Source: Candidatus Methylopumilus sp. (GTDB lineage: Bacteria; Pseudomonadota; Gammaproteobacteria; Burkholderiales; Burkholderiaceae_B). From it: a stretch of DNA of 54,717 nucleotides. A program made the position numbers and the translations under genes. Positions 1-54,717 of the stretch are shown piece after piece (the stretch's first letter is position 1; each line of letters begins with the position of its first letter). The notes below the pieces were generated by a model, which worked only from the letters and a program-made list of their open reading frames with translations, was not told the origin of the DNA and ran no database searches. The DNA is taken from NCBI GenBank assembly GCA_021738045.1, contig JAIPCU010000002.1, forward strand, positions 1-54,717, in the 5' to 3' direction.

Positions 1-903
1 GCGGCTTTTCCTGAGCGGGCAGTGACACTGATTGCACCGTTTCCAGCCGGTGGTGCTGCTGACGTGATCGCACGACTACTGGCCAGGCAGCTTGAAGTGC
101 AACTCGGCAAACCAGTGATCGTTGAAAACAAAGCAGGCGCAGGTAGCGTGATTGGTGCAGCCTATGTCGCCAATGCTAAACCTGATGGGTACACCATCTT
201 GCTCGGCGCAAACTCAACCTTTGTGCTGAACCCCGCGTTAATGCCCAAGGTGCCTTACGATGCGGCAGTTGATTTCGATGCCATTGGCAAAATGGGTACG
301 CTCGGTTTAGCGTTATTGGTCAATCCGCAAGTTCCGGCAAAAAACGTCGCAGAACTGATCGCCCTGATTCGTGCGAACCCCGATAAGTATTCGTATGCGA
401 GTTATGGCAACGGCACCACCTCAAACTTTGCCGGTGCAATGTTCAATTCAGTCACTGGCTTAAACGTGATGCACATCCCTTACAAGGGCAGCACACCCGC
501 CATGAACGATACGATCGGCGGGCAAGTCCCGATGGCGTATGACACGATTTTGGCGACGACACCGCAACATAACGCGGGTCGCGTTCGGGCGCTCGCAGTC
601 ACCAGTATCAAGCGTTCAGCCTTATTGCCCAATATCCCCACTTTGGCAGAGTCTGGCTTAAAAGACTTCAACATTGTGGCTTGGCAGGCCGTGGTCGGCC
701 CAAAAGGCTTACCCGCTGACGTCAAAGCTGTTTTACAAAAGGCCTTGAAAGCTGTCATGGAAGATCCCGCCTTCGTCGAGAAGATGGCGGCAACAGGCTT
801 TGATGTCAGCTGGAGTCCAGCCGACGACTGGGCACAAATGATTCGTTCTGAAATTGCTGAAACCAAAGATATGGCTGCCAAAGCCAAAATCACAATCGAA
901 TAA
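1..903 (+). CDS. Bug-family (TTT) periplasmic substrate-binding protein, 5' truncated by window
   Basis: The frame is open from base 1 (AAFPERA, then VTLIAPFPAGGAADVIARLLA), so the GTG at 22 in the ORF track is internal and the signal peptide lies outside the window. The PFPAGGAADV loop, the 'KPDGYTILLG' segment and the overall fold match the Bug/TctC family. These proteins bind carboxylates or other small organic molecules in the periplasm, usually for a tripartite tricarboxylate transporter. No TctA or TctB membrane subunit is in view. Bug genes are often orphans next to catabolic operons in Burkholderiales, so its ligand may relate to the neighbouring minus-strand operon; that is inference. 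The family call is firm and the ligand is unknown. Confidence 0.9.
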   Translation, partial: AAFPERAVTLIAPFPAGGAADVIARLLARQLEVQLGKPVIVENKAGAGSVIGAAYVANAKPDGYTILLGANSTFVLNPALMPKVPYDAAVDFDAIGKMGTLGLALLVNPQVPAKNVAELIALIRANPDKYSYASYGNGTTSNFAGAMFNSVTGLNVMHIPYKGSTPAMNDTIGGQVPMAYDTILATTPQHNAGRVRALAVTSIKRSALLPNIPTLAESGLKDFNIVAWQAVVGPKGLPADVKAVLQKALKAVMEDPAFVEKMAATGFDVSWSPADDWAQMIRSEIAETKDMAAKAKITIE

Positions 904-988
904 TTTTTTTGAAGTCTGATCGCGACAAGTTCTTTTGCGTTCTGACACAATCAGAATCAGCCTCACTTAACGTTTCTTTGGATTTCAC

Positions 989-1603
989 ATGCCACTGTTT
1001 TTGATTCGCCACGGCGAAACTTTGCTCAATGCCGCACGCACGGTGCAACCTGCCGCAACACCGCTTGCCCCACGCGGTCTTGCGCAGGCTGAGCTCGTCG
1101 CTGCGCGCGTGGTTGGGCTTAAACCTGCCGCGATCTTATCAAGTGATATGCCGCGCGCCTGGCAAACTGCCGAAGCCATCGCGCGCCATACAGGGCTCGA
1201 ACCTCTAAGCACTGAACTATTACGAGAACGTAACTTTGGTGATCTGCGTGGCCGCCCTTACGACACGCTGAGCTTTAACCCACTTGAGATGATTGAGGCG
1301 CCCGCCAACGGTGAATCGCTAGCCGAGTTTCACGAACGCGTCACCGAGGCGTTTGAGTATGCCGCGCGACTGCGTGTCACGCTGGATGGCCCGTTGGTTG
1401 TTGTTTGCCATGGCTTAGTGATTCATGCCATGCTGGCCAATTGCGTTGACGTAGGCAAACATCCAATACCTGCCCGCATCGGCAACACCTCAATCACCCG
1501 CGTCGTTGCGCAGCACCCCTTCACAGCTGAGTTCGTGAACTGTACGGCCCACCTCGACGGCACGGATTTAGCTGAAGATACTAAAAGTTTATCGGGCGGC
1601 TAA
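989..1603 (+). CDS. Histidine phosphatase family protein (phosphoglycerate mutase-like)
   Basis: The 204-residue protein opens with LIRHGET, the RHG phosphohistidine motif of the superfamily. A second catalytic histidine lies in VVCHGLVIHAML near residue 140. A typical 'SSDMPRAWQTAEAI' segment (S/T-x-x-x-R-x-x-Q-T) precedes an acidic 'LRERNFGDLRG' segment. Size and motifs fit a broad-specificity phosphatase such as the CobC or GpmB type. No cobalamin genes are nearby, so a CobC role is not supported. It follows the Bug gene on the same strand after 85 bp and converges on the molybdenum hydroxylase genes. Substrate unknown. Confidence 0.88.
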   Translation: MPLFLIRHGETLLNAARTVQPAATPLAPRGLAQAELVAARVVGLKPAAILSSDMPRAWQTAEAIARHTGLEPLSTELLRERNFGDLRGRPYDTLSFNPLEMIEAPANGESLAEFHERVTEAFEYAARLRVTLDGPLVVVCHGLVIHAMLANCVDVGKHPIPARIGNTSITRVVAQHPFTAEFVNCTAHLDGTDLAEDTKSLSGG

Positions 1604-1646
1604 ACACGTTGAACGGTTAGCGCCCTACCCACTTGAGCGTTGTCAG

Positions 1647-2876
1647 TTAGCGAACGCCGAACAGATTTTTTATTTTCTGCCAGAGGATACTGAACATGAC
1701 ACCAACAGGATTGATAGCTTGAGCCTGCGGTGTCTCGAGAGTGTCTGGGTATGCTAAACGCTGCGACACATTCCTACCAAAATCCGCCACCATTCGTCGC
1801 ACAAACTCTTGTACTAAGCCAGAACGTGAAAACTGTGCCAACGGCCCCTGCAGGGTGTAGAGTAACTCTACAGCAACGCGTGTGTTCGCAGCACTAAGCG
1901 CTTCAAGTTGATAGCGCACATCACCGGTCGCACGCGACTGGCTGACCGAATCCTGGCCCGCACCCTTCAAGACCGCAACACGTTGAGCCGCATCACGCTC
2001 GATCGTGGCGCTGCCTTTGAAGGTTGCAGCCATTGGGCCGAACTTAATCGCAATCTTGCCTGCGACCTGCTCAGGCGTCTCGCTCTCGATTTGAGCGCCT
2101 GGCAAACAACTCGCAACAGCTTTTAAATCGGACATGAAAGCCCAAACTGCGTCAACGCCAAACGGAACGTCAAACGACGCATTGACCTTCGTGCCTTTTT
2201 GCTGAACCTGTTGCTCTCGACCCAGTGTGTCTGCTACACCGCCCATGATGACAGGGTTGACGGGCAGTTGCTCACTCGACTCAGAGGGTGACCGCAGCTG
2301 ACGCTTGGCCTCAAAACTCGTGAAACCTTGCGCAAGCTGTGGGGCGTCAATTGGCTCTGCTCTTCCCTCGGCAATCGCTACGCGCAACAACTGAACCTGG
2401 GCATCAGGATGCTCGCGCAAGTCTTGTAACACCGCTAAGATCGCCGAGACAATTCCCATGTAGCCCGTACAACGGCACAAATTGCCCGCCAGTTCAATGC
2501 GCACGCGCTGCTCATCAGCTTGTGGCAAACGCAAAATAATATCGCGCGCGGTTGCCAGCATGCCGGGTGTGCAGTAGCCACATTGCAAAGCGTGATGGGC
2601 TTGAAAGGCAGCACGTAGGCGCGACATCACGGGGTCAGACTCATAACCCTCAATCGTGGTGATAGACCGTCCTTCGCAGGCTACCGCGTAAGTGATACAA
2701 GCCCTCACTGGCTCGCCGTCAAGCAATACCGTACAAGCGCCACAGACACCGTGTTCGCAGCCAAGGTGGGTACCTGTGAGCTGCACCGTGTCACGCAAGA
2801 AATCACCCAAGTGGGTACGATCAGAGACCGCCTTCTGAATCGTGTTGCCATTCACCGTTAACGTAATGATGTTCAT
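1647..2876 (-). CDS. Molybdenum hydroxylase small [2Fe-2S] subunit fused to a CoxG-like SRPBCC domain
   Basis: Residues 1-155 form the two-cluster ferredoxin subunit of the xanthine dehydrogenase/CO dehydrogenase family. The plant-type cluster ligands are in GCEHGVCGACTVLL and the second cluster in CGYCTPGM plus CRCTGY. After a roughly 70-residue linker, residues from about 228 (NASFDVPFGVDAVWAFMSDL) resemble CoxG/SRPBCC proteins, which help mature or anchor the enzyme at the membrane. The C-terminal tail is amphipathic. At 409 residues it is more than twice the usual CoxS length because of the fusion. Its start overlaps the stop of the FAD subunit by 4 nt, which suggests translational coupling. 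It should carry electrons from the Mo centre to FAD. Confidence 0.9.
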   Translation of the reverse strand: MNIITLTVNGNTIQKAVSDRTHLGDFLRDTVQLTGTHLGCEHGVCGACTVLLDGEPVRACITYAVACEGRSITTIEGYESDPVMSRLRAAFQAHHALQCGYCTPGMLATARDIILRLPQADEQRVRIELAGNLCRCTGYMGIVSAILAVLQDLREHPDAQVQLLRVAIAEGRAEPIDAPQLAQGFTSFEAKRQLRSPSESSEQLPVNPVIMGGVADTLGREQQVQQKGTKVNASFDVPFGVDAVWAFMSDLKAVASCLPGAQIESETPEQVAGKIAIKFGPMAATFKGSATIERDAAQRVAVLKGAGQDSVSQSRATGDVRYQLEALSAANTRVAVELLYTLQGPLAQFSRSGLVQEFVRRMVADFGRNVSQRLAYPDTLETPQAQAINPVGVMFSILWQKIKNLFGVR

Positions 2877-3712
2877 GCGTGTGCACCGAAGGCCTGCTTG
2901 AGACAGCGCGTCACAGCTGCAGCTGCCATGCGGCGCCCGAGTGTATCAAGTTGGTCAATATTCTGTCGTAAGGCAGCGTCAATCGCAGCATCAGACGCGG
3001 CAACTACACCGCTGCGGGCGACTGCACTGGCAAGCGCCTCAAGTGCTACCGGTGCACCATCTAAGGCGCCTACAACAATCTGCGCTGTCGCACTGACGGG
3101 TTCAAAATAAGCCGCACAACTGGCTTCGGCGAACTCGCCTGTCTTTCGACAAAATTTGTAATAGCCCCAACGGGCTTGAGCACTCAAGAGCGGTAGATGA
3201 AGCGCGGTAATCGCCTCGCCTTCGCCCAAAACAGTCGTGTAGGCCGCCAACATAAAGTCTTGCATCTTGATTAGACGCGGCGCCTGTTCAAAGGCACATA
3301 TTTCAACCTGCGCATCGAGCGCCCGTGCGGCAAGAACCCAGTCGGCCGCTGGATCGGCATGCGCCAAACTACCGCCCACCGTGCCACGATTGCGCACTGA
3401 GCGATAGGCGATACGCGCAGCCATCTCTTGAACAGGGTGTCCGCGCAAAAGTTCAAAACGACCATCTTCAATTTCGGCGTGCGTCACCGACGCACCGACC
3501 CGTACGCGCCCTTGAACCAGATCCACGCTGCGTAATTCATTTAGACGAGAAACATCTAGCACTTGCGCCGGGCGTGCCAGACGCAAGTTCAGCATGGGGC
3601 CCAAGGATTGACTCCCCGCCATTAATTTAGCTTGCCCCCCAGAACTCGCGAGCGTTTGTAAGGCCTGCGCCAAGGTGGCGGGTTTCACATAGTCGAACTG
3701 GGCGGCTTTCAT
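2873..3712 (-). CDS. Molybdenum hydroxylase FAD-binding medium subunit (CoxM-like)
   Basis: This 279-residue protein has the FAD-binding signature of CO/xanthine dehydrogenase medium subunits: an N-terminal 'KLMAGSQSLGPMLNLRLARP' loop and 'RNRGTVGGSLAHADPAADW' near residue 110. Length is typical. It overlaps the stop of the large subunit and the start of the small subunit by 4 nt each, so the three subunits are made from one message in the order large-medium-small. It passes electrons from the Fe-S subunit to NAD+ or a quinone; the acceptor cannot be read from sequence. Confidence 0.92.
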   Translation of the reverse strand: MKAAQFDYVKPATLAQALQTLASSGGQAKLMAGSQSLGPMLNLRLARPAQVLDVSRLNELRSVDLVQGRVRVGASVTHAEIEDGRFELLRGHPVQEMAARIAYRSVRNRGTVGGSLAHADPAADWVLAARALDAQVEICAFEQAPRLIKMQDFMLAAYTTVLGEGEAITALHLPLLSAQARWGYYKFCRKTGEFAEASCAAYFEPVSATAQIVVGALDGAPVALEALASAVARSGVVAASDAAIDAALRQNIDQLDTLGRRMAAAAVTRCLKQAFGAHA

Positions 3713-6078
3713 CGCGGCACATCCGTTTTTTGTTCAAGTGCTTCCAGCACGCGTCTTGGAGTCAGTGGCGTGCGTGCAAGTTCAGTGGCACCGACTCTGC
3801 GCAGGGCATCATTGACTGCACCAAAAATCGCCGCGGGTGGTGCAATCGCGCCGCCCTCGCCCATTCCCTTTGCGCCAAACTCTGTGTGAGGCGAAGGCGT
3901 TTCAAAATGATCCATTCGTATATTAGGGACCTCAGTGGCGCCAGGCATCACATAGTCGGCAAGAGTCGAGGCCAGTGGTTGCGCAAGTTCGTCGTAACGC
4001 ATTTCTTCATACAACGCCGTACCAATCCCCTGCGCGACCCCACCGATAGTTTGCCCTTCAACCACCATCGGATTGACGAGCACGCCACAGTCTTCAACGA
4101 CCACATAATCCAAAATTTCAACCCCACCCATTTGCGGATCGACCGCCACCAGTGCCACGTGTGTGGCATAACTAAAGGCACCCGTATCCACGCGCGGCTT
4201 GTAGCCAACGGTCGCCTCTAACCCCGCCGGGTCTACATCGGGCGGTAAGAGTTGGGGGCTCAGATACCAGGCTTTTGCGATATCACTCAAAGACACTCGA
4301 CGCTCGCCGCAACACACAGAGCCGCTTTCAAGAGCGACGTCGGTCACTTTAGCTTTCAACAAATGCGCGCCAATGTTCAACAGTTGTGGCAGAAGTTTTT
4401 GGCAAGCTTGCGAGACGGCACCACCAGACATCACCAGCGAACGCGAGGCATAGGTGCCACTTGAATAAGGGGTCTGCCCTGTATCGCCGTGCATCACACG
4501 CATTTTAGAAAGCTCAATCCCCAAGACTTCGTGTGCAATCTGAGCAAAGGTGGTTTCCATCCCTTGCCCATGAGAATGCACACCCACTCTGATTTCAAGA
4601 CCGCCATCAGGCGTCATGCGCACCATCGCCTGGTCAAAACCAGGAACAATAGGCATCCCCCAAGCGGCAAATACCGAAGTGCCATGCGCCGATTGCTCGG
4701 TATACGTTGCCAAGCCGACACCAATTAAACGCCCATCGGCTTCGCCTTGCTGTTGGCGAGCGCGCACGGCTTTGACATTAATCATCTCAAGTGCGCGTCT
4801 GACACTCGCCGGATAATCACCACTATCAAAATGTTTATTTGCAACGTTCACATAGGGCATTTGCTCGGGTTGCACGAGATTTTCAAGACGAATCTCCCAA
4901 GGCTCGCGACCCACCTCAAGCGCTAGTGCGTTAAGCGTGAGTTCCATGGCAAAACACACACCGGTGCGCGCCACGCCTCGATACGGTACAAAACCAGGCT
5001 TATTTGTGGCAACGCACTGCGTGACGCAGCGATAGCCATCGAAGGCATAAGGTCCGGGCAAATTACCGATCGCTTGGCCTGGCTCAATCCCAATCGTAAA
5101 GGGCCAGACTGAATAAGCACCACCATCAATCGTAATCTTTGCATCGAGCGCAAGTAAACGTCCGCGACGATCTGCGTAGGCCGTCATTTCGTAATGATGC
5201 TCGCGGGTATTGGCCCCCGCGATCAAATGTTCACGACGATCTTCAAGGTAGCGAAACGGCTTACGATACGTCTTGGCAAGCCAGGCCACGCACAACTCTT
5301 CTTGCTGCAGCACGCACTTATAGCCGAACGCCCCGCCCACATCAGGCGAAATCACGCGCACCTGCCCCTGATCCATCTGCAAATATTGCGCCAGTGCTGT
5401 ACGAATCAAATGCGGCACTTGGGTGGCGCTGACCACCACCAACTGATTGGCTTGATGATCCCAATAGGCGAGTACAGCTTTACCCTCAAGCGGCACCATG
5501 CACTGACGTGACAAGCTCATCTTTCGATGGACCACAACTTCAGCCTGCGCAGCGAGTACATCAAAATTCTTATCAACCGACAACGTCACAAAGGCGTTGT
5601 CTTTCCATTGCTCATGCACCAGATTGTCAGTGGCTTGCATGGCACTCAAGACCTCTGAATACGCTGGCAGCTCTTGATATTGCACCTGCACGGTTTCGAG
5701 TAGGTCTTCAGCCTCAGCACGCGTTGGCGCGAACCCCATCACAACAGGCTCACCCACAAAGCGCACTTTATCTCGCGCCAAAGGCGGGTGTGCTGACAAC
5801 TGATAGGTCGGTAATGACGAGTCAGCGGCAATATCCAGCACATCGCTCAAGTGCGCACGCGTGAACACCGCGTGCTGACCCGCGGGTGCAATCTCAATCG
5901 CCGTCAGACGGGCGTGCGCCAGCGGGCTGCGCATAAAAGCCACTTCAGACAACCCAGGCATCACCATATCTGCAACAAAATTTGCTTTGCCATGCAGATG
6001 ACGATCATCTTCTTTGCGCAATACCCGTGCCCCGATGCCTTGGGGCTTGATGCTCGCGGTGTTACCTGGATGTCCCAT
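3709..6078 (-). CDS. Molybdenum hydroxylase large, molybdopterin-binding subunit (form II CoxL-like)
   Basis: The 789-residue protein has the aldehyde oxidase/xanthine dehydrogenase a/b hammerhead at the N-terminus (GIGARVLRKEDDRHLHGKA) and Mo-cofactor binding regions such as GGAFGYKC. The catalytic Glu lies in GAKGMGEGGAIAPP near residue 740. The active-site loop near residue 365 reads PYRGVAR. True form I CO dehydrogenase has AYxCSFR with a cysteine, so this is a form II or other hydroxylase rather than a proven CO dehydrogenase. There is no twin-arginine signal, so the enzyme should be cytoplasmic. A 94-bp spacer with ATCAACGA repeats separates it from the upstream TRAP binding protein gene. 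It probably hydroxylates a heterocycle or aldehyde. Confidence 0.92.
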   Translation of the reverse strand: MGHPGNTASIKPQGIGARVLRKEDDRHLHGKANFVADMVMPGLSEVAFMRSPLAHARLTAIEIAPAGQHAVFTRAHLSDVLDIAADSSLPTYQLSAHPPLARDKVRFVGEPVVMGFAPTRAEAEDLLETVQVQYQELPAYSEVLSAMQATDNLVHEQWKDNAFVTLSVDKNFDVLAAQAEVVVHRKMSLSRQCMVPLEGKAVLAYWDHQANQLVVVSATQVPHLIRTALAQYLQMDQGQVRVISPDVGGAFGYKCVLQQEELCVAWLAKTYRKPFRYLEDRREHLIAGANTREHHYEMTAYADRRGRLLALDAKITIDGGAYSVWPFTIGIEPGQAIGNLPGPYAFDGYRCVTQCVATNKPGFVPYRGVARTGVCFAMELTLNALALEVGREPWEIRLENLVQPEQMPYVNVANKHFDSGDYPASVRRALEMINVKAVRARQQQGEADGRLIGVGLATYTEQSAHGTSVFAAWGMPIVPGFDQAMVRMTPDGGLEIRVGVHSHGQGMETTFAQIAHEVLGIELSKMRVMHGDTGQTPYSSGTYASRSLVMSGGAVSQACQKLLPQLLNIGAHLLKAKVTDVALESGSVCCGERRVSLSDIAKAWYLSPQLLPPDVDPAGLEATVGYKPRVDTGAFSYATHVALVAVDPQMGGVEILDYVVVEDCGVLVNPMVVEGQTIGGVAQGIGTALYEEMRYDELAQPLASTLADYVMPGATEVPNIRMDHFETPSPHTEFGAKGMGEGGAIAPPAAIFGAVNDALRRVGATELARTPLTPRRVLEALEQKTDVPR

Positions 6079-6105
6079 GCTTCACACTCTATTCAAACAA
6101 GGTTT

Positions 6106-6180
6106 AAAGCGTAATCAACGACAGTCGAGTATTCAAAGCGTAACCATCGTTGATCAACTATTTAACGCATCATCAACGAC
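6106..6180. repeat. Short repeats in the dctP-coxL spacer
   Basis: ATCAACGAC occurs at 6114-6122 and 6172-6180. TCGTTGAT at 6147-6154 is the inverse of ATCAACGA at 6172-6179 (8-bp arms, 17-nt loop). AAAGCGTAA is also repeated 29 bp apart (6106, 6135). On the minus transcript the hairpin lies at the dctP stop, so it could affect mRNA processing or stability between dctP and coxL. No T-tract follows it. Confidence 0.4.
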
Positions 6181-7267
6181 GATTCACCGCTGCGAAGGTG
6201 TAGTTATCCAGCGTTGCCTCAGCCAAACGGAACCAGCTGGCTTCGCTCTGCTGAAACTTCTGCCACTCGGGGAAAATCGTAGCGAAATCTGGATTCTTAG
6301 CCGAGAGTTCTTTCCAGAGCTCTTGCGAGGCTTGATAGGTCGCATCCATCACATCTTTAGAGAACAGATTCACCTTGGCACCGCCGCCGATCAATTTGCG
6401 TAACGCCTCTGGATTTTTAGCGTCGTAATTCGCAAGCATCTTGAGCGTTTGCTCGTTACAGGCAACTTCGAAAGCGGCCTGATACGAAGGTGGCAAGGCT
6501 GCAAATGCTTTGTCATTGACCATCGTCGTAATCGATGCGCTACCTTCAAACCAACCAGGCGCATAGTAAAAAGGCGCAACTTTATTCAAACCAAGCTTTT
6601 CATCATCGTAAGGGCCAATCCATTCGGCTGCATCGATCGTCCCTTTTTCTAGCGAAGAATAAATATCAGCTGGGGGGATCTGCTGCGGAACGGCGCCAAG
6701 TTTTGAGAGCACCATACCGCCGATGCCACCAACACGAATTTTTAAACCTTGAAGGTCAGCAACAGACTTGATCTCTTTACGATACCAGCCGCCCATCTGC
6801 ACACCTACGTTGCCGCAGGTGAAATTAATGATGTTGTACTTTTTGTAAACTGCACGCACAAGCGCCAAACCACCACCGTACAATAACCAGGCGTTATGCT
6901 GTCGCGCATTTAAGCCATAGCTCAGACCCGTATCAAATGTCAGAGCGGTATTTTTTCCGATGAAGTAAGTGCTTAAGGTGTGGTTGCACTCAACCGTGCC
7001 GTTACTGACACCATCCATACTTTGAGGTGCCGGCATGATTTCGCCGCCAGCAAAAACGCGAATCTCAAACTTGCCGTCGGTAAGTTGAGCAACACGCTTA
7101 CCGAGTTCTTCGGCCGAGCCATAAATCGTATCCAGCCCTTTAGGCCAACTCGTTGACATGCGCCATTTGACAGTAGGACTGGTTTGCGCGAAGGCTGGCG
7201 CGCCGATTGCAGCTAAGCCAGCGCCAGCGGCTGTAGCAGTTTTGGTAAGAAAACGACGTCGTTGCAT
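6173..7267 (-). CDS. TRAP transporter substrate-binding protein (DctP family), Tat signal
   Basis: The N-terminus MQRRRFLTKTATAAGAGLAAIGAPAFA is a twin-arginine signal peptide with an AFA cleavage site. The mature part starts 'VKWRMSTSWPKGLDTIYG' and contains DLQGLKIRVGG and 'GTIDAAEWIGPYDDEKLGL', typical of the DctP/TakP branch that binds 2-oxo or aromatic carboxylates. The 364-residue length is usual. No TRAP membrane subunits (DctQ, DctM) are in view, so it may work with a distant permease. It sits between hyuB (76 bp upstream) and the molybdenum hydroxylase genes in one orientation, so it probably delivers the substrate of this pathway. Ligand unknown. Confidence 0.9.
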   Translation of the reverse strand: MQRRRFLTKTATAAGAGLAAIGAPAFAQTSPTVKWRMSTSWPKGLDTIYGSAEELGKRVAQLTDGKFEIRVFAGGEIMPAPQSMDGVSNGTVECNHTLSTYFIGKNTALTFDTGLSYGLNARQHNAWLLYGGGLALVRAVYKKYNIINFTCGNVGVQMGGWYRKEIKSVADLQGLKIRVGGIGGMVLSKLGAVPQQIPPADIYSSLEKGTIDAAEWIGPYDDEKLGLNKVAPFYYAPGWFEGSASITTMVNDKAFAALPPSYQAAFEVACNEQTLKMLANYDAKNPEALRKLIGGGAKVNLFSKDVMDATYQASQELWKELSAKNPDFATIFPEWQKFQQSEASWFRLAEATLDNYTFAAVNRR

Positions 7268-7343
7268 GCGAATCCCCTAGAGAGAAGTTAAGTGAGCATA
7301 CTGATAGGTCAAAAAAATATCAACAACTGTACATCTTGCGGCG

Positions 7344-8888
7344 TCAGGGTTTGACGCCGTAACCACCTCCGCCCGGCAAGCCTAGCTCGAGAATATCGCC
7401 CTCGACCATATCGACTACGCCTTTTGGATGTTCGACTGCCTGACCATTGAGTAACACATGGCCAGTGCGCCCCGCTTGTCCGCCTTCGATACCTTTCGCG
7501 GGTACGCGTGTTCGTTCTGTTAATAAAGACACGCGCAGGCGACCGGTCCAGCGCGACTGAAACGAAACTTTTTGTCCCATACCGCCGCGATGGATACCCT
7601 CGCCTCCCGAGCCTTCGATCAGGCTCTTGCAACCGAAGAGCACCGGCGAGAGCATCTCTGCGACTTCGATCGGTGTGTTTGAAATATTGGCCGGAAATCC
7701 TGAGGTGGGTGGTCCATCACGATCACGCATCGCCCCCATGCCGCCATTAAAAAAGAGAATGCTCGAAAACGAGGTACCAAGCGCAGGATTCACGCCGCGC
7801 ATCAGCACCGACCATAGCGGCGTGCCACTGTCGGCCTGCACACGCTCAGGCATCACCTTGGCAAGCGCTTCAAAGACCGCAGCTTGTAGTTGATGTCCGA
7901 TCAAATGCCTGGCACCCACTGCGGCGGGCGGCTTCGCATTGACGATGGTCCCTTCAGGGGCGATCACCTTAAATAAGCGGGTGAAGCCGTCGTTGTTCGG
8001 AATACCTGGCGACAACAAGCATTTGAACGGGTAGATCGTATAGGCATAGGTATGGTTGAAGGTCTCATTGATACCAAATCTCACCTGCGCTGTACTGCCG
8101 CTGTAATCGACCGTCACGCCCTCGTGGCTGACGGTAATCTTGGCTTGAATCTTGATCCGCTCATCCCAACCATCTGACTCGACCGAGCCATGATAGACAC
8201 CCGGTGGAATCTTTCGTAACTCACGCAAGGCCGCATCTTCAGAGGCCTTAAAAATTGCACCAGCAATCTCGTTGATATCGCCTAAGCCGTACTCTTCTAA
8301 TAACTCTGTTAAACGACGCTCGGCGACGCGCAACGCCCCTACCTGGGCTTCGATATCACCACGCACTTGTTGCGGCAAGCGCACGTTGGCTTCAAGCATC
8401 TGCATGACCCACGGGTTAAACACCCCAGCCTCGGCAAGCTTGATCACTGGAAACCGAATCCCTTCTTCATACACTTCGCCCGCATCGGCAGACCACTGAC
8501 GACCCCCCACATCCGACAAATGTGCCACCGCCATCGCGAATGCCACTAAGCGGTCACCAAAAAAGATAGGCGCAACCATCGTGGCATCAGGCAAATGGCC
8601 AGTGCCGATCCAAGGGTCATTGGTAAACAGAATATCGCCTGGCTTCAAAGACTCTTGGGGAAACACTTTCAAGATCCCTTTGAGCGACAAAGGTGCTGTC
8701 CCGATGAAGCCTGGGATACTGAGAGCCGACTGCGCGACTAACCGCGCTTCGGGATCGAGCAGCACGCAGGCAAAATCATTCGACTCTCGCACGACTGTTG
8801 AGAAGGAGGTGCGTTTAAGCGTTGCCCCGGCCTCGTCGGTAATCGCGATCAGCCTGTTCCAGTAAATCTCTAGATCAATCGGGCTCAT
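7344..8888 (-). CDS. hyuB: Hydantoinase B / oxoprolinase beta family subunit
   Basis: The protein begins MSPIDLEIYWNRLIAITDEAG and shows family segments such as 'SNDFACVLLDPEARLVAQS', 'GDILFTNDPWIGTGHLPD' and a glycine-rich C-terminal LGLPGGGGYG. The ORF track starts at 8918, but AAGGAG lies 7 nt upstream of the ATG at 8888, whereas the 8918 start sits inside hyuA; I prefer 8888 (514 aa). HyuB pairs with HyuA in ATP-dependent opening of hydantoins, 5-oxoproline or related lactams; some relatives are acetone or acetophenone carboxylases. The hyuA stop lies about 20 nt upstream. Substrate not determined. Confidence 0.9.
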   Translation of the reverse strand: MSPIDLEIYWNRLIAITDEAGATLKRTSFSTVVRESNDFACVLLDPEARLVAQSALSIPGFIGTAPLSLKGILKVFPQESLKPGDILFTNDPWIGTGHLPDATMVAPIFFGDRLVAFAMAVAHLSDVGGRQWSADAGEVYEEGIRFPVIKLAEAGVFNPWVMQMLEANVRLPQQVRGDIEAQVGALRVAERRLTELLEEYGLGDINEIAGAIFKASEDAALRELRKIPPGVYHGSVESDGWDERIKIQAKITVSHEGVTVDYSGSTAQVRFGINETFNHTYAYTIYPFKCLLSPGIPNNDGFTRLFKVIAPEGTIVNAKPPAAVGARHLIGHQLQAAVFEALAKVMPERVQADSGTPLWSVLMRGVNPALGTSFSSILFFNGGMGAMRDRDGPPTSGFPANISNTPIEVAEMLSPVLFGCKSLIEGSGGEGIHRGGMGQKVSFQSRWTGRLRVSLLTERTRVPAKGIEGGQAGRTGHVLLNGQAVEHPKGVVDMVEGDILELGLPGGGGYGVKP

Positions 8889-8907
8889 GCCAGACTCCTT
8901 TGTTGTT

Positions 8908-11034
8908 TCATGCTGCACGACCTTGGCGGGCCCCGAGAGTGATTCTTAGATTACCGTGAGCATCTAAGGTAAAGACATCGCCTGGACCAATCACCACAGT
9001 CGAGCCGGGTTGTTCAACCAACGCGGGACCCTCATAACGTTGCGCGGCGCGCAACTGCTCGAGCGACAGCACCGGTGTTTGTACATAGCCCTCGATATCC
9101 GGAAAAAATACCTGCCGCGAACGCTCGGCCTGTGCAGGCTGGTCGACGAGCGCTTGCGACGAACGCACCTCGGCATTGAGTGCCGCACTTGCAGAGGCCT
9201 CGACCCGCCAATTCACAGCTTCGACCCGCTGCCCGACCAGTTTTCCGCCAAAGCGGGCCGCATAAGCCTGGGCAAACGAAGCTTCGATGGTGCTTTGTTC
9301 AGATTGCACCAAGTGCGCAGGCAATTCAGTTTCGACTTCAAACCCTTGGCCAACGTAGCGCATATCCGCGCTACGACGAAACGTGATCCTCTCGCGCGCG
9401 ACACCCGCAGACGCTAATTCTTTGCTCAAGGCATCTTCCATTCCTTGCAGTAGCGCCTCAATCGCAGACCAGTCCATCTCGCTTAAGCGCGCATAACGCG
9501 TGCGAACCATGTCCATTTTCATTGGGGCAACCAGCAAGCCAAAGGCAGAAAACACACCTGCATTGGCTGGTACCAACAAATCTGAACAACCACTGCGACG
9601 TGCGACTTCGCGCGCGTGAATCGGGCCTGCGCCACCAAAGGCGAGCAAGGTATAACGTCGAATGTCGCGGCCATTTTCGACTGCATGAATTTTTGCGGCC
9701 ACTGCCATATGCTCGCAAACAATCCGATGAATCCCGTTGGCCGCTTCGACAATACTCAACCCTAAGGGGCGGGCGATATGTTCTTCGATCGCTTGCTCGG
9801 CTAAATCTAGACGCAAACTCACGGCACCGCTTAACGTACCTTGTGGATCTAAATAACCCAATACCAGCGCAGCATCGGTGACTGTGGGGCGAGTGCCGCC
9901 CAGACCATAACATGCAGGCCCCGGGCTTGACCCTGCGCTATGCGGGCCAACTTTCAACAAACCTGTCGTATCAACGTGAGCGATGCTGCCACCGCCGGCG
10001 CCGATCTCAATCAGGTCGATCGTAGGCAAACGCACCGGCAGCCCGCTGCCTTTTTTAAACCGTTGCTGACGCGCCGCTTCAAACTCTGTCGTAATCGACG
10101 GCCGCCCGTTCGAAATCAAACAGGCTTTGGCTGTGGTGCCGCCCATGTCAAAGGCCATCACGTTCGGGGTCTTTGACACCCGAGCAGAATGCGCCGCGCC
10201 CAAGGCACCCGCTGCCGGCCCCGACTCAAGCATACGAATCGGCATACGCTCGCCAAGCTCACGAGAAATGACACCACCGTTTGACTGCATGATGTGCAAA
10301 GTCGCGTTCAGCCCAATTGCCCGCAGGCCGTCTTCAATCGCCCCGAGGTAACTGCCAACCATGGGCATGACACAGGCGTTGAGCACAGTCGCGACGGTGC
10401 GCTCGTATTCACGGATTTCACCTAACACTTCAGACGATAGTGAAATCGACAACTCGGGCGCGATCCGTTGTGCGATCGCTTTCACACGCTGTTCGTGAGC
10501 GGGATTGGTAAAGCTATGTAAAAAGCATACGGCGATGGCACGCACCCCAGCATCGCGTAACTGACAGACGACACGCTCGACCTCTTGGTCTTGCATGGCA
10601 ATCACGACCTCACCTGCAGCATCGACACGTTCGCGGACTTCGGCCCGCAACGCGCGCGGTACGATCGCGTCAGGCCCTGGCGCCGTCAAGTCATACAAGT
10701 CGTAGCGCAACTCGCGTGCGATTTCGATCACATCACGAAACCCTTCGGTTGTGATTAAGCCGGTGACAGCACCCTTACGCTCAATCACAAGATTAGTGAC
10801 CGCAGTCGTGGCCCCCACCACGACGTCGGTGACTTGCGAAAGGGTCAGGCCGTGCTCTTTTAACAAAGCCAGTAAGCCCAAACGAATGGGCATCACGACA
10901 TCTGGCGCACCCGTCAGAACCTTTGAGGTGAAGATAGTGCCATCGGTACCGAGCAATACCAAGTCGGTAAAGGTGCCCCCGATATCAAAGGCAAAACGAT
11001 ACTGCTGGCCAGAAGCTAACGCCTGAGCACTCAT
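8908..11034 (-). CDS. hyuA: Hydantoinase A / oxoprolinase alpha family subunit
   Basis: The ASKHA-type nucleotide-binding motif FDIGGTFTDLVLL is at residues 16-28, and a second phosphate motif AFDMGGTTAKA lies mid-protein. The 'GAGGGSIAHVD' and LLAFGGAGPIHA segments are hallmarks of the hydantoinase/oxoprolinase/acetone carboxylase alpha family. At 708 residues it is of usual length. It starts 2 nt after the preA-like stop and is followed closely by hyuB, so the three should be co-translated. It supplies ATP hydrolysis for ring opening of a cyclic amide or imide. An acetone-carboxylase-like role is less likely because no gamma subunit is present. Confidence 0.92.
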   Translation of the reverse strand: MSAQALASGQQYRFAFDIGGTFTDLVLLGTDGTIFTSKVLTGAPDVVMPIRLGLLALLKEHGLTLSQVTDVVVGATTAVTNLVIERKGAVTGLITTEGFRDVIEIARELRYDLYDLTAPGPDAIVPRALRAEVRERVDAAGEVVIAMQDQEVERVVCQLRDAGVRAIAVCFLHSFTNPAHEQRVKAIAQRIAPELSISLSSEVLGEIREYERTVATVLNACVMPMVGSYLGAIEDGLRAIGLNATLHIMQSNGGVISRELGERMPIRMLESGPAAGALGAAHSARVSKTPNVMAFDMGGTTAKACLISNGRPSITTEFEAARQQRFKKGSGLPVRLPTIDLIEIGAGGGSIAHVDTTGLLKVGPHSAGSSPGPACYGLGGTRPTVTDAALVLGYLDPQGTLSGAVSLRLDLAEQAIEEHIARPLGLSIVEAANGIHRIVCEHMAVAAKIHAVENGRDIRRYTLLAFGGAGPIHAREVARRSGCSDLLVPANAGVFSAFGLLVAPMKMDMVRTRYARLSEMDWSAIEALLQGMEDALSKELASAGVARERITFRRSADMRYVGQGFEVETELPAHLVQSEQSTIEASFAQAYAARFGGKLVGQRVEAVNWRVEASASAALNAEVRSSQALVDQPAQAERSRQVFFPDIEGYVQTPVLSLEQLRAAQRYEGPALVEQPGSTVVIGPGDVFTLDAHGNLRITLGARQGRAA

Positions 11035-11036
11035 AC

Positions 11037-12353
11037 TTAGCCTTTAACTTTTGAGAGCTTGATACCACGCACAAAGCCGTTTTCGAATTTCTTAGACTCA
11101 AACACGTTATCTTTAATCGCGAAAAACTCTTGTAACGCGCGCTGCTCTTCGGTGGTCGTGTGCATGGTGGTGGCATCAAATGGGCAGGTTTGCGTGCACA
11201 TTTCACAACCGATACAGTTGGCATGTATCGATTCGACTGAGCCGTCACCCTGCGCCAAGGCATCGTAAAAACAAGTTTGAATACAAATCGTGCAGCTTGG
11301 ATTCTTACAGGCCTCAGAGGCAATTTCACTGTGCATGCGTGGCTTACGAAATTGCTCGCCATAATCCTTCACCGCTGCGCGCGACGCAATGCCCGTCATT
11401 GAGGCGATATCTGGATAGCCGTGGCTATCCATAAAGTTGTCAAGCCCCGTGATCATGCTGGGCAGGTACTTGATCCCCTTGAGCATCAGCACCGATCCCA
11501 CTTGAACGAGTGGCGCGCCCGTCATAATGAACTCGACGATATCTTTATGATCATAGATGCCGTTCGATCCGGTAATGGGCATGCCCAATTCTGTATAAAT
11601 ACGGTTGACCCAACGCAGCGACAAGGCTTTGGCCCAGACTCCACCAATCCCGGCAGGCCCGCCTAAGCGTGGCAAACCGGTTTCGATGTCAACAGAAAAA
11701 CCGGTGTAACGATTCGTAGCGGTCACACCCGCCGCACCCGCCTCTTTCACAGCGCGTGCAACATCCAACACGCGCGATTGATCAGGCGTGAGTTTGATCA
11801 CAACAGGGATCTTGACGGCCTCGCAGACGCGCGCTGTCACCTCGCGCGCAATCTCAGGCTCTTGCCCAATCATCGAGCCGCCATGCACACCAGGCATCAT
11901 GGCAGGATGCGGACAGCCGAAGTTAAGCTCAACCATGGGCAAGCCGCAATCTTCGATCGTGCGACAAATGTCGATCCAGCTTTGCATGGTTTTTCCGCCA
12001 GCACTACCGATCAAATGAGAGCCTTGATCTTGCGCGTACTTGTTCAAGTCTTTTAAGTGCGGAATCCATTCGCGCAGGGGCGTACTTGAGTATCCCGAAC
12101 GGCTGTAGAACACAAAATTCTTGTTGACCTTACCTTTAATCAGTTCATTTTTTTCATTCAAAATTGCGTACTTTGAATTTTGCGTCAAACGCGCCATGTC
12201 CTCGATGTCGGTGAGGGTTTTGATGATCATGCCACCCGCACCCGCATCGACACATTCGCGAATCACTTCGGGGCTATTGGTCGTTTCGAGCGACGCAATC
12301 ACCACCGGATTTTTAAATTTGACGCCACAAAAATCTAAAGAGAGATCAGCCAC
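11037..12353 (-). CDS. preA: PreA-like NAD-dependent dihydropyrimidine dehydrogenase subunit
   Basis: The N-terminal TIM barrel (DLSLDFCGVKFKNPVVIASL, 'VELNFGCPHPAMMPG', VVIKLTPDQ) is a dihydroorotate/dihydropyrimidine dehydrogenase FMN domain. It is followed by a two-[4Fe-4S] ferredoxin domain: CKNPSCTICIQTC near residue 350 and CIGCEMCTQTC near 385. The 438-residue length and order match PreA. E. coli PreA needs PreT to take electrons from NAD(P)H, and no preT is in the window. The start is GTG with AGGGG upstream. It heads the hyuAB operon, so it probably reduces the ring C=C bond of a pyrimidine-like or lactam intermediate. The first cluster spacing (C-x4-C) is slightly unusual. Confidence 0.85.
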   Translation of the reverse strand: MADLSLDFCGVKFKNPVVIASLETTNSPEVIRECVDAGAGGMIIKTLTDIEDMARLTQNSKYAILNEKNELIKGKVNKNFVFYSRSGYSSTPLREWIPHLKDLNKYAQDQGSHLIGSAGGKTMQSWIDICRTIEDCGLPMVELNFGCPHPAMMPGVHGGSMIGQEPEIAREVTARVCEAVKIPVVIKLTPDQSRVLDVARAVKEAGAAGVTATNRYTGFSVDIETGLPRLGGPAGIGGVWAKALSLRWVNRIYTELGMPITGSNGIYDHKDIVEFIMTGAPLVQVGSVLMLKGIKYLPSMITGLDNFMDSHGYPDIASMTGIASRAAVKDYGEQFRKPRMHSEIASEACKNPSCTICIQTCFYDALAQGDGSVESIHANCIGCEMCTQTCPFDATTMHTTTEEQRALQEFFAIKDNVFESKKFENGFVRGIKLSKVKG

Positions 12354-12409
12354 GTGTTGCCCCTAAATTAAGCGAAATTGAATAAATTAAATAAAAGACG
12401 TCAGAACCC

Positions 12410-13021
12410 TCAGGGCTCACCCACCCGACGCCCGCGCGCCTTTAACGCTTCGCCGCCCGGACGCAGCGAGGTGCGGCCACTTTCGTTATTACCCTCGACC
12501 AATCGCCCCAGAAGCTCCATGAACACCTGACGATCTGCGGGATTGAGCGGACTGAGCAATTGCTGTTGCGACAACTGCATATCTTTTTGATAGCGTTGTA
12601 CGAATTTTTTTCCGTCTGGCGTAGCCAAACATAATTTACGTCGACGGTTCTGCGGATCGACGACCCGCGTAAGCAGGTTGCGGTCTTCAAGGCGTCTGAG
12701 AATTTCGGCAACGTTGGCTGGATCGAGCCCAAGCTCAGCACCAAGGGTGGCCTGATCGATACCGGGCCGGTTGATTAAAATGCTCAGCAAGCCAAACTGC
12801 ACTGGGGTCACTTGCCCATCGGCCACGCGTGCCGAAAACATGGCCACATGAATTTGATGCAATCTGCGCACTAAGTAGCCTGGACGATCCCAAATCGTGT
12901 GGTTGGCGGCAGGGGTAGCAGCCACTTTGGATACCGCGGGCACAACCACCAGAGCAGGCGGCGAACTCGCCGCCGCTTTGCGGCCCAACTTCGCTTGCAC
13001 CACACGCACACTTTTCGTCAC
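12410..13021 (-). CDS. MarR-family transcriptional regulator with N-terminal extension
   Basis: The core from about residue 42 (HTIWDRPGYLVRRLHQIHVAMF) to 165 is a MarR winged helix. It includes 'GIDQATLGAELGLDPANVAEILRRLEDRNLL' and the wing VDPQNRRRKLCLATPDG. The roughly 40-residue Ala/Val/Pro-rich lead and the basic tail are outside the usual domain, so the real start may be further in; the GTG at 13021 is the longest option. It lies 56 bp upstream of preA in the same direction and downstream of the sox/fccB run, making it the best candidate regulator for the preA-hyu operon. MarR proteins usually respond to aromatic or phenolic ligands. Confidence 0.85.
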   Translation of the reverse strand: MTKSVRVVQAKLGRKAAASSPPALVVVPAVSKVAATPAANHTIWDRPGYLVRRLHQIHVAMFSARVADGQVTPVQFGLLSILINRPGIDQATLGAELGLDPANVAEILRRLEDRNLLTRVVDPQNRRRKLCLATPDGKKFVQRYQKDMQLSQQQLLSPLNPADRQVFMELLGRLVEGNNESGRTSLRPGGEALKARGRRVGEP

Positions 13022-13029
13022 GGCAGGCC

Positions 13030-13080
13030 TTGATCAACGGTTTGTATACTGATTGTTCGTATACTGACAGTTGATTGTCA
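13030..13080. promoter_or_regulatory. Candidate MarR operator region
   Basis: Directly upstream of the marR start are TTGATCAA (13030-13037, palindrome), GTATACTGA twice (13044-13052 and 13059-13067, 15 bp apart) and an inverted repeat TGACA-6-TGTCA (13065-13080). Such clustered repeats suit binding of a dimeric regulator near its own promoter. This is seen in sequence; the link to MarR is inference from position. Confidence 0.45.
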
Positions 13081-13135
13081 AACCAACCCAACCGTGTTGT
13101 CAAGTAAAAATCAGGCAGGGTTTACGCGCATTTGG

Positions 13136-14410
13136 TTACAACAAACTATCGGCCCAAATATTACGGGCCCAGCCCCAGGCATACACGCCTTCTAACTCAC
13201 TGGGGGCCGCCGACACGCCGCCCGAACCCGCGACAGTTTTATACGTCTTGTCTGACGCACTGTACTGATGAACGCTGGCCACATGCACGACTTTTGTGGC
13301 ATCGACAAAGCTATAGCAAGTGTTGTTTAACACCGGCTGAGGGTTAAGGGCAAACCCTCGTAACTCAGCCACAATGGCGGCCGCAGCGACCTTGGCATGC
13401 TGATTTGCCATATGTGCCGACTTGGGCATAAACGCAGCGTTTTGTGTCGAATCCCCCAAAATATGGATATCTTTGGCTGCCGTTGATTCAAAGTTCAAAA
13501 AATTCACCTGCGCCCAGCGTTTATTTGAGTTCGCTAAGCCCGCTTGCACAATTAACTCAGCCGCACGCATGCGTGGCAAAACATTTAACACGTCAGCTTG
13601 GACCGAGTCTTGAATATCAAAGCGAAGCATCTTGGTCGCACCCTCGACTCTGACCAGATTATGCGATGCGCGATATTCAATCATGCCTGGGTACAAATCG
13701 GCCCAAGCCTTCTTAAACAAGCCGGGCTTTGACACGACATCTTCGTTCGCATCCAGAATCAAAACCTTAGATTTAGGTTTATGCTTTTTAAAATATGCGG
13801 CAACTTGGCAAGCTCGCTCATACGGGCCGGGCGGGCATCTAAAGGGTGCCTCTGGAATGCTCAGCGCAAACACGCCACCATCCGGCATGTCTTGTAGTTG
13901 CTTTTGTAATGCAAGTGTTTCAGGCCCCGCCTTCCAAGCCTGCAGCGTTGCCCCCAACTGGTTCGCCTGCACCAAGCCTTCGATGCTATTCATCATCAAA
14001 CCAATGCCTGGCGACAACACTAATTTATCGTAATTCAGCGTCGTGCCAGCGTGTAATTGCACAAGCTTTTTAAGCGGATCAATCGCAGTCACCCAGTCGC
14101 GCACCAACGAGACACCGTGCTGCTTTTGCAACGCGTCGTACGAAACGGTCAACTCAGGCAGCGTGCTTGACCCCCCCAGTACCAGGTTAGAAAGAGGGCA
14201 AGACACGAACGACAACTCGGGTTCAATCAAGGTGACGTTTGCATTGCCCTCAGACCAGAGGCGAAGATATTTTGCCGCCGTAGCCCCCCCATAACCGGCC
14301 CCAACCACCAGTACTCGAGCCGACTTTAAATCGGCACGTACAACTGCTGGAAACGCTAGACTAGCGCCCAACAGTGCTCCGGTGCGCTGTAAAAACTGAC
14401 GACGTTTCAT
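13136..14410 (-). CDS. fccB: FccB/SoxF-like flavocytochrome c sulfide dehydrogenase flavoprotein
   Basis: The N-terminus MKRRQFLQRTGALLGASLAFPAVVRA is a twin-arginine signal. It is followed by the FAD-binding VLVVGAGYGGATAAKYLR and the family segment 'FVSCPLSNLVLGG'. Two cysteines at the positions expected for the redox-active disulfide appear in FRCPPGPYERA (near residue 190) and NTCYSFVD (near 365). The C-terminal FCSD-flavin-binding domain is present (424 aa). It oxidises sulfide or a sulfane in the periplasm and normally works with a small cytochrome c partner (FccA/SoxE), which is not adjacent; SoxAX could serve instead (inference). It is the last gene of the sox run, 24 bp after soxA. 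Confidence 0.88.
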   Translation of the reverse strand: MKRRQFLQRTGALLGASLAFPAVVRADLKSARVLVVGAGYGGATAAKYLRLWSEGNANVTLIEPELSFVSCPLSNLVLGGSSTLPELTVSYDALQKQHGVSLVRDWVTAIDPLKKLVQLHAGTTLNYDKLVLSPGIGLMMNSIEGLVQANQLGATLQAWKAGPETLALQKQLQDMPDGGVFALSIPEAPFRCPPGPYERACQVAAYFKKHKPKSKVLILDANEDVVSKPGLFKKAWADLYPGMIEYRASHNLVRVEGATKMLRFDIQDSVQADVLNVLPRMRAAELIVQAGLANSNKRWAQVNFLNFESTAAKDIHILGDSTQNAAFMPKSAHMANQHAKVAAAAIVAELRGFALNPQPVLNNTCYSFVDATKVVHVASVHQYSASDKTYKTVAGSGGVSAAPSELEGVYAWGWARNIWADSLL

Positions 14411-14434
14411 GTTGATTGACCTCGGGATAGTCTT

Positions 14435-15256
14435 CTAAGGGCGAACGCCTGGGCTCTCGAGCAGCATAGCGCGTGCACGCCAAGCTAAAAACAATTCAAG
14501 TTCAAGCAACTCGGTTGAGCCAAACGCAAAAGGCTCTGCGCGAACGCCTACCAGACAATTACGCAAGCGTCGCTCGAGCGAACCCACCGTCTGCCATTCA
14601 AGCCGGTAGATTGGATACGCTGTTGGATGCGCCTGAGGAATCGGATTGCCGGCAAGTTTTTGCCCAGCGCGCTCGGCATGGCATTGAGCACAAGAGAGGT
14701 TTAACTGACCCATGCGCTGATTAAATAAACGTTGGCCTGCGGCTAGCGAAGCCTCGTTGGCCGCGGTACGCTCAACGGTAATCGGCATGCCTTTAGACTG
14801 AGTCGCGACAAAAGCCGAAAGTGCCAGTAATGGTTTGCTCTCAGCAGCAAAGGGCGTTGCGCTTTGCTGCTCAGTGCGACACTGATTGATGCGCCCCGTC
14901 AGGCTGAGTAGTTGACCCGCAGTACTGACCTTAGGGAAACTTGCTGCGACACCTTTCATCGATACCGTAGCATCACCATGACACGAGGCACAAGATTGAT
15001 TTTTTTTACCCGCGATCTCTTGCCACAAGACCTGCCCATCCAAGACCGCAAACGTGGCCGGATTTAAGAGAGGATCATCTTGCATTGCCTTGGTATCAGG
15101 CGACATCAAGACGTAACTTGATTGACGCTCAGCCCCAACCGGATCGGCTTGCGACGAGGCGTGACAGGGCAGCAAAATAGCGAGCGAAAAAAGAATAGCT
15201 AGCGACAGCCGCTTTTCGAGCAGACAAGACAAAAAAACTTGCCACACCCAAGGCAT
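14435..15256 (-). CDS. soxA: SoxA, diheme c-type cytochrome of the Sox system
   Basis: Two haem c motifs, CASCH (near residue 88) and CAQCH (near 189), and a later cysteine in RNCLVGVRAEPF match the active-site Cys haem ligand of SoxA. SoxA with SoxX attaches sulfur substrates to the SoxY cysteine. The ORF track begins at 15421 inside soxZ. An ATG at 15364 overlaps the soxZ stop (TGATG) but would place an 18-bp-repeat-encoded extension before the signal peptide. I prefer the ATG at 15256, giving MPWVWQVFLSCLLEKR, a hydrophobic stretch and a likely CHA|SS cleavage. The start is uncertain; the family call is firm. Confidence 0.85.
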   Translation of the reverse strand: MPWVWQVFLSCLLEKRLSLAILFSLAILLPCHASSQADPVGAERQSSYVLMSPDTKAMQDDPLLNPATFAVLDGQVLWQEIAGKKNQSCASCHGDATVSMKGVAASFPKVSTAGQLLSLTGRINQCRTEQQSATPFAAESKPLLALSAFVATQSKGMPITVERTAANEASLAAGQRLFNQRMGQLNLSCAQCHAERAGQKLAGNPIPQAHPTAYPIYRLEWQTVGSLERRLRNCLVGVRAEPFAFGSTELLELELFLAWRARAMLLESPGVRP

Positions 15257-15361
15257 CTCGTTGCTCTCAAGCCTCTCGTTGCGCTGAAGCCTCTCGCTGC
15301 GCTGAAACATCTCGTTGCGCTGAAGCCTCTCGTTGCTCTGAAGCGCCTGGCTGCTCCGAAA
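15254..15361. repeat. 18-bp tandem repeat, five copies plus a degenerate sixth
   Basis: Units of consensus CMTCTCGTTGCGCTGAAG run head to tail at 15254, 15272, 15290, 15308 and 15326, with a degenerate copy at 15344. The period is a multiple of three. On the minus strand each unit reads CTTCAGCGCAACGAGAGG, encoding (L/F)Q(R/S)(N/S)E(R/M) in the soxA frame, and carries a GAGAGG that resembles a ribosome binding site. It lies exactly between the soxZ stop and the likely soxA start. Confidence 0.9.
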
Positions 15362-15363
15362 CA

Positions 15364-15693
15364 TCACGTCACAGTGAGCGTACTGGTTGTGCTCGAAGCG
15401 TAGCCATTGTCGCCAGACCACTTGAATTCTAGTGTGCCGCTTTCGATCGCAGTGGTTGTAAACACAATCAACGGATTCGCACCCATTGCCGGGTGCAACT
15501 CGACACGAAACACCTCAACGCCATTATAGGTACAACGAAAATCGCGAATGATATCGCGAGGAATCCGCTGACCGGTCTCAGTGTGCCGAAAACCAGACTC
15601 CATATCGTGTTGCACAATGATACGGATCTCAAGAATTTCGCCCTTTTTAGCCGTTGTGGGCATCGTGACAATCGTACGAGAGGTCTTATTCAC
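15364..15693 (-). CDS. soxZ: SoxZ, thiosulfate-carrier subunit
   Basis: 'RTIVTMPTTAKKGEILEIRI', 'QHDMESGFRHTETGQRIPRD' and the C-terminal 'LEFKWSGDNGYASSTT' are characteristic of SoxZ, the small partner of the SoxYZ carrier in the periplasm. The track start at 15717 lies inside soxY. The GTG at 15693 is one base after the soxY stop and has GAGGTG just upstream, so I choose it (109 aa, usual length). As in other Sox systems there is no signal peptide; SoxZ is thought to be exported bound to SoxY. Confidence 0.9.
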   Translation of the reverse strand: MNKTSRTIVTMPTTAKKGEILEIRIIVQHDMESGFRHTETGQRIPRDIIRDFRCTYNGVEVFRVELHPAMGANPLIVFTTTAIESGTLEFKWSGDNGYASSTTSTLTVT

Positions 15694-15694
15694 A

Positions 15695-16138
15695 TTACAC
15701 CTCAGTGCAGGCCGCAAGCGTCACTAAGGTCGCTGCGTCACCTTGCCAAAAAGAACCATCACCCATTTGTGCGATTGCCCTGACGCGTTGCGAATCGCCC
15801 AAACGAATGCGGGTGGTAATCGCTGCGCGCCCGGCGCGAGGCGACAAGAAAAAACTCACAACGTTGGGCAAAGGATTACCTTCAGCCACGATATGAATGG
15901 CTCGCACATAATCTGCCTCAGTCATCGGGCTTTGTACAGACACCTTCATGGTGACCAGATTACCGTTCTCAACCAGCGGCGGGATCTCGAGCGTCACGCG
16001 ACCGACCTGAGCCGAGCGACCACCCAAAATTTTGTCAACGGCTTGCGTGGCATCGTCGACCGTCGCAAACGCATTCAATGTTGGCAACACGCTGGCGGCT
16101 GCCGCACTTATCACAAAGGTTCTTCGAGTGACTGTCAC
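15695..16138 (-). CDS. soxY: SoxY, sulfur-carrier subunit with atypical C-terminal arm
   Basis: A Tat signal (TRRTFVISAAAASVLP) precedes a SoxY domain with 'VSVQSPMTEADYVRAIHIVAEGNPLPNV' and 'TRIRLGDSQRVRAIAQMGDG'. SoxY carries the substrate on a cysteine in a C-terminal GGCGG arm. Here the protein ends LVTLAACTEV: the only cysteine is four residues from the end but the flanking glycines are missing. The start overlaps the soxX stop by 4 nt. Length (147 aa) is normal, so the ending is not a truncation artefact. The cysteine position fits a carrier role, with possibly altered arm flexibility or partner choice. Confidence 0.88.
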   Translation of the reverse strand: MTVTRRTFVISAAAASVLPTLNAFATVDDATQAVDKILGGRSAQVGRVTLEIPPLVENGNLVTMKVSVQSPMTEADYVRAIHIVAEGNPLPNVVSFFLSPRAGRAAITTRIRLGDSQRVRAIAQMGDGSFWQGDAATLVTLAACTEV

Positions 16139-16575
16139 GGTTTTAAGCTCACTAAAAAAGCTACAACGTCTTCGATGTCTTGCGCCGTCAAGATTGCTTT
16201 ACCTGCAAACTGCGGTGCAATCCGCGTAAAACCCTCTGCACGAAAATAAGAGGGCATGATGGTATTTGGATTAAAGCGACTCGCATCGACGATGCGAGCA
16301 CGCAACTGCTCTGCCGACAAGGCTGCCGAACTAGCCGCCAAATCTGGGGCAAGCGTGCCCTGAAAACGTTCTTCAGGAAACGGCCCGCTATGACACAGTA
16401 TGCATAAACCGCCCTGACGACTCAACACCAGAGCGCGCCCACGTACCGTATCCCCCGGTTGCCCCGACAATGAAGCGTTGATCGCATCACCGACAAAGAC
16501 CTGGGCTTGCAGGGGGCTGGGGCAGGCAAGCCAGAAACTGGCCACTAACGCCCATCCAGCACCCCATTTCGTCAT
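16135..16575 (-). CDS. soxX: SoxX, monohaem c-type cytochrome
   Basis: A Sec-type leader (WALVASFWLACPSPLQA) is followed by one haem motif CILCH near residue 59 and the axial methionine in NTIMPSYF near 105, within the family context 'ADIVDASRFNPNTIMP'-like spacing. SoxX accepts electrons from SoxA when sulfur compounds are conjugated to SoxY. Its start overlaps the stop of the upstream iorB-like gene (ATGA), so the sox genes are translationally coupled to a molybdenum hydroxylase gene. This coupling is unusual for a sox locus. Confidence 0.9.
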   Translation of the reverse strand: MTKWGAGWALVASFWLACPSPLQAQVFVGDAINASLSGQPGDTVRGRALVLSRQGGLCILCHSGPFPEERFQGTLAPDLAASSAALSAEQLRARIVDASRFNPNTIMPSYFRAEGFTRIAPQFAGKAILTAQDIEDVVAFLVSLKP

Positions 16576-18761
16576 ACCAAAGTCATACCACTATTTTTCA
16601 AAGGCACAGTGCGCAAACGCTTACCCGTTGCACGGTAAATCGCGTTGAGCACAGCGGGCGCTGCCACACAGATCGTGGGCTCGCCGATACCGCCCCAGTC
16701 TTTGCCACCGCCTTCGATAATAATCGTCTCAACCGGAGGCATCTGCGCCAAGCGGATCGAGCCAAACGTATCAAAATTTTTCTGTTCGATACGGCCGTCT
16801 TTCACTGTGCACTCTTCTTCAAACAACGCCGACAATCCGTACACAAACGAGCCAGACACTTGACGCTTAATTTGCGCAGGGTTCACGGCGTAGCCACAAT
16901 CGGTGGCAGCCACGATGCGATGAATTTTTACCTTGGTGCCGTCGGTCACAGATAGTTCGCACGCTGCGGCCACATAGCTACCAAACGCCATCATTTGCGC
17001 AACACCCCGAAACACGCCAGGCGCAGCAGGTTTTGTCCAGCCAATACCATCTGCCACCGCGTTGAGCGCGGCAAGATTACGGGGAAACTTGCCCATAAAC
17101 TTACGACGAAACTCAACTGGATCTACACCCGCAGTTTCAGCAAGCTCATCCATAAAACATTCGATGAAGATCGCGTTTTGGTTAATGTTCACACCACGCC
17201 AAAAACCTGGTGGCACGGCCGTATTACGCATCGCATGATCAATCAACTGATTCGGAAACTCGTAGCCGAAGCCATGCTCTCCACCGTCGAACACACCTTG
17301 AAAGACGATAGGATCACGGCCTTTCTGTTGCGCGACGATTGCAGGGCGCACCGCCGCCAAGATCGATTGCCCCGACAGGCGCATATGCACGCCGGTCAAG
17401 TTTTTATCCTTATCGAAGGCGCCTGTTAGCTTGCACATCATGACCGGATGATAACGACCCTGAGTCATATCTTCTTCGCGTGTCCAGATGAGTTTGACCG
17501 GGGTGCCAGGCATTTGCTTAGCAATATTGACCGCCTGGGTGGTGTAGTCTTGAAACGCGCCACGACGACCAAACCCGCCACCTAGATTAATTTTGTACAC
17601 CTCACACTTTTCAGCGGGCAAGCCTGAAGCCGCAATCACAGCAGCTAACGAGGCCTCGCCGTCTTGCGTTGGTACCCAGGCTTCGCAACGTTCTGACGTC
17701 CACTTCGCCGTCGCGTTCATTGGCTCCATGGGGGCGTGATTCAAAAATGGATAAAAGTAAGTCGCCTCGGTCTTTTTAACGGCAGCGGTCAGAGCAGCTT
17801 TGGTATCACCACGCGTGTTACCGACAAACGCCTGCTCTGCAGTCAAGCCCTCTTCAAGCGTCTTGGCGATCGAAGCACTTGATAGTGTTGCATTTGGGCC
17901 CTCGTCCCACACAATCGGAAGTTGATCGAGCGCTGTCTTAGCAATCCAAAACGTCTCGGCCACGACAGCAACGGCGGTCTCACCGACCTTCACCACCTTC
18001 TTGACACCCTTCATGCCAGTCACTTTGCTTTCATCAAAGCTTTTGACCTTGCCACCAAAAACGGGGCATTCTTTGATGGTCGCAACCAACATGCCAGGCA
18101 TCGTTAAATCGATGCCATAGACCTGCTTGCCGGTCACCTTATCGGCAAACGTATCGATACGGTTCATCGACTTGCCGATGATCTTCCACTGTTTGGGATC
18201 TTTCAGCGTGATCTCGGTGGGGACAGCAATCTTTGAGGCGGCCTCAGCCACTTTGCCGAACGCCACTTTACGACCGCTTGGCTTGTGCGTGATCACACTT
18301 TCTGCAGCCACACACTCTGCAACCGGCACCTTCCATTCATCTGCAGCCGCTTGCACCAACATCATGCGGGCAGCAGCGCCGCCTTTGCGAACATATTGTT
18401 CTGAAGTACGAATACCGCGGCTACCGCCTGTTGAAAAATCACCCCAGACGCGCTTGCGCTTGAGGCTCTCGCCGGGCGTTGGGTACTCAACCGTGACTTT
18501 GCTCCAGGCACACTCGAGCTCTTCGGCCACCATCTGAGCCAAACCAGTAATGGTGCCCTGCCCCATCTCTGAGCGCACGACGCGCACGATCACGGTGTCA
18601 TCGGGCTTAATAACGACCCATGCGCCGATTTCCGGGGTGGCACCTGCGGCAAGCGCAGAGCCGATAAAAGGAATTTGCAAACCAAGTGCCAGTCCAGTAC
18701 TGACGGCTGTTGTGCCAACAATAAACTGACGACGTGAAGGATTCGGGACGCGTGCATTCAT
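16572..18761 (-). CDS. Periplasmic molybdenum hydroxylase large subunit (IorB-like), copy 2
   Basis: The protein starts MNARVPNPSRRQFIVGTTAV with a twin-arginine signal, followed by aldehyde dehydrogenase/xanthine dehydrogenase molybdopterin-binding domains. The catalytic Glu lies in GGIGEPTICVAAPAVLNAIY near residue 692, and 'GGGFGRRGAFQDY' is a Mo-cofactor segment. The track start at 18863 lies within the preceding gene; AAGGGG precedes the ATG at 18761, giving 729 residues. The architecture is that of isoquinoline 1-oxidoreductase beta and related enzymes, which pass electrons to periplasmic cytochrome c. The gene directly precedes and overlaps soxX, so SoxAX may be its electron acceptor (inference). 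Substrate unknown. Confidence 0.9.
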   Translation of the reverse strand: MNARVPNPSRRQFIVGTTAVSTGLALGLQIPFIGSALAAGATPEIGAWVVIKPDDTVIVRVVRSEMGQGTITGLAQMVAEELECAWSKVTVEYPTPGESLKRKRVWGDFSTGGSRGIRTSEQYVRKGGAAARMMLVQAAADEWKVPVAECVAAESVITHKPSGRKVAFGKVAEAASKIAVPTEITLKDPKQWKIIGKSMNRIDTFADKVTGKQVYGIDLTMPGMLVATIKECPVFGGKVKSFDESKVTGMKGVKKVVKVGETAVAVVAETFWIAKTALDQLPIVWDEGPNATLSSASIAKTLEEGLTAEQAFVGNTRGDTKAALTAAVKKTEATYFYPFLNHAPMEPMNATAKWTSERCEAWVPTQDGEASLAAVIAASGLPAEKCEVYKINLGGGFGRRGAFQDYTTQAVNIAKQMPGTPVKLIWTREEDMTQGRYHPVMMCKLTGAFDKDKNLTGVHMRLSGQSILAAVRPAIVAQQKGRDPIVFQGVFDGGEHGFGYEFPNQLIDHAMRNTAVPPGFWRGVNINQNAIFIECFMDELAETAGVDPVEFRRKFMGKFPRNLAALNAVADGIGWTKPAAPGVFRGVAQMMAFGSYVAAACELSVTDGTKVKIHRIVAATDCGYAVNPAQIKRQVSGSFVYGLSALFEEECTVKDGRIEQKNFDTFGSIRLAQMPPVETIIIEGGGKDWGGIGEPTICVAAPAVLNAIYRATGKRLRTVPLKNSGMTLV

Positions 18762-18771
18762 GGTTGACCCC

Positions 18772-19224
18772 TTAAGCTTTAGCGACTGAGTGAATCGCGG
18801 CGCGAACTTCTTGGAAGCTGCCGCAACGACAAATGTTGGTGATCGCCGCATCAATATCGGCATCAGTAGGCTTAGGTTTTTTAGCCAGCAAATCAGTCGC
18901 TGCCATCAACATACCTGACTGACAAAACCCACACTGAGGAACTTGATGATCGATCCAGGCTTGCTGCAGCTGTGTCAATTTGCCATCTTTGGCCAGGCCT
19001 TCAATCGTTTGAATTTGTTTGCCCACAGCGACACTCACAGGCAACACGCACGAGCGAATGGCTGCGCCATCCATCATGATCGTACAGGAGCCACATTGAG
19101 CAATGCCGCAACCGTACTTTGTGCCGGTCAGACCGACTTGCTCTCGAATGACCCACAAGAGTGGGGTATTTGGATCGACATCCACGCTATGCGCTTTGCC
19201 GTTTACGATCAACTGAATCGCCAT
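18772..19224 (-). CDS. [2Fe-2S] small subunit of molybdenum hydroxylase (IorA-like), copy 2
   Basis: This 150-residue two-cluster ferredoxin has GCGIAQCGSCTIMM for the plant-type cluster and CGFCQSGM plus CRCGSF for the second. It has no signal peptide; in this family the small subunit is co-exported with the Tat-bearing large subunit. CAGGAG precedes the ATG. It ends 10 bp before the start of its large subunit. It relays electrons from the Mo centre to an external acceptor such as cytochrome c, since no FAD subunit accompanies it. A 120-bp spacer separates it from copy 1. Confidence 0.92.
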   Translation of the reverse strand: MAIQLIVNGKAHSVDVDPNTPLLWVIREQVGLTGTKYGCGIAQCGSCTIMMDGAAIRSCVLPVSVAVGKQIQTIEGLAKDGKLTQLQQAWIDHQVPQCGFCQSGMLMAATDLLAKKPKPTDADIDAAITNICRCGSFQEVRAAIHSVAKA

Positions 19225-19344
19225 CGAGAGACTCCTGAAAATTGAGCAAGAAAGTTTAGAAACAAATAACTAACGAATATGGCGCGAGTGTATCGCCAAA
19301 AAATGAACCCGTCAGTCACAACCTTACAGAATAAAACCCCCGTC

Positions 19345-21591
19345 TTACGCCAAGGTCAAACCATGCTTGCGCAAGGGCAGATCTCTTGCGGGTTTACCCG
19401 TAGCTGCGAAGATTGCGTTCAAGACTGCGGGCCCGACAACACAGATCGTAGGCTCGCCAACACCCCCCCAGAAGTCGTGTGTCGGCACCAACACGCACTC
19501 GACCTTCGGCGTATCCTTAAGTTTTGCTAAGGGATACGAGTGGTAGTTGTTTTCTTTGACTTGCCCGTTTTCAATCGTGATGTCTTCATTAAAAATTGCA
19601 GATAAAGCCATGACAACCGAGCCCTCAATCTGGGCTTTGACCTGCGAAGGGTTCACAAAGTGCCCCGAATTCAAAGCAAACACCATGCGATGCACTTTGA
19701 CCTGACCGCTGGCCGACACCGACACCTCAGCGGTGGCTGCCGAGTAGCTGCCATAGCCCATAAACTGCGCAATGCCGCGATGCTGTCCTGCCGGTAGCGG
19801 CTTACCCCAATCACCTTTCTCAGCAACCGCATCTAAGACAGCGAGGTGTTTGGGATGGTTTTTCATGAGATCGCGACGAAACGCCAAAGAATCACGGCCG
19901 GCTGCACGCGCGCACTCTTCAATGAAGCATTCCATGTAAATACCGTTTTGATTGGTATTGACGCCCCGCCACGGTCCAACCGGCACATGACTATTGCGCA
20001 TCACGTACTCGGTTAAGAGCGACGGAAAGGTGTAACCCAATTGCGCATCGCCCGGCGCTTCGTAAAACCCTTGCAGTTGCCGCACATCTTTATTGTTTCT
20101 AATGGCTGACGGGTTTAAATAAGCATTGATTGACTGGCCAGAGACGCGAACATGAAACCCCGTTAAATTACCTTTGTCATCAAGACCTGCAGACATCTTG
20201 GCCATCGAAATCGGGCGAAAGAAGTCGTGTGTCATATCCTCTTCGCGACTCCAGACCATCTTAATCGGAATGTTCGGGTACAACTTGGCAATCGCCACGG
20301 CGTGATGCATAAAATCTTGTGTACCGCCGCGTCGGCCAAGCCCACCGCCCAAGTCCATCGTCTTGATGTCACAATTTGCCAAGGGCAGACCCGACGCTTC
20401 AGACAGCGCGGCCATCGAGGCTTCGGCGTTTTGCGTCGGCACCCAAGCGTAGGCGCGATCACCGCTAATCTGCACGACGCAATTCATCGGCTCCATCGTG
20501 GCATGAGCCAAAAACTGGCTGCTGTACACCGCCTCAACTTTTTTGGCTGAGGCTTTGATGGCGGCCAGTGCGTCACCTTCTTTACGCTGCCAATAGTCGC
20601 CCTCGGCGCCCAAACCATCTTTTAAGGCTGCCGCGATTGTCGTGCTCGAGACCTTTGCGTTCTGACCTAAATCCCAATCAATCAAAAGATTATCCAAGGC
20701 GTTTTTTGCACGCCACCACGTGTCAGCCACCACAGCCACAGTTGAATCATTGACTTTGACCACACCTTTCACACCGCGCATGGCTTTGACCTTTGATTCA
20801 TCAAAGCCCACGAGCTTGCCGCCGAACACCGGGCAGCTTTTGACTGCTGCGCATAACATTCCTGGGAGACGTAGGTCGATACTAAAGACCTTGGCACCGT
20901 TCACCTTATCTGCGGTATCCAACCGCGCAACAGCAGTCCCTGCAATCTTCCAGTCTTGAGGCTTTTTCAAAACAATCGATTTTGCTTCGGGGGGCGTTAG
21001 CTTTGCCGCCGCATCAGCGACCTTGCCGTAGCTCACGGTACGTTTTGTCTGGGCATGCGTGATGACGCCTTGGCTGACCGTTAATTCTGACACAGGCACT
21101 TTGAACTGCTCAGCAGCCGCTTGCAAAAGCATCAACCGCGCCGCAGCACCACCGCGGCGCACATAGTCGTGCGAATCACGAATACCCCGGCTACCGCCAG
21201 TCGCCATTGCACCCCAGGCACGCTTGCGGGCTAAATTTTGCCCCGCAGAAGGCGCTTCATAGGTCACTTTTTTCCAGTCGCAGTCAAGCTCTTCGGCGAC
21301 CAACTGGGCTAGTCCTGTGCGCGTGCCCTGCCCCATTTCAGAGCGAACGATACGAATCACCACGGTATCGTCGGGTTTAATCACCACCCACAGGTTCACC
21401 TCGTCAGCAGTCAACGCAGGCGCAGTGGCCTGTGCCAGGGCTGGACGCGCATGCATCAACCCAAGTGCCAGACCTGCGCCAACGGTGGCGGTGCCGATCA
21501 AAAACTGTCGACGAGCAGGGTGTAAAGGGCTGTTGGCTAGACGCTTGACATTGCGTGTTGCGCCAGGGGCCTTACTGATGTGGTTTGTCAT
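19345..21591 (-). CDS. Periplasmic molybdenum hydroxylase large subunit (IorB-like), copy 1
   Basis: The 748-residue protein carries a Tat signal at HPARRQFLIGTATVGAGLALG with an ALA|QAT-type cleavage. Its molybdopterin-binding domains resemble copy 2, including GGGLGRRGGTQDF and the catalytic Glu in GGVGEPTICVVGPAVLNAIF near residue 710. AGAAGG precedes the ATG. It lies 11 bp after its [2Fe-2S] partner. By eye it is clearly paralogous to copy 2 but well diverged, so the duplication is not recent and the two may differ in substrate. The product should act in the periplasm with a cytochrome c acceptor. Confidence 0.92.
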   Translation of the reverse strand: MTNHISKAPGATRNVKRLANSPLHPARRQFLIGTATVGAGLALGLMHARPALAQATAPALTADEVNLWVVIKPDDTVVIRIVRSEMGQGTRTGLAQLVAEELDCDWKKVTYEAPSAGQNLARKRAWGAMATGGSRGIRDSHDYVRRGGAAARLMLLQAAAEQFKVPVSELTVSQGVITHAQTKRTVSYGKVADAAAKLTPPEAKSIVLKKPQDWKIAGTAVARLDTADKVNGAKVFSIDLRLPGMLCAAVKSCPVFGGKLVGFDESKVKAMRGVKGVVKVNDSTVAVVADTWWRAKNALDNLLIDWDLGQNAKVSSTTIAAALKDGLGAEGDYWQRKEGDALAAIKASAKKVEAVYSSQFLAHATMEPMNCVVQISGDRAYAWVPTQNAEASMAALSEASGLPLANCDIKTMDLGGGLGRRGGTQDFMHHAVAIAKLYPNIPIKMVWSREEDMTHDFFRPISMAKMSAGLDDKGNLTGFHVRVSGQSINAYLNPSAIRNNKDVRQLQGFYEAPGDAQLGYTFPSLLTEYVMRNSHVPVGPWRGVNTNQNGIYMECFIEECARAAGRDSLAFRRDLMKNHPKHLAVLDAVAEKGDWGKPLPAGQHRGIAQFMGYGSYSAATAEVSVSASGQVKVHRMVFALNSGHFVNPSQVKAQIEGSVVMALSAIFNEDITIENGQVKENNYHSYPLAKLKDTPKVECVLVPTHDFWGGVGEPTICVVGPAVLNAIFAATGKPARDLPLRKHGLTLA

Positions 21592-21602
21592 GGTCAGCCT
21601 TC

Positions 21603-22100
21603 TTATGCTTTAGTAACGCCAGTGGTTGCGTAATCATTTAACACGTCGGCCAATTGTTTTTGGCCCGCCGCGACATGGATACCGTCACGGATACGTTGAT
21701 AGGTGCCGCAGCGACAGATATTGGTCATCGCAGCGTCAATATCAGCATCGGTGGGCTTGGGCACGCGCTTGAGCAGGGCGACCGCGGCCATGACCTGACC
21801 CGACTGACAGTAGCCACACTGGGGGATATCAAGCGCAATCCAGGCCTGTTGGATCGCATGGCTGGAGTCTTTAGAGAGCCCCTCGACGGTGGTGATCGCC
21901 TGACCGGCAGCACTGGCCACCGGGATCGAACACGAGCGCACCAATTCACCGTTCAGTTGCACAGAACAGGCGCCACATTGAGCGACACCGCAGCCATATT
22001 TAGTACCAGTCAACCCGAGCACTTCTCGCAACGCCCACAACAAAGGCATATCTGGTTCAACGTCAATATTGTGAACGGTGCCGTTTACTTTGAGTTCCAT
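21603..22100 (-). CDS. [2Fe-2S] small subunit of molybdenum hydroxylase (IorA-like), copy 1
   Basis: The 165-residue protein has two [2Fe-2S] motifs, [14 protein letters not shown] and [14 protein letters not shown], and lacks a signal peptide. Compared with copy 2 it has about 15 extra C-terminal residues ([18 protein letters not shown]). It is the first gene of the minus-strand iorAB-iorAB-soxXYZA-fccB run, so the promoter should lie in 22101-22310. It pairs with copy 1 of the large subunit, 11 bp downstream. Confidence 0.92.
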
Positions 22101-22179
22101 GAACAGTGCCCCAAGTCAGAAGAATGACGGTCGAATATACCCGAGCGCATCACTTAAGTCAGCAGAGTTTTTATAGACC

Positions 22180-22194
22180 TTAAAACATGTTTAA
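22180..22194. promoter_or_regulatory. Near-palindrome upstream of the iorA-sox run
   Basis: TTAAAACATGTTTAA, with a perfect AAACATGTTT core, lies about 80 bp upstream of the first gene of the run in an AT-rich stretch. It is a possible operator. Sigma-70 boxes nearby are too weak to call. Confidence 0.25.
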
Positions 22195-22310
22195 TATTTT
22201 TAGACAGACGGCTTCTTCACACACCAAGAGTGATGCGCCTAGGGCATATCGCGGTACTTCAAGTGTCAAAAAACCGCAATGTTTCTAGAACCACTCTGGG
22301 CGCCAGGCAC

Positions 22311-22811
22311 TTAATGCATATGTAAACGTGCAAAACTCTCAAAATCATGTGCAGGGATTGGCCGGCTATACAAATACCCTTGAAACGCCAGGCAACCGAT
22401 ATCTTGCAAGAACTCTTGCTGCCCTAAGGTTTCTACGCCCTCGGCTATGACCTCTAAACCCAAAGAGTGTCCAAGCGTCACGATGGTGCGTGCGATCGCC
22501 GCACCGTGGGCATCGGTCAACATATCGCGCACAAACGACTGATCGATTTTGAGCTGATCAAGCGACAAGCGCTTCAAATAATTGAGCGACGAATAGCCCG
22601 TACCAAAGTCATCCAGCGACACCGCGATACCAATATCTTTAAGCGAAGCAATCTTGCGATTAACATCACCCAAATCATTGACAAGCATGCTTTCAGTAAG
22701 TTCGAGCTTCAGCCGTTCGGGTGGTGCTCCACTGGCTTTTAGCGCACTCAGCAAACACTCAACTGAGCTAAGATCATGAACAGTGCAGGCGCTATGTATC
22801 CCTACCCTCAA
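22311..22811 (-). pseudogene. Remnant of an EAL-domain cyclic-di-GMP phosphodiesterase
   Basis: Only the C-terminal two thirds of an EAL domain remain: LKLELTESML, SLDDFGTGYSSLNYLKRL, KIDQSFV, VIAEGVET and a final 'CLAFQGYLYSRPIPAHDFE'. The N-terminal part with the EAL/ELHYQP signature is missing and an in-frame stop lies about 25 nt upstream of the TTG 'start'. No GGDEF or sensor domain is attached. Without the first catalytic Glu the fragment should be inactive. It probably records an old deletion or rearrangement between the ior/sox run and the plus-strand reductase gene. Confidence 0.8.
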
Positions 22812-22872
22812 CAGGGTGGTGTTGCGCGCCTTGGGTTAAAGAGCAAACTGAAAACAACTCGAGACAGTCAAC

Positions 22873-23865
22873 ATGAAAAATCAACACGTAATTTTGGTCA
22901 GCCGCCCAACCGGTTGGGTGACCCCTGAAAACTTCAAACTCGTTGATGCAGACATGCCTGTGCCAACCAACAACCAAGTCCTGATTCGTAACCAATGGTT
23001 ATCGCTTGACCCCTATATGCGCGGTCGCATTTCTGATGCAAAGTCTTACGCACAGGGCGTCAATCCAGGCGAGGTCATGGTGGGTGGTGCGATCGGTGAA
23101 GTGATTGAATCCAACTCGCCAGACTTCAAGGTTGGTGAAACTGTCTTGGCTGCCACCGGCTGGCGACTCTATGGCACGATCAACGCCAAAGGTGTGACCA
23201 AAATTGATACCAGTAAAGTCAGTCCAACCGCTTACTTAGGTATCCTTGGTATGCCTGGCATCACAGCCTGGACCGGTCTGATTGATATCTGCCAACCAAA
23301 AGCAGGCGAAACCGTCGTGGTTGACGCTGCCTCGGGCGCTGTGGGTAGTGTGGTGGGGCAACTTGCCAAACACGTTGGCTGTCGGGTGGTTGGTATCGCA
23401 GGTGGCGCTAAAAAGTGTCAGTACGTTGTAGACGAGTTGGGCTTTGACGCCTGCATCGATCACCGCGCCAGTGACTTTGCCGAACAACTTGCGGCAGCCC
23501 TACCTAAAGGTATCGACTGCCTGTTCGAAAACGTTGGTGGCGAAATTTTTGAACGCTTACTCACTCACATGAATACCTTTGGTCGAATCGCGCTGTGCGG
23601 CATGGTGTCTGAGTTCAATCGCGATCCTCATGCTTACCATACGCTGCGCGCCATTTTGGTCAGCCGCTTACGCGTGCAAGGTTTTATCGTGTCAGACAAA
23701 CTCGACACCTGGCCAGCGATTCGTTCGCAGCTTTACGACCTAGTGGTCGCAGGCAAGCTGAAGTTTCGCGAATCAGTTGCGCTCGGCCTTGGCAGCGCAC
23801 CCGAGGCACTTGTCGGTATGCTCAAGGGCGAGAATTTTGGCAAACAACTTGTGAAGTTGGTGTAA
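22873..23865 (+). CDS. NADP-dependent oxidoreductase, CurA/PTGR medium-chain reductase family
   Basis: The 330-residue protein has the family N-terminus 'SRPTGWVTPENFKL' and LDPYMRGRI, and a Rossmann nucleotide-binding stretch AASGAVGSVVGQLAKHVG near residues 150-168, followed by GIAGGAKKC. It lacks the zinc ligands of alcohol dehydrogenases. Relatives reduce the C=C bond of alpha,beta-unsaturated ketones or aldehydes (curcumin reductase, prostaglandin reductase). It is a single-gene unit convergent with the GDT1-like gene. Substrate unknown. Confidence 0.9.
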   Translation: MKNQHVILVSRPTGWVTPENFKLVDADMPVPTNNQVLIRNQWLSLDPYMRGRISDAKSYAQGVNPGEVMVGGAIGEVIESNSPDFKVGETVLAATGWRLYGTINAKGVTKIDTSKVSPTAYLGILGMPGITAWTGLIDICQPKAGETVVVDAASGAVGSVVGQLAKHVGCRVVGIAGGAKKCQYVVDELGFDACIDHRASDFAEQLAAALPKGIDCLFENVGGEIFERLLTHMNTFGRIALCGMVSEFNRDPHAYHTLRAILVSRLRVQGFIVSDKLDTWPAIRSQLYDLVVAGKLKFRESVALGLGSAPEALVGMLKGENFGKQLVKLV

Positions 23866-23944
23866 CGCACTGACTGTGGCTGCCATGATGCCCTAGCGCC
23901 GTTTGGCGCGCAGCGCGCATGGCGTTTACCCGGGGCGAGCTGTG

Positions 23945-24514
23945 CTACAACACGCCGCCCACATTAAATAGTGCCATCAAGCCGAGTACGACAAACAACC
24001 CGGCTGCAATCAAATGCACAGTGCGCATTGGCACGATGCGTGTCACGCGCTCGCCCAACAGCACGGCCGGCACGTTGGCCAGCATCATGCCAAAGGTGGT
24101 GCCAATGACCACTGTAACGAGTGACGAATACTGAGCCGCCAAAGCAACCGTCGCAAATTGCGTTTTGTCGCCCATCTCGGCTAAAAAGAAAGCGATCAAC
24201 GTTGTGAGAAAGACCCCGCCCTTCTGTACCGCTTGCGTGTCATCGAGTTTGTCAGGGATCAGGATCCAACCCGCCATCGCCAAAAACGAGACACCTAAAA
24301 TCCAACGCATCACCTGTGGCCCAACCCAGTGCATCAGCCATGAACCCAAGGCACCTGCGACACCATGATTGAGTAGCGTTGCCACCAGAATACCCAAGAT
24401 AATCGGCACAGGTTTACGAAAGCGTGCCGCTAGCACCAAGGCCAGTAACTGCGTTTTGTCGCCCATCTCTGCGAGCGCGACAATACCAGTGGACATCAAA
24501 AAAGCTTCAATCAT
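23945..24514 (-). CDS. GDT1/UPF0016-family membrane transporter (probable Mn2+ exporter)
   Basis: The 189-residue protein has about six hydrophobic segments and two copies of the family motif E-x-G-D-K-T: ALAEMGDKTQLLAL near residue 18 and FLAEMGDKTQFATVAL near 114. The two halves form an inverted repeat, as in TMEM165/Gdt1 and bacterial MneA-type manganese exporters. No yybP-ykoY riboswitch is recognisable upstream; that spacer holds a 25-bp tandem repeat instead. The ion is inferred from the family. Confidence 0.88.
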   Translation of the reverse strand: MIEAFLMSTGIVALAEMGDKTQLLALVLAARFRKPVPIILGILVATLLNHGVAGALGSWLMHWVGPQVMRWILGVSFLAMAGWILIPDKLDDTQAVQKGGVFLTTLIAFFLAEMGDKTQFATVALAAQYSSLVTVVIGTTFGMMLANVPAVLLGERVTRIVPMRTVHLIAAGLFVVLGLMALFNVGGVL

Positions 24515-24535
24515 TTTTTACCTGAGTGGCGACTT

Positions 24536-24610
24536 GAGTTGAAATGCTCGTTGAACGAACAAGTCGAAAGACCCGTTGAACACTTGAGTCGAAAGACTCG
24601 TTGAAAGAAT
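24536..24610. repeat. 25-bp tandem repeat, three copies
   Basis: Three imperfect head-to-tail units start at 24536, 24561 and 24586. Shared core: AGTCGAAAGACYCGTTGAA in units 2 and 3, with AGTTGAAATGCTCGTTGAA in unit 1. They fill most of the spacer between the GDT1-like gene start and the DUF1854 stop. There are no unique spacers, so this is not CRISPR. Confidence 0.85.
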
Positions 24611-24638
24611 GAGACGTCGATCAGCAGACGCACTTACC

Positions 24639-25103
24639 TTATAAAAATCGATCTAGGATACGGCGGCTATTCTTATCAAGTGCCTGCATATCAGGCAAGA
24701 TAAACCTGAGGCCATGACTATCAGTAATGATCAGCGTCGAACCAGTTAACCGTCGGATATCTTCTTCGCCCTTGAGGATCAGCTTTGTGGCACCCCGATC
24801 AGTCACGATATCCCAAGTGCTGGGCGTTGAAAGCGTTGACACACTGACAATCCGTTGAATCGTCGGCATCATCTCGCGCAAAGCGATCTCTTCGGTGATC
24901 AACTCACGCATCTCTTGGGGTAATGCACTGAGCTCATCTACCCAAGCGATTTCTTTGCCTTCTGTACTCATGAACGCCACAAACTGCTCGGGTGCTTGCA
25001 ACGGAAACGCACGCACCGGCACGACCCCTTCAAAGACACGTCCGTCTTGAAGCGTGACCAACAGGCGACCCGCTTGATTACGCGTTAACAAAAAATCAGA
25101 CAT
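24639..25103 (-). CDS. DUF1854 protein associated with cyanophycin metabolism
   Basis: 'FLLTRNQAGRLLVTLQDGRVFEGVVPVRAFP' and 'RIVSVSTLSTPSTWDIVTDRG' are typical of the DUF1854 family. This family is named for its association with cyanophycin genes, but its function is not established. The track start at 25169 lies inside the ABC gene; the ATG at 25103 has AAGGGG upstream and gives 154 residues, overlapping the ABC stop by 8 bp. It should be co-translated with the ABC protein and may act with it. No signal peptide or membrane segment is visible. Confidence 0.85.
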   Translation of the reverse strand: MSDFLLTRNQAGRLLVTLQDGRVFEGVVPVRAFPLQAPEQFVAFMSTEGKEIAWVDELSALPQEMRELITEEIALREMMPTIQRIVSVSTLSTPSTWDIVTDRGATKLILKGEEDIRRLTGSTLIITDSHGLRFILPDMQALDKNSRRILDRFL

Positions 25104-27459
25104 CTGCGGCCCCTTGTCGATTATCGGGGGCAGCGGCTGGCAAAGGAGCAGGCTTGGCGTCTGCAACAACCTTGCTGGCAGAGGTTTCGAGCGGGCTCTG
25201 GATCACAACACCTTCAACTCCGGTCAGGCGCGACTGAGCCTGGTACAAATCGTGGTACGCGCCGCCGCGAGCCAGTAAGTCGTCATGGTTACCAATCTCG
25301 ACAATCTCGCCACGATCAAGCACGACCAAACGATCGGCCTTGCGCAAGGTACTCAAGCGATGTGCGATCGCAATTGTGGTGCGACCTTGAATCAGGTTAT
25401 CCAGAGCTTCTTGGATCTCCATCTCGGTGGTGGTGTCAACCGATGAGGTCGCTTCATCCAAAATGAGAATCCGTGGATCAATCAGTAGCGCGCGCGCGAT
25501 TGAGATACGTTGACGCTCGCCGCCAGACAGCGCTTGACCTCGTTCGCCGACGAGTGAATCGTATCCTTGAGGCAGTCGCAAAATAAACTCGTGCGCACGC
25601 GCTGCACGCGCCGCCGCGACAATCTCTGAACGCGTTGCCTCAGGTTTACCGTAGGCGATGTTTTCAGCAATCGTGCCGAAAAACAAGAACGGCTCTTGCA
25701 ACACCAAACCAATGTTTCGCCTGAACGAGGCAAGCGAGTAGGCTCGGATATCAACGCCGTCCACTTTGATCCCACCCTCGGTGACATCATAAAAACGGCA
25801 AATCATATTCACCAGCGAACTCTTGCCCGAACCGCTGTGACCCACTAAGCCGATCATCTCGCCCGCGCCGATACTTAAATTGACGTTGCGCAATACCGTT
25901 CTGCTGCCGTAGCGAAAGCCAACATTGCTCAACTCAATACGCCCTTCTACACGCTCAAGCGGCACGGGACGCTGTGCATCGGGCACGCTCGACACGTGAT
26001 CCAAAATATCAAAAATACGCTTGGCTCCAGCAGCCGCTTGCTGCGTGTGCGACACAATGCGGCTCATTGAATCTAGTCGCGTGTAAAACCGGCCGATATA
26101 AGCCAAAAAGGCTGCCAGTACGCCAACCGTGATGGTGCTACTTGCCACCTGTGAAATACCGAAAATCCAAACCACCAGCAAGCCAATTTCAGTTAAGAAA
26201 GTCACAGAGGGCGCAAAGAGTGCCCACACTTTATTGATACGATCGTTGACCGCGAGATAACGGTCATTCGCTTCGCGAAACCGCGCGACTTCGCGGTGCT
26301 CTTGCGCAAACGCTTTGACCACCCGAATACCCGGAATCGTGTCAGCCAGCACGTTGGTCAGTTCGCTCCAAGAGCGATCAACCTTTTCAAAACCAAAGCG
26401 CAAACGATGGCGCACCAAGTGAATCATCCAGATAATCACTGGTAACGGGATGAGCGTGGTCAGCGCCAACCATGGATCAATCGAGATCAAGATACATGCC
26501 GTCATCACGATCATCAGCACGTCGTTGGCAAAATCAAGCAAATGCAACGACAAAAAGATATTAATGCGATCGGTTTCACTGCCAATGCGCGCCATCAAGT
26601 CACCGGTGCGCTTACCGCCAAAGTATTGCAATGACAGCGTTTGCAGGTGACTGAAGGTGGCGGTGCGCAGATCAGCGCCGATTCGTTCGCTCACCCAAGC
26701 AAGCAAGTAGGTACGGGCCCACCCAAGCAGCCAAGCCAACAACCCCGCGACCACCAGCCCAGTTAAGTACAACGCCACCAAATCGTAGTTAATCGGCTTG
26801 CCATTTTGAAACGGAATCAAAATGTCATCCATCAACGGCATGGTCAGATACGGTGGCACCAGTGTTGCCGCCGTCGAGAGCAAGGTCAGAATAAAGCCGA
26901 CAATCAGAGGCAATTTGTAAGGCCGAGCAAAACGCGCCAAACGCAACAGCGCCCAAGTATCACTCGGCCCCGCCTGCTCAGTGTCACAAACAGCACACTC
27001 ATCCTGGTCAAGCGCGAAAGGCGTACCGCAGGTTGGGCAAGAGGCAGCAGTGCTCTGCTGTGTATGCAGAGGGTCTGCTAGTTTTTGCTGAAGTTGAGTG
27101 AAGAGCTCGATCAGGCGACCCACCGCAGGCGACATGCCAAGCGTGTGACGCCAGACACTTAAGCGCAGCGCCCCTTCAAAGAGCTCGATGGTACCGACCC
27201 CCGCGTGGTCGCGATGCTGCAATAGTTGCGTGGTGGTAATCGGGAAAACAGCCCAGTCATGCGCCATCGACTCGCGCGATACCAATCGACTGGGCGTCAA
27301 AAACAAGATGCCCGCAGAGAATTGCAAATTCGAATCGAGATCGGGTTCGAGCCAGGCTAAGACTTTTTCGCCCGGTTCTAGCAAAGACTTGATCGCAACG
27401 GCCCAAGCCGTCGGCAGCGTTGACTCAAACGCAGGGTCGGCGGTTGGAAGGGGTGTCAT
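25096..27459 (-). CDS. ABC exporter-type protein associated with cyanophycin metabolism
   Basis: The 787-residue half-transporter has three parts. Residues 1-140 are an unassigned N-terminal region, ending in a zinc-ribbon-like CPTCGTPFALDQDECAVCD near 143-161. A six-helix exporter membrane domain covers about 175-450. The ABC ATPase has Walker A GHSGSGKSS near 543, signature LSGGERQR near 644 and Walker B ILILDEATSSVD near 668. The C-terminal tail is Ala/Pro-rich. It is divergent from the cyanophycin synthetase genes and coupled to DUF1854. Substrate unknown; it should act in the inner membrane as a homodimer. Confidence 0.9.
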   Translation of the reverse strand: MTPLPTADPAFESTLPTAWAVAIKSLLEPGEKVLAWLEPDLDSNLQFSAGILFLTPSRLVSRESMAHDWAVFPITTTQLLQHRDHAGVGTIELFEGALRLSVWRHTLGMSPAVGRLIELFTQLQQKLADPLHTQQSTAASCPTCGTPFALDQDECAVCDTEQAGPSDTWALLRLARFARPYKLPLIVGFILTLLSTAATLVPPYLTMPLMDDILIPFQNGKPINYDLVALYLTGLVVAGLLAWLLGWARTYLLAWVSERIGADLRTATFSHLQTLSLQYFGGKRTGDLMARIGSETDRINIFLSLHLLDFANDVLMIVMTACILISIDPWLALTTLIPLPVIIWMIHLVRHRLRFGFEKVDRSWSELTNVLADTIPGIRVVKAFAQEHREVARFREANDRYLAVNDRINKVWALFAPSVTFLTEIGLLVVWIFGISQVASSTITVGVLAAFLAYIGRFYTRLDSMSRIVSHTQQAAAGAKRIFDILDHVSSVPDAQRPVPLERVEGRIELSNVGFRYGSRTVLRNVNLSIGAGEMIGLVGHSGSGKSSLVNMICRFYDVTEGGIKVDGVDIRAYSLASFRRNIGLVLQEPFLFFGTIAENIAYGKPEATRSEIVAAARAARAHEFILRLPQGYDSLVGERGQALSGGERQRISIARALLIDPRILILDEATSSVDTTTEMEIQEALDNLIQGRTTIAIAHRLSTLRKADRLVVLDRGEIVEIGNHDDLLARGGAYHDLYQAQSRLTGVEGVVIQSPLETSASKVVADAKPAPLPAAAPDNRQGAADV

Positions 27460-27684
27460 CTAGGCGGCACGCGTTGCCCATCAGTCGGCACGAACAACTG
27501 CAGCGGGAAGCGCTTCATTAGGGGCCAACAAGTTCGATTGAAAAATTCGATTGAAGTGAATCTTGCAAGTATAACGACCAACGCCCACCGAAACTACTCT
27601 TAGCCTCGTAAGTTGCTCTTGTTTGGCGATTTTGCTGCGATAATGATGGATTCAAGGTATTGTTGCGACGCAACAAATGATGTA
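27460..27684. promoter_or_regulatory. Divergent intergenic region between the ABC exporter and cphA'
   Basis: This spacer must hold promoters for both directions. A TATACT box for the minus strand is at 27573-27568. A GATAAT box for the plus strand is at 27639-27644, with only poorly spaced upstream TTG boxes. TTCGATTGAA is repeated at 27533 and 27546. TTGTTGCGACGCAACAA (27660-27676) is a perfect 7-bp inverted repeat with a 3-nt centre just before the cphA' start. Promoter boxes are weak calls; the repeats are plain. Confidence 0.45.
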
Positions 27685-29859
27685 ATGACAACTAAAAGCA
27701 AGATCGTGTTCGAGCAAATCGTCAATTTGCTAGGGCCCAACAGTTGGACCTATCGCCCAGTGCTCGAGGCATGGGTAGATTTTGCCGCGATTGAAAACCA
27801 CCCGCCAACGCACAAGACCGCCGCTTTAGCGCGATTACTCGCCTGGGTGCCCGAGTTGGCACAATCGCATCTAAACCCCGAAGCCTCGCCCGGTACGCAA
27901 GGCACTCTAGCCGCGGGGCTCTGGTCGCCTCAGATACTCGAGCATCTGACCCTCACCTTGCAGTCGCTAGCAAATATGCCTGGTGGCTTTGGTGATACAC
28001 ATCAAACCTCTGAACCAACCCTGTATAAAGTCGTCGTACGCGCGTGGCACCCAAGCGTGACCACCTACGCACTGCACGCCGCTCGCGACTTGCTTGAAGC
28101 GGCTTTTAACGATGCTCAGGCTAACGTCGACGCCACGATCGCGCGTCTGCAAGACCTGCGCCACAAGCATTGCCTGGGCCCCAGCACCGCCTGCATCGTC
28201 GACGCCGCCGATGACCGCGATATCCCGGCCATCAGACTCAATACTGGCAACCTATTACAACTTGGCTACGGCATCAATCAACGGCGTATCTGGACAGCCG
28301 AAACCGATCGCACCGGAGCCATCGCCGAAACCATCTCGCGTGATAAAGATCTCACGAAATCTTTACTGCAAGCCTGCGGCGTCCCTGTCCCCACCGGTCA
28401 GGCTGTCGACTCCGCCACTGAGGCTTGGGAGGCAGCGCAAGAGCTCGGCGTTCCAGTTGTCGTTAAACCGAGCGACGGCAATCATGGGCGCGGGGTCTTC
28501 ACCAATCTCAGTACGCAGCAAGAAATCGAACAAGCCTACAACGTTGCCGTTCAAGAAGGCTCGGGCGTGTTGGTTGAACGCTTTATTTTGGGACAAGAGC
28601 ATCGCCTACTGGTGGTGGGTGGCAAATTGATTGCCGCAGCCAAGGGTGAATATGCACAAGTGACGGGCGACGGCGTCAGTTCGATCAAAACGCTAATTGA
28701 TACGCAACTCAACGCCGATCCGCGTCGTGGTCACGAAGAAGACCAACCATTAAATTATGTGCGACTCGACTCGGCGGCCCAACTAGAAATTGCCCGACAA
28801 GGCTATACACCGCAAACGATTTTGTCACTGGGGCAACAGGCTGTCATTCAACGCAACGGCAACGTTGCGGTTGACTGCACCGAGCTGGTGCATCCCGATG
28901 TCGCCGCCCTCGCCTGCACGGCAGCACGCATCGTGGGGTTAGATATCGCCGGGATCGATCTCGTGGCACTCGATATTTCAAAGCCCTTACAACAACAGGG
29001 CGGTGCAATTGTTGAAGTCAATGCGGGGCCTGGCTTGCTGATGCACTTAAAACCTGCCACTGGCACACCGCGTCAAGTTGGGCGCGATATCGTCGCGCAC
29101 AGTTTTGCGCTTGGTGACATGGCGCGCGTACCAGTGATCGGCATCACAGGCTCGCAAGGCAAAACCATGACGGGTAAGCTGCTGTTTCGCCTGTTGACAC
29201 TACATGGCTGGCGCTGTGGCCTCGCCAGCAGTGCCGGGCTATTTGTAGACAAACGACTCTTGCACAGCGGTGACTGCGCCAATTTTGAAAATGCGCGACT
29301 GGTTCTCATGAACCGTGAAGTGCAAACCGCAATTATTGAAAATGGTGCACACCAGTTACTCAGCGAAGGCCTAGCCTACGAGCGCTGCGAGGTTGGCATC
29401 ATCACCCAGATTGACTGGGCAGAAGACCTAGACGCCTACAAAATTCACAGTCACACCGAACGCGTCAAGGTGTACCGCACCCAGATGGACGTCATCCTGC
29501 CCAAAGGCATGGCGGTGCTCAATGCCGACGACCCACACATTGTTGAGCTTGCGCGCCATTGCGATGGCCAAATCACTTGGCTCTGTCTAGCGGGCGACGC
29601 CCCACTGATCCAAGCGCACCTTGCGCAAGGTCAGCGTGTTGTGTCGCTGATCGACGGTAAGCTGGCCTTGCTAGAGGGCACGCGCCAATACGTGCTTTGC
29701 TCAATCGACGCGATCGGCATCACCAAACTCGGGACGGATACGACGCAAACCTATAACGCGCTGGCCGCCGCTGCGGCGGCCTGGGCGCTTGGGCTGACCC
29801 CGGATTTAATTCACGCTGGCTTACTCAGTTTTGATCCGAATACTGCAGTGCCTCAATAA
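27685..29859 (+). CDS. cphA': Cyanophycin synthetase paralogue (CphA2/CphA'-like) with degenerate Mur domain
   Basis: The N-terminal CphA domain (IVNLLGPNSWTYRPVLEAWV) and the ATP-grasp domain are intact: VVVKPSDGNHGRGV, VLVERFILGQEHRLLVV and IVEVNAGPGLLMHL. The Mur-ligase part keeps a P-loop GSQGKTMTGK (near residue 489). It has lost other conserved stretches seen in the next gene: ETARGG is replaced by ENGAHQ and TNIGVGDHLG by TQIDWAEDLD. The last roughly 110 residues, including DYGHNPDA, are missing. This resembles CphA2 proteins, in which only the ATP-grasp site works. I chose the ATG at 27685 (724 aa) because earlier starts are TTG or precede the family start; no strong SD is seen. Confidence 0.85.
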   Translation: MTTKSKIVFEQIVNLLGPNSWTYRPVLEAWVDFAAIENHPPTHKTAALARLLAWVPELAQSHLNPEASPGTQGTLAAGLWSPQILEHLTLTLQSLANMPGGFGDTHQTSEPTLYKVVVRAWHPSVTTYALHAARDLLEAAFNDAQANVDATIARLQDLRHKHCLGPSTACIVDAADDRDIPAIRLNTGNLLQLGYGINQRRIWTAETDRTGAIAETISRDKDLTKSLLQACGVPVPTGQAVDSATEAWEAAQELGVPVVVKPSDGNHGRGVFTNLSTQQEIEQAYNVAVQEGSGVLVERFILGQEHRLLVVGGKLIAAAKGEYAQVTGDGVSSIKTLIDTQLNADPRRGHEEDQPLNYVRLDSAAQLEIARQGYTPQTILSLGQQAVIQRNGNVAVDCTELVHPDVAALACTAARIVGLDIAGIDLVALDISKPLQQQGGAIVEVNAGPGLLMHLKPATGTPRQVGRDIVAHSFALGDMARVPVIGITGSQGKTMTGKLLFRLLTLHGWRCGLASSAGLFVDKRLLHSGDCANFENARLVLMNREVQTAIIENGAHQLLSEGLAYERCEVGIITQIDWAEDLDAYKIHSHTERVKVYRTQMDVILPKGMAVLNADDPHIVELARHCDGQITWLCLAGDAPLIQAHLAQGQRVVSLIDGKLALLEGTRQYVLCSIDAIGITKLGTDTTQTYNALAAAAAAWALGLTPDLIHAGLLSFDPNTAVPQ

Positions 29860-29874
29860 TCACAGGAAATTGTT

Positions 29875-32451
29875 ATGGATGTCTCTCGTATTCGTGCCCT
29901 CCGCGGGCCAAATTTATGGACACGGTTAACTGCCATCGAGGCAGTCGTGACCTGCACCGATCGCGAGGCCAACTTAGACCAGTTGCCAGAATTTTTGACG
30001 CAGCTGCGTGCCCGCTTTCCTGATGTCAAATCTTTGCGCCCCTTCGGTCACAAAGACCCAATCACGATGGCGCATGCACTCGAGGCAGTGAGCTTAGGCT
30101 TACAGGCTGCTGCGGGCTGCCCCGTAGCCTTTGGTCAAACAATGTCAACGCCCGAACACGGTGTCTTTCAAATCGTCTTTCAGTACACCGAAGAACCCGT
30201 TGGTAGACTAGCATTGGATCTGGCCCAGACTTTATGCGTGGCGGCATTGAATAACGAGCCGTTTGACATTACTCAGGCACTATCGCGTTTGCGTGAACTC
30301 GACGAAGACGTTCGACTCGGACCCAGCACAGGTTCAATCGTCAACGCTGCGACCGCGCGCGGGATTCCCTATCGTCGACTCACTGAAGGCAGTTTGGTGC
30401 AGTTTGGTTGGGGCAGTAAACAACAGCGTATTCAAGCCGCAGAAACTGGCAACACAAGCGCCATCGCTGAAGCGATTGCACAAGATAAAGATCTGACCAA
30501 AATGTTGCTCGAGGCAGCCGGCGTGCCGGTACCACGTGGTTTTGTCGTCGAAGATGAAAATGAAGGCTGGGACATCGCCAATAAAATTGGCTTACCCGTG
30601 GTGGTCAAGCCGCGCGACGGCAATCAAGGCAAAGGGGTCGCCGTCAATATCGAAACCCGCGAGCAATTAAACGCAGCGTTCAAGGTCGCCTCAGAGATCA
30701 GCCGCGATGTGATTGTTGAGCAATATATTCCTGGTCACGACTTTAGAATGTTGGTGATTGGCAATCAACTTGTAGCCGCGGCACGACGCGATCCTCCTAC
30801 CGTCATTGGTGATGGCAAACACACCGTGGCGCAACTCGTCGATCAGGTCAACGCAGACCCACTGCGCGGAGACGGCCACGCCACTGCATTAACCAAAATC
30901 CGCTTTGATGAGATTGCTTTGGCCACACTCGCCACGCAAGGGCTCGACGCTCAATCCATTCCTGAAAAAGGCAAGCGCGTCTTGCTGCGAAATAATGCCA
31001 ACTTAAGCACTGGCGGCAGCGCAACCGATGTCACCGACGAGGTGCATCCCGAACTTGCGGCTCGCATGGTCACTGCTGCCCAAATGGTCGGCTTAGATAT
31101 CGCGGGTGTCGATCTCGTTGCCGAAACCATCTTAAAACCGATGGAAGAGCAGCGTGCCGGCATTGTCGAAATCAACGCGGCACCGGGCTTGCGTATGCAT
31201 TTAAGCCCCTCGTTTGGCAAACCACGCCAAGTCGGCGAAGCGATTATTTCAAGCATGTTTGCTGCAGGCGACAACGCGCGCATACCCGTTGTCGCAGTCA
31301 CTGGCACCAATGGCAAAACGACTACCGTACGTCTAACGTCGCATCTGCTGCGTACCAGCGGAAAACGCGTTGGCATGACCAATTCAGATGGCGTGTATAT
31401 TGAGCAACGCTGCATCGACACGGGCGACTGTAGTGGGCCACGCAGTGCGCGCAACGTACTGCTGCATCCTGATGTTGACGCCGCTGTGTTTGAAACGGCC
31501 AGAGGCGGAATTTTGCGCGAGGGCTTAGCCTTTGACCGCTGCGATGTCGCGATTGTCACCAATATCGGCGTGGGTGACCATCTCGGAATGAACTTTATCA
31601 ATACCGTTGACACACTTGCCCTGCTCAAGCGAGTCATCGTTCAAAACGTGGCACCCCACGGTACAGCGGTGCTCAACGCCGCCGATCCCATGGTGGCAAA
31701 AATGGCAGAGGCCTGCCCCGGCACGGTTATCTTTTTTAGCCTTGACCGCCTTCATCCGGTTCTGAACACTCATCGAGCTCAAGGTAAACGTGTGGTGTTC
31801 TGCGACAACGGCCAACTCGTTTGCAGCGAGGCAGGGCAAGACCATTCAATCGCGTTAAGTGCCATCCCCCTGACGCGCAACGGTACGATTAGTTTTCAAA
31901 TCGAAAATGCCATGGCGTCGGTCGCTGCGGCCTGGGCCCTGGGGCTTAGCTGGAAAACAATCGAAGCCGGCATGGCCACCTTCGTCAACGACGCCCAGAC
32001 CGCCCCCGGGCGCTTTAACGTCTTTGACTATCGCGGCGGCACGATCATTGCCGACTACGGTCATAACCCCGATGCTGTTCAAGCGCTTGTGCAGGCGATT
32101 GAAAGCATGCCCGCCACCAAGCGCACTGTCGTCATTAGTGGAGCGGGCGATCGACGCGACGAAGATATCTCTCGCCAAACCGAGATTTTGGGCGAAATTT
32201 TTGACGAAGCGATTTTGTACCAAGATCAGTGCCAACGCGGACGCGAGGATGGTGAGGTCTTAGCGTTACTGCAATTAGGCTTAAAACATGTCTCGCGCAC
32301 AAAAGAGATTCAAGAGATTCGCGGCGAGTTTCTTGCCATTGACACTGCGTTAGCCAAACTGAAACCGGGTCAGCTTTGCCTGATTTTGATTGATCAAGTG
32401 CAAGAAGCGCTTGATCACATCGCTAAGAGAATCGCCGAAGACCAGAATTAA
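29875..32451 (+). CDS. cphA: Cyanophycin synthetase
   Basis: The 858-residue protein has the full CphA1 plan: N domain from VSRIRALRGPNLWTRLTAIEAVV; ATP-grasp domain with VVVKPRDGNQGKGV and GIVEINAAPGLRMHL; and a Mur-ligase-like domain with P-loop GTNGKTTTVRL near residue 475, VFETARGGILREGL, TNIGVGDHLG and DYGHNPDAV near 727. It makes multi-L-arginyl-poly-aspartate from Asp and Arg using ATP, a nitrogen and carbon reserve. The start is 15 nt after cphA' with an AGGAAA ribosome site, so the two form an operon. Cyanophycinase is not in the window. Confidence 0.95.
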   Translation: MDVSRIRALRGPNLWTRLTAIEAVVTCTDREANLDQLPEFLTQLRARFPDVKSLRPFGHKDPITMAHALEAVSLGLQAAAGCPVAFGQTMSTPEHGVFQIVFQYTEEPVGRLALDLAQTLCVAALNNEPFDITQALSRLRELDEDVRLGPSTGSIVNAATARGIPYRRLTEGSLVQFGWGSKQQRIQAAETGNTSAIAEAIAQDKDLTKMLLEAAGVPVPRGFVVEDENEGWDIANKIGLPVVVKPRDGNQGKGVAVNIETREQLNAAFKVASEISRDVIVEQYIPGHDFRMLVIGNQLVAAARRDPPTVIGDGKHTVAQLVDQVNADPLRGDGHATALTKIRFDEIALATLATQGLDAQSIPEKGKRVLLRNNANLSTGGSATDVTDEVHPELAARMVTAAQMVGLDIAGVDLVAETILKPMEEQRAGIVEINAAPGLRMHLSPSFGKPRQVGEAIISSMFAAGDNARIPVVAVTGTNGKTTTVRLTSHLLRTSGKRVGMTNSDGVYIEQRCIDTGDCSGPRSARNVLLHPDVDAAVFETARGGILREGLAFDRCDVAIVTNIGVGDHLGMNFINTVDTLALLKRVIVQNVAPHGTAVLNAADPMVAKMAEACPGTVIFFSLDRLHPVLNTHRAQGKRVVFCDNGQLVCSEAGQDHSIALSAIPLTRNGTISFQIENAMASVAAAWALGLSWKTIEAGMATFVNDAQTAPGRFNVFDYRGGTIIADYGHNPDAVQALVQAIESMPATKRTVVISGAGDRRDEDISRQTEILGEIFDEAILYQDQCQRGREDGEVLALLQLGLKHVSRTKEIQEIRGEFLAIDTALAKLKPGQLCLILIDQVQEALDHIAKRIAEDQN

Positions 32452-32486
32452 AAAACCACGCTCTCTTCGTATTGAAGAGAGCGTGG
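32451..32486 (-). terminator. Terminator hairpin between cphA and phaR
   Basis: A perfect 13-bp stem CCACGCTCTCTTC / GAAGAGAGCGTGG with a GTATT loop sits just after the cphA stop. Read on the minus strand it is followed by TTTTTT, a textbook intrinsic terminator for phaR transcripts. On the plus strand it lacks a T-tract but may still end or protect cphA mRNA. Confidence 0.85.
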
Positions 32487-32600
32487 CGGGATGACCTGTT
32501 CAAACCTCGTTGTCTAAAGAGAACTGCTAGCCACTGTCACGAGAAGCAGTGAAGCGTAGGCTCGCTTGCTCGTCAAGTTTGCGCGCTAAAAAAGAAGCTT

Positions 32601-33170
32601 TTAAGATTTCGCTTTGTCGCCAGCACCACCAGCAGCGAACGGAAACGCCGGAAACATCGCACGAGCCTGCTCTTGCAGTTTGTCTTGCATCTGCCCGAAC
32701 AAATCCTTGCTTTGCTCAACGTATGAATTCATCATATTTTGCATGACCGGTGTTTGGCCACTCATAAATTGAGTCCAAGCCTCGGGCGACAATTGGGTAT
32801 TCCCAAACAAACCTTTCGATTGATCTGCTAGGCGATCTTGCACTTCCATAAACGTCTGGATATTTTTTTCGAGGTAAGTACCCATCATCCCTTGCATGGC
32901 ATGACCATAAAATCGAATGACCTGAGCCAGCATGACCGACGAAAACATCGGCATACCACCGCTCTCTTCTTCGAGAATAATTTGGAGCAAAATACTACGC
33001 GTAAGATCTTCTGCAGACTTGGCATCTACGACTTTAAAGATCTCACTTTTAAGCACTAACTGTTTAACATCTGCCAACGTGATGTAGGTGCTAGTTTGCG
33101 TGTCGTACAGACGACGATTAGGATATTTTTTTATCAGACGTACGGATGCGTCTGTTGCCGCTTCGGTCAT
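32601..33170 (-). CDS. phaR: Polyhydroxyalkanoate synthesis regulator PhaR
   Basis: LIKKYPNRRLYDTQTSTYITLADVKQ near the N-terminus is the PHB/PHA accumulation regulator DNA-binding domain. It is followed by the PHB_acc region (MFSSVMLAQVIRFYGHAMQGMMG) and a Gln/Met-rich tail. PhaR represses phasin and its own gene and binds PHB granules. The track start 33182 is a TTG; the ATG at 33170 has GGAGG 6 nt upstream, giving 189 residues. It is the last gene of phaC-phbB-phaR, and a 9-bp-stem hairpin lies in front of it. Confidence 0.93.
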   Translation of the reverse strand: MTEAATDASVRLIKKYPNRRLYDTQTSTYITLADVKQLVLKSEIFKVVDAKSAEDLTRSILLQIILEEESGGMPMFSSVMLAQVIRFYGHAMQGMMGTYLEKNIQTFMEVQDRLADQSKGLFGNTQLSPEAWTQFMSGQTPVMQNMMNSYVEQSKDLFGQMQDKLQEQARAMFPAFPFAAGGAGDKAKS

Positions 33171-33206
33171 GCATGCCTCCAAAAATAACTATGTCATAAC
33201 AAACGA

Positions 33207-33233
33207 TAGGTTGTTAGCAGCGCCAACAACCTA
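33207..33233 (-). promoter_or_regulatory. Inverted repeat in the phbB-phaR spacer
   Basis: TAGGTTGTT / AACAACCTA form a perfect 9-bp stem around a 9-nt centre between the phbB stop and the phaR start. On the minus strand a weakly T-rich stretch (ATCGTTTGTTATG) follows. It could be a partial terminator that lowers phaR expression or a PhaR autoregulatory site; sequence alone does not decide. Confidence 0.5.
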
Positions 33234-33238
33234 CGGCC

Positions 33239-33976
33239 TTAACCCATGTGCAAACCACCGTTCAACGAAAAATCAGCACCGGTTGAAAACCCTGATTCTT
33301 CTGATGCAATCCACGCCACAATCGAGGCAATTTCTTCAGGACGCCCAAGTCGCTTCACCGGAATCGTTGCGACAATTTTTTCAAGAACTTCGGGGCGTAT
33401 TGCACGCACCATATCGGTGCCAATATAACCGGGCGACACCGTATTGACTGTCACGCCTTTACTGGCAACCTCTTGCGCAAGCGACATCGAAAAACCATGG
33501 ATCGCCGCTTTCGCGGTGGCGTAATTCGATTGCCCAAACTGACCTTTTTGCCCGTTAACCGAACTGATATTGATGATGCGACCAAAACCGCGATCGACCA
33601 TGGCTTCAATCACTTGTTTCGTCACGTTAAACAAACTATTCAGATTCGTATCCATCACGGCTCGCCAGTCGTCGGCCGACATTTTACGAAATACGCCATC
33701 GCGTGTGATCCCAGCATTGTTCACCAGAATATCGACTGGGCCATGCTCAGCCACGACCGCTTTAAACGCAGCTTCACATGAGTTCCAGTCTGAGACATTA
33801 CCGACAGAGGCATAAAACTTATAGCCGAGTGCTGCTTGCTCGGCCAACCATTGTCCGTAGTCACGGCTCGGGCCACAACCCGCAACAACCGTCATTCCTT
33901 CTTTTGCCAACCGCTGACAAATAGCAGTCCCGATCCCACCCATTCCACCGGTTACATACGCTAGCTTTGCACTCAT
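33239..33976 (-). CDS. phbB: Acetoacetyl-CoA reductase
   Basis: This short-chain dehydrogenase has the cofactor motif TGGMGGIG near residue 8, NNAG mid-protein (ILVNNAGITRDG), catalytic Ser in NISSVNGQKGQFGQ and Tyr/Lys in SNYATAK. The GQKGQFGQ stretch is typical of PhaB. It reduces acetoacetyl-CoA to (R)-3-hydroxybutyryl-CoA with NADPH in PHB synthesis. AAGGAG precedes the ATG at 33976 (the track's 34015 is upstream), giving 245 residues. It lies 41 bp after phaC. The beta-ketothiolase phaA is not in the window. Confidence 0.94.
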   Translation of the reverse strand: MSAKLAYVTGGMGGIGTAICQRLAKEGMTVVAGCGPSRDYGQWLAEQAALGYKFYASVGNVSDWNSCEAAFKAVVAEHGPVDILVNNAGITRDGVFRKMSADDWRAVMDTNLNSLFNVTKQVIEAMVDRGFGRIINISSVNGQKGQFGQSNYATAKAAIHGFSMSLAQEVASKGVTVNTVSPGYIGTDMVRAIRPEVLEKIVATIPVKRLGRPEEIASIVAWIASEESGFSTGADFSLNGGLHMG

Positions 33977-34017
33977 CCTCATCTCCTTTTGCCGCGCTGA
34001 CACGGCATTGACCAACG

Positions 34018-35640
34018 CTAGACTGCTCGAACCTTGACGTAAGACCCCGGAGCTTTTTCAAGCACGGGATATGATTGATTACCCAATGTTTTTGAAGCTT
34101 TGACACGCTTGCCGCTGTGAGTTGCCAACCAGTCGCCCCAGTCACGCCACCAACTGCCAGGATACTCAGTCGCTTGCGCAAACCATTTTTCAGCAGCTTG
34201 ACCCTTGACAGGTTTGTCGGCAACCCAATAGTTGCGCTTGTTTTTTGCTGGTGGATTAATCACCCCAGCGATATGCCCCGAGGCACCTAGCACAAAGCGA
34301 TTAGGGCCAGGAAAAATTTCCGTCGAGGCAAACGCCGAGTGCCACGGCACAATGTGATCTTCGCGCGAACCGTAGAGATAAGTCGGCACTTTGACTTTAC
34401 GCAAATCGATTGGCACGCCGCAGCTTGTCAGCGCATTGGGTTGGCTTAATTTATTTTCGAGATAAGTATTTCGAAAATACCACGTGAAAAATGGCCCAGG
34501 CAAATTCGTGCTGTCGCCGTTCCAGAACAATAAATCGAAGGCAACCGGCGACTCGCCCTTTAAATAATTGGATACGACGTAATTCCAGACCAACTCGTTG
34601 GGTCGCAGAAATGAAAACGTGGTGCCAAGCTCGCGCGCCGACATCAAACCACCGTGTCCGATTTGTTGCTCGCGCAGGCTGGCATGCTGTTCATCGACAA
34701 ACACCCCAAGCGGGCCCGTTTCTTTAAAGTCAACCATTGAGGTCAATAGCGTTAAAGACGCCACTGGACTTTGCCCCTTGGCCGCGGCGACAGCCAAGCC
34801 TGCGGCAAGCATGGTGCCACCCACACAAAACCCCAACGCATTGATCTTGCTTTGCCCAGAAATCTCTTGCGTCACGTTAAGCGCGGTCAGGATTCCCTCT
34901 TGAAGGTAATCATCCCAGGTCGCTTTTTCGATGCCATCCGTATCTTCTGCAAGCGGATTGCGCCAGGACATCAAGTACACGGTAAAGCCTTGTGCGACAG
35001 CATCACGTACAAACGAATTTTCGGGTTGCAGATCGAGAATGTAAAACTTATTGATGCAGGGCGGCACCAACAGAATCGGACGCTGATACACCGTCGGTGT
35101 TGTAGGCGAATATTGTATTAATTGAAAAAACTTGTTTTGAAAAACAACCGACCCGGCAGAGGTGGCCACGTTTTCACCCACGACAAATTTACTTTCGTCA
35201 CTTTGTGAAATACGCCCTTTTTGAATATCACCGATTAGATTCGAGACGCCCGCAACGAGAGTTTCGCCGCCAGACTCGAGCAGCGCGGCTTGTGCATCAG
35301 GATTGGTCGCCAAAAAATTAGCCGGCGACATCGCGTCGATCCACTGCATCACTGAAAAATGTAACCGGTCTTTGAGCTCTGGCGAGGCGTCTGAAACATC
35401 GACCAACTTTTGCATGGCGTTTGCCGACAAAAGGTATAGGTGAGCCATGAGTAAATGCGGCGGGCTCGAGGCCCAAGCCGGCGCGGCAAACCGACGGTCT
35501 TTAATCGCCGGCAAATGCCCTTGAGTCGCCTCTTGGGATAATCGTTGCCAAGCTTGCATGAAGTCGTGTTGGACCGACGCGAGCGCCTCTTTTGAAATCC
35601 CGGGCGGTGGCGCCAACCCCTCTGGAAACGGAAAATTCAC
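34018..35640 (-). CDS. phaC: Class I poly(3-hydroxyalkanoate) synthase
   Basis: The 540-residue protein has the lipase-like box GFCVGGTM with catalytic Cys near residue 270, Asp in SREDHIVPW near 430 and His in GASGHIAGVINPP near 455. 'LLVPPCINKFYILDLQPENS' is diagnostic of class I PhaC. It polymerises (R)-3-hydroxybutyryl-CoA on cytoplasmic granules. It is slightly short relative to the Cupriavidus enzyme (about 590 aa) because of a shorter N-terminal region. AAAGG precedes the ATG. It heads phaC-phbB-phaR. Confidence 0.95.
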   Translation of the reverse strand: MNFPFPEGLAPPPGISKEALASVQHDFMQAWQRLSQEATQGHLPAIKDRRFAAPAWASSPPHLLMAHLYLLSANAMQKLVDVSDASPELKDRLHFSVMQWIDAMSPANFLATNPDAQAALLESGGETLVAGVSNLIGDIQKGRISQSDESKFVVGENVATSAGSVVFQNKFFQLIQYSPTTPTVYQRPILLVPPCINKFYILDLQPENSFVRDAVAQGFTVYLMSWRNPLAEDTDGIEKATWDDYLQEGILTALNVTQEISGQSKINALGFCVGGTMLAAGLAVAAAKGQSPVASLTLLTSMVDFKETGPLGVFVDEQHASLREQQIGHGGLMSARELGTTFSFLRPNELVWNYVVSNYLKGESPVAFDLLFWNGDSTNLPGPFFTWYFRNTYLENKLSQPNALTSCGVPIDLRKVKVPTYLYGSREDHIVPWHSAFASTEIFPGPNRFVLGASGHIAGVINPPAKNKRNYWVADKPVKGQAAEKWFAQATEYPGSWWRDWGDWLATHSGKRVKASKTLGNQSYPVLEKAPGSYVKVRAV

Positions 35641-35671
35641 ATTGAGACCTTTTTATCTTGTTGGCGGTGTC

Positions 35672-35700
35672 ATCGTGCGCTGCAAGATCCGTATTGTCAA
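35672..35700 (-). promoter_or_regulatory. Possible sigma-70 promoter for phaC
   Basis: On the minus strand a perfect TTGACA (35700-35695) is followed after 17 nt by CACGAT (35677-35672), a poor -10 box. It lies about 30 bp upstream of the phaC start. The -35 is convincing; the -10 is weak. Confidence 0.3.
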
Positions 35701-35736
35701 CCCCCAAAATACGCTTGACCGGGCAGCCAAAATCAG

Positions 35737-36522
35737 TCAAATACCGCCTAACCACGCAAGCGTCGCCATCCGTCCCGTCTGGCGATCGCGTCGATACGAA
35801 AAAAACTGCCGCTGCGAGTCATTTACCGTACACAGGCCACTATTTTCGACCTGTGTCACGCCCATTTGCGCAAGACGCCAACACGCTAGACCCGCTAAAT
35901 CTGCACGCCATTTGCCTGGTTCAAGGGGGTCTGGCAAAAAATACCCCGCCTGCTCAGCGCCCTTGCCCTGAAAAGCCACCCGGACATCCTCGCCCACCTG
36001 AAAAGCTTGCGCGCCGATACCGGGGCCGACCCAAGCACGCCAACCTGACGCCGTCGGGAGCTTGGCTTGCATCAACTGCAAGGTCGCCTCTAATACGCCG
36101 GCGGCAAGGCCTTTCCAGCCAGCATGGGCCACCCCAACGACGGTACCAGCCTGATCCGCCAGCACCACCGACAGGCAATCAGCCGTCAACACCGCCAACA
36201 CCCGCCCTGGCGTGGTAGTGACCGAGGCATCGGCCGCCGGAGGCCCTTGGTTGACCTCAAATAGCTGTGGGTCGTCTGCATCTACCACGCGAACCCCGTG
36301 CACTTGCTTGAGCCAGGCAGGTTCGGTGGGTAGCAGTTGTCTCAGGCGCTTGCGATTTTCATGCACGCTGGCAGGGTTGTCCGGGGTGCCAAGACCCAAG
36401 TTGAACGTGTCGTAAGGCGGCGTGCCCACTCCGCCACCGCGGGTCGTACAAAAGAGTTGAACACCCTGCCAAGCTTGCTTTGGCCGGATCAGGGGAAGAG
36501 CGGACTGAGTGGTTGAAGACAT
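35737..36522 (-). CDS. pgeF: PgeF-type peptidoglycan editing factor (YfiH/laccase-domain family)
   Basis: The metal-binding residues of the family are present: His in WLKQVHGVRVVDA, Cys in AVLTADCLSVVLAD and His in GVAHAGWKGLAAGVLE. 'CTTRGGGVGTPPYDTFNLG' near the N-terminus is also typical. Members are zinc-dependent and have been described as multicopper-oxidase-like, as purine nucleoside phosphorylases, and as factors that remove wrongly built peptidoglycan precursors. I chose the ATG at 36522 (261 aa); the GTG at 36570 is possible. It follows rluD, a common arrangement. Confidence 0.9.
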   Translation of the reverse strand: MSSTTQSALPLIRPKQAWQGVQLFCTTRGGGVGTPPYDTFNLGLGTPDNPASVHENRKRLRQLLPTEPAWLKQVHGVRVVDADDPQLFEVNQGPPAADASVTTTPGRVLAVLTADCLSVVLADQAGTVVGVAHAGWKGLAAGVLEATLQLMQAKLPTASGWRAWVGPGIGAQAFQVGEDVRVAFQGKGAEQAGYFLPDPLEPGKWRADLAGLACWRLAQMGVTQVENSGLCTVNDSQRQFFSYRRDRQTGRMATLAWLGGI

Positions 36523-36608
36523 AATGGGCACTGAAAGAGTGACTGACGGCGACGGCTGCAGGTTGGGCACTTAAAGTTTGGCTTGCGACACTAAGCGCAT
36601 CGCGGACA

Positions 36609-37568
36609 CTAGGACTTCCAGCTGATATGTTCGATGACCTTGAGCATATCAGCTGCAGGCGCGGCCGTAAATTCGACCATTCCTGCGCCGCTGGGATCCT
36701 CAAACCTCAATTGATGTGCGTGCAACATCTGCCGGGCGGCACCTTCAATGGCCCGACCACCGTACAACGTGTCACCCAAGAGAGGGTGCCCCAAACTCGC
36801 CAAATGGGCTCGAATCTGGTGTGTTCTGCCAGTTTCTAGCCGACAAGTCACTTCAGAAATATTCGAGCCACCATATTCGCCCACCCTGACAAGCTGATAG
36901 TGTGTCACCGCGGTTTTGGGTGCGCTCAGGCTATCGACTGACATACGCACTGGCACTTTGGGGTCTCGTCCGATCGGGCGGTCTATCGTGCCCTGCTCAA
37001 GCATGCGCCCATGAGCCAGCGCCAAATACTGGCGCCCCATGGTGCGAGCCTGTAACTGACGCACTAAATGGGTTTGTGAGACCTCGTTTCGTGCAATCAC
37101 CAGCAATCCTGACGTGTCTTTATCCAGGCGATGCACGATTCCGGCACGCGCAACGTGAGTCAATTCGGGATAGCGGTGCAGCAAGCCATTGAGCAAGGTT
37201 CCCGACCAATTCCCCGCGCCGGGGTGTGTCACCAGCCCAACCGGCTTATTGACAACAATCCAATTGACCGTTTCACCTAGTACATCAAAATCAACAGGTT
37301 GCGGCACAAAAGCATGATCTTCTGGGGCCGGCTGCTCGTAGACCGTGATCACATCGTCTTCGCGCAGCGTTTGCCTAAGTTTGGCGACTTTACCGTTCAC
37401 CAGCACGTGCCCGCCCTGAATCCACGTCTGCAACCGGCTTCGAGAATGTTGTGGCACCAGCTGCGCCAGGACCTTATCCAGTCGCTCGAGCGGCATTTCG
37501 TCGGTTACCAGAAAAACCTGAGGTTCGTCGTCGGGCGCAATATCTTCAGAAATTGGGGTGTCGGTCAT
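36609..37568 (-). CDS. rluD: 23S rRNA pseudouridine synthase RluD
   Basis: An N-terminal S4 RNA-binding domain (ERLDKVLAQLVPQHSRSRLQTWIQGGHVLVNG) is followed by the pseudouridine synthase domain with catalytic Asp in IVHRLDKDTSGLLVIARN and TGRTHQIRAHLASLGHPLLGD. RluD modifies the helix 69 uridines of 23S rRNA. The ATG at 37568 (319 aa) is preferred over the upstream start at 37592. It is divergent from bamD with about 50 bp between them, a widely conserved pairing, and upstream of pgeF. Confidence 0.93.
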   Translation of the reverse strand: MTDTPISEDIAPDDEPQVFLVTDEMPLERLDKVLAQLVPQHSRSRLQTWIQGGHVLVNGKVAKLRQTLREDDVITVYEQPAPEDHAFVPQPVDFDVLGETVNWIVVNKPVGLVTHPGAGNWSGTLLNGLLHRYPELTHVARAGIVHRLDKDTSGLLVIARNEVSQTHLVRQLQARTMGRQYLALAHGRMLEQGTIDRPIGRDPKVPVRMSVDSLSAPKTAVTHYQLVRVGEYGGSNISEVTCRLETGRTHQIRAHLASLGHPLLGDTLYGGRAIEGAARQMLHAHQLRFEDPSGAGMVEFTAAPAADMLKVIEHISWKS

Positions 37569-37621
37569 TGGGACTCGTCTTATAATCAGCACAGAATGCT
37601 AACACCAAGGATCATTTCGTG

Positions 37622-38467
37622 ATGGGTCGCAACACTATTTCTTTGTTTCAGTCGCGCACTGCAACCACCTGGGCTAACGGGCTCATGGTTTTATTTGTCG
37701 CTTTACTGATTGCAGGTTGCGGCACCAAAGGGCCTGAGTACGATCCCACCGCCAGCTGGAACGTCGAGCGCCTGTTTGAAGACGGCAAAGCCGAAATGAA
37801 CTCGGGCAACTGGCGGCTAGCCAAAGAGCGTTTTATGCAAGTCGAAACGCGCTTTCCGTTCGGTGCCTACGCGCAACAATCGATGTTGAACTTGGCCTAT
37901 GTGCAATGGAAAGATAAAGAGCCCGAACTGGGTTTGGCCACGCTCGGCCGCTTTCAGCAGCAATATCCCAGCCACCCCGCGACAGACTATGCGCTATACC
38001 TGCGCGGCTTGATCAACTTTACGCCCCCAAGTGCGGTGTTTGCCACCGTCACCCGTCAAAATCCCGGAGAGCGTGACCCCAAGGCATTACGCCAGTCGTA
38101 CGCAGCTTTTAACGAACTTGTTGAGCGTTTTCCTGAAAGCCGTTACGCAACTGACTCACGCAAGCGTCTCGAATGGCTGATCAACACGATGGCCGAAAAC
38201 GAGATGCTCATCGCGCGTTATTACTACGAACGGTTTGCCTATGTTGCTGCCATCAATCGGGCGCAAGTGGTCATCACCGAGTTTCAAGGCGTGCCTTCCT
38301 CTGAACCGGCGCTCTACATCATGATGATGTCTTACGACAAACTGAAGATGACTGATTTGCGCAACGATACCGAACGCGTGTTACTTGCAAACTTTCCGAA
38401 TACGACCTTAATCGCTAAAGGCTTTCCTGGTAAATACAGTGCCTGGAACCCACTGCGGTTGTTTTGA
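37622..38467 (+). CDS. bamD: Outer membrane assembly lipoprotein BamD (ComL)
   Basis: The leader ends in the lipobox LLIAGC, giving a lipidated Cys after signal peptidase II. TPR-like helices follow: 'LFEDGKAEMNSGNWRLAKERFMQVETRFPFGAYAQQ' and 'RQSYAAFNELVERFPESRYATDSRKRLEWL'. The length (281 aa) matches BamD. It is an essential part of the BAM complex that inserts beta-barrel proteins into the outer membrane. AAGGAT is upstream; a GTG at 37619 directly precedes the ATG and could also serve. Confidence 0.95.
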   Translation: MGRNTISLFQSRTATTWANGLMVLFVALLIAGCGTKGPEYDPTASWNVERLFEDGKAEMNSGNWRLAKERFMQVETRFPFGAYAQQSMLNLAYVQWKDKEPELGLATLGRFQQQYPSHPATDYALYLRGLINFTPPSAVFATVTRQNPGERDPKALRQSYAAFNELVERFPESRYATDSRKRLEWLINTMAENEMLIARYYYERFAYVAAINRAQVVITEFQGVPSSEPALYIMMMSYDKLKMTDLRNDTERVLLANFPNTTLIAKGFPGKYSAWNPLRLF

Positions 38468-38555
38468 GAAAGCGGTTAGGCTCTGAAGCCCTAGCCCTTC
38501 TGCACAAGGCGAGCCCGCCAGACGGCTTTTCAGTCAGACGGTCAGAGCAAGCGTA

Positions 38556-40541
38556 TCAAGACTCTTGCTCGGCATGGCGTGTATAAAACGCCACGGCCTC
38601 ATCCAGTGAACGGGTGCGTGCAAAAGGTGGTAAGCCGCGCCACAGCTGCTTGCCATAAGGCTTATCGACAAGGCGCGTATCACCCACCATCAACACGCCC
38701 CAGTCGGTTTCGCTTCGAATCAAGCGACCTGCACCCTGTTTGAGCGCAATCGCCGCCTCTGGCAGTTGATATTCCAAAAACGGATTGCCACCACGACTGC
38801 GGCAGGCCCGCAAACGTGCTTCAAGCACAGGGTCATCCGGCGGTGCAAAGGGCAGTTTATCAATCGCGACTAAGGTCAGACGATCGCCCTGAACATCAAT
38901 GCCCTCCCAGAAGCTTGCACTACCGACTAGTACAGCATGATCCAGCGTACGAAACCGTTCGAGTAAGTCACGGCGCGTGCCATTACCCTGCCGCATGAGT
39001 GGCCAGGTGATGCCCAGACGGTCATACGCATCACCAATCAAACCGGCCACGCGTTCGACCGCACGCAGCGTGGTGCACAGCACCAGCGCCCCGCCCTGAC
39101 TCGCTTGAATTAAGGGCATTAGTGTATCGACAAAGGCTGGCAAAAAATCAGCAGATTGCGGTGGCGGCAATTGTTGCGGCACGTACAGTAGCGCCTGAGT
39201 CGGATAATCAAACGGCGACTCAAGCCGTAGAGTTTGCGCATCGTCTAAGCCTAAGCGCGAAGTGAAATGTGAAAAATCACGATGCACGGATAGCGTCGCT
39301 GACGTAAAGATCCACGCCTGACCGCCTTGCCGATAACGCGAAAACGCTTCAGCAACGGATAAAGGTGCCGCGTGCAAACGCACGTGATGCAAGCCACACT
39401 CAACCCAGCGCACGACCTGCTGCAGATCTTCGATGGGCGCACGCGACTCGCGACCAGGCTGCCCCCACTTTGCCAAGCGTTCAGCCAATTCTTGGCAGGT
39501 GCGCGCCGCCGCCGCTAGGTCTGGATGTTTTTCTTCGACGCTTGCGAGCATTTTGCCGATTTCGTCGAGTGCCAGCTGTAAGGTTGCTCGCGCAGCGTCA
39601 AAGACCTCGGGTTCAGGAAACGCCTCGAAGGTCACACGCTTCGAGGGCATCTGTTCAAGCCCGGCGCAGGCCAAGCGCAACTCGCGAGCGTTGTGCTCAA
39701 CCCGGCGCGCTTGTTCAGACCAGTTGGTAAGCTCTCGGGCGTGCGCGAGACCAGCAATCTCAATGAGCTTAGCCAGATCCAACAACTGATGGGTTGAGAG
39801 GCTGTTGCCCAAGAAACGCGTCGCGGTATCGGGCAATTGATGCGCTTCATCAAACACCACGGTGTCAGCTGCGGGTAGCAAGTCGGTGATGCCCTCGTCG
39901 CGCAACATCAAATCAGCCATAAACAAGGCGTGATTAATCACGACCACGTCGGCCTCTTGCGCTTGCCGGCGCGCCTTCAACACAAAGCAATCACGAACAT
40001 TCGGGCAATCTTGACCCAGGCAATTTTCGCGCGTTGAGGTCACACGCTGCCAGATTTCGGCTTCTTCGGGCACTGAGGGTAAATCAGCACGATCACCCGT
40101 GGTCGACTGCTGTGCAAAGGTGTGGATATGGCGCAATTGCTGCACTTCAGCCCGCGACTTTAAGCCACGATCTTCAGTTTGAAATTTTTCAAGGTGATAG
40201 TGGCATACATAATTGCCACGCCCCTTCAGTAAGGCAATCGATGCAGGCACACTCAGAGCATCGCGCACACGCGGCAAATCGCGTGCAAACAACTGATCTT
40301 GCAAGGTGCGGGTGCCGGTCGAGACCAACACTTTGCCGCCCCCCAGCAATGCGGGTACTAAATAAGCCCAGGTTTTACCGGTGCCGGTGCCGGCTTCAGC
40401 GACCAAGGTTGAGCGTTCGGCGATCGTGCGCTCAACCATCTGGGCCAATTCGATTTGTGAAGGTCGCACGCGAAAGCCTGGCGCAATCGCCGCAAGTGGC
40501 CCTTCGAGCGAAAAAAGCTGAGAAATCGACTGATCTGACAT
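38556..40541 (-). CDS. DinG-family (YoaA-like) ATP-dependent DNA helicase
   Basis: A superfamily 2 XPD-like helicase: Walker A AEAGTGTGKTWAYL near residue 50, DEAH box in TVVFDEAHQLPD, and C-terminal motifs LVGSASFWEGIDVQGD and ALKQGAGRLIRSETDWG. Four cysteines (NYVCHYHL, then ENCLGQDCPNVRDC) match the Fe-S cluster position of DinG/YoaA. It unwinds DNA with 5'-3' polarity in repair. The start at 40541 (661 aa) is preferred. It is divergent from tex. Confidence 0.9.
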   Translation of the reverse strand: MSDQSISQLFSLEGPLAAIAPGFRVRPSQIELAQMVERTIAERSTLVAEAGTGTGKTWAYLVPALLGGGKVLVSTGTRTLQDQLFARDLPRVRDALSVPASIALLKGRGNYVCHYHLEKFQTEDRGLKSRAEVQQLRHIHTFAQQSTTGDRADLPSVPEEAEIWQRVTSTRENCLGQDCPNVRDCFVLKARRQAQEADVVVINHALFMADLMLRDEGITDLLPAADTVVFDEAHQLPDTATRFLGNSLSTHQLLDLAKLIEIAGLAHARELTNWSEQARRVEHNARELRLACAGLEQMPSKRVTFEAFPEPEVFDAARATLQLALDEIGKMLASVEEKHPDLAAAARTCQELAERLAKWGQPGRESRAPIEDLQQVVRWVECGLHHVRLHAAPLSVAEAFSRYRQGGQAWIFTSATLSVHRDFSHFTSRLGLDDAQTLRLESPFDYPTQALLYVPQQLPPPQSADFLPAFVDTLMPLIQASQGGALVLCTTLRAVERVAGLIGDAYDRLGITWPLMRQGNGTRRDLLERFRTLDHAVLVGSASFWEGIDVQGDRLTLVAIDKLPFAPPDDPVLEARLRACRSRGGNPFLEYQLPEAAIALKQGAGRLIRSETDWGVLMVGDTRLVDKPYGKQLWRGLPPFARTRSLDEAVAFYTRHAEQES

Positions 40542-40644
40542 AAGTGGCACCAAGAATCTAGGCGGATCATACCGCCTCAGCTGAATAAGAAGTCTTAGTG
40601 TGGCAAAATCGTCCGTTTGCCTCAGCTAAAAAGCCCTCACTCCA

Positions 40645-43269
40645 ATGACTGAATCGACTTCTGCCAAAACTGCCACCAAAGCCACTGACACAACTGCCGC
40701 CACCAAGAAGACCGCGGCTGCGCCTGGTGGGACTGCCACTGTGAGTGCCGCTGTCGCCTCTGCCGGCACACCTGTCACTGCGGGCACTTCTGCAACGTCT
40801 GCTAAGTCCTTAACAACAGCAAAAGCCTCTGCGTCTCTTGCAACTTCAGGCCCGCTTGTTGACGCGGGGTCTGTCACGGCAACCTTCAGCGCGCCCGTCA
40901 CGTCACAAGAGGCTGAGGTGCGGATTGTGGCGCAGTTAGCGCAAGAGCTTGGTATTCGTGCCGCGCAGGTGCTGGCCGTGATTGAATTACTGAACGACGG
41001 CTCGACTGTGCCGTTCATCGCCCGCTATCGCAAAGAAGCCACCGGCGGTTTAGATGACACCGTGTTGCGCAATTTAGATACGCGGCTGTTGTACTTGCGC
41101 GACCTCGAAGAGCGTCGTGCGGCGATCTTGGCGTCGATTACAGAACAAAACAAACTGACCCCTGAACTTGAAAAGTCGATCCAACAAGCTGACACCAAAC
41201 AGCGCCTTGAAGACCTCTATGCCCCGTTCAAGGTCAAACGCCGTACCCGTGCGCAGATTGCGCGTGAGGCGGGGCTAGAGCCCCTGGCCGATGGCATTTT
41301 GGCTGATCTGCAATGCGATCCAGCCGTACTGGCCACGCAGTACTTCAACGCCGAGGCTAATATCAACGACGTCAAAGCCGCGCTGGATGGGGCCCGCGAC
41401 ATTTTGGCAGAGCGCTACGCTGAAAATGCTGATTTGCTCAGTGACATGCGCACACACTTATGGTCGCATGGGTACCTGTATTCAAAGGTAGCCGACGGCA
41501 AAGAAGCCGATGGCGCAAATTTCAGAGACTGGTTTGATTTCAACGAACCTCTGCGCACCCTACCCTCACATCGCATCTTGGCCATGTTGCGTGGCCGTCA
41601 ACAAGGCGCCCTCGAATTACGCATTGGTCTCGAAGCCAGTCAAGATATTCTGGTGCCACACCCTTGCGTCGAACGCGTTGCCAACTTTTTAAAACTCGGC
41701 AAAGATTTGTTCTCAGCAGCGCCGTCTGCGCGTGCCAAGTGGTTAGCAGACGTTGCCCGTTGGACCTGGCGCGTCAAGCTCTTAACCATGTTCGAATCTG
41801 AAATGGTCACGCGTCTGCGCGAAAGCGCCGAAACCGAGGCGATCCGCGTGTTTGCAGCCAACTTGAAAGATCTGCTGCTCGCGGCACCTGCAGGCCCGAA
41901 GGCTGTGTTGGGTTTAGATCCCGGCATTCGTACCGGCGTCAAAGTCGCTGCGATTGATCACACCGGCAAGGTCGTTGAAACCGCAACCGTGTATCCGTTT
42001 GAACCGCGTCGTGATCGCGCCGGTACGCTGGCGGTGTTGGCAACGCTCGCACGCCGTCACAACATCGAACTCGTTGCAATCGGCAACGGCACCGCCTCGC
42101 GCGAAACCGAAAAACTTGTGGTCGATTTAATGTCGGCTCAGCCTGATCTTAAATTAACTCGCGTGGTGGTCTCTGAAGCGGGGGCTTCGGTGTATTCGGC
42201 CTCTGAGTTAGCCGCGCTTGAATTTCCGGATCTTGACGTGACCTTGCGTGGCGCCGCGTCAATCGCGCGTCGCTTGCAAGACCCACTGGCCGAGCTCGTC
42301 AAGATCGAACCTAAAGCCATTGGCGTGGGCCAATATCAGCACGATTTGAATCAGCGCGAACTAGCGCGCTCGCTTGACGCTGTGGTTGAAGACTGCGTCA
42401 ACGCCGTTGGCGTAGATGTCAACACGGCATCAGCCGCGTTGTTGGCCCGCGTCTCAGGGCTCAACAGCACCTTAGCCAAAAACATCGTCAGCTACCGCGA
42501 CGAAAAAGGCGCGTTCGCCAATCGCAAGGCGCTTAAAGAGGTTTCGCGTTTTGGTGAAAAAGCCTTTGAACAAGCCGCCGGTTTTTTACGTGTTCAAAAC
42601 GGTGACAACCCTCTGGATCGCTCATCCGTTCACCCTGAGGCCTATCCAGTGGTTGAACGGATTTTGAAAAAAATTGCCAGCGAGATGAAAGATGTGATTG
42701 GCAACCGCGACAAATTAAAAGGCTTATCACCTGCAGAGTTCGTTGACGAAAAATTTGGTGTCCCAACCGTACGGGATATTTTGCTCGAACTCGAAAAGCC
42801 TGGCCGCGACCCGCGCCCAGAATTTAAGACGGCCACGTTCAAAGAAGGCGTTGAAACGCTGAACGACTTAATGCCAGGGATGATTCTTGAAGGCGTTGTG
42901 ACCAACGTGGCAAACTTTGGCGCCTTTGTGGATATCGGTGTGCATCAAGACGGCTTGGTGCATATCTCGGCACTCGCTGAAAAATTTGTGAGTGATCCGC
43001 GTGATGTCGTACGCGTGGGTCAAACGGTGCAAGTACGCGTGCAAGAAGTTGATATCGCGCGCAAGCGCATTGCACTGACGATGCGGTTGAATGATGATGC
43101 ACCACCGGCGAGGTCGATGGCTGCGGGTGGTGGCCCAAGCGGGGGCAACGGCGGCGGGTCAGGTGGCAACGCTAACCGCGGGGCACGCAAACCGAACACA
43201 ATGAGCTCACCTGATCCCAGCCCCGGCGGTGCGATGGCAGCGGCCTTTGCCAAGCTAAAAAAATCGTAA
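40645..43269 (+). CDS. tex: Tex-family RNA-binding transcription accessory protein with low-complexity ends
   Basis: The core from about residue 90 (AEVRIVAQLAQELGIRAAQVLAVIELL) through 'STVPFIARYRKEATGGLDD', the YqgF-like region (VLGLDPGIRTGVKVAAID), helix-hairpin-helix segments and a C-terminal S1 domain (GMILEGVVTNVANFGAFVDIGVHQDGLVHIS) are Tex. It is preceded by about 88 residues rich in Ala, Thr and Ser and followed by a Gly-rich tail (GGGPSGGNGGGSGGN). The 874-residue length exceeds the usual 770-790. Tex influences transcription and RNA handling. It converges on trpS. Confidence 0.93.
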   Translation: MTESTSAKTATKATDTTAATKKTAAAPGGTATVSAAVASAGTPVTAGTSATSAKSLTTAKASASLATSGPLVDAGSVTATFSAPVTSQEAEVRIVAQLAQELGIRAAQVLAVIELLNDGSTVPFIARYRKEATGGLDDTVLRNLDTRLLYLRDLEERRAAILASITEQNKLTPELEKSIQQADTKQRLEDLYAPFKVKRRTRAQIAREAGLEPLADGILADLQCDPAVLATQYFNAEANINDVKAALDGARDILAERYAENADLLSDMRTHLWSHGYLYSKVADGKEADGANFRDWFDFNEPLRTLPSHRILAMLRGRQQGALELRIGLEASQDILVPHPCVERVANFLKLGKDLFSAAPSARAKWLADVARWTWRVKLLTMFESEMVTRLRESAETEAIRVFAANLKDLLLAAPAGPKAVLGLDPGIRTGVKVAAIDHTGKVVETATVYPFEPRRDRAGTLAVLATLARRHNIELVAIGNGTASRETEKLVVDLMSAQPDLKLTRVVVSEAGASVYSASELAALEFPDLDVTLRGAASIARRLQDPLAELVKIEPKAIGVGQYQHDLNQRELARSLDAVVEDCVNAVGVDVNTASAALLARVSGLNSTLAKNIVSYRDEKGAFANRKALKEVSRFGEKAFEQAAGFLRVQNGDNPLDRSSVHPEAYPVVERILKKIASEMKDVIGNRDKLKGLSPAEFVDEKFGVPTVRDILLELEKPGRDPRPEFKTATFKEGVETLNDLMPGMILEGVVTNVANFGAFVDIGVHQDGLVHISALAEKFVSDPRDVVRVGQTVQVRVQEVDIARKRIALTMRLNDDAPPARSMAAGGGPSGGNGGGSGGNANRGARKPNTMSSPDPSPGGAMAAAFAKLKKS

Positions 43270-43286
43270 GTGTTCGGTAGGTTAGT

Positions 43287-43314
43287 CGCTTGCACTCAGC
43301 GCTGAGTGCAAGTG
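43287..43314. terminator. 24-bp perfect palindrome between tex and trpS
   Basis: CTTGCACTCAGC followed immediately by its reverse complement occupies 43289-43312, with two further compatible flanking positions. It lies in the 117-bp convergent spacer, 20 bp after the tex stop. The RNA would form a strong hairpin in either direction. No T-tract follows, so it may be a rho-independent-like stop or a 3'-end stabiliser for both genes. Confidence 0.5.
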
Positions 43315-43386
43315 ATGCCTAGCTAGGACATGCAGCTAAACACACGATTAGTGTGCGCTGCGGGATTGCTGCGGTTCATGCTGAGC

Positions 43387-44754
43387 CTATTCGCTAGGCT
43401 GCATGGCCACCGTTAAGGCAGCGATCAATTGTTCACGCCGTTCGGTCGAAGCACTATCGGGCGCTGTGGCAATCACTTGCTCGCCTTGCACGATTGACAA
43501 ACCCAGAGCGCCCTCGAGCTTAATACTGGCCTGCGCGCCTGCTTGCTGCAAAGCACGCATCGCCGCGCCAGCTAGTTTAGGATCAGCAAAGGCAATCGAA
43601 CAAAATAACTCAGTGCCATCTTGCGCCAGCAGGCGGAACCGAAACTGACCGCTTTCGTCGCGAAAGGTGACATACCGAGCGCTTTTGCCTGGAGCTTTTT
43701 CTTTTTTAGCGGGTTGTGAAGACGTTGCCGTACGCGAAGTTGCTAAGCTGCGTAAGCCAACCGCCTGCCGCAATTCTTGAATAAAAGGTGTTGCAATCGC
43801 GCGCGCTTTGCGAGCCCCCTCTTGCAAGATGTCTTCGATACGATCTGGGTGCGACATCAAGTCTTCGTAGTGCGCACGCAGTGGGCCCATTTCTTGCTCG
43901 ATACGTTGGCACAAGCGCTTTTTCGCATCGCCCCAACCCATACCTGCCGACAACTCAGCGTGAAAATTAGCGGTCTCAGAGGGCTGTGCAAAGGCCTTGT
44001 AGATCAGATACAGGTGCGAGGCATCTGCATCCTTCGGTTCACCGGGGCCTCGCGAGTCGGTCACAATTTTGGCGATGGCAGAGTTTAGAGCTTTGGCACC
44101 GCCTTCAAATAAAGGCACGGTATTGCCGTAGCTTTTAGACATCTTACGACCATCCAGGCCTGGCAAGGTCGCGACGTCCTCAGAGATCACGGCCTCGGGT
44201 AATACAAAAAAATCACGCCCTTGACCAAACAAATGATTAAAGCGTTGGGCGATGTCACGCGCCATTTCAAGATGCTGCGTTTGGTCGCGGCCGACTGGCA
44301 CCTTGTGCGCGTTAAACATCAAAATGTCAGCAGCCATCAAAATGGGGTACGAGAACAAGCCCATATTGATACCATCATCGGCTTCGACGCCTTTTGCAGC
44401 GTTTTGATCGACAGAGGCTTTATAAGCGTGGGCGCGGTTCATTAAACCTTTAGCCGTCACACAAGTGAGCATCCAGCAAAGCTCTGGAATCTCGGGGACA
44501 TCAGACTGGCGATAAAACGTGACACGTTTGGGATCTAGCCCCGAGGCCAACCAGGTTGCTGCGATTTCAAGCCGCGAGCGGGCAATCAGCGCTGGGTCTT
44601 CAGACTTGATCAGTGCGTGATAATCGGCCAAAAAGAAGAAAGCATCAACGTTTTGCTGTTGGCTAGCCTGTATGGCCGGACGGATCGCCCCCACATAATT
44701 ACCGAGGTGCGGCGTGCCAGAAGTGGTGATGCCAGTCAGAACGCGGGTGTTCAT
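43387..44754 (-). CDS. trpS: Tryptophanyl-tRNA synthetase with an extra C-terminal domain
   Basis: Class I motifs are clear: the HIGH equivalent TPHLGNYVG near the N-terminus and KMSKS in [13 protein letters not shown]. The catalytic core ends near residue 345. A linker then leads to about 95 residues ([20 protein letters not shown] and '[17 protein letters not shown]') that resemble the DUF1508/YegP fold. The 455-residue total exceeds the usual 330-400. It charges tRNA-Trp. The added domain's role is unknown. It lies downstream of zapE and converges on tex. Confidence 0.93.
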
Positions 44755-44840
44755 AGAGGGACCAAGTGCTGAGGTTTAAAAAGGCAGCTAAGCTGTAAGT
44801 GTACCGTTTAGGGTTGCTGGCGGCAGCGCAAAACCTAAGC

Positions 44841-45932
44841 TTAGATGCTGACGGTATCGCGGCGCTCAGAGTCTAGATATTCTTTGGATTGCATTTCAAG
44901 AATGCGAGATACCGTACGGTGAAACTCATTAGACATCGGACCCGAGGTGTAAATTTCATCGGGTTCGCACGCAGCTGACATAATTAGCTTGATTTTATGG
45001 TCGTAAAACACGTCAATGAGCCAGGTGAAGCGCCGCGCTTCAGACGCTTCGCGTGGCCCCATCTTGGGCACATCAGACAAAATCACCGCATGAAAGCGAC
45101 TGGCTAACTCAAGGTAATCGTTTTGCGAGCGTGGGCCGCCGCACAGTGTTGCAAAATCAAACCAGACCACACTCCCCGCACGCTGTTTGGCACGAATTTC
45201 TCGGTGCTCAATCAACAACACCGGATCTTGTGCCGCAGTATCTGCCAACTGAGTAAAGGTCGACTGCAGCGCTTCATCAGCCTGAGCCCCACCAGGGGTG
45301 TGGTAACACTTCACTTGCTCGAGGGTACGCCTGCGATAGTCAATGCCGGCATCCACATTCAAGATATCCATACGGTCTTGAATCAGTTTAATCGCGGGCA
45401 ATAAGCGATCACGATGCAAGCCATCAGGGTATAGCGTAGAGGGTTCGTAATTTGAGGTCATCACAAACGAGGTGCCAAACTCAAAGAATTTCAATAACAA
45501 GCGGTACAGAATCATCGCGTCAGCCACATCTGACACATGAAACTCGTCAAAACAAATCAGGCGGTAGTTTTTTGAAATACGACGTGCGACTTCGTCAAGC
45601 GGATCTTGCATGCCTTTGACTTCGTCAAGCTGGCGATGCACGCTGCGCATGAACTCATGAAAGTGCAACCGCGTCTTACGTGTGACCGGAACGGTAGCGT
45701 AAAAAGCATCCATCAAAAAGCTTTTACCTCGGCCGACCCCACCCCACAAATACACACCACGCGGGATCTCTGGGCGTTTAAAGAAGCGCTTTACCGCGCT
45801 TGAGCGCTGCTCTTTAAAAATGGCCCAGTCGTCATAGTAGCGCTGCAGGCGAGCAACCGCCGCCCGCTGCGCTGGGTCTGAGTGGTACCCCCGCTCAGCG
45901 AGGGTGTGCTCGTAGGATTCAAGAACGTTCAA
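44841..45932 (-). CDS. zapE: Cell division protein ZapE (AFG1-type ATPase)
   Basis: Walker A GGVGRGKSFLMDAFY near residue 63, Walker B LICFDEFHVSDVADAM and the arginine-rich 'GLHRDRLLPAIKLI' segment match the AFG1/ZapE family; 363 residues is usual. ZapE interacts with FtsZ in E. coli, and its mitochondrial homologue AFG1 acts on respiratory complex subunits. It follows lpd by 9 bp, so it is co-transcribed with the 2-oxoglutarate dehydrogenase genes, a linkage common in Betaproteobacteria. Confidence 0.92.
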   Translation of the reverse strand: MNVLESYEHTLAERGYHSDPAQRAAVARLQRYYDDWAIFKEQRSSAVKRFFKRPEIPRGVYLWGGVGRGKSFLMDAFYATVPVTRKTRLHFHEFMRSVHRQLDEVKGMQDPLDEVARRISKNYRLICFDEFHVSDVADAMILYRLLLKFFEFGTSFVMTSNYEPSTLYPDGLHRDRLLPAIKLIQDRMDILNVDAGIDYRRRTLEQVKCYHTPGGAQADEALQSTFTQLADTAAQDPVLLIEHREIRAKQRAGSVVWFDFATLCGGPRSQNDYLELASRFHAVILSDVPKMGPREASEARRFTWLIDVFYDHKIKLIMSAACEPDEIYTSGPMSNEFHRTVSRILEMQSKEYLDSERRDTVSI

Positions 45933-45941
45933 AAGTGTTTC

Positions 45942-47369
45942 TTAAAAATTCAGCGTACGCTTATCCACTGCCAGAGCCGCTTCTTTCATCGACTCTGACA
46001 ACGTAGGATGCGCATGGCAGATACGGGCAATGTCTTCAGCCGCCCCTTTGAACTCCATGATGGTCACAGCTTCGGCAATGAGCTCAGAGGCCATGGGGCC
46101 AATGATGTGCACGCCTAACACTTCGTCGGTTGTGGCATCTGCCAAGATTTTGACGAACCCAGTTGTGTCACCTAAGGCGCGCGCCCGACCATTCGCCAAG
46201 AACGGAAAGCTACCGGCCTTATAAGCACGGCCACTAGCTTTGAGCTGTTGCTCGGTTTCACCCACCCAAGAAATCTCGGGTGAGGTGTAAATGACCCAAG
46301 GGATCGTATTGAAATTGACGTGACCATGTTGCCCGCTAATACGTTCGGCAACCGCGACACCCTCTTCTTCGGCTTTATGCGCCAACATTGGGCCGCGCAC
46401 CACATCGCCGACAGCCCACACGTTTGGTAAATTAGTTTTGCAATCGCCATCGACCATGACGAAACCACGCTCATCGAGTTGCAAGCCAACCGCATCGGCC
46501 TGCAGGCCACCGGTGTAGGGCACACGCCCAATCGAGACAATCAATTTATCGACCACTAGCTTTTGTTCAGCACCTGCTGCGTCGGTATAAGGCACAGTGA
46601 CGCTTTTAGCGCCGGCCTTAATTTCACCTAGCTTAATGCCGGTTTGAATCGCCAAGCCCTGCTTGGTAAAGATCTTGAATGCTTCTTTTGCAACCTGCTG
46701 ATCCACTGCTGCCAAAAATTCTGGCATCGCTTCTAATACGGTCACCTCGGCACCCAAACGGCGCCAGACGCTGCCCATTTCTAGGCCAATCACACCAGCA
46801 CCAATCACACCCAATTTTTTAGGGACGGCTGCAATATTCAGTGCCCCGTCATTGGACAAGACCTGCTTCTCGTCAAAGGGTAAGCCTGGCAGTTCGCGGG
46901 CCGACGACCCCGTTGCGATCACGATATGTTTGCCCACGATATCGGCTGTTGTCGTGCCGCTGACGTGAATCGCCCAGCCACCCTCTGCCTTGCCAGTGAA
47001 AGCACCTTTGCCGTGAAAGAACGTGATCTTGTTCTTTTTGAACAGATACAAAATGCCGTCGTTGTTTTGCTTCACAACGCTGTTTTTGCGGCCAAGCAAC
47101 TGTTCGAGATTCAGGCTGACGCCTTTGACCTCAATGCCATGCTCTGCAAAATGATGGTTGACCTGATCGTAGTGCTCTGAAGACTGCAGCAAGGCCTTTG
47201 ACGGAATACATCCGACGTTGGTACACGTGCCCCCTGGAGCCGGGCCGCCCTTACCGTTTTGCCAGGCATCAATGCACGCCACCGACAACCCTAACTGGGC
47301 CGCACGAATCGCAGCGATATAGCCGCCAGGGCCCGCACCGATCACTACAACATCAAATTGAGTAGACAT
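45942..47369 (-). CDS. lpd: Dihydrolipoyl dehydrogenase (E3) of 2-oxoglutarate dehydrogenase
   Basis: The FAD-binding VVVIGAGPGGYIAAIRAAQLG is at the N-terminus. The redox disulfide is in GGTCTNVGCIPSKALL, the NAD-binding site in KLGVIGAGVIGLEMGSVW, and the C-terminal His-Glu pair in CHAHPTLSESMKEA. The 475-residue length is standard. It reoxidises the lipoyl group on OdhB and makes NADH. It lies 12 bp after odhB, so it is the dedicated E3 of this complex. Confidence 0.96.
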   Translation of the reverse strand: MSTQFDVVVIGAGPGGYIAAIRAAQLGLSVACIDAWQNGKGGPAPGGTCTNVGCIPSKALLQSSEHYDQVNHHFAEHGIEVKGVSLNLEQLLGRKNSVVKQNNDGILYLFKKNKITFFHGKGAFTGKAEGGWAIHVSGTTTADIVGKHIVIATGSSARELPGLPFDEKQVLSNDGALNIAAVPKKLGVIGAGVIGLEMGSVWRRLGAEVTVLEAMPEFLAAVDQQVAKEAFKIFTKQGLAIQTGIKLGEIKAGAKSVTVPYTDAAGAEQKLVVDKLIVSIGRVPYTGGLQADAVGLQLDERGFVMVDGDCKTNLPNVWAVGDVVRGPMLAHKAEEEGVAVAERISGQHGHVNFNTIPWVIYTSPEISWVGETEQQLKASGRAYKAGSFPFLANGRARALGDTTGFVKILADATTDEVLGVHIIGPMASELIAEAVTIMEFKGAAEDIARICHAHPTLSESMKEAALAVDKRTLNF

Positions 47370-47381
47370 GAATATCTCGGT

Positions 47382-48611
47382 TTAGATTTCGAGTAGCAAG
47401 CGTTGTGGATCTTCGAGCGCTTCTTTCATCGCAACCAAGCCCAAGACCGCCTCACGGCCATCAATCATGCGATGGTCGTAAGACATTGCCAAGTAATTAA
47501 TTGGCCGAATCACGATCTGGCCTTTTTCAACCACAGCACGCTCTTTGGTGGCGTGAACGCCCAAGATCGCTGACTGAGGAGGATTGATAATTGGAGTGGA
47601 CAACATCGAGCCAAACACACCACCGTTTGAAATCGAGAACGTGCCGCCGGTCATCTCTTCGATACCAAGCTTACCCTCTGAAGCGCGCTTGCCAAAATCA
47701 GCGATTGTTTTTTCGATTTCGGCGATAGAGAGTTGATCAGCATTGCGCAGAATCGGCACCACTAGGCCACGTGGGCTGCCAACCGCGATACCGATATCAA
47801 AATAGCCGTGATAGATGATGTCTTTGCCATCGATCGACGCATTTAACACTGGGTAACGCTTGAGAGCTGCAACAGCGGCTTTCACAAAAAACGACATAAA
47901 GCCCAGCTTCACGCCGTGCTCTTTTTCAAATTTGTCTTTGTATAAATTACGCAGGTCAATCACGCCTTGCATGTTGACTTCGTTAAACGTTGTGAGAATG
48001 GCGTTATCTTGCTGCGATTGCAACAGACGCTCGGCCACGCGGGCACGCAAGCGACTCATGGGCACCCGCTGCTCAGGACGACCATCAAGCGATTGCGTCA
48101 TGGGCACCGAAGGGTTTGCCAAGGGCGCAGCCTTGACTGGCGCAGCTGCAGGGGCTGCCGAAGCACCAAGCGCATCGCCTTTCGTGATACGGCCGTCACG
48201 GCCTGAGCCCGACACGTTTGAAGCGGCTACGCCTTTTTCAGCAAGAATCTTGGCAGCGGCAGGAGACGCCACACCAGCGCTGCCGGCAGAGGCAGCGACG
48301 GGCGCTGCGACTGGGGCTGGCGCAGCTGCAGCAGTATTAGCTGGTGACGCTGTGACTGCAGCAGCTTTACCGGCCGTATCGATACGAGCAATCACCTCGC
48401 CCGACACCACCATACTGCCATCGGCACGCACGATTTCTGTGAACACACCCGAAGCCGGAGCCGGCACCTCTAGCACCACCTTATCGGTTTCAACTTCAAT
48501 CAGAATTTCGTCAGCGGTGACTGCCTCACCGGGTTTTTTCTTCCAGGTTAACAACGTTGCTTCAGATACAGACTCAGACAGTTGGGGCACAACTACATCG
48601 GTGATTGCCAT
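47382..48611 (-). CDS. odhB: 2-oxoglutarate dehydrogenase E2, dihydrolipoyl succinyltransferase
   Basis: The lipoyl domain with Lys in EVETDKVVLEVPAP is at residue ~43. An Ala/Pro-rich linker follows, then a peripheral subunit-binding domain (SPAAAKILAEKGVAASNVSGSGRDGRITKGD) and the catalytic domain ending in AMSYDHRMIDGREAVLG with the active-site His. The 409 residues fit SucB/OdhB. It transfers succinyl to CoA. The Ala-rich linker causes a long antisense ORF that I do not accept as a gene. Confidence 0.96.
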   Translation of the reverse strand: MAITDVVVPQLSESVSEATLLTWKKKPGEAVTADEILIEVETDKVVLEVPAPASGVFTEIVRADGSMVVSGEVIARIDTAGKAAAVTASPANTAAAAPAPVAAPVAASAGSAGVASPAAAKILAEKGVAASNVSGSGRDGRITKGDALGASAAPAAAPVKAAPLANPSVPMTQSLDGRPEQRVPMSRLRARVAERLLQSQQDNAILTTFNEVNMQGVIDLRNLYKDKFEKEHGVKLGFMSFFVKAAVAALKRYPVLNASIDGKDIIYHGYFDIGIAVGSPRGLVVPILRNADQLSIAEIEKTIADFGKRASEGKLGIEEMTGGTFSISNGGVFGSMLSTPIINPPQSAILGVHATKERAVVEKGQIVIRPINYLAMSYDHRMIDGREAVLGLVAMKEALEDPQRLLLEI

Positions 48612-48661
48612 TTTTTTTCCGTGAGGGATCGTAGTATTTCGGTAAAGTCGCTTAGGCTAGA

Positions 48662-51529
48662 TTATTTAGTCAGCATGAACACTTTGAACTTGCCAAAGGC
48701 TTGATCAACCAACGCCTTTTGCTGTTCTTGATGCTTAGCTAAATAACCGACGGCGGGCGAGGCAGACGCTGGGCGCCCGGCATAACCCAGCTTTTGGCCA
48801 GCTGACATGTTTTGGTAAAGATGGTGTTGCACGTAAAACCAGGGGCCCTGGTTTTGCGGCTCGTCTTGCACCCAGACCACTTCAGTTGCCTTGGGATACT
48901 TGCGCAACTCAGCCTCAAAGGTTTTATGGGCGAAGGGATACAGCTGCTCAACGCGAATAATTGCAACCGAGTCGTCTTTACGATCAGCACGACCGTGCAC
49001 TAGGTCGTAATAAACTTTACCCGAGCACACCAAGACACGCTTGACCGAAGCGGCTTTAATCTGCGCATCGAGCTCGGGGATGATTGGCTGAAACCGACCA
49101 GACGACAGATCTTTAAGAGGAGAGCCAGCATCTTTATTACGCAGCAATGACTTTGGCGTCAAAATGACTAGCGGCTTACGGAACTTGCGTACCATCTGAC
49201 GGCGCAACAAATGGAAAATTTGTGAGGCTGTCGTTGGCTGAACCACTTGAATATTGTTGTCAGCACAAAGCTGCAAGAAGCGCTCGATGCGCGCGGATGA
49301 ATGCTCAGGCCCTTGACCTTCGTAACCGTGCGGCAGCATCAGAGTCAAACCAGACTGACGACCCCACTTGGCCTCACCAGACACGATGAACTGGTCAATC
49401 ACGACTTGAGCACCGTTCACGAAATCGCCAAACTGGGCTTCCCAGATCGTGAGGGTGTTGGGATCTGCACAAGAGTAACCGTACTCAAAACCTAACACGG
49501 CCTCTTCGGACAAGACCGAGTCAATGACGGTAAACGGTGCCTGCTCAGCCGAGACATTTTGCAACGGAATATAAGTGCCATCATCCCAGCGCTCACGATT
49601 TTGATCATGCAGTACCGCGTGACGGTGAGTGAAGGTGCCGCGACCTGAGTCTTGGCCTGTAATGCGAATTGCGTACCCTGCCTTGACCAGCGTTGCGAAG
49701 GCCAAATGCTCGCCCATCCCCCAGTCAAGATTTTGTTCGCCATGTGCCATTGCACGACGATCATTGAGCAACTTTGTGACCAGTGCGTGAGGCGTAAACC
49801 CAGCAGGCGTCTGAGTCAGAGCTTCACCGATACTTTTGATTTCAGCTAACGGCACGCCTGTATCGGCTTGGTCTGTCCACTTCGCATTTAAGAACGGTGT
49901 CCAATCAATGGCGTACTTACTTTTGTAATTTGTTAAGACAGGCTCGATCGTGCGCTGGCCGTCTTCCATGTACTGGCGATAGTCTTTGACAAGTTGATCG
50001 CCCTCGCCTTGTTTAAGCACACCCTGTGCAGTCAGTTTGTCTGCGTAGAGCTTACGCGTGCCAGGATGCGCGCCAATGCGCTTGTACATCAAGGGCTGCG
50101 TCAGCGAAGGGGTATCTTGTTCGTTGTGACCGAGTTTACGGAAACACACGATATCCACGACCACGTCGCGACCAAATTTCATTCTGAAATCGAGCGCCAA
50201 CCGAGTCGTAAACGCAACCGCTTCAGGATCATCACCATTTACGTGAAACACTGGCGCTTCGATCATCTTTGACACGTCAGTGCAATAGATCGTTGAGCGT
50301 GTATCGCGCGGATCTGAAGTCGTAAACCCGATCTGGTTGTTAATCACGAGATGAACCGTGCCGCCAGTACCGTAACCACGGGTCTCGGCGAGGTTGAGGG
50401 TTTCCATGACGACGCCCTGCCCGGCAAAAGCCGCGTCGCCATGCACCAGCACGGGCAACACTTGCTTGTAGCCGTCAGCACCGCGACGCTCTTGACGCGC
50501 GCGCACGCTACCTTCAACGACGGGGTTCACGATTTCAAGGTGCGAGGGATTAAACGCGAGTGACAGATGCATCGGACCGCCACGCGTAGACAGGTCGCTT
50601 GAAAAACCGTTGTGGTATTTCACATCACCATCGCTTAAACCTTCGGCGTGATGACCTTCGAATTCGGCAAACAAATCACCAGGCATCTTGCCCATGATAT
50701 TGACCAGCATATTCAAGCGACCACGATGCGCCATGCCGACCACGATTTCTTGAACGCCCGCTTCACCCGCATGGTGTACGAGTTCATCCATTGAGGCAAT
50801 AAAACTATCGCCACCCTCAAGCGAAAAGCGCTTTTGTCCGACGTACTTTGTGTGCAAATAACGCTCAAGGCCTTCGGCTTCAGTGAGCTGTTGCAGCAAA
50901 TTACGTTTGCCTTCGGCTGAAACCGTTGGCGCCGACAGGGTTGACTCAAGGCGCTCTTGCACCCAACGTTTCACTGCAGGATCAGACGCATGCATGAACT
51001 CGGCGCCGACCGAACGACAATAGGTATCACGCAAGGCTTTGAGAATATCGCGCAAGGTCATGGTGCTTGCGCTAGAAAAATAAGTATTGGCCGCCGAAAA
51101 AACCTGATCGAGATCGGTTTCATTTAAACCATAAAACGCAGGGTCTAATTCGGGGATCGCAGGACGATCGGTACGCTTGAGTGGATCGAGATCAGCCCAT
51201 CTTGAACCAAGTGAGCGATACGCTGCGATCAAAGACTGCACGTGCACTTGCTTGGTTGCAACGGCTAGATCAGATTCTTTTGCACGCTGTGCAAAGCCAT
51301 TTGTTTTAGCGCGAATCGCAAACGACTCAACAATTGGCGCGTGAGCTTGATCACGAGTTGCTGCTTGACCATCGGTCGCTGGCATATGCTGCAACTGATC
51401 GAAATAGCTTCGCCAGTTGTCTGGCACTGAGCCTGGATTGTCGAGATAAGCCTCATAAAGCTCTTCGACATATGGGGCATTACCCCCAAAAAGATAGGAG
51501 TTCTGTAGAGATTCGTGTTCTGATGACAT
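48662..51529 (-). CDS. odhA: 2-oxoglutarate dehydrogenase E1 component
   Basis: The protein starts MSSEHESLQNSYLFGGNAPYVEELYEAYL, typical of OdhA/SucA. It contains 'VGMAHRGRLNMLVNIMGK', the thiamine diphosphate region (HGDAAFAGQGVVMETLNLA with 'INNQIGFTTSDP') and the C-terminal 'VVWVQDEPQNQGPWFYV'. It decarboxylates 2-oxoglutarate. The track start at 51676 adds 49 residues unlike the family; the ATG at 51529 with AGGTGA upstream gives 955 residues. The 2.9-kb gene precedes odhB by about 50 bp. Confidence 0.96.
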   Translation of the reverse strand: MSSEHESLQNSYLFGGNAPYVEELYEAYLDNPGSVPDNWRSYFDQLQHMPATDGQAATRDQAHAPIVESFAIRAKTNGFAQRAKESDLAVATKQVHVQSLIAAYRSLGSRWADLDPLKRTDRPAIPELDPAFYGLNETDLDQVFSAANTYFSSASTMTLRDILKALRDTYCRSVGAEFMHASDPAVKRWVQERLESTLSAPTVSAEGKRNLLQQLTEAEGLERYLHTKYVGQKRFSLEGGDSFIASMDELVHHAGEAGVQEIVVGMAHRGRLNMLVNIMGKMPGDLFAEFEGHHAEGLSDGDVKYHNGFSSDLSTRGGPMHLSLAFNPSHLEIVNPVVEGSVRARQERRGADGYKQVLPVLVHGDAAFAGQGVVMETLNLAETRGYGTGGTVHLVINNQIGFTTSDPRDTRSTIYCTDVSKMIEAPVFHVNGDDPEAVAFTTRLALDFRMKFGRDVVVDIVCFRKLGHNEQDTPSLTQPLMYKRIGAHPGTRKLYADKLTAQGVLKQGEGDQLVKDYRQYMEDGQRTIEPVLTNYKSKYAIDWTPFLNAKWTDQADTGVPLAEIKSIGEALTQTPAGFTPHALVTKLLNDRRAMAHGEQNLDWGMGEHLAFATLVKAGYAIRITGQDSGRGTFTHRHAVLHDQNRERWDDGTYIPLQNVSAEQAPFTVIDSVLSEEAVLGFEYGYSCADPNTLTIWEAQFGDFVNGAQVVIDQFIVSGEAKWGRQSGLTLMLPHGYEGQGPEHSSARIERFLQLCADNNIQVVQPTTASQIFHLLRRQMVRKFRKPLVILTPKSLLRNKDAGSPLKDLSSGRFQPIIPELDAQIKAASVKRVLVCSGKVYYDLVHGRADRKDDSVAIIRVEQLYPFAHKTFEAELRKYPKATEVVWVQDEPQNQGPWFYVQHHLYQNMSAGQKLGYAGRPASASPAVGYLAKHQEQQKALVDQAFGKFKVFMLTK

Positions 51530-51656
51530 TTGACGCTTCACCTTGTCGGGTGCTTCACCCGTTACGATGCAGGAATACCTTCCGTTTACTCGGCCAAACC
51601 GATTTGCGGATAGCGGGCAGAAGGCGGTTGTTTTGAGCCTTAAAGTCCGGCGAGGA

Positions 51657-51684
51657 AGTATAACCCGAGGGGTCAATAAACCAA
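51657..51684 (-). promoter_or_regulatory. Candidate odhA promoter
   Basis: On the minus strand TTGGTT (51684-51679), a 16-nt spacer and TATACT (51662-51657) form a fair sigma-70 promoter. Transcription would start near 51650, about 120 nt before the odhA ATG. Confidence 0.4.
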
Positions 51685-51727
51685 CGGCTTTTGTGTAGAT
51701 AGCCTTTCATTATCGAAGGTTATTTTT

Positions 51728-51775
51728 ATAAGCGTTGTGCGAACGAAACAGATAAGCGTTGTGCGAACGAAACAG
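51728..51775. repeat. Perfect 24-bp tandem duplication
   Basis: Two identical adjacent copies, each ATAA followed by GCGTTGTGCGAACGAAACAG, occupy 51728-51751 and 51752-51775. Each holds CGTT-5-AACG, a small inverted repeat. They lie just upstream of the candidate odhA promoter. Confidence 0.9.
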
Positions 51776-51803
51776 GACTCAGACGCGAATGACTCGGTCG
51801 GGC

Positions 51804-51826
51804 ATAAAAAACGACCCGCAGGTCGT
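51804..51826 (-). terminator. Intrinsic terminator of gltA
   Basis: On the minus strand ACGACC-TGCG-GGTCGT is followed by TTTTTTA, 50 bp after the gltA stop. It is a clear rho-independent terminator ending the sdh-gltA transcript. Confidence 0.85.
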
Positions 51827-51877
51827 CTTTGCCGCCTTGCCTGCGCTAAGCGCACAAGCAAGGAGATCACCAGATAC

Positions 51878-53182
51878 TTACTTACGCTTTGGCACTGAGC
51901 GCGAGGTCGCACCTTGATACAACTGGCGAGGACGACCAATTTTGTACTCTGGATCAGAAATCATCTCGTTCCATTGTGCAATCCAACCCACGGTACGCGC
52001 CAACGCGAAAATCGCCGTAAACAACGCAGTTGGCACACCGATCGCGCGCTGAACAATGCCAGAGTAAAAATCGACGTTTGGATAAAGCTTGCGCTCAACA
52101 AAATACGGATCTTCAAGCGCGATACGCTCGACTTCCATGGCGAGTTTGAACAGCGGATCGTTTTCGAGGCCTAAGGCAGCCAATACCTCTTTGCAGGTTT
52201 GCTGCATCAACTTGGCGCGTGGATCGTAGTTTTTGTAAACACGATGACCAAAACCCATCAAACGAACGCCTGAGTTCTTGTCTTTGACTTGTTCCATGAA
52301 CTCGCCGACCTTGGACATCCCACCCTTCGCTTGCAGATCTTCGAGCATTTGCAAGCAAGCTTCGTTGGCGCCACCGTGAGCGGGGCCCCACAAGCAAGCA
52401 ACGCCTGCGGCAATGGCTGCAAAAGGATTGGTACCAGACGAACCGCATAAACGCACTGTCGACGTTGAGGCATTTTGTTCGTGATCAGCGTGCAGGATAA
52501 AAATGCGATCAAGCGCACGCTCGACAACAGGGTTCACAACGTATTCTTCGCAGGGTGTTGCAAACATCATGCGCAAGAAATTGCCGGTATATGACAAGCT
52601 GTTTTTCGGGTAGATGTAAGGCTGGCCTTGTGAATATTTGTAGGCCATTGCGACCAGCGTGGGCATCTTGGCGATCAAACGGATCGCTGCTACGTGACGA
52701 TGGTGCGGATTGGTGATGTCGTTAGAGTCATGATAGAAAGCCGACATGGCACCGACTAAACCAGTCAACACCGCCATTGGGTGCGCATCACGGCGAAAGC
52801 CACGCAAGAAAAACTGCATTTGCTCGTTGACCATCGTGTGATTGGTCACCAAGGTATCGAAGGCAAGCTTTTGCTTAGCATCCGGCAACTCGCTGTTCAG
52901 GATCAGGTAGCTGATATCCATGAAATCGCAATTGACGGCCAATTCTTCAATGGGATAACCGCGATACAACAACTCGCCTTTGTCGCCATCAATATACGTA
53001 ATGTCAGACGTGCACGAAGCTGTCGACAAAAAACCTGGGTCATACGTAAACATGCCGGTTTGGCCATACAGCTTACGAATATCAATCACCTGCGGGCCGA
53101 CCGTGCCGTCGTAGACCGGGAAGTCAAAGGAGGGGCTTCCGTCAGAGAACGAGAGCGTAGCTTTTTTGTCAGAGAGTTTCAT
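51878..53182 (-). CDS. gltA: Citrate synthase (type II)
   Basis: Catalytic residues are in [30 protein letters not shown] and [17 protein letters not shown]; the N-terminal sheet ([23 protein letters not shown]) and 434-residue length match the hexameric Gram-negative enzyme regulated by NADH. It condenses oxaloacetate with acetyl-CoA. AAGGA precedes the ATG. It follows sdhE by 33 bp and ends the sdh-gltA unit at a clear terminator. Confidence 0.97.
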
Positions 53183-53215
53183 GAGTTGTTCCTTCTATAA
53201 TTTTTTTACGCAGGT

Positions 53216-53476
53216 TCATAACGCGCGAATATTGGCTAACACCGCGTGCACAGCTGGGCGATCTAACGCCCCCACCGGCTCGAGCCGAGCTAAAAGCAAG
53301 TCTAACAGCTCATTGTCACCCAATTCAAACAGCTGGGTAAGCGCCGACACATCCACATCAGTCAGGTCAGACTCGTAGGTATCTAGATACTTAGTCAGCA
53401 TCAGATCATTTTCGAGCAACCCTCGCCTAGCGCGCCAACGCAGCCTAGTGCGATCCATGTCGGTGAGTTGGCTCAT
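53216..53476 (-). CDS. sdhE: Succinate dehydrogenase assembly factor SdhE
   Basis: The 86-residue protein has the family signature RWRARRGLLENDLMLTKYLD; RGxxE is the conserved motif for covalent flavin attachment to SdhA. It is a small helical protein acting in the cytoplasm during complex II assembly. It lies 15 bp after sdhB and before gltA, consistent with the role. Confidence 0.94.
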   Translation of the reverse strand: MSQLTDMDRTRLRWRARRGLLENDLMLTKYLDTYESDLTDVDVSALTQLFELGDNELLDLLLARLEPVGALDRPAVHAVLANIRAL

Positions 53477-53491
53477 ACGTGTTGCACCCGA

Positions 53492-54208
53492 CTAAACCGT
53501 ACGACGCACAAGCATTTCTTTGATCTTACCAATCGCCAGCGAAGGATTCAGTCCTTTAGGGCAAACGTCGACACAATTCATGATGGTGTGGCAGCGGAAC
53601 AAGCGATAGGGATCTTCGAGGTTATCGAGGCGCTCAGCGGTGGCATGGTCGCGCGTATCGGCAATGAAGCGGTACGCCTGCAACAGGCCAGCGGGACCCA
53701 CAAACTTGTCGGGGTTCCACCAGAAAGACGGGCACGATGTTGAACAGCAGGCGCACAAGATGCACTCGTACAACCCGTTGAGTTCGTCGCGCGCCTCGGG
53801 GGTCTGCAAACGCTCTTTCTCGGGTGGCGGGGTGTCATTGATCAAATAAGGTTTGATCGAATGATACTGATTAAAGAATTGGGTCATATCCACGATCAGA
53901 TCGCGAATCACTGGCAAGCCGGGCAAGGGACGCAGCACAACCGGCTCAGTTAATTCAAGCATATTGGTGGTGCAAGCCAAACCATTTTTACCATTGATGT
54001 TCATTGCATCTGAGCCGCACACGCCTTCACGGCATGAACGACGCAACGTCAAACTGTCATCAACATCCATCTTGATGCGGATCAAGGCATCCAACAGCAT
54101 TTTGTCGGTTGGCTGCAGCTCGACTTCGAGCTTTTGCATATAAGGGCGCTCATCCTTGTCAGGATCGTAGCGGTAAATTTCAAACTTCACGATGCGTTTT
54201 GTGCTCAT
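53492..54208 (-). CDS. sdhB: Succinate dehydrogenase iron-sulfur subunit
   Basis: Three cluster-binding regions are visible: [2Fe-2S] in SCREGVCGSDAMNING with a later Cys in GLACTTN, [4Fe-4S] in CILCACCSTSCPSFWW, and [3Fe-4S] plus the last cluster ligands in CHTIMNCVDVCPKGLNP. The 238-residue length is standard. It carries electrons from the SdhA flavin to quinone at the inner membrane. It lies 23 bp after sdhA. Confidence 0.96.
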   Translation of the reverse strand: MSTKRIVKFEIYRYDPDKDERPYMQKLEVELQPTDKMLLDALIRIKMDVDDSLTLRRSCREGVCGSDAMNINGKNGLACTTNMLELTEPVVLRPLPGLPVIRDLIVDMTQFFNQYHSIKPYLINDTPPPEKERLQTPEARDELNGLYECILCACCSTSCPSFWWNPDKFVGPAGLLQAYRFIADTRDHATAERLDNLEDPYRLFRCHTIMNCVDVCPKGLNPSLAIGKIKEMLVRRTV

Positions 54209-54231
54209 GATAGGTATCCAGGTAACTTGTC

Positions 54232-54717
54232 TTAGAAGGTGCGCGACTTGGGCGGGAAGCTTTCAACGGTGAGTGGCTGCATTTGCACAGGCTTGTAATC
54301 GAGGCGGTTACCCTCTGAGTACCACAAGGTGTGCTTGATCCAGTTGTCATCGTCGCGTGTCGGGTGATCGTCAAGTGCATGGGCGCCACGACTTTCAGTA
54401 CGCGCTGCTGCAGAATGAATCGTTGAAAGCGCAACTTCAATCATGTTACTCAGCTCAAGTGCCTCAATACGCGCAGTGTTAAACACTTTTGACTTGTCAG
54501 TAAACGCAATATTGTCGACTTTTTCGGCCAGCGCATCGATTTTTGCTACGCCTTCTTTCAGCGAAGCCAGAGTGCGGAACACGCCACAGTGTTGCTGCAT
54601 GGCATTACGAATCTCGTTGCCCACGACTTGGGCTTTTTCGCCCTTGGTCCGAGATTCGAGTTTGTTGATACGCTCAACTGAAAAATCGACCGACTCTTGC
54701 GGCACAGGCTGATGCGC
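54232..54717 (-). CDS. sdhA: Succinate dehydrogenase flavoprotein subunit, C-terminal part
   Basis: The frame stays open to the last base of the window (AHQPVPQESVDFSVERINKLESR at the edge), so the gene is cut at its 5' end. 'ELSNMIEVALSTIHSAAARTESRGAHALDDHPTRDDDNW' is the conserved SdhA C-terminal segment with the substrate-site arginine region, and it ends at VESFPPKSRTF. The flavin-binding N-terminus is outside the window. SdhA oxidises succinate to fumarate. Confidence 0.95.
   Translation of the reverse strand, partial: AHQPVPQESVDFSVERINKLESRTKGEKAQVVGNEIRNAMQQHCGVFRTLASLKEGVAKIDALAEKVDNIAFTDKSKVFNTARIEALELSNMIEVALSTIHSAAARTESRGAHALDDHPTRDDDNWIKHTLWYSEGNRLDYKPVQMQPLTVESFPPKSRTF

Follow-up and report, generated by a model that had tools for sequence, protein, structure and literature searches.

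Why should a cyanophycin synthetase gene be preceded by a second, shortened copy of itself? The question is raised by a 54,717-nucleotide stretch of Candidatus Methylopumilus sp. DNA (contig JAIPCU010000002.1; hereafter, the window), in which an open frame at 27613-29859 on the plus strand, with a likely ATG at 27685, encodes a CphA homologue that we call CphA'; cphA itself starts 15 nt after the end of cphA'. The original prediction described a protein with an intact ATP-grasp domain and a decayed, truncated Mur-ligase domain, which might polymerise β-Asp-Arg dipeptides by analogy with CphA2 or support CphA by extending one half-reaction. We propose, with a probability of roughly 0.5, that CphA' may prime and join chains as one subunit of a cyanophycin synthetase split over two genes. 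The features of the locus are as follows:

24639..25103, minus strand: DUF1854 protein (NF052234), likely start at 25103, overlapping the end of the ABC gene
25096..27459, minus strand: ABC exporter-type gene, divergent, matching NF052233 'cyanophycin metabolism-associated ABC transporter' (1330.7 bits, cut-off 880)
27685..29859, plus strand: cphA', with a degenerate N-domain zinc site (L-Q-E-H in place of C59-H79-E82-H83), an ATP-grasp domain with a replaced Asp pocket, an Mcore remnant and no Mlid
29875..32451, plus strand: cphA, with the N-domain peptidase motif lost, an ATP-grasp domain with an intact Asp pocket but Gln267 and Lys269, and an intact Mur-ligase domain

Ahead of its transmembrane domain, the ABC protein is extended at the N terminus by ~170 residues that include a zinc-ribbon-like CPTC...CAVC stretch. 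After the cphA operon, on the opposite strand (32601-35640, minus), lie PhaR (NCBIfam) and frames resembling PHA reductase and PHA synthase, a neighbourhood retained in the closest relatives only (3-4 of 62 loci). Between cphA and phaR, a 14-pair stem and the T run after it (32455-32487) resemble a minus-strand terminator; scans for promoters and terminators yielded counts at the level of chance.

Active sites of CphA' and CphA

CphA' is 42% identical to the adjacent CphA and passes the subfamily model NF010623 'cyanophycin synthetase' (918.6 bits, cut-off 877), but falls below the CphA1 equivalog TIGR02068 (654.5 bits, cut-off 850), which the adjacent CphA exceeds (994.9 bits). In the Mur half, the predicted loss of ETARGG and TNIGVGDHLG is borne out (ENGAHQ and TQIDWAEDLD). 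The entire Mlid including DYGHNPDA is missing, as had also been predicted, with a shortfall of ~145 residues relative to the end of CphA rather than ~110. The P-loop is altered from GTNGKTTT to GSQGKTMT with its Lys and Thr still in place (K499 and T500; SuCphA1 numbering is used throughout), E558 is retained, and D585 and H586 have become E and D; most relatives are without the P-loop Lys (K499) and Thr.

Within the ATP-grasp half, the residues for ATP binding and chain activation (K220, K261, H267, R309, D431, E450 and N452) are all retained in the window's CphA' and nearly invariant across the family. Among these, H267 and R309 stabilise the acyl phosphate in SuCphA1 and TeCphA1 (PMC9262961, PMC9427784). 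R323, N394, S396 and R458 hold the incoming aspartate in TeCphA1 (PMC9427784), and of this subsite only N394 is kept: R323 is G, the S396-TGG loop is deleted and R458 is L, accompanied by H353→E. Alignment therefore shows unaltered ATP and chain-activation residues and altered acceptor residues, and the description 'intact ATP-grasp' applies to ATP binding and donor activation but not to the Asp-acceptor subsite. With two arginines gone and E353 gained, the net charge of the acceptor columns, which were chosen post hoc, is -1.65 in CphA', compared with +2.1 in CphA and +2.2 in canonical enzymes. The pocket changes are fixed new residues (G323, E353, L458), not random ones. We dropped the loss of E215 as a sign of a changed donor, given that E215 varies among canonical enzymes, and set aside an AlphaFold model built from 18 sequences (mean pLDDT, 60.5).

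The two genes have complementary active sites. Across 119 loci in which both were nearly complete (sequences truncated at contig ends and a few divergent ones were listed separately), the Asp pocket was altered in 119/119 CphA' (R323→G or S, S396-TGG deleted, R458→L or Q) and intact in 119/119 CphA, with R323, N394, S396 and R458 all retained by the window's CphA. The reverse holds for the N-domain motif Cx19HxxEH (C59, H79, E82, H83), which in Synechocystis CphA1 (SuCphA1) is the primer-making zinc peptidase (PMC9262961): no CphA has it intact, whereas 114 CphA' do, the remaining five CphA' being the window's copy and its nearest kin. Position 267 is His in CphA' with Gln in CphA in 115 of the 119 pairs. 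That the window's CphA itself lacks the peptidase motif and has Gln for His267 had been missed by the original prediction. Taking 24 sequences that have the canonical G pattern, of which 21 are solo enzymes, and the positions conserved in at least 90% of them, we found that CphA differs consistently at just three (H267→Q, R269→K and D620→A) and that its Mur domain is canonical at nearly every conserved position; the N-domain motif is not on this list because three of the 24 reference sequences are without it. We found no description of reciprocal active sites in the open-access literature.

We did not take Gln267 to prove that the G domain of CphA is dead, since CphA1s linked to cyanophycinase also carry it and the CphA Asp pocket is invariant. 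In one genus (L258 in G080; L239-L241 and L252-L255 in G274, G300 and G369), the genome has, in addition to the pair, another cluster that contains two CphA1 genes, both full-length and of the Gln267 type. In G080 these genes adjoin a cyanophycinase and an asparaginase-like frame, and Gln267 is thus not confined to the pair.

Pairing, selection and descent

A genome scan recovered 78 loci, nearly all in beta-proteobacterial records and at ~50% identity beyond the closest relatives, with the partner cphA directly downstream in 72. Matches occurred in 147 of 399 Burkholderiales genomes, nearly all of which had exactly two; the eight with a single match comprised seven canonical enzymes and one CphA' in a fragmented assembly (G054). 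In a phylum-wide sample, 24 Burkholderiales positives had two matches and 13 others had one, barring one Mur-like fragment. CphA and CphA' distances were strongly correlated (Mantel r, 0.90). Overall, the cyanophycin enzyme is split over two adjacent genes in most sampled Burkholderiales with cyanophycin genes.

Loss of the Mur motifs and of the C-terminal lid is what a decaying cphA duplicate would look like, and 'decayed' was the term used in the original prediction. This term does not survive comparison with close relatives: omega is 0.03-0.15 in every domain, the Mcore remnant included, and all CphA' domains are under purifying selection. The same form is also conserved in tandem with cphA down to ~50% identity across Burkholderiales families, and its pocket has moved to fixed new residues. 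We consider decay scarcely credible.

Kinship is also an unlikely source of the resemblance to CphA2. The domain losses of CphA' (no Mlid and a degenerate Mcore P-loop) resemble those of a genuine CphA2, whether orthologous to the cyanobacterial dipeptide polymerase or acquired from it, yet CphA' scores 409 bits against the CphA1 structure 7lg5 and only 194 and 178 against the CphA2-like 8fxh and 7ta5, a gap of ~215 bits. In a G-domain tree of CphA', CphA and canonical CphA1, built with the diagnostic columns removed, all CphA' fall on one side of a branch (value, 100) as sister to CphA, and the two together separate from canonical CphA1 (98), with two cyanophycinase-linked Gln267 enzymes on the canonical side. 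Moreover, the Cx19HxxEH motif of the CphA' family is absent from the CphA2 N domain. An origin from CphA2 is accordingly very improbable. The suggested CphA2 analogy remains plausible as to function, with an acidic pocket unsuited to free Asp, but not as to kinship.

In two full-length CphA', the G pocket is altered although every Mur motif is present; the G-domain change is therefore independent of the loss of the Mur half, which it probably preceded. One further locus (L257 in G536, 9440-11782) combines the ABC and DUF1854 genes with a single CphA that reaches the contig end and has an intact zinc motif, Asp pocket and Mur motifs, and Gln267. It is possibly a pre-split form, in a bin from outside the class that is alphaproteobacterial-placed and has 8% contamination.

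The zinc peptidase site and the orphan gene

Among CphA' with a readable N domain, Cx19HxxEH is intact in 133/138, whereas the window's copy is degenerate (LQEH). We had considered that this copy itself keeps the N-domain hydrolase lost from CphA, and rejected the idea on its zinc ligands, L-Q-E-H; the site is kept by the family and by an orphan CphA'-like gene elsewhere in the same genome. This orphan (G000:C27:117-2279, locus L178) has an intact zinc motif and no adjacent cphA, and is followed downstream by genes for malate synthase G and an M20 peptidase.

In the window's genus, most genomes have a further CphA'-like gene that is not next to cphA. Where there is an orphan (18 genomes, in one of them deduced from fragments), the in-locus CphA' is missing at least one zinc ligand, and every orphan with a readable N domain has CHEH; where there is none (three genomes), the CphA' at the locus retains CHEH. 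A Fisher test of orphan presence against zinc-site loss gives p = 0.0008, with the caveat that related genomes do not supply independent cases. Within the window's clade, omega is 0.10-0.15 for the N domain and near 0.04 for the G domain, the closest pair excepted. Because either the in-locus copy or the orphan has the peptidase site, and in view of these values, it seems that a peptidase-competent CphA' is needed somewhere in the genome and that the window's copy is retained for its ATP-grasp domain.

Function of the pair and relation to known systems

We infer from these conservation patterns that CphA' and CphA work together and that the ATP-grasp domain of CphA' is active, CphA' probably being a conserved helper half that makes starter chains. 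On this account, an ancestral duplication would have given CphA and CphA'. CphA would add Asp with its G domain and then Arg with its M domain, without making primers; CphA' would have given up Arg addition in most copies, and its family would have retained the zinc endopeptidase of the N domain, which generates primers by cutting cyanophycin. The CphA' ATP-grasp domain, which cannot bind Asp in the established manner, would still activate the chain C terminus and join it to an acceptor other than free Asp, most likely either a β-Asp-Arg dipeptide or a short oligomer of cyanophycin, through its amino end. The acidic, enlarged acceptor site would suit the guanidinium of β-Asp-Arg or of the oligomer's first unit, and a CphA2-like acceptor of this kind would thus fit as a candidate. 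In the window's genome, cutting appears to have moved to the orphan, leaving the in-window copy with the ATP-grasp job. Support for CphA through one half-reaction, as originally suggested, thereby holds in outline: CphA' is encoded in tandem with CphA, conserves the catalytic residues of the ATP-grasp domain and is without the Mur half. There is an experimental precedent, in which the SuCphA1 N domain, or G-dead or M-dead SuCphA1, supplied in trans makes the primer-dependent TmCphA1 primer-independent (PMC9262961). The Burkholderiales pair resembles this experiment because CphA is without the peptidase and CphA' has the peptidase but not the Mur half.

NF052233 flanks cphA' in 62/62 loci and NF052234 (DUF1854) in 61/62, while other neighbours recur in 3-4 of 62. 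The ABC gene is present in 48/48 pair genomes, in 0/21 genomes with a solo canonical CphA1 and in bin G536. Cyanophycinase above cut-off was found in 4/45 pair genomes compared with 18/18 solo canonical genomes, among which G054, G536 and G784 are not counted; one of the four, G080, is the genome whose additional CphA1 cluster is linked to cyanophycinase. The window's genome, 82% complete, yielded no cyanophycinase and no asparaginase of the IaaA type. Adjacent to solo canonical CphA1 genes (L231-L236, L248-L251 and L229; G065, G209, G265, G284 and G916, also G739), we observed a separate protein matching only the CphA1 M (Mur) domain, at 32-39% identity and with K499/D585/H586-type motifs where visible.

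Three points count against the priming account: most pair genomes are without cyanophycinase, so there is no clear source of free β-Asp-Arg; the Gln267 of CphA is unaccounted for, as H267A abolishes SuCphA1 activity, even if CphA1s linked to cyanophycinase can also have Gln at this position; and the ABC exporter is given no role. The last would find a place if the pair made a cyanophycin-like but different polymer or oligomer. The Burkholderiales 'CphA1' pairs would then form a separate, obligate two-protein system in which CphA' adds or joins a non-Asp unit, CphA adds Asp and Arg, and the peptide is moved out by the linked putative ABC exporter rather than kept as a store digested by cyanophycinase. 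The linkage of the ABC and DUF1854 genes, the rarity of cyanophycinase and the replaced CphA' Asp pocket all favour such a product, but Asp-Arg units are expected from the canonical Mur domain of CphA, and the retained peptidase site is of the type found in a cyanophycin-cutting enzyme; we regard this alternative as possible, though doubtful. It is unlikely that CphA' is instead a catalytically idle structural or allosteric subunit, forming mixed oligomers with CphA through the Gcore dimer and using its ATP-grasp domain only to bind nucleotide or polymer. The G sites of TeCphA1 are indeed shared across that dimer, with E215 coming from the other protomer (PMC9427784), and CphA and CphA' have derived residues in common in the Gcore-dimer segment (for example, E205 and E214); CphA' has also lost the Asp pocket and the Mur site. 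However, seven near-invariant ATP and chain-activating residues exceed what a scaffold needs, the pocket did not change at random, and the family retains its peptidase site.

Among characterized enzymes, CphA1 (SuCphA1, 7lg5 and 7txv; TeCphA1, 7wac) shares with CphA' the N-G-M architecture up to Mcore, the ATP and chain-activating residues of the G domain and, in most CphA', Cx19HxxEH. It differs in that CphA' has replaced the Asp pocket, has lost the Mur active site and Mlid and, assemblies permitting, always stands beside a CphA with reciprocal losses. CphA2, the cyanobacterial β-Asp-Arg polymerase (7ta5, 8fxh), likewise has a single remaining ligase domain, no Mlid, an Mcore P-loop that in CphA' is altered and probably non-functional, and possibly the same dipeptide acceptor, whereas CphA' is very probably of separate descent, has the N-domain motif in its family, is in tandem with cphA and occurs without cyanophycinase. 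The TmCphA1 and SuCphA1 mixture also has one protein that elongates and another that supplies the primer-cutting site, but it was assembled in the laboratory from two organisms, whereas the Burkholderiales system would be a natural gene pair, as read from sequence.

Tandem genes, the ABC gene and the missing cyanophycinase were already known from two reports and from NCBIfam names. The activated-sludge Group 1 cluster has 'two copies of cphA' that are adjacent, with an ABC transporter and no cyanophycinase (PMC10687191), and Sideroxydans has two adjacent genes, CphA1 and CphA2, again without cyanophycinase (PMC5178258). Both tandems are very probably the same system as the CphA'/CphA pair; in the parts consulted, each is handled as a pair of synthetases, without mention of divided active sites.

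A published survey counted 903 beta-proteobacterial genomes as encoding CphA1 and found cyanophycinase in only 2.8% (PMC10206079), an unexplained gap. In our sample, Burkholderiales with cphA but no cyanophycinase nearly always have the split enzyme, with reciprocal sites and the ABC-exporter gene, and those with a solo canonical CphA1 have cyanophycinase. The gap can thereby be put to the test on a single pair of proteins and what they make. Should the priming role prove true, CphA' would also offer a naturally occurring helper that makes primers when cyanophycin is produced in other hosts.
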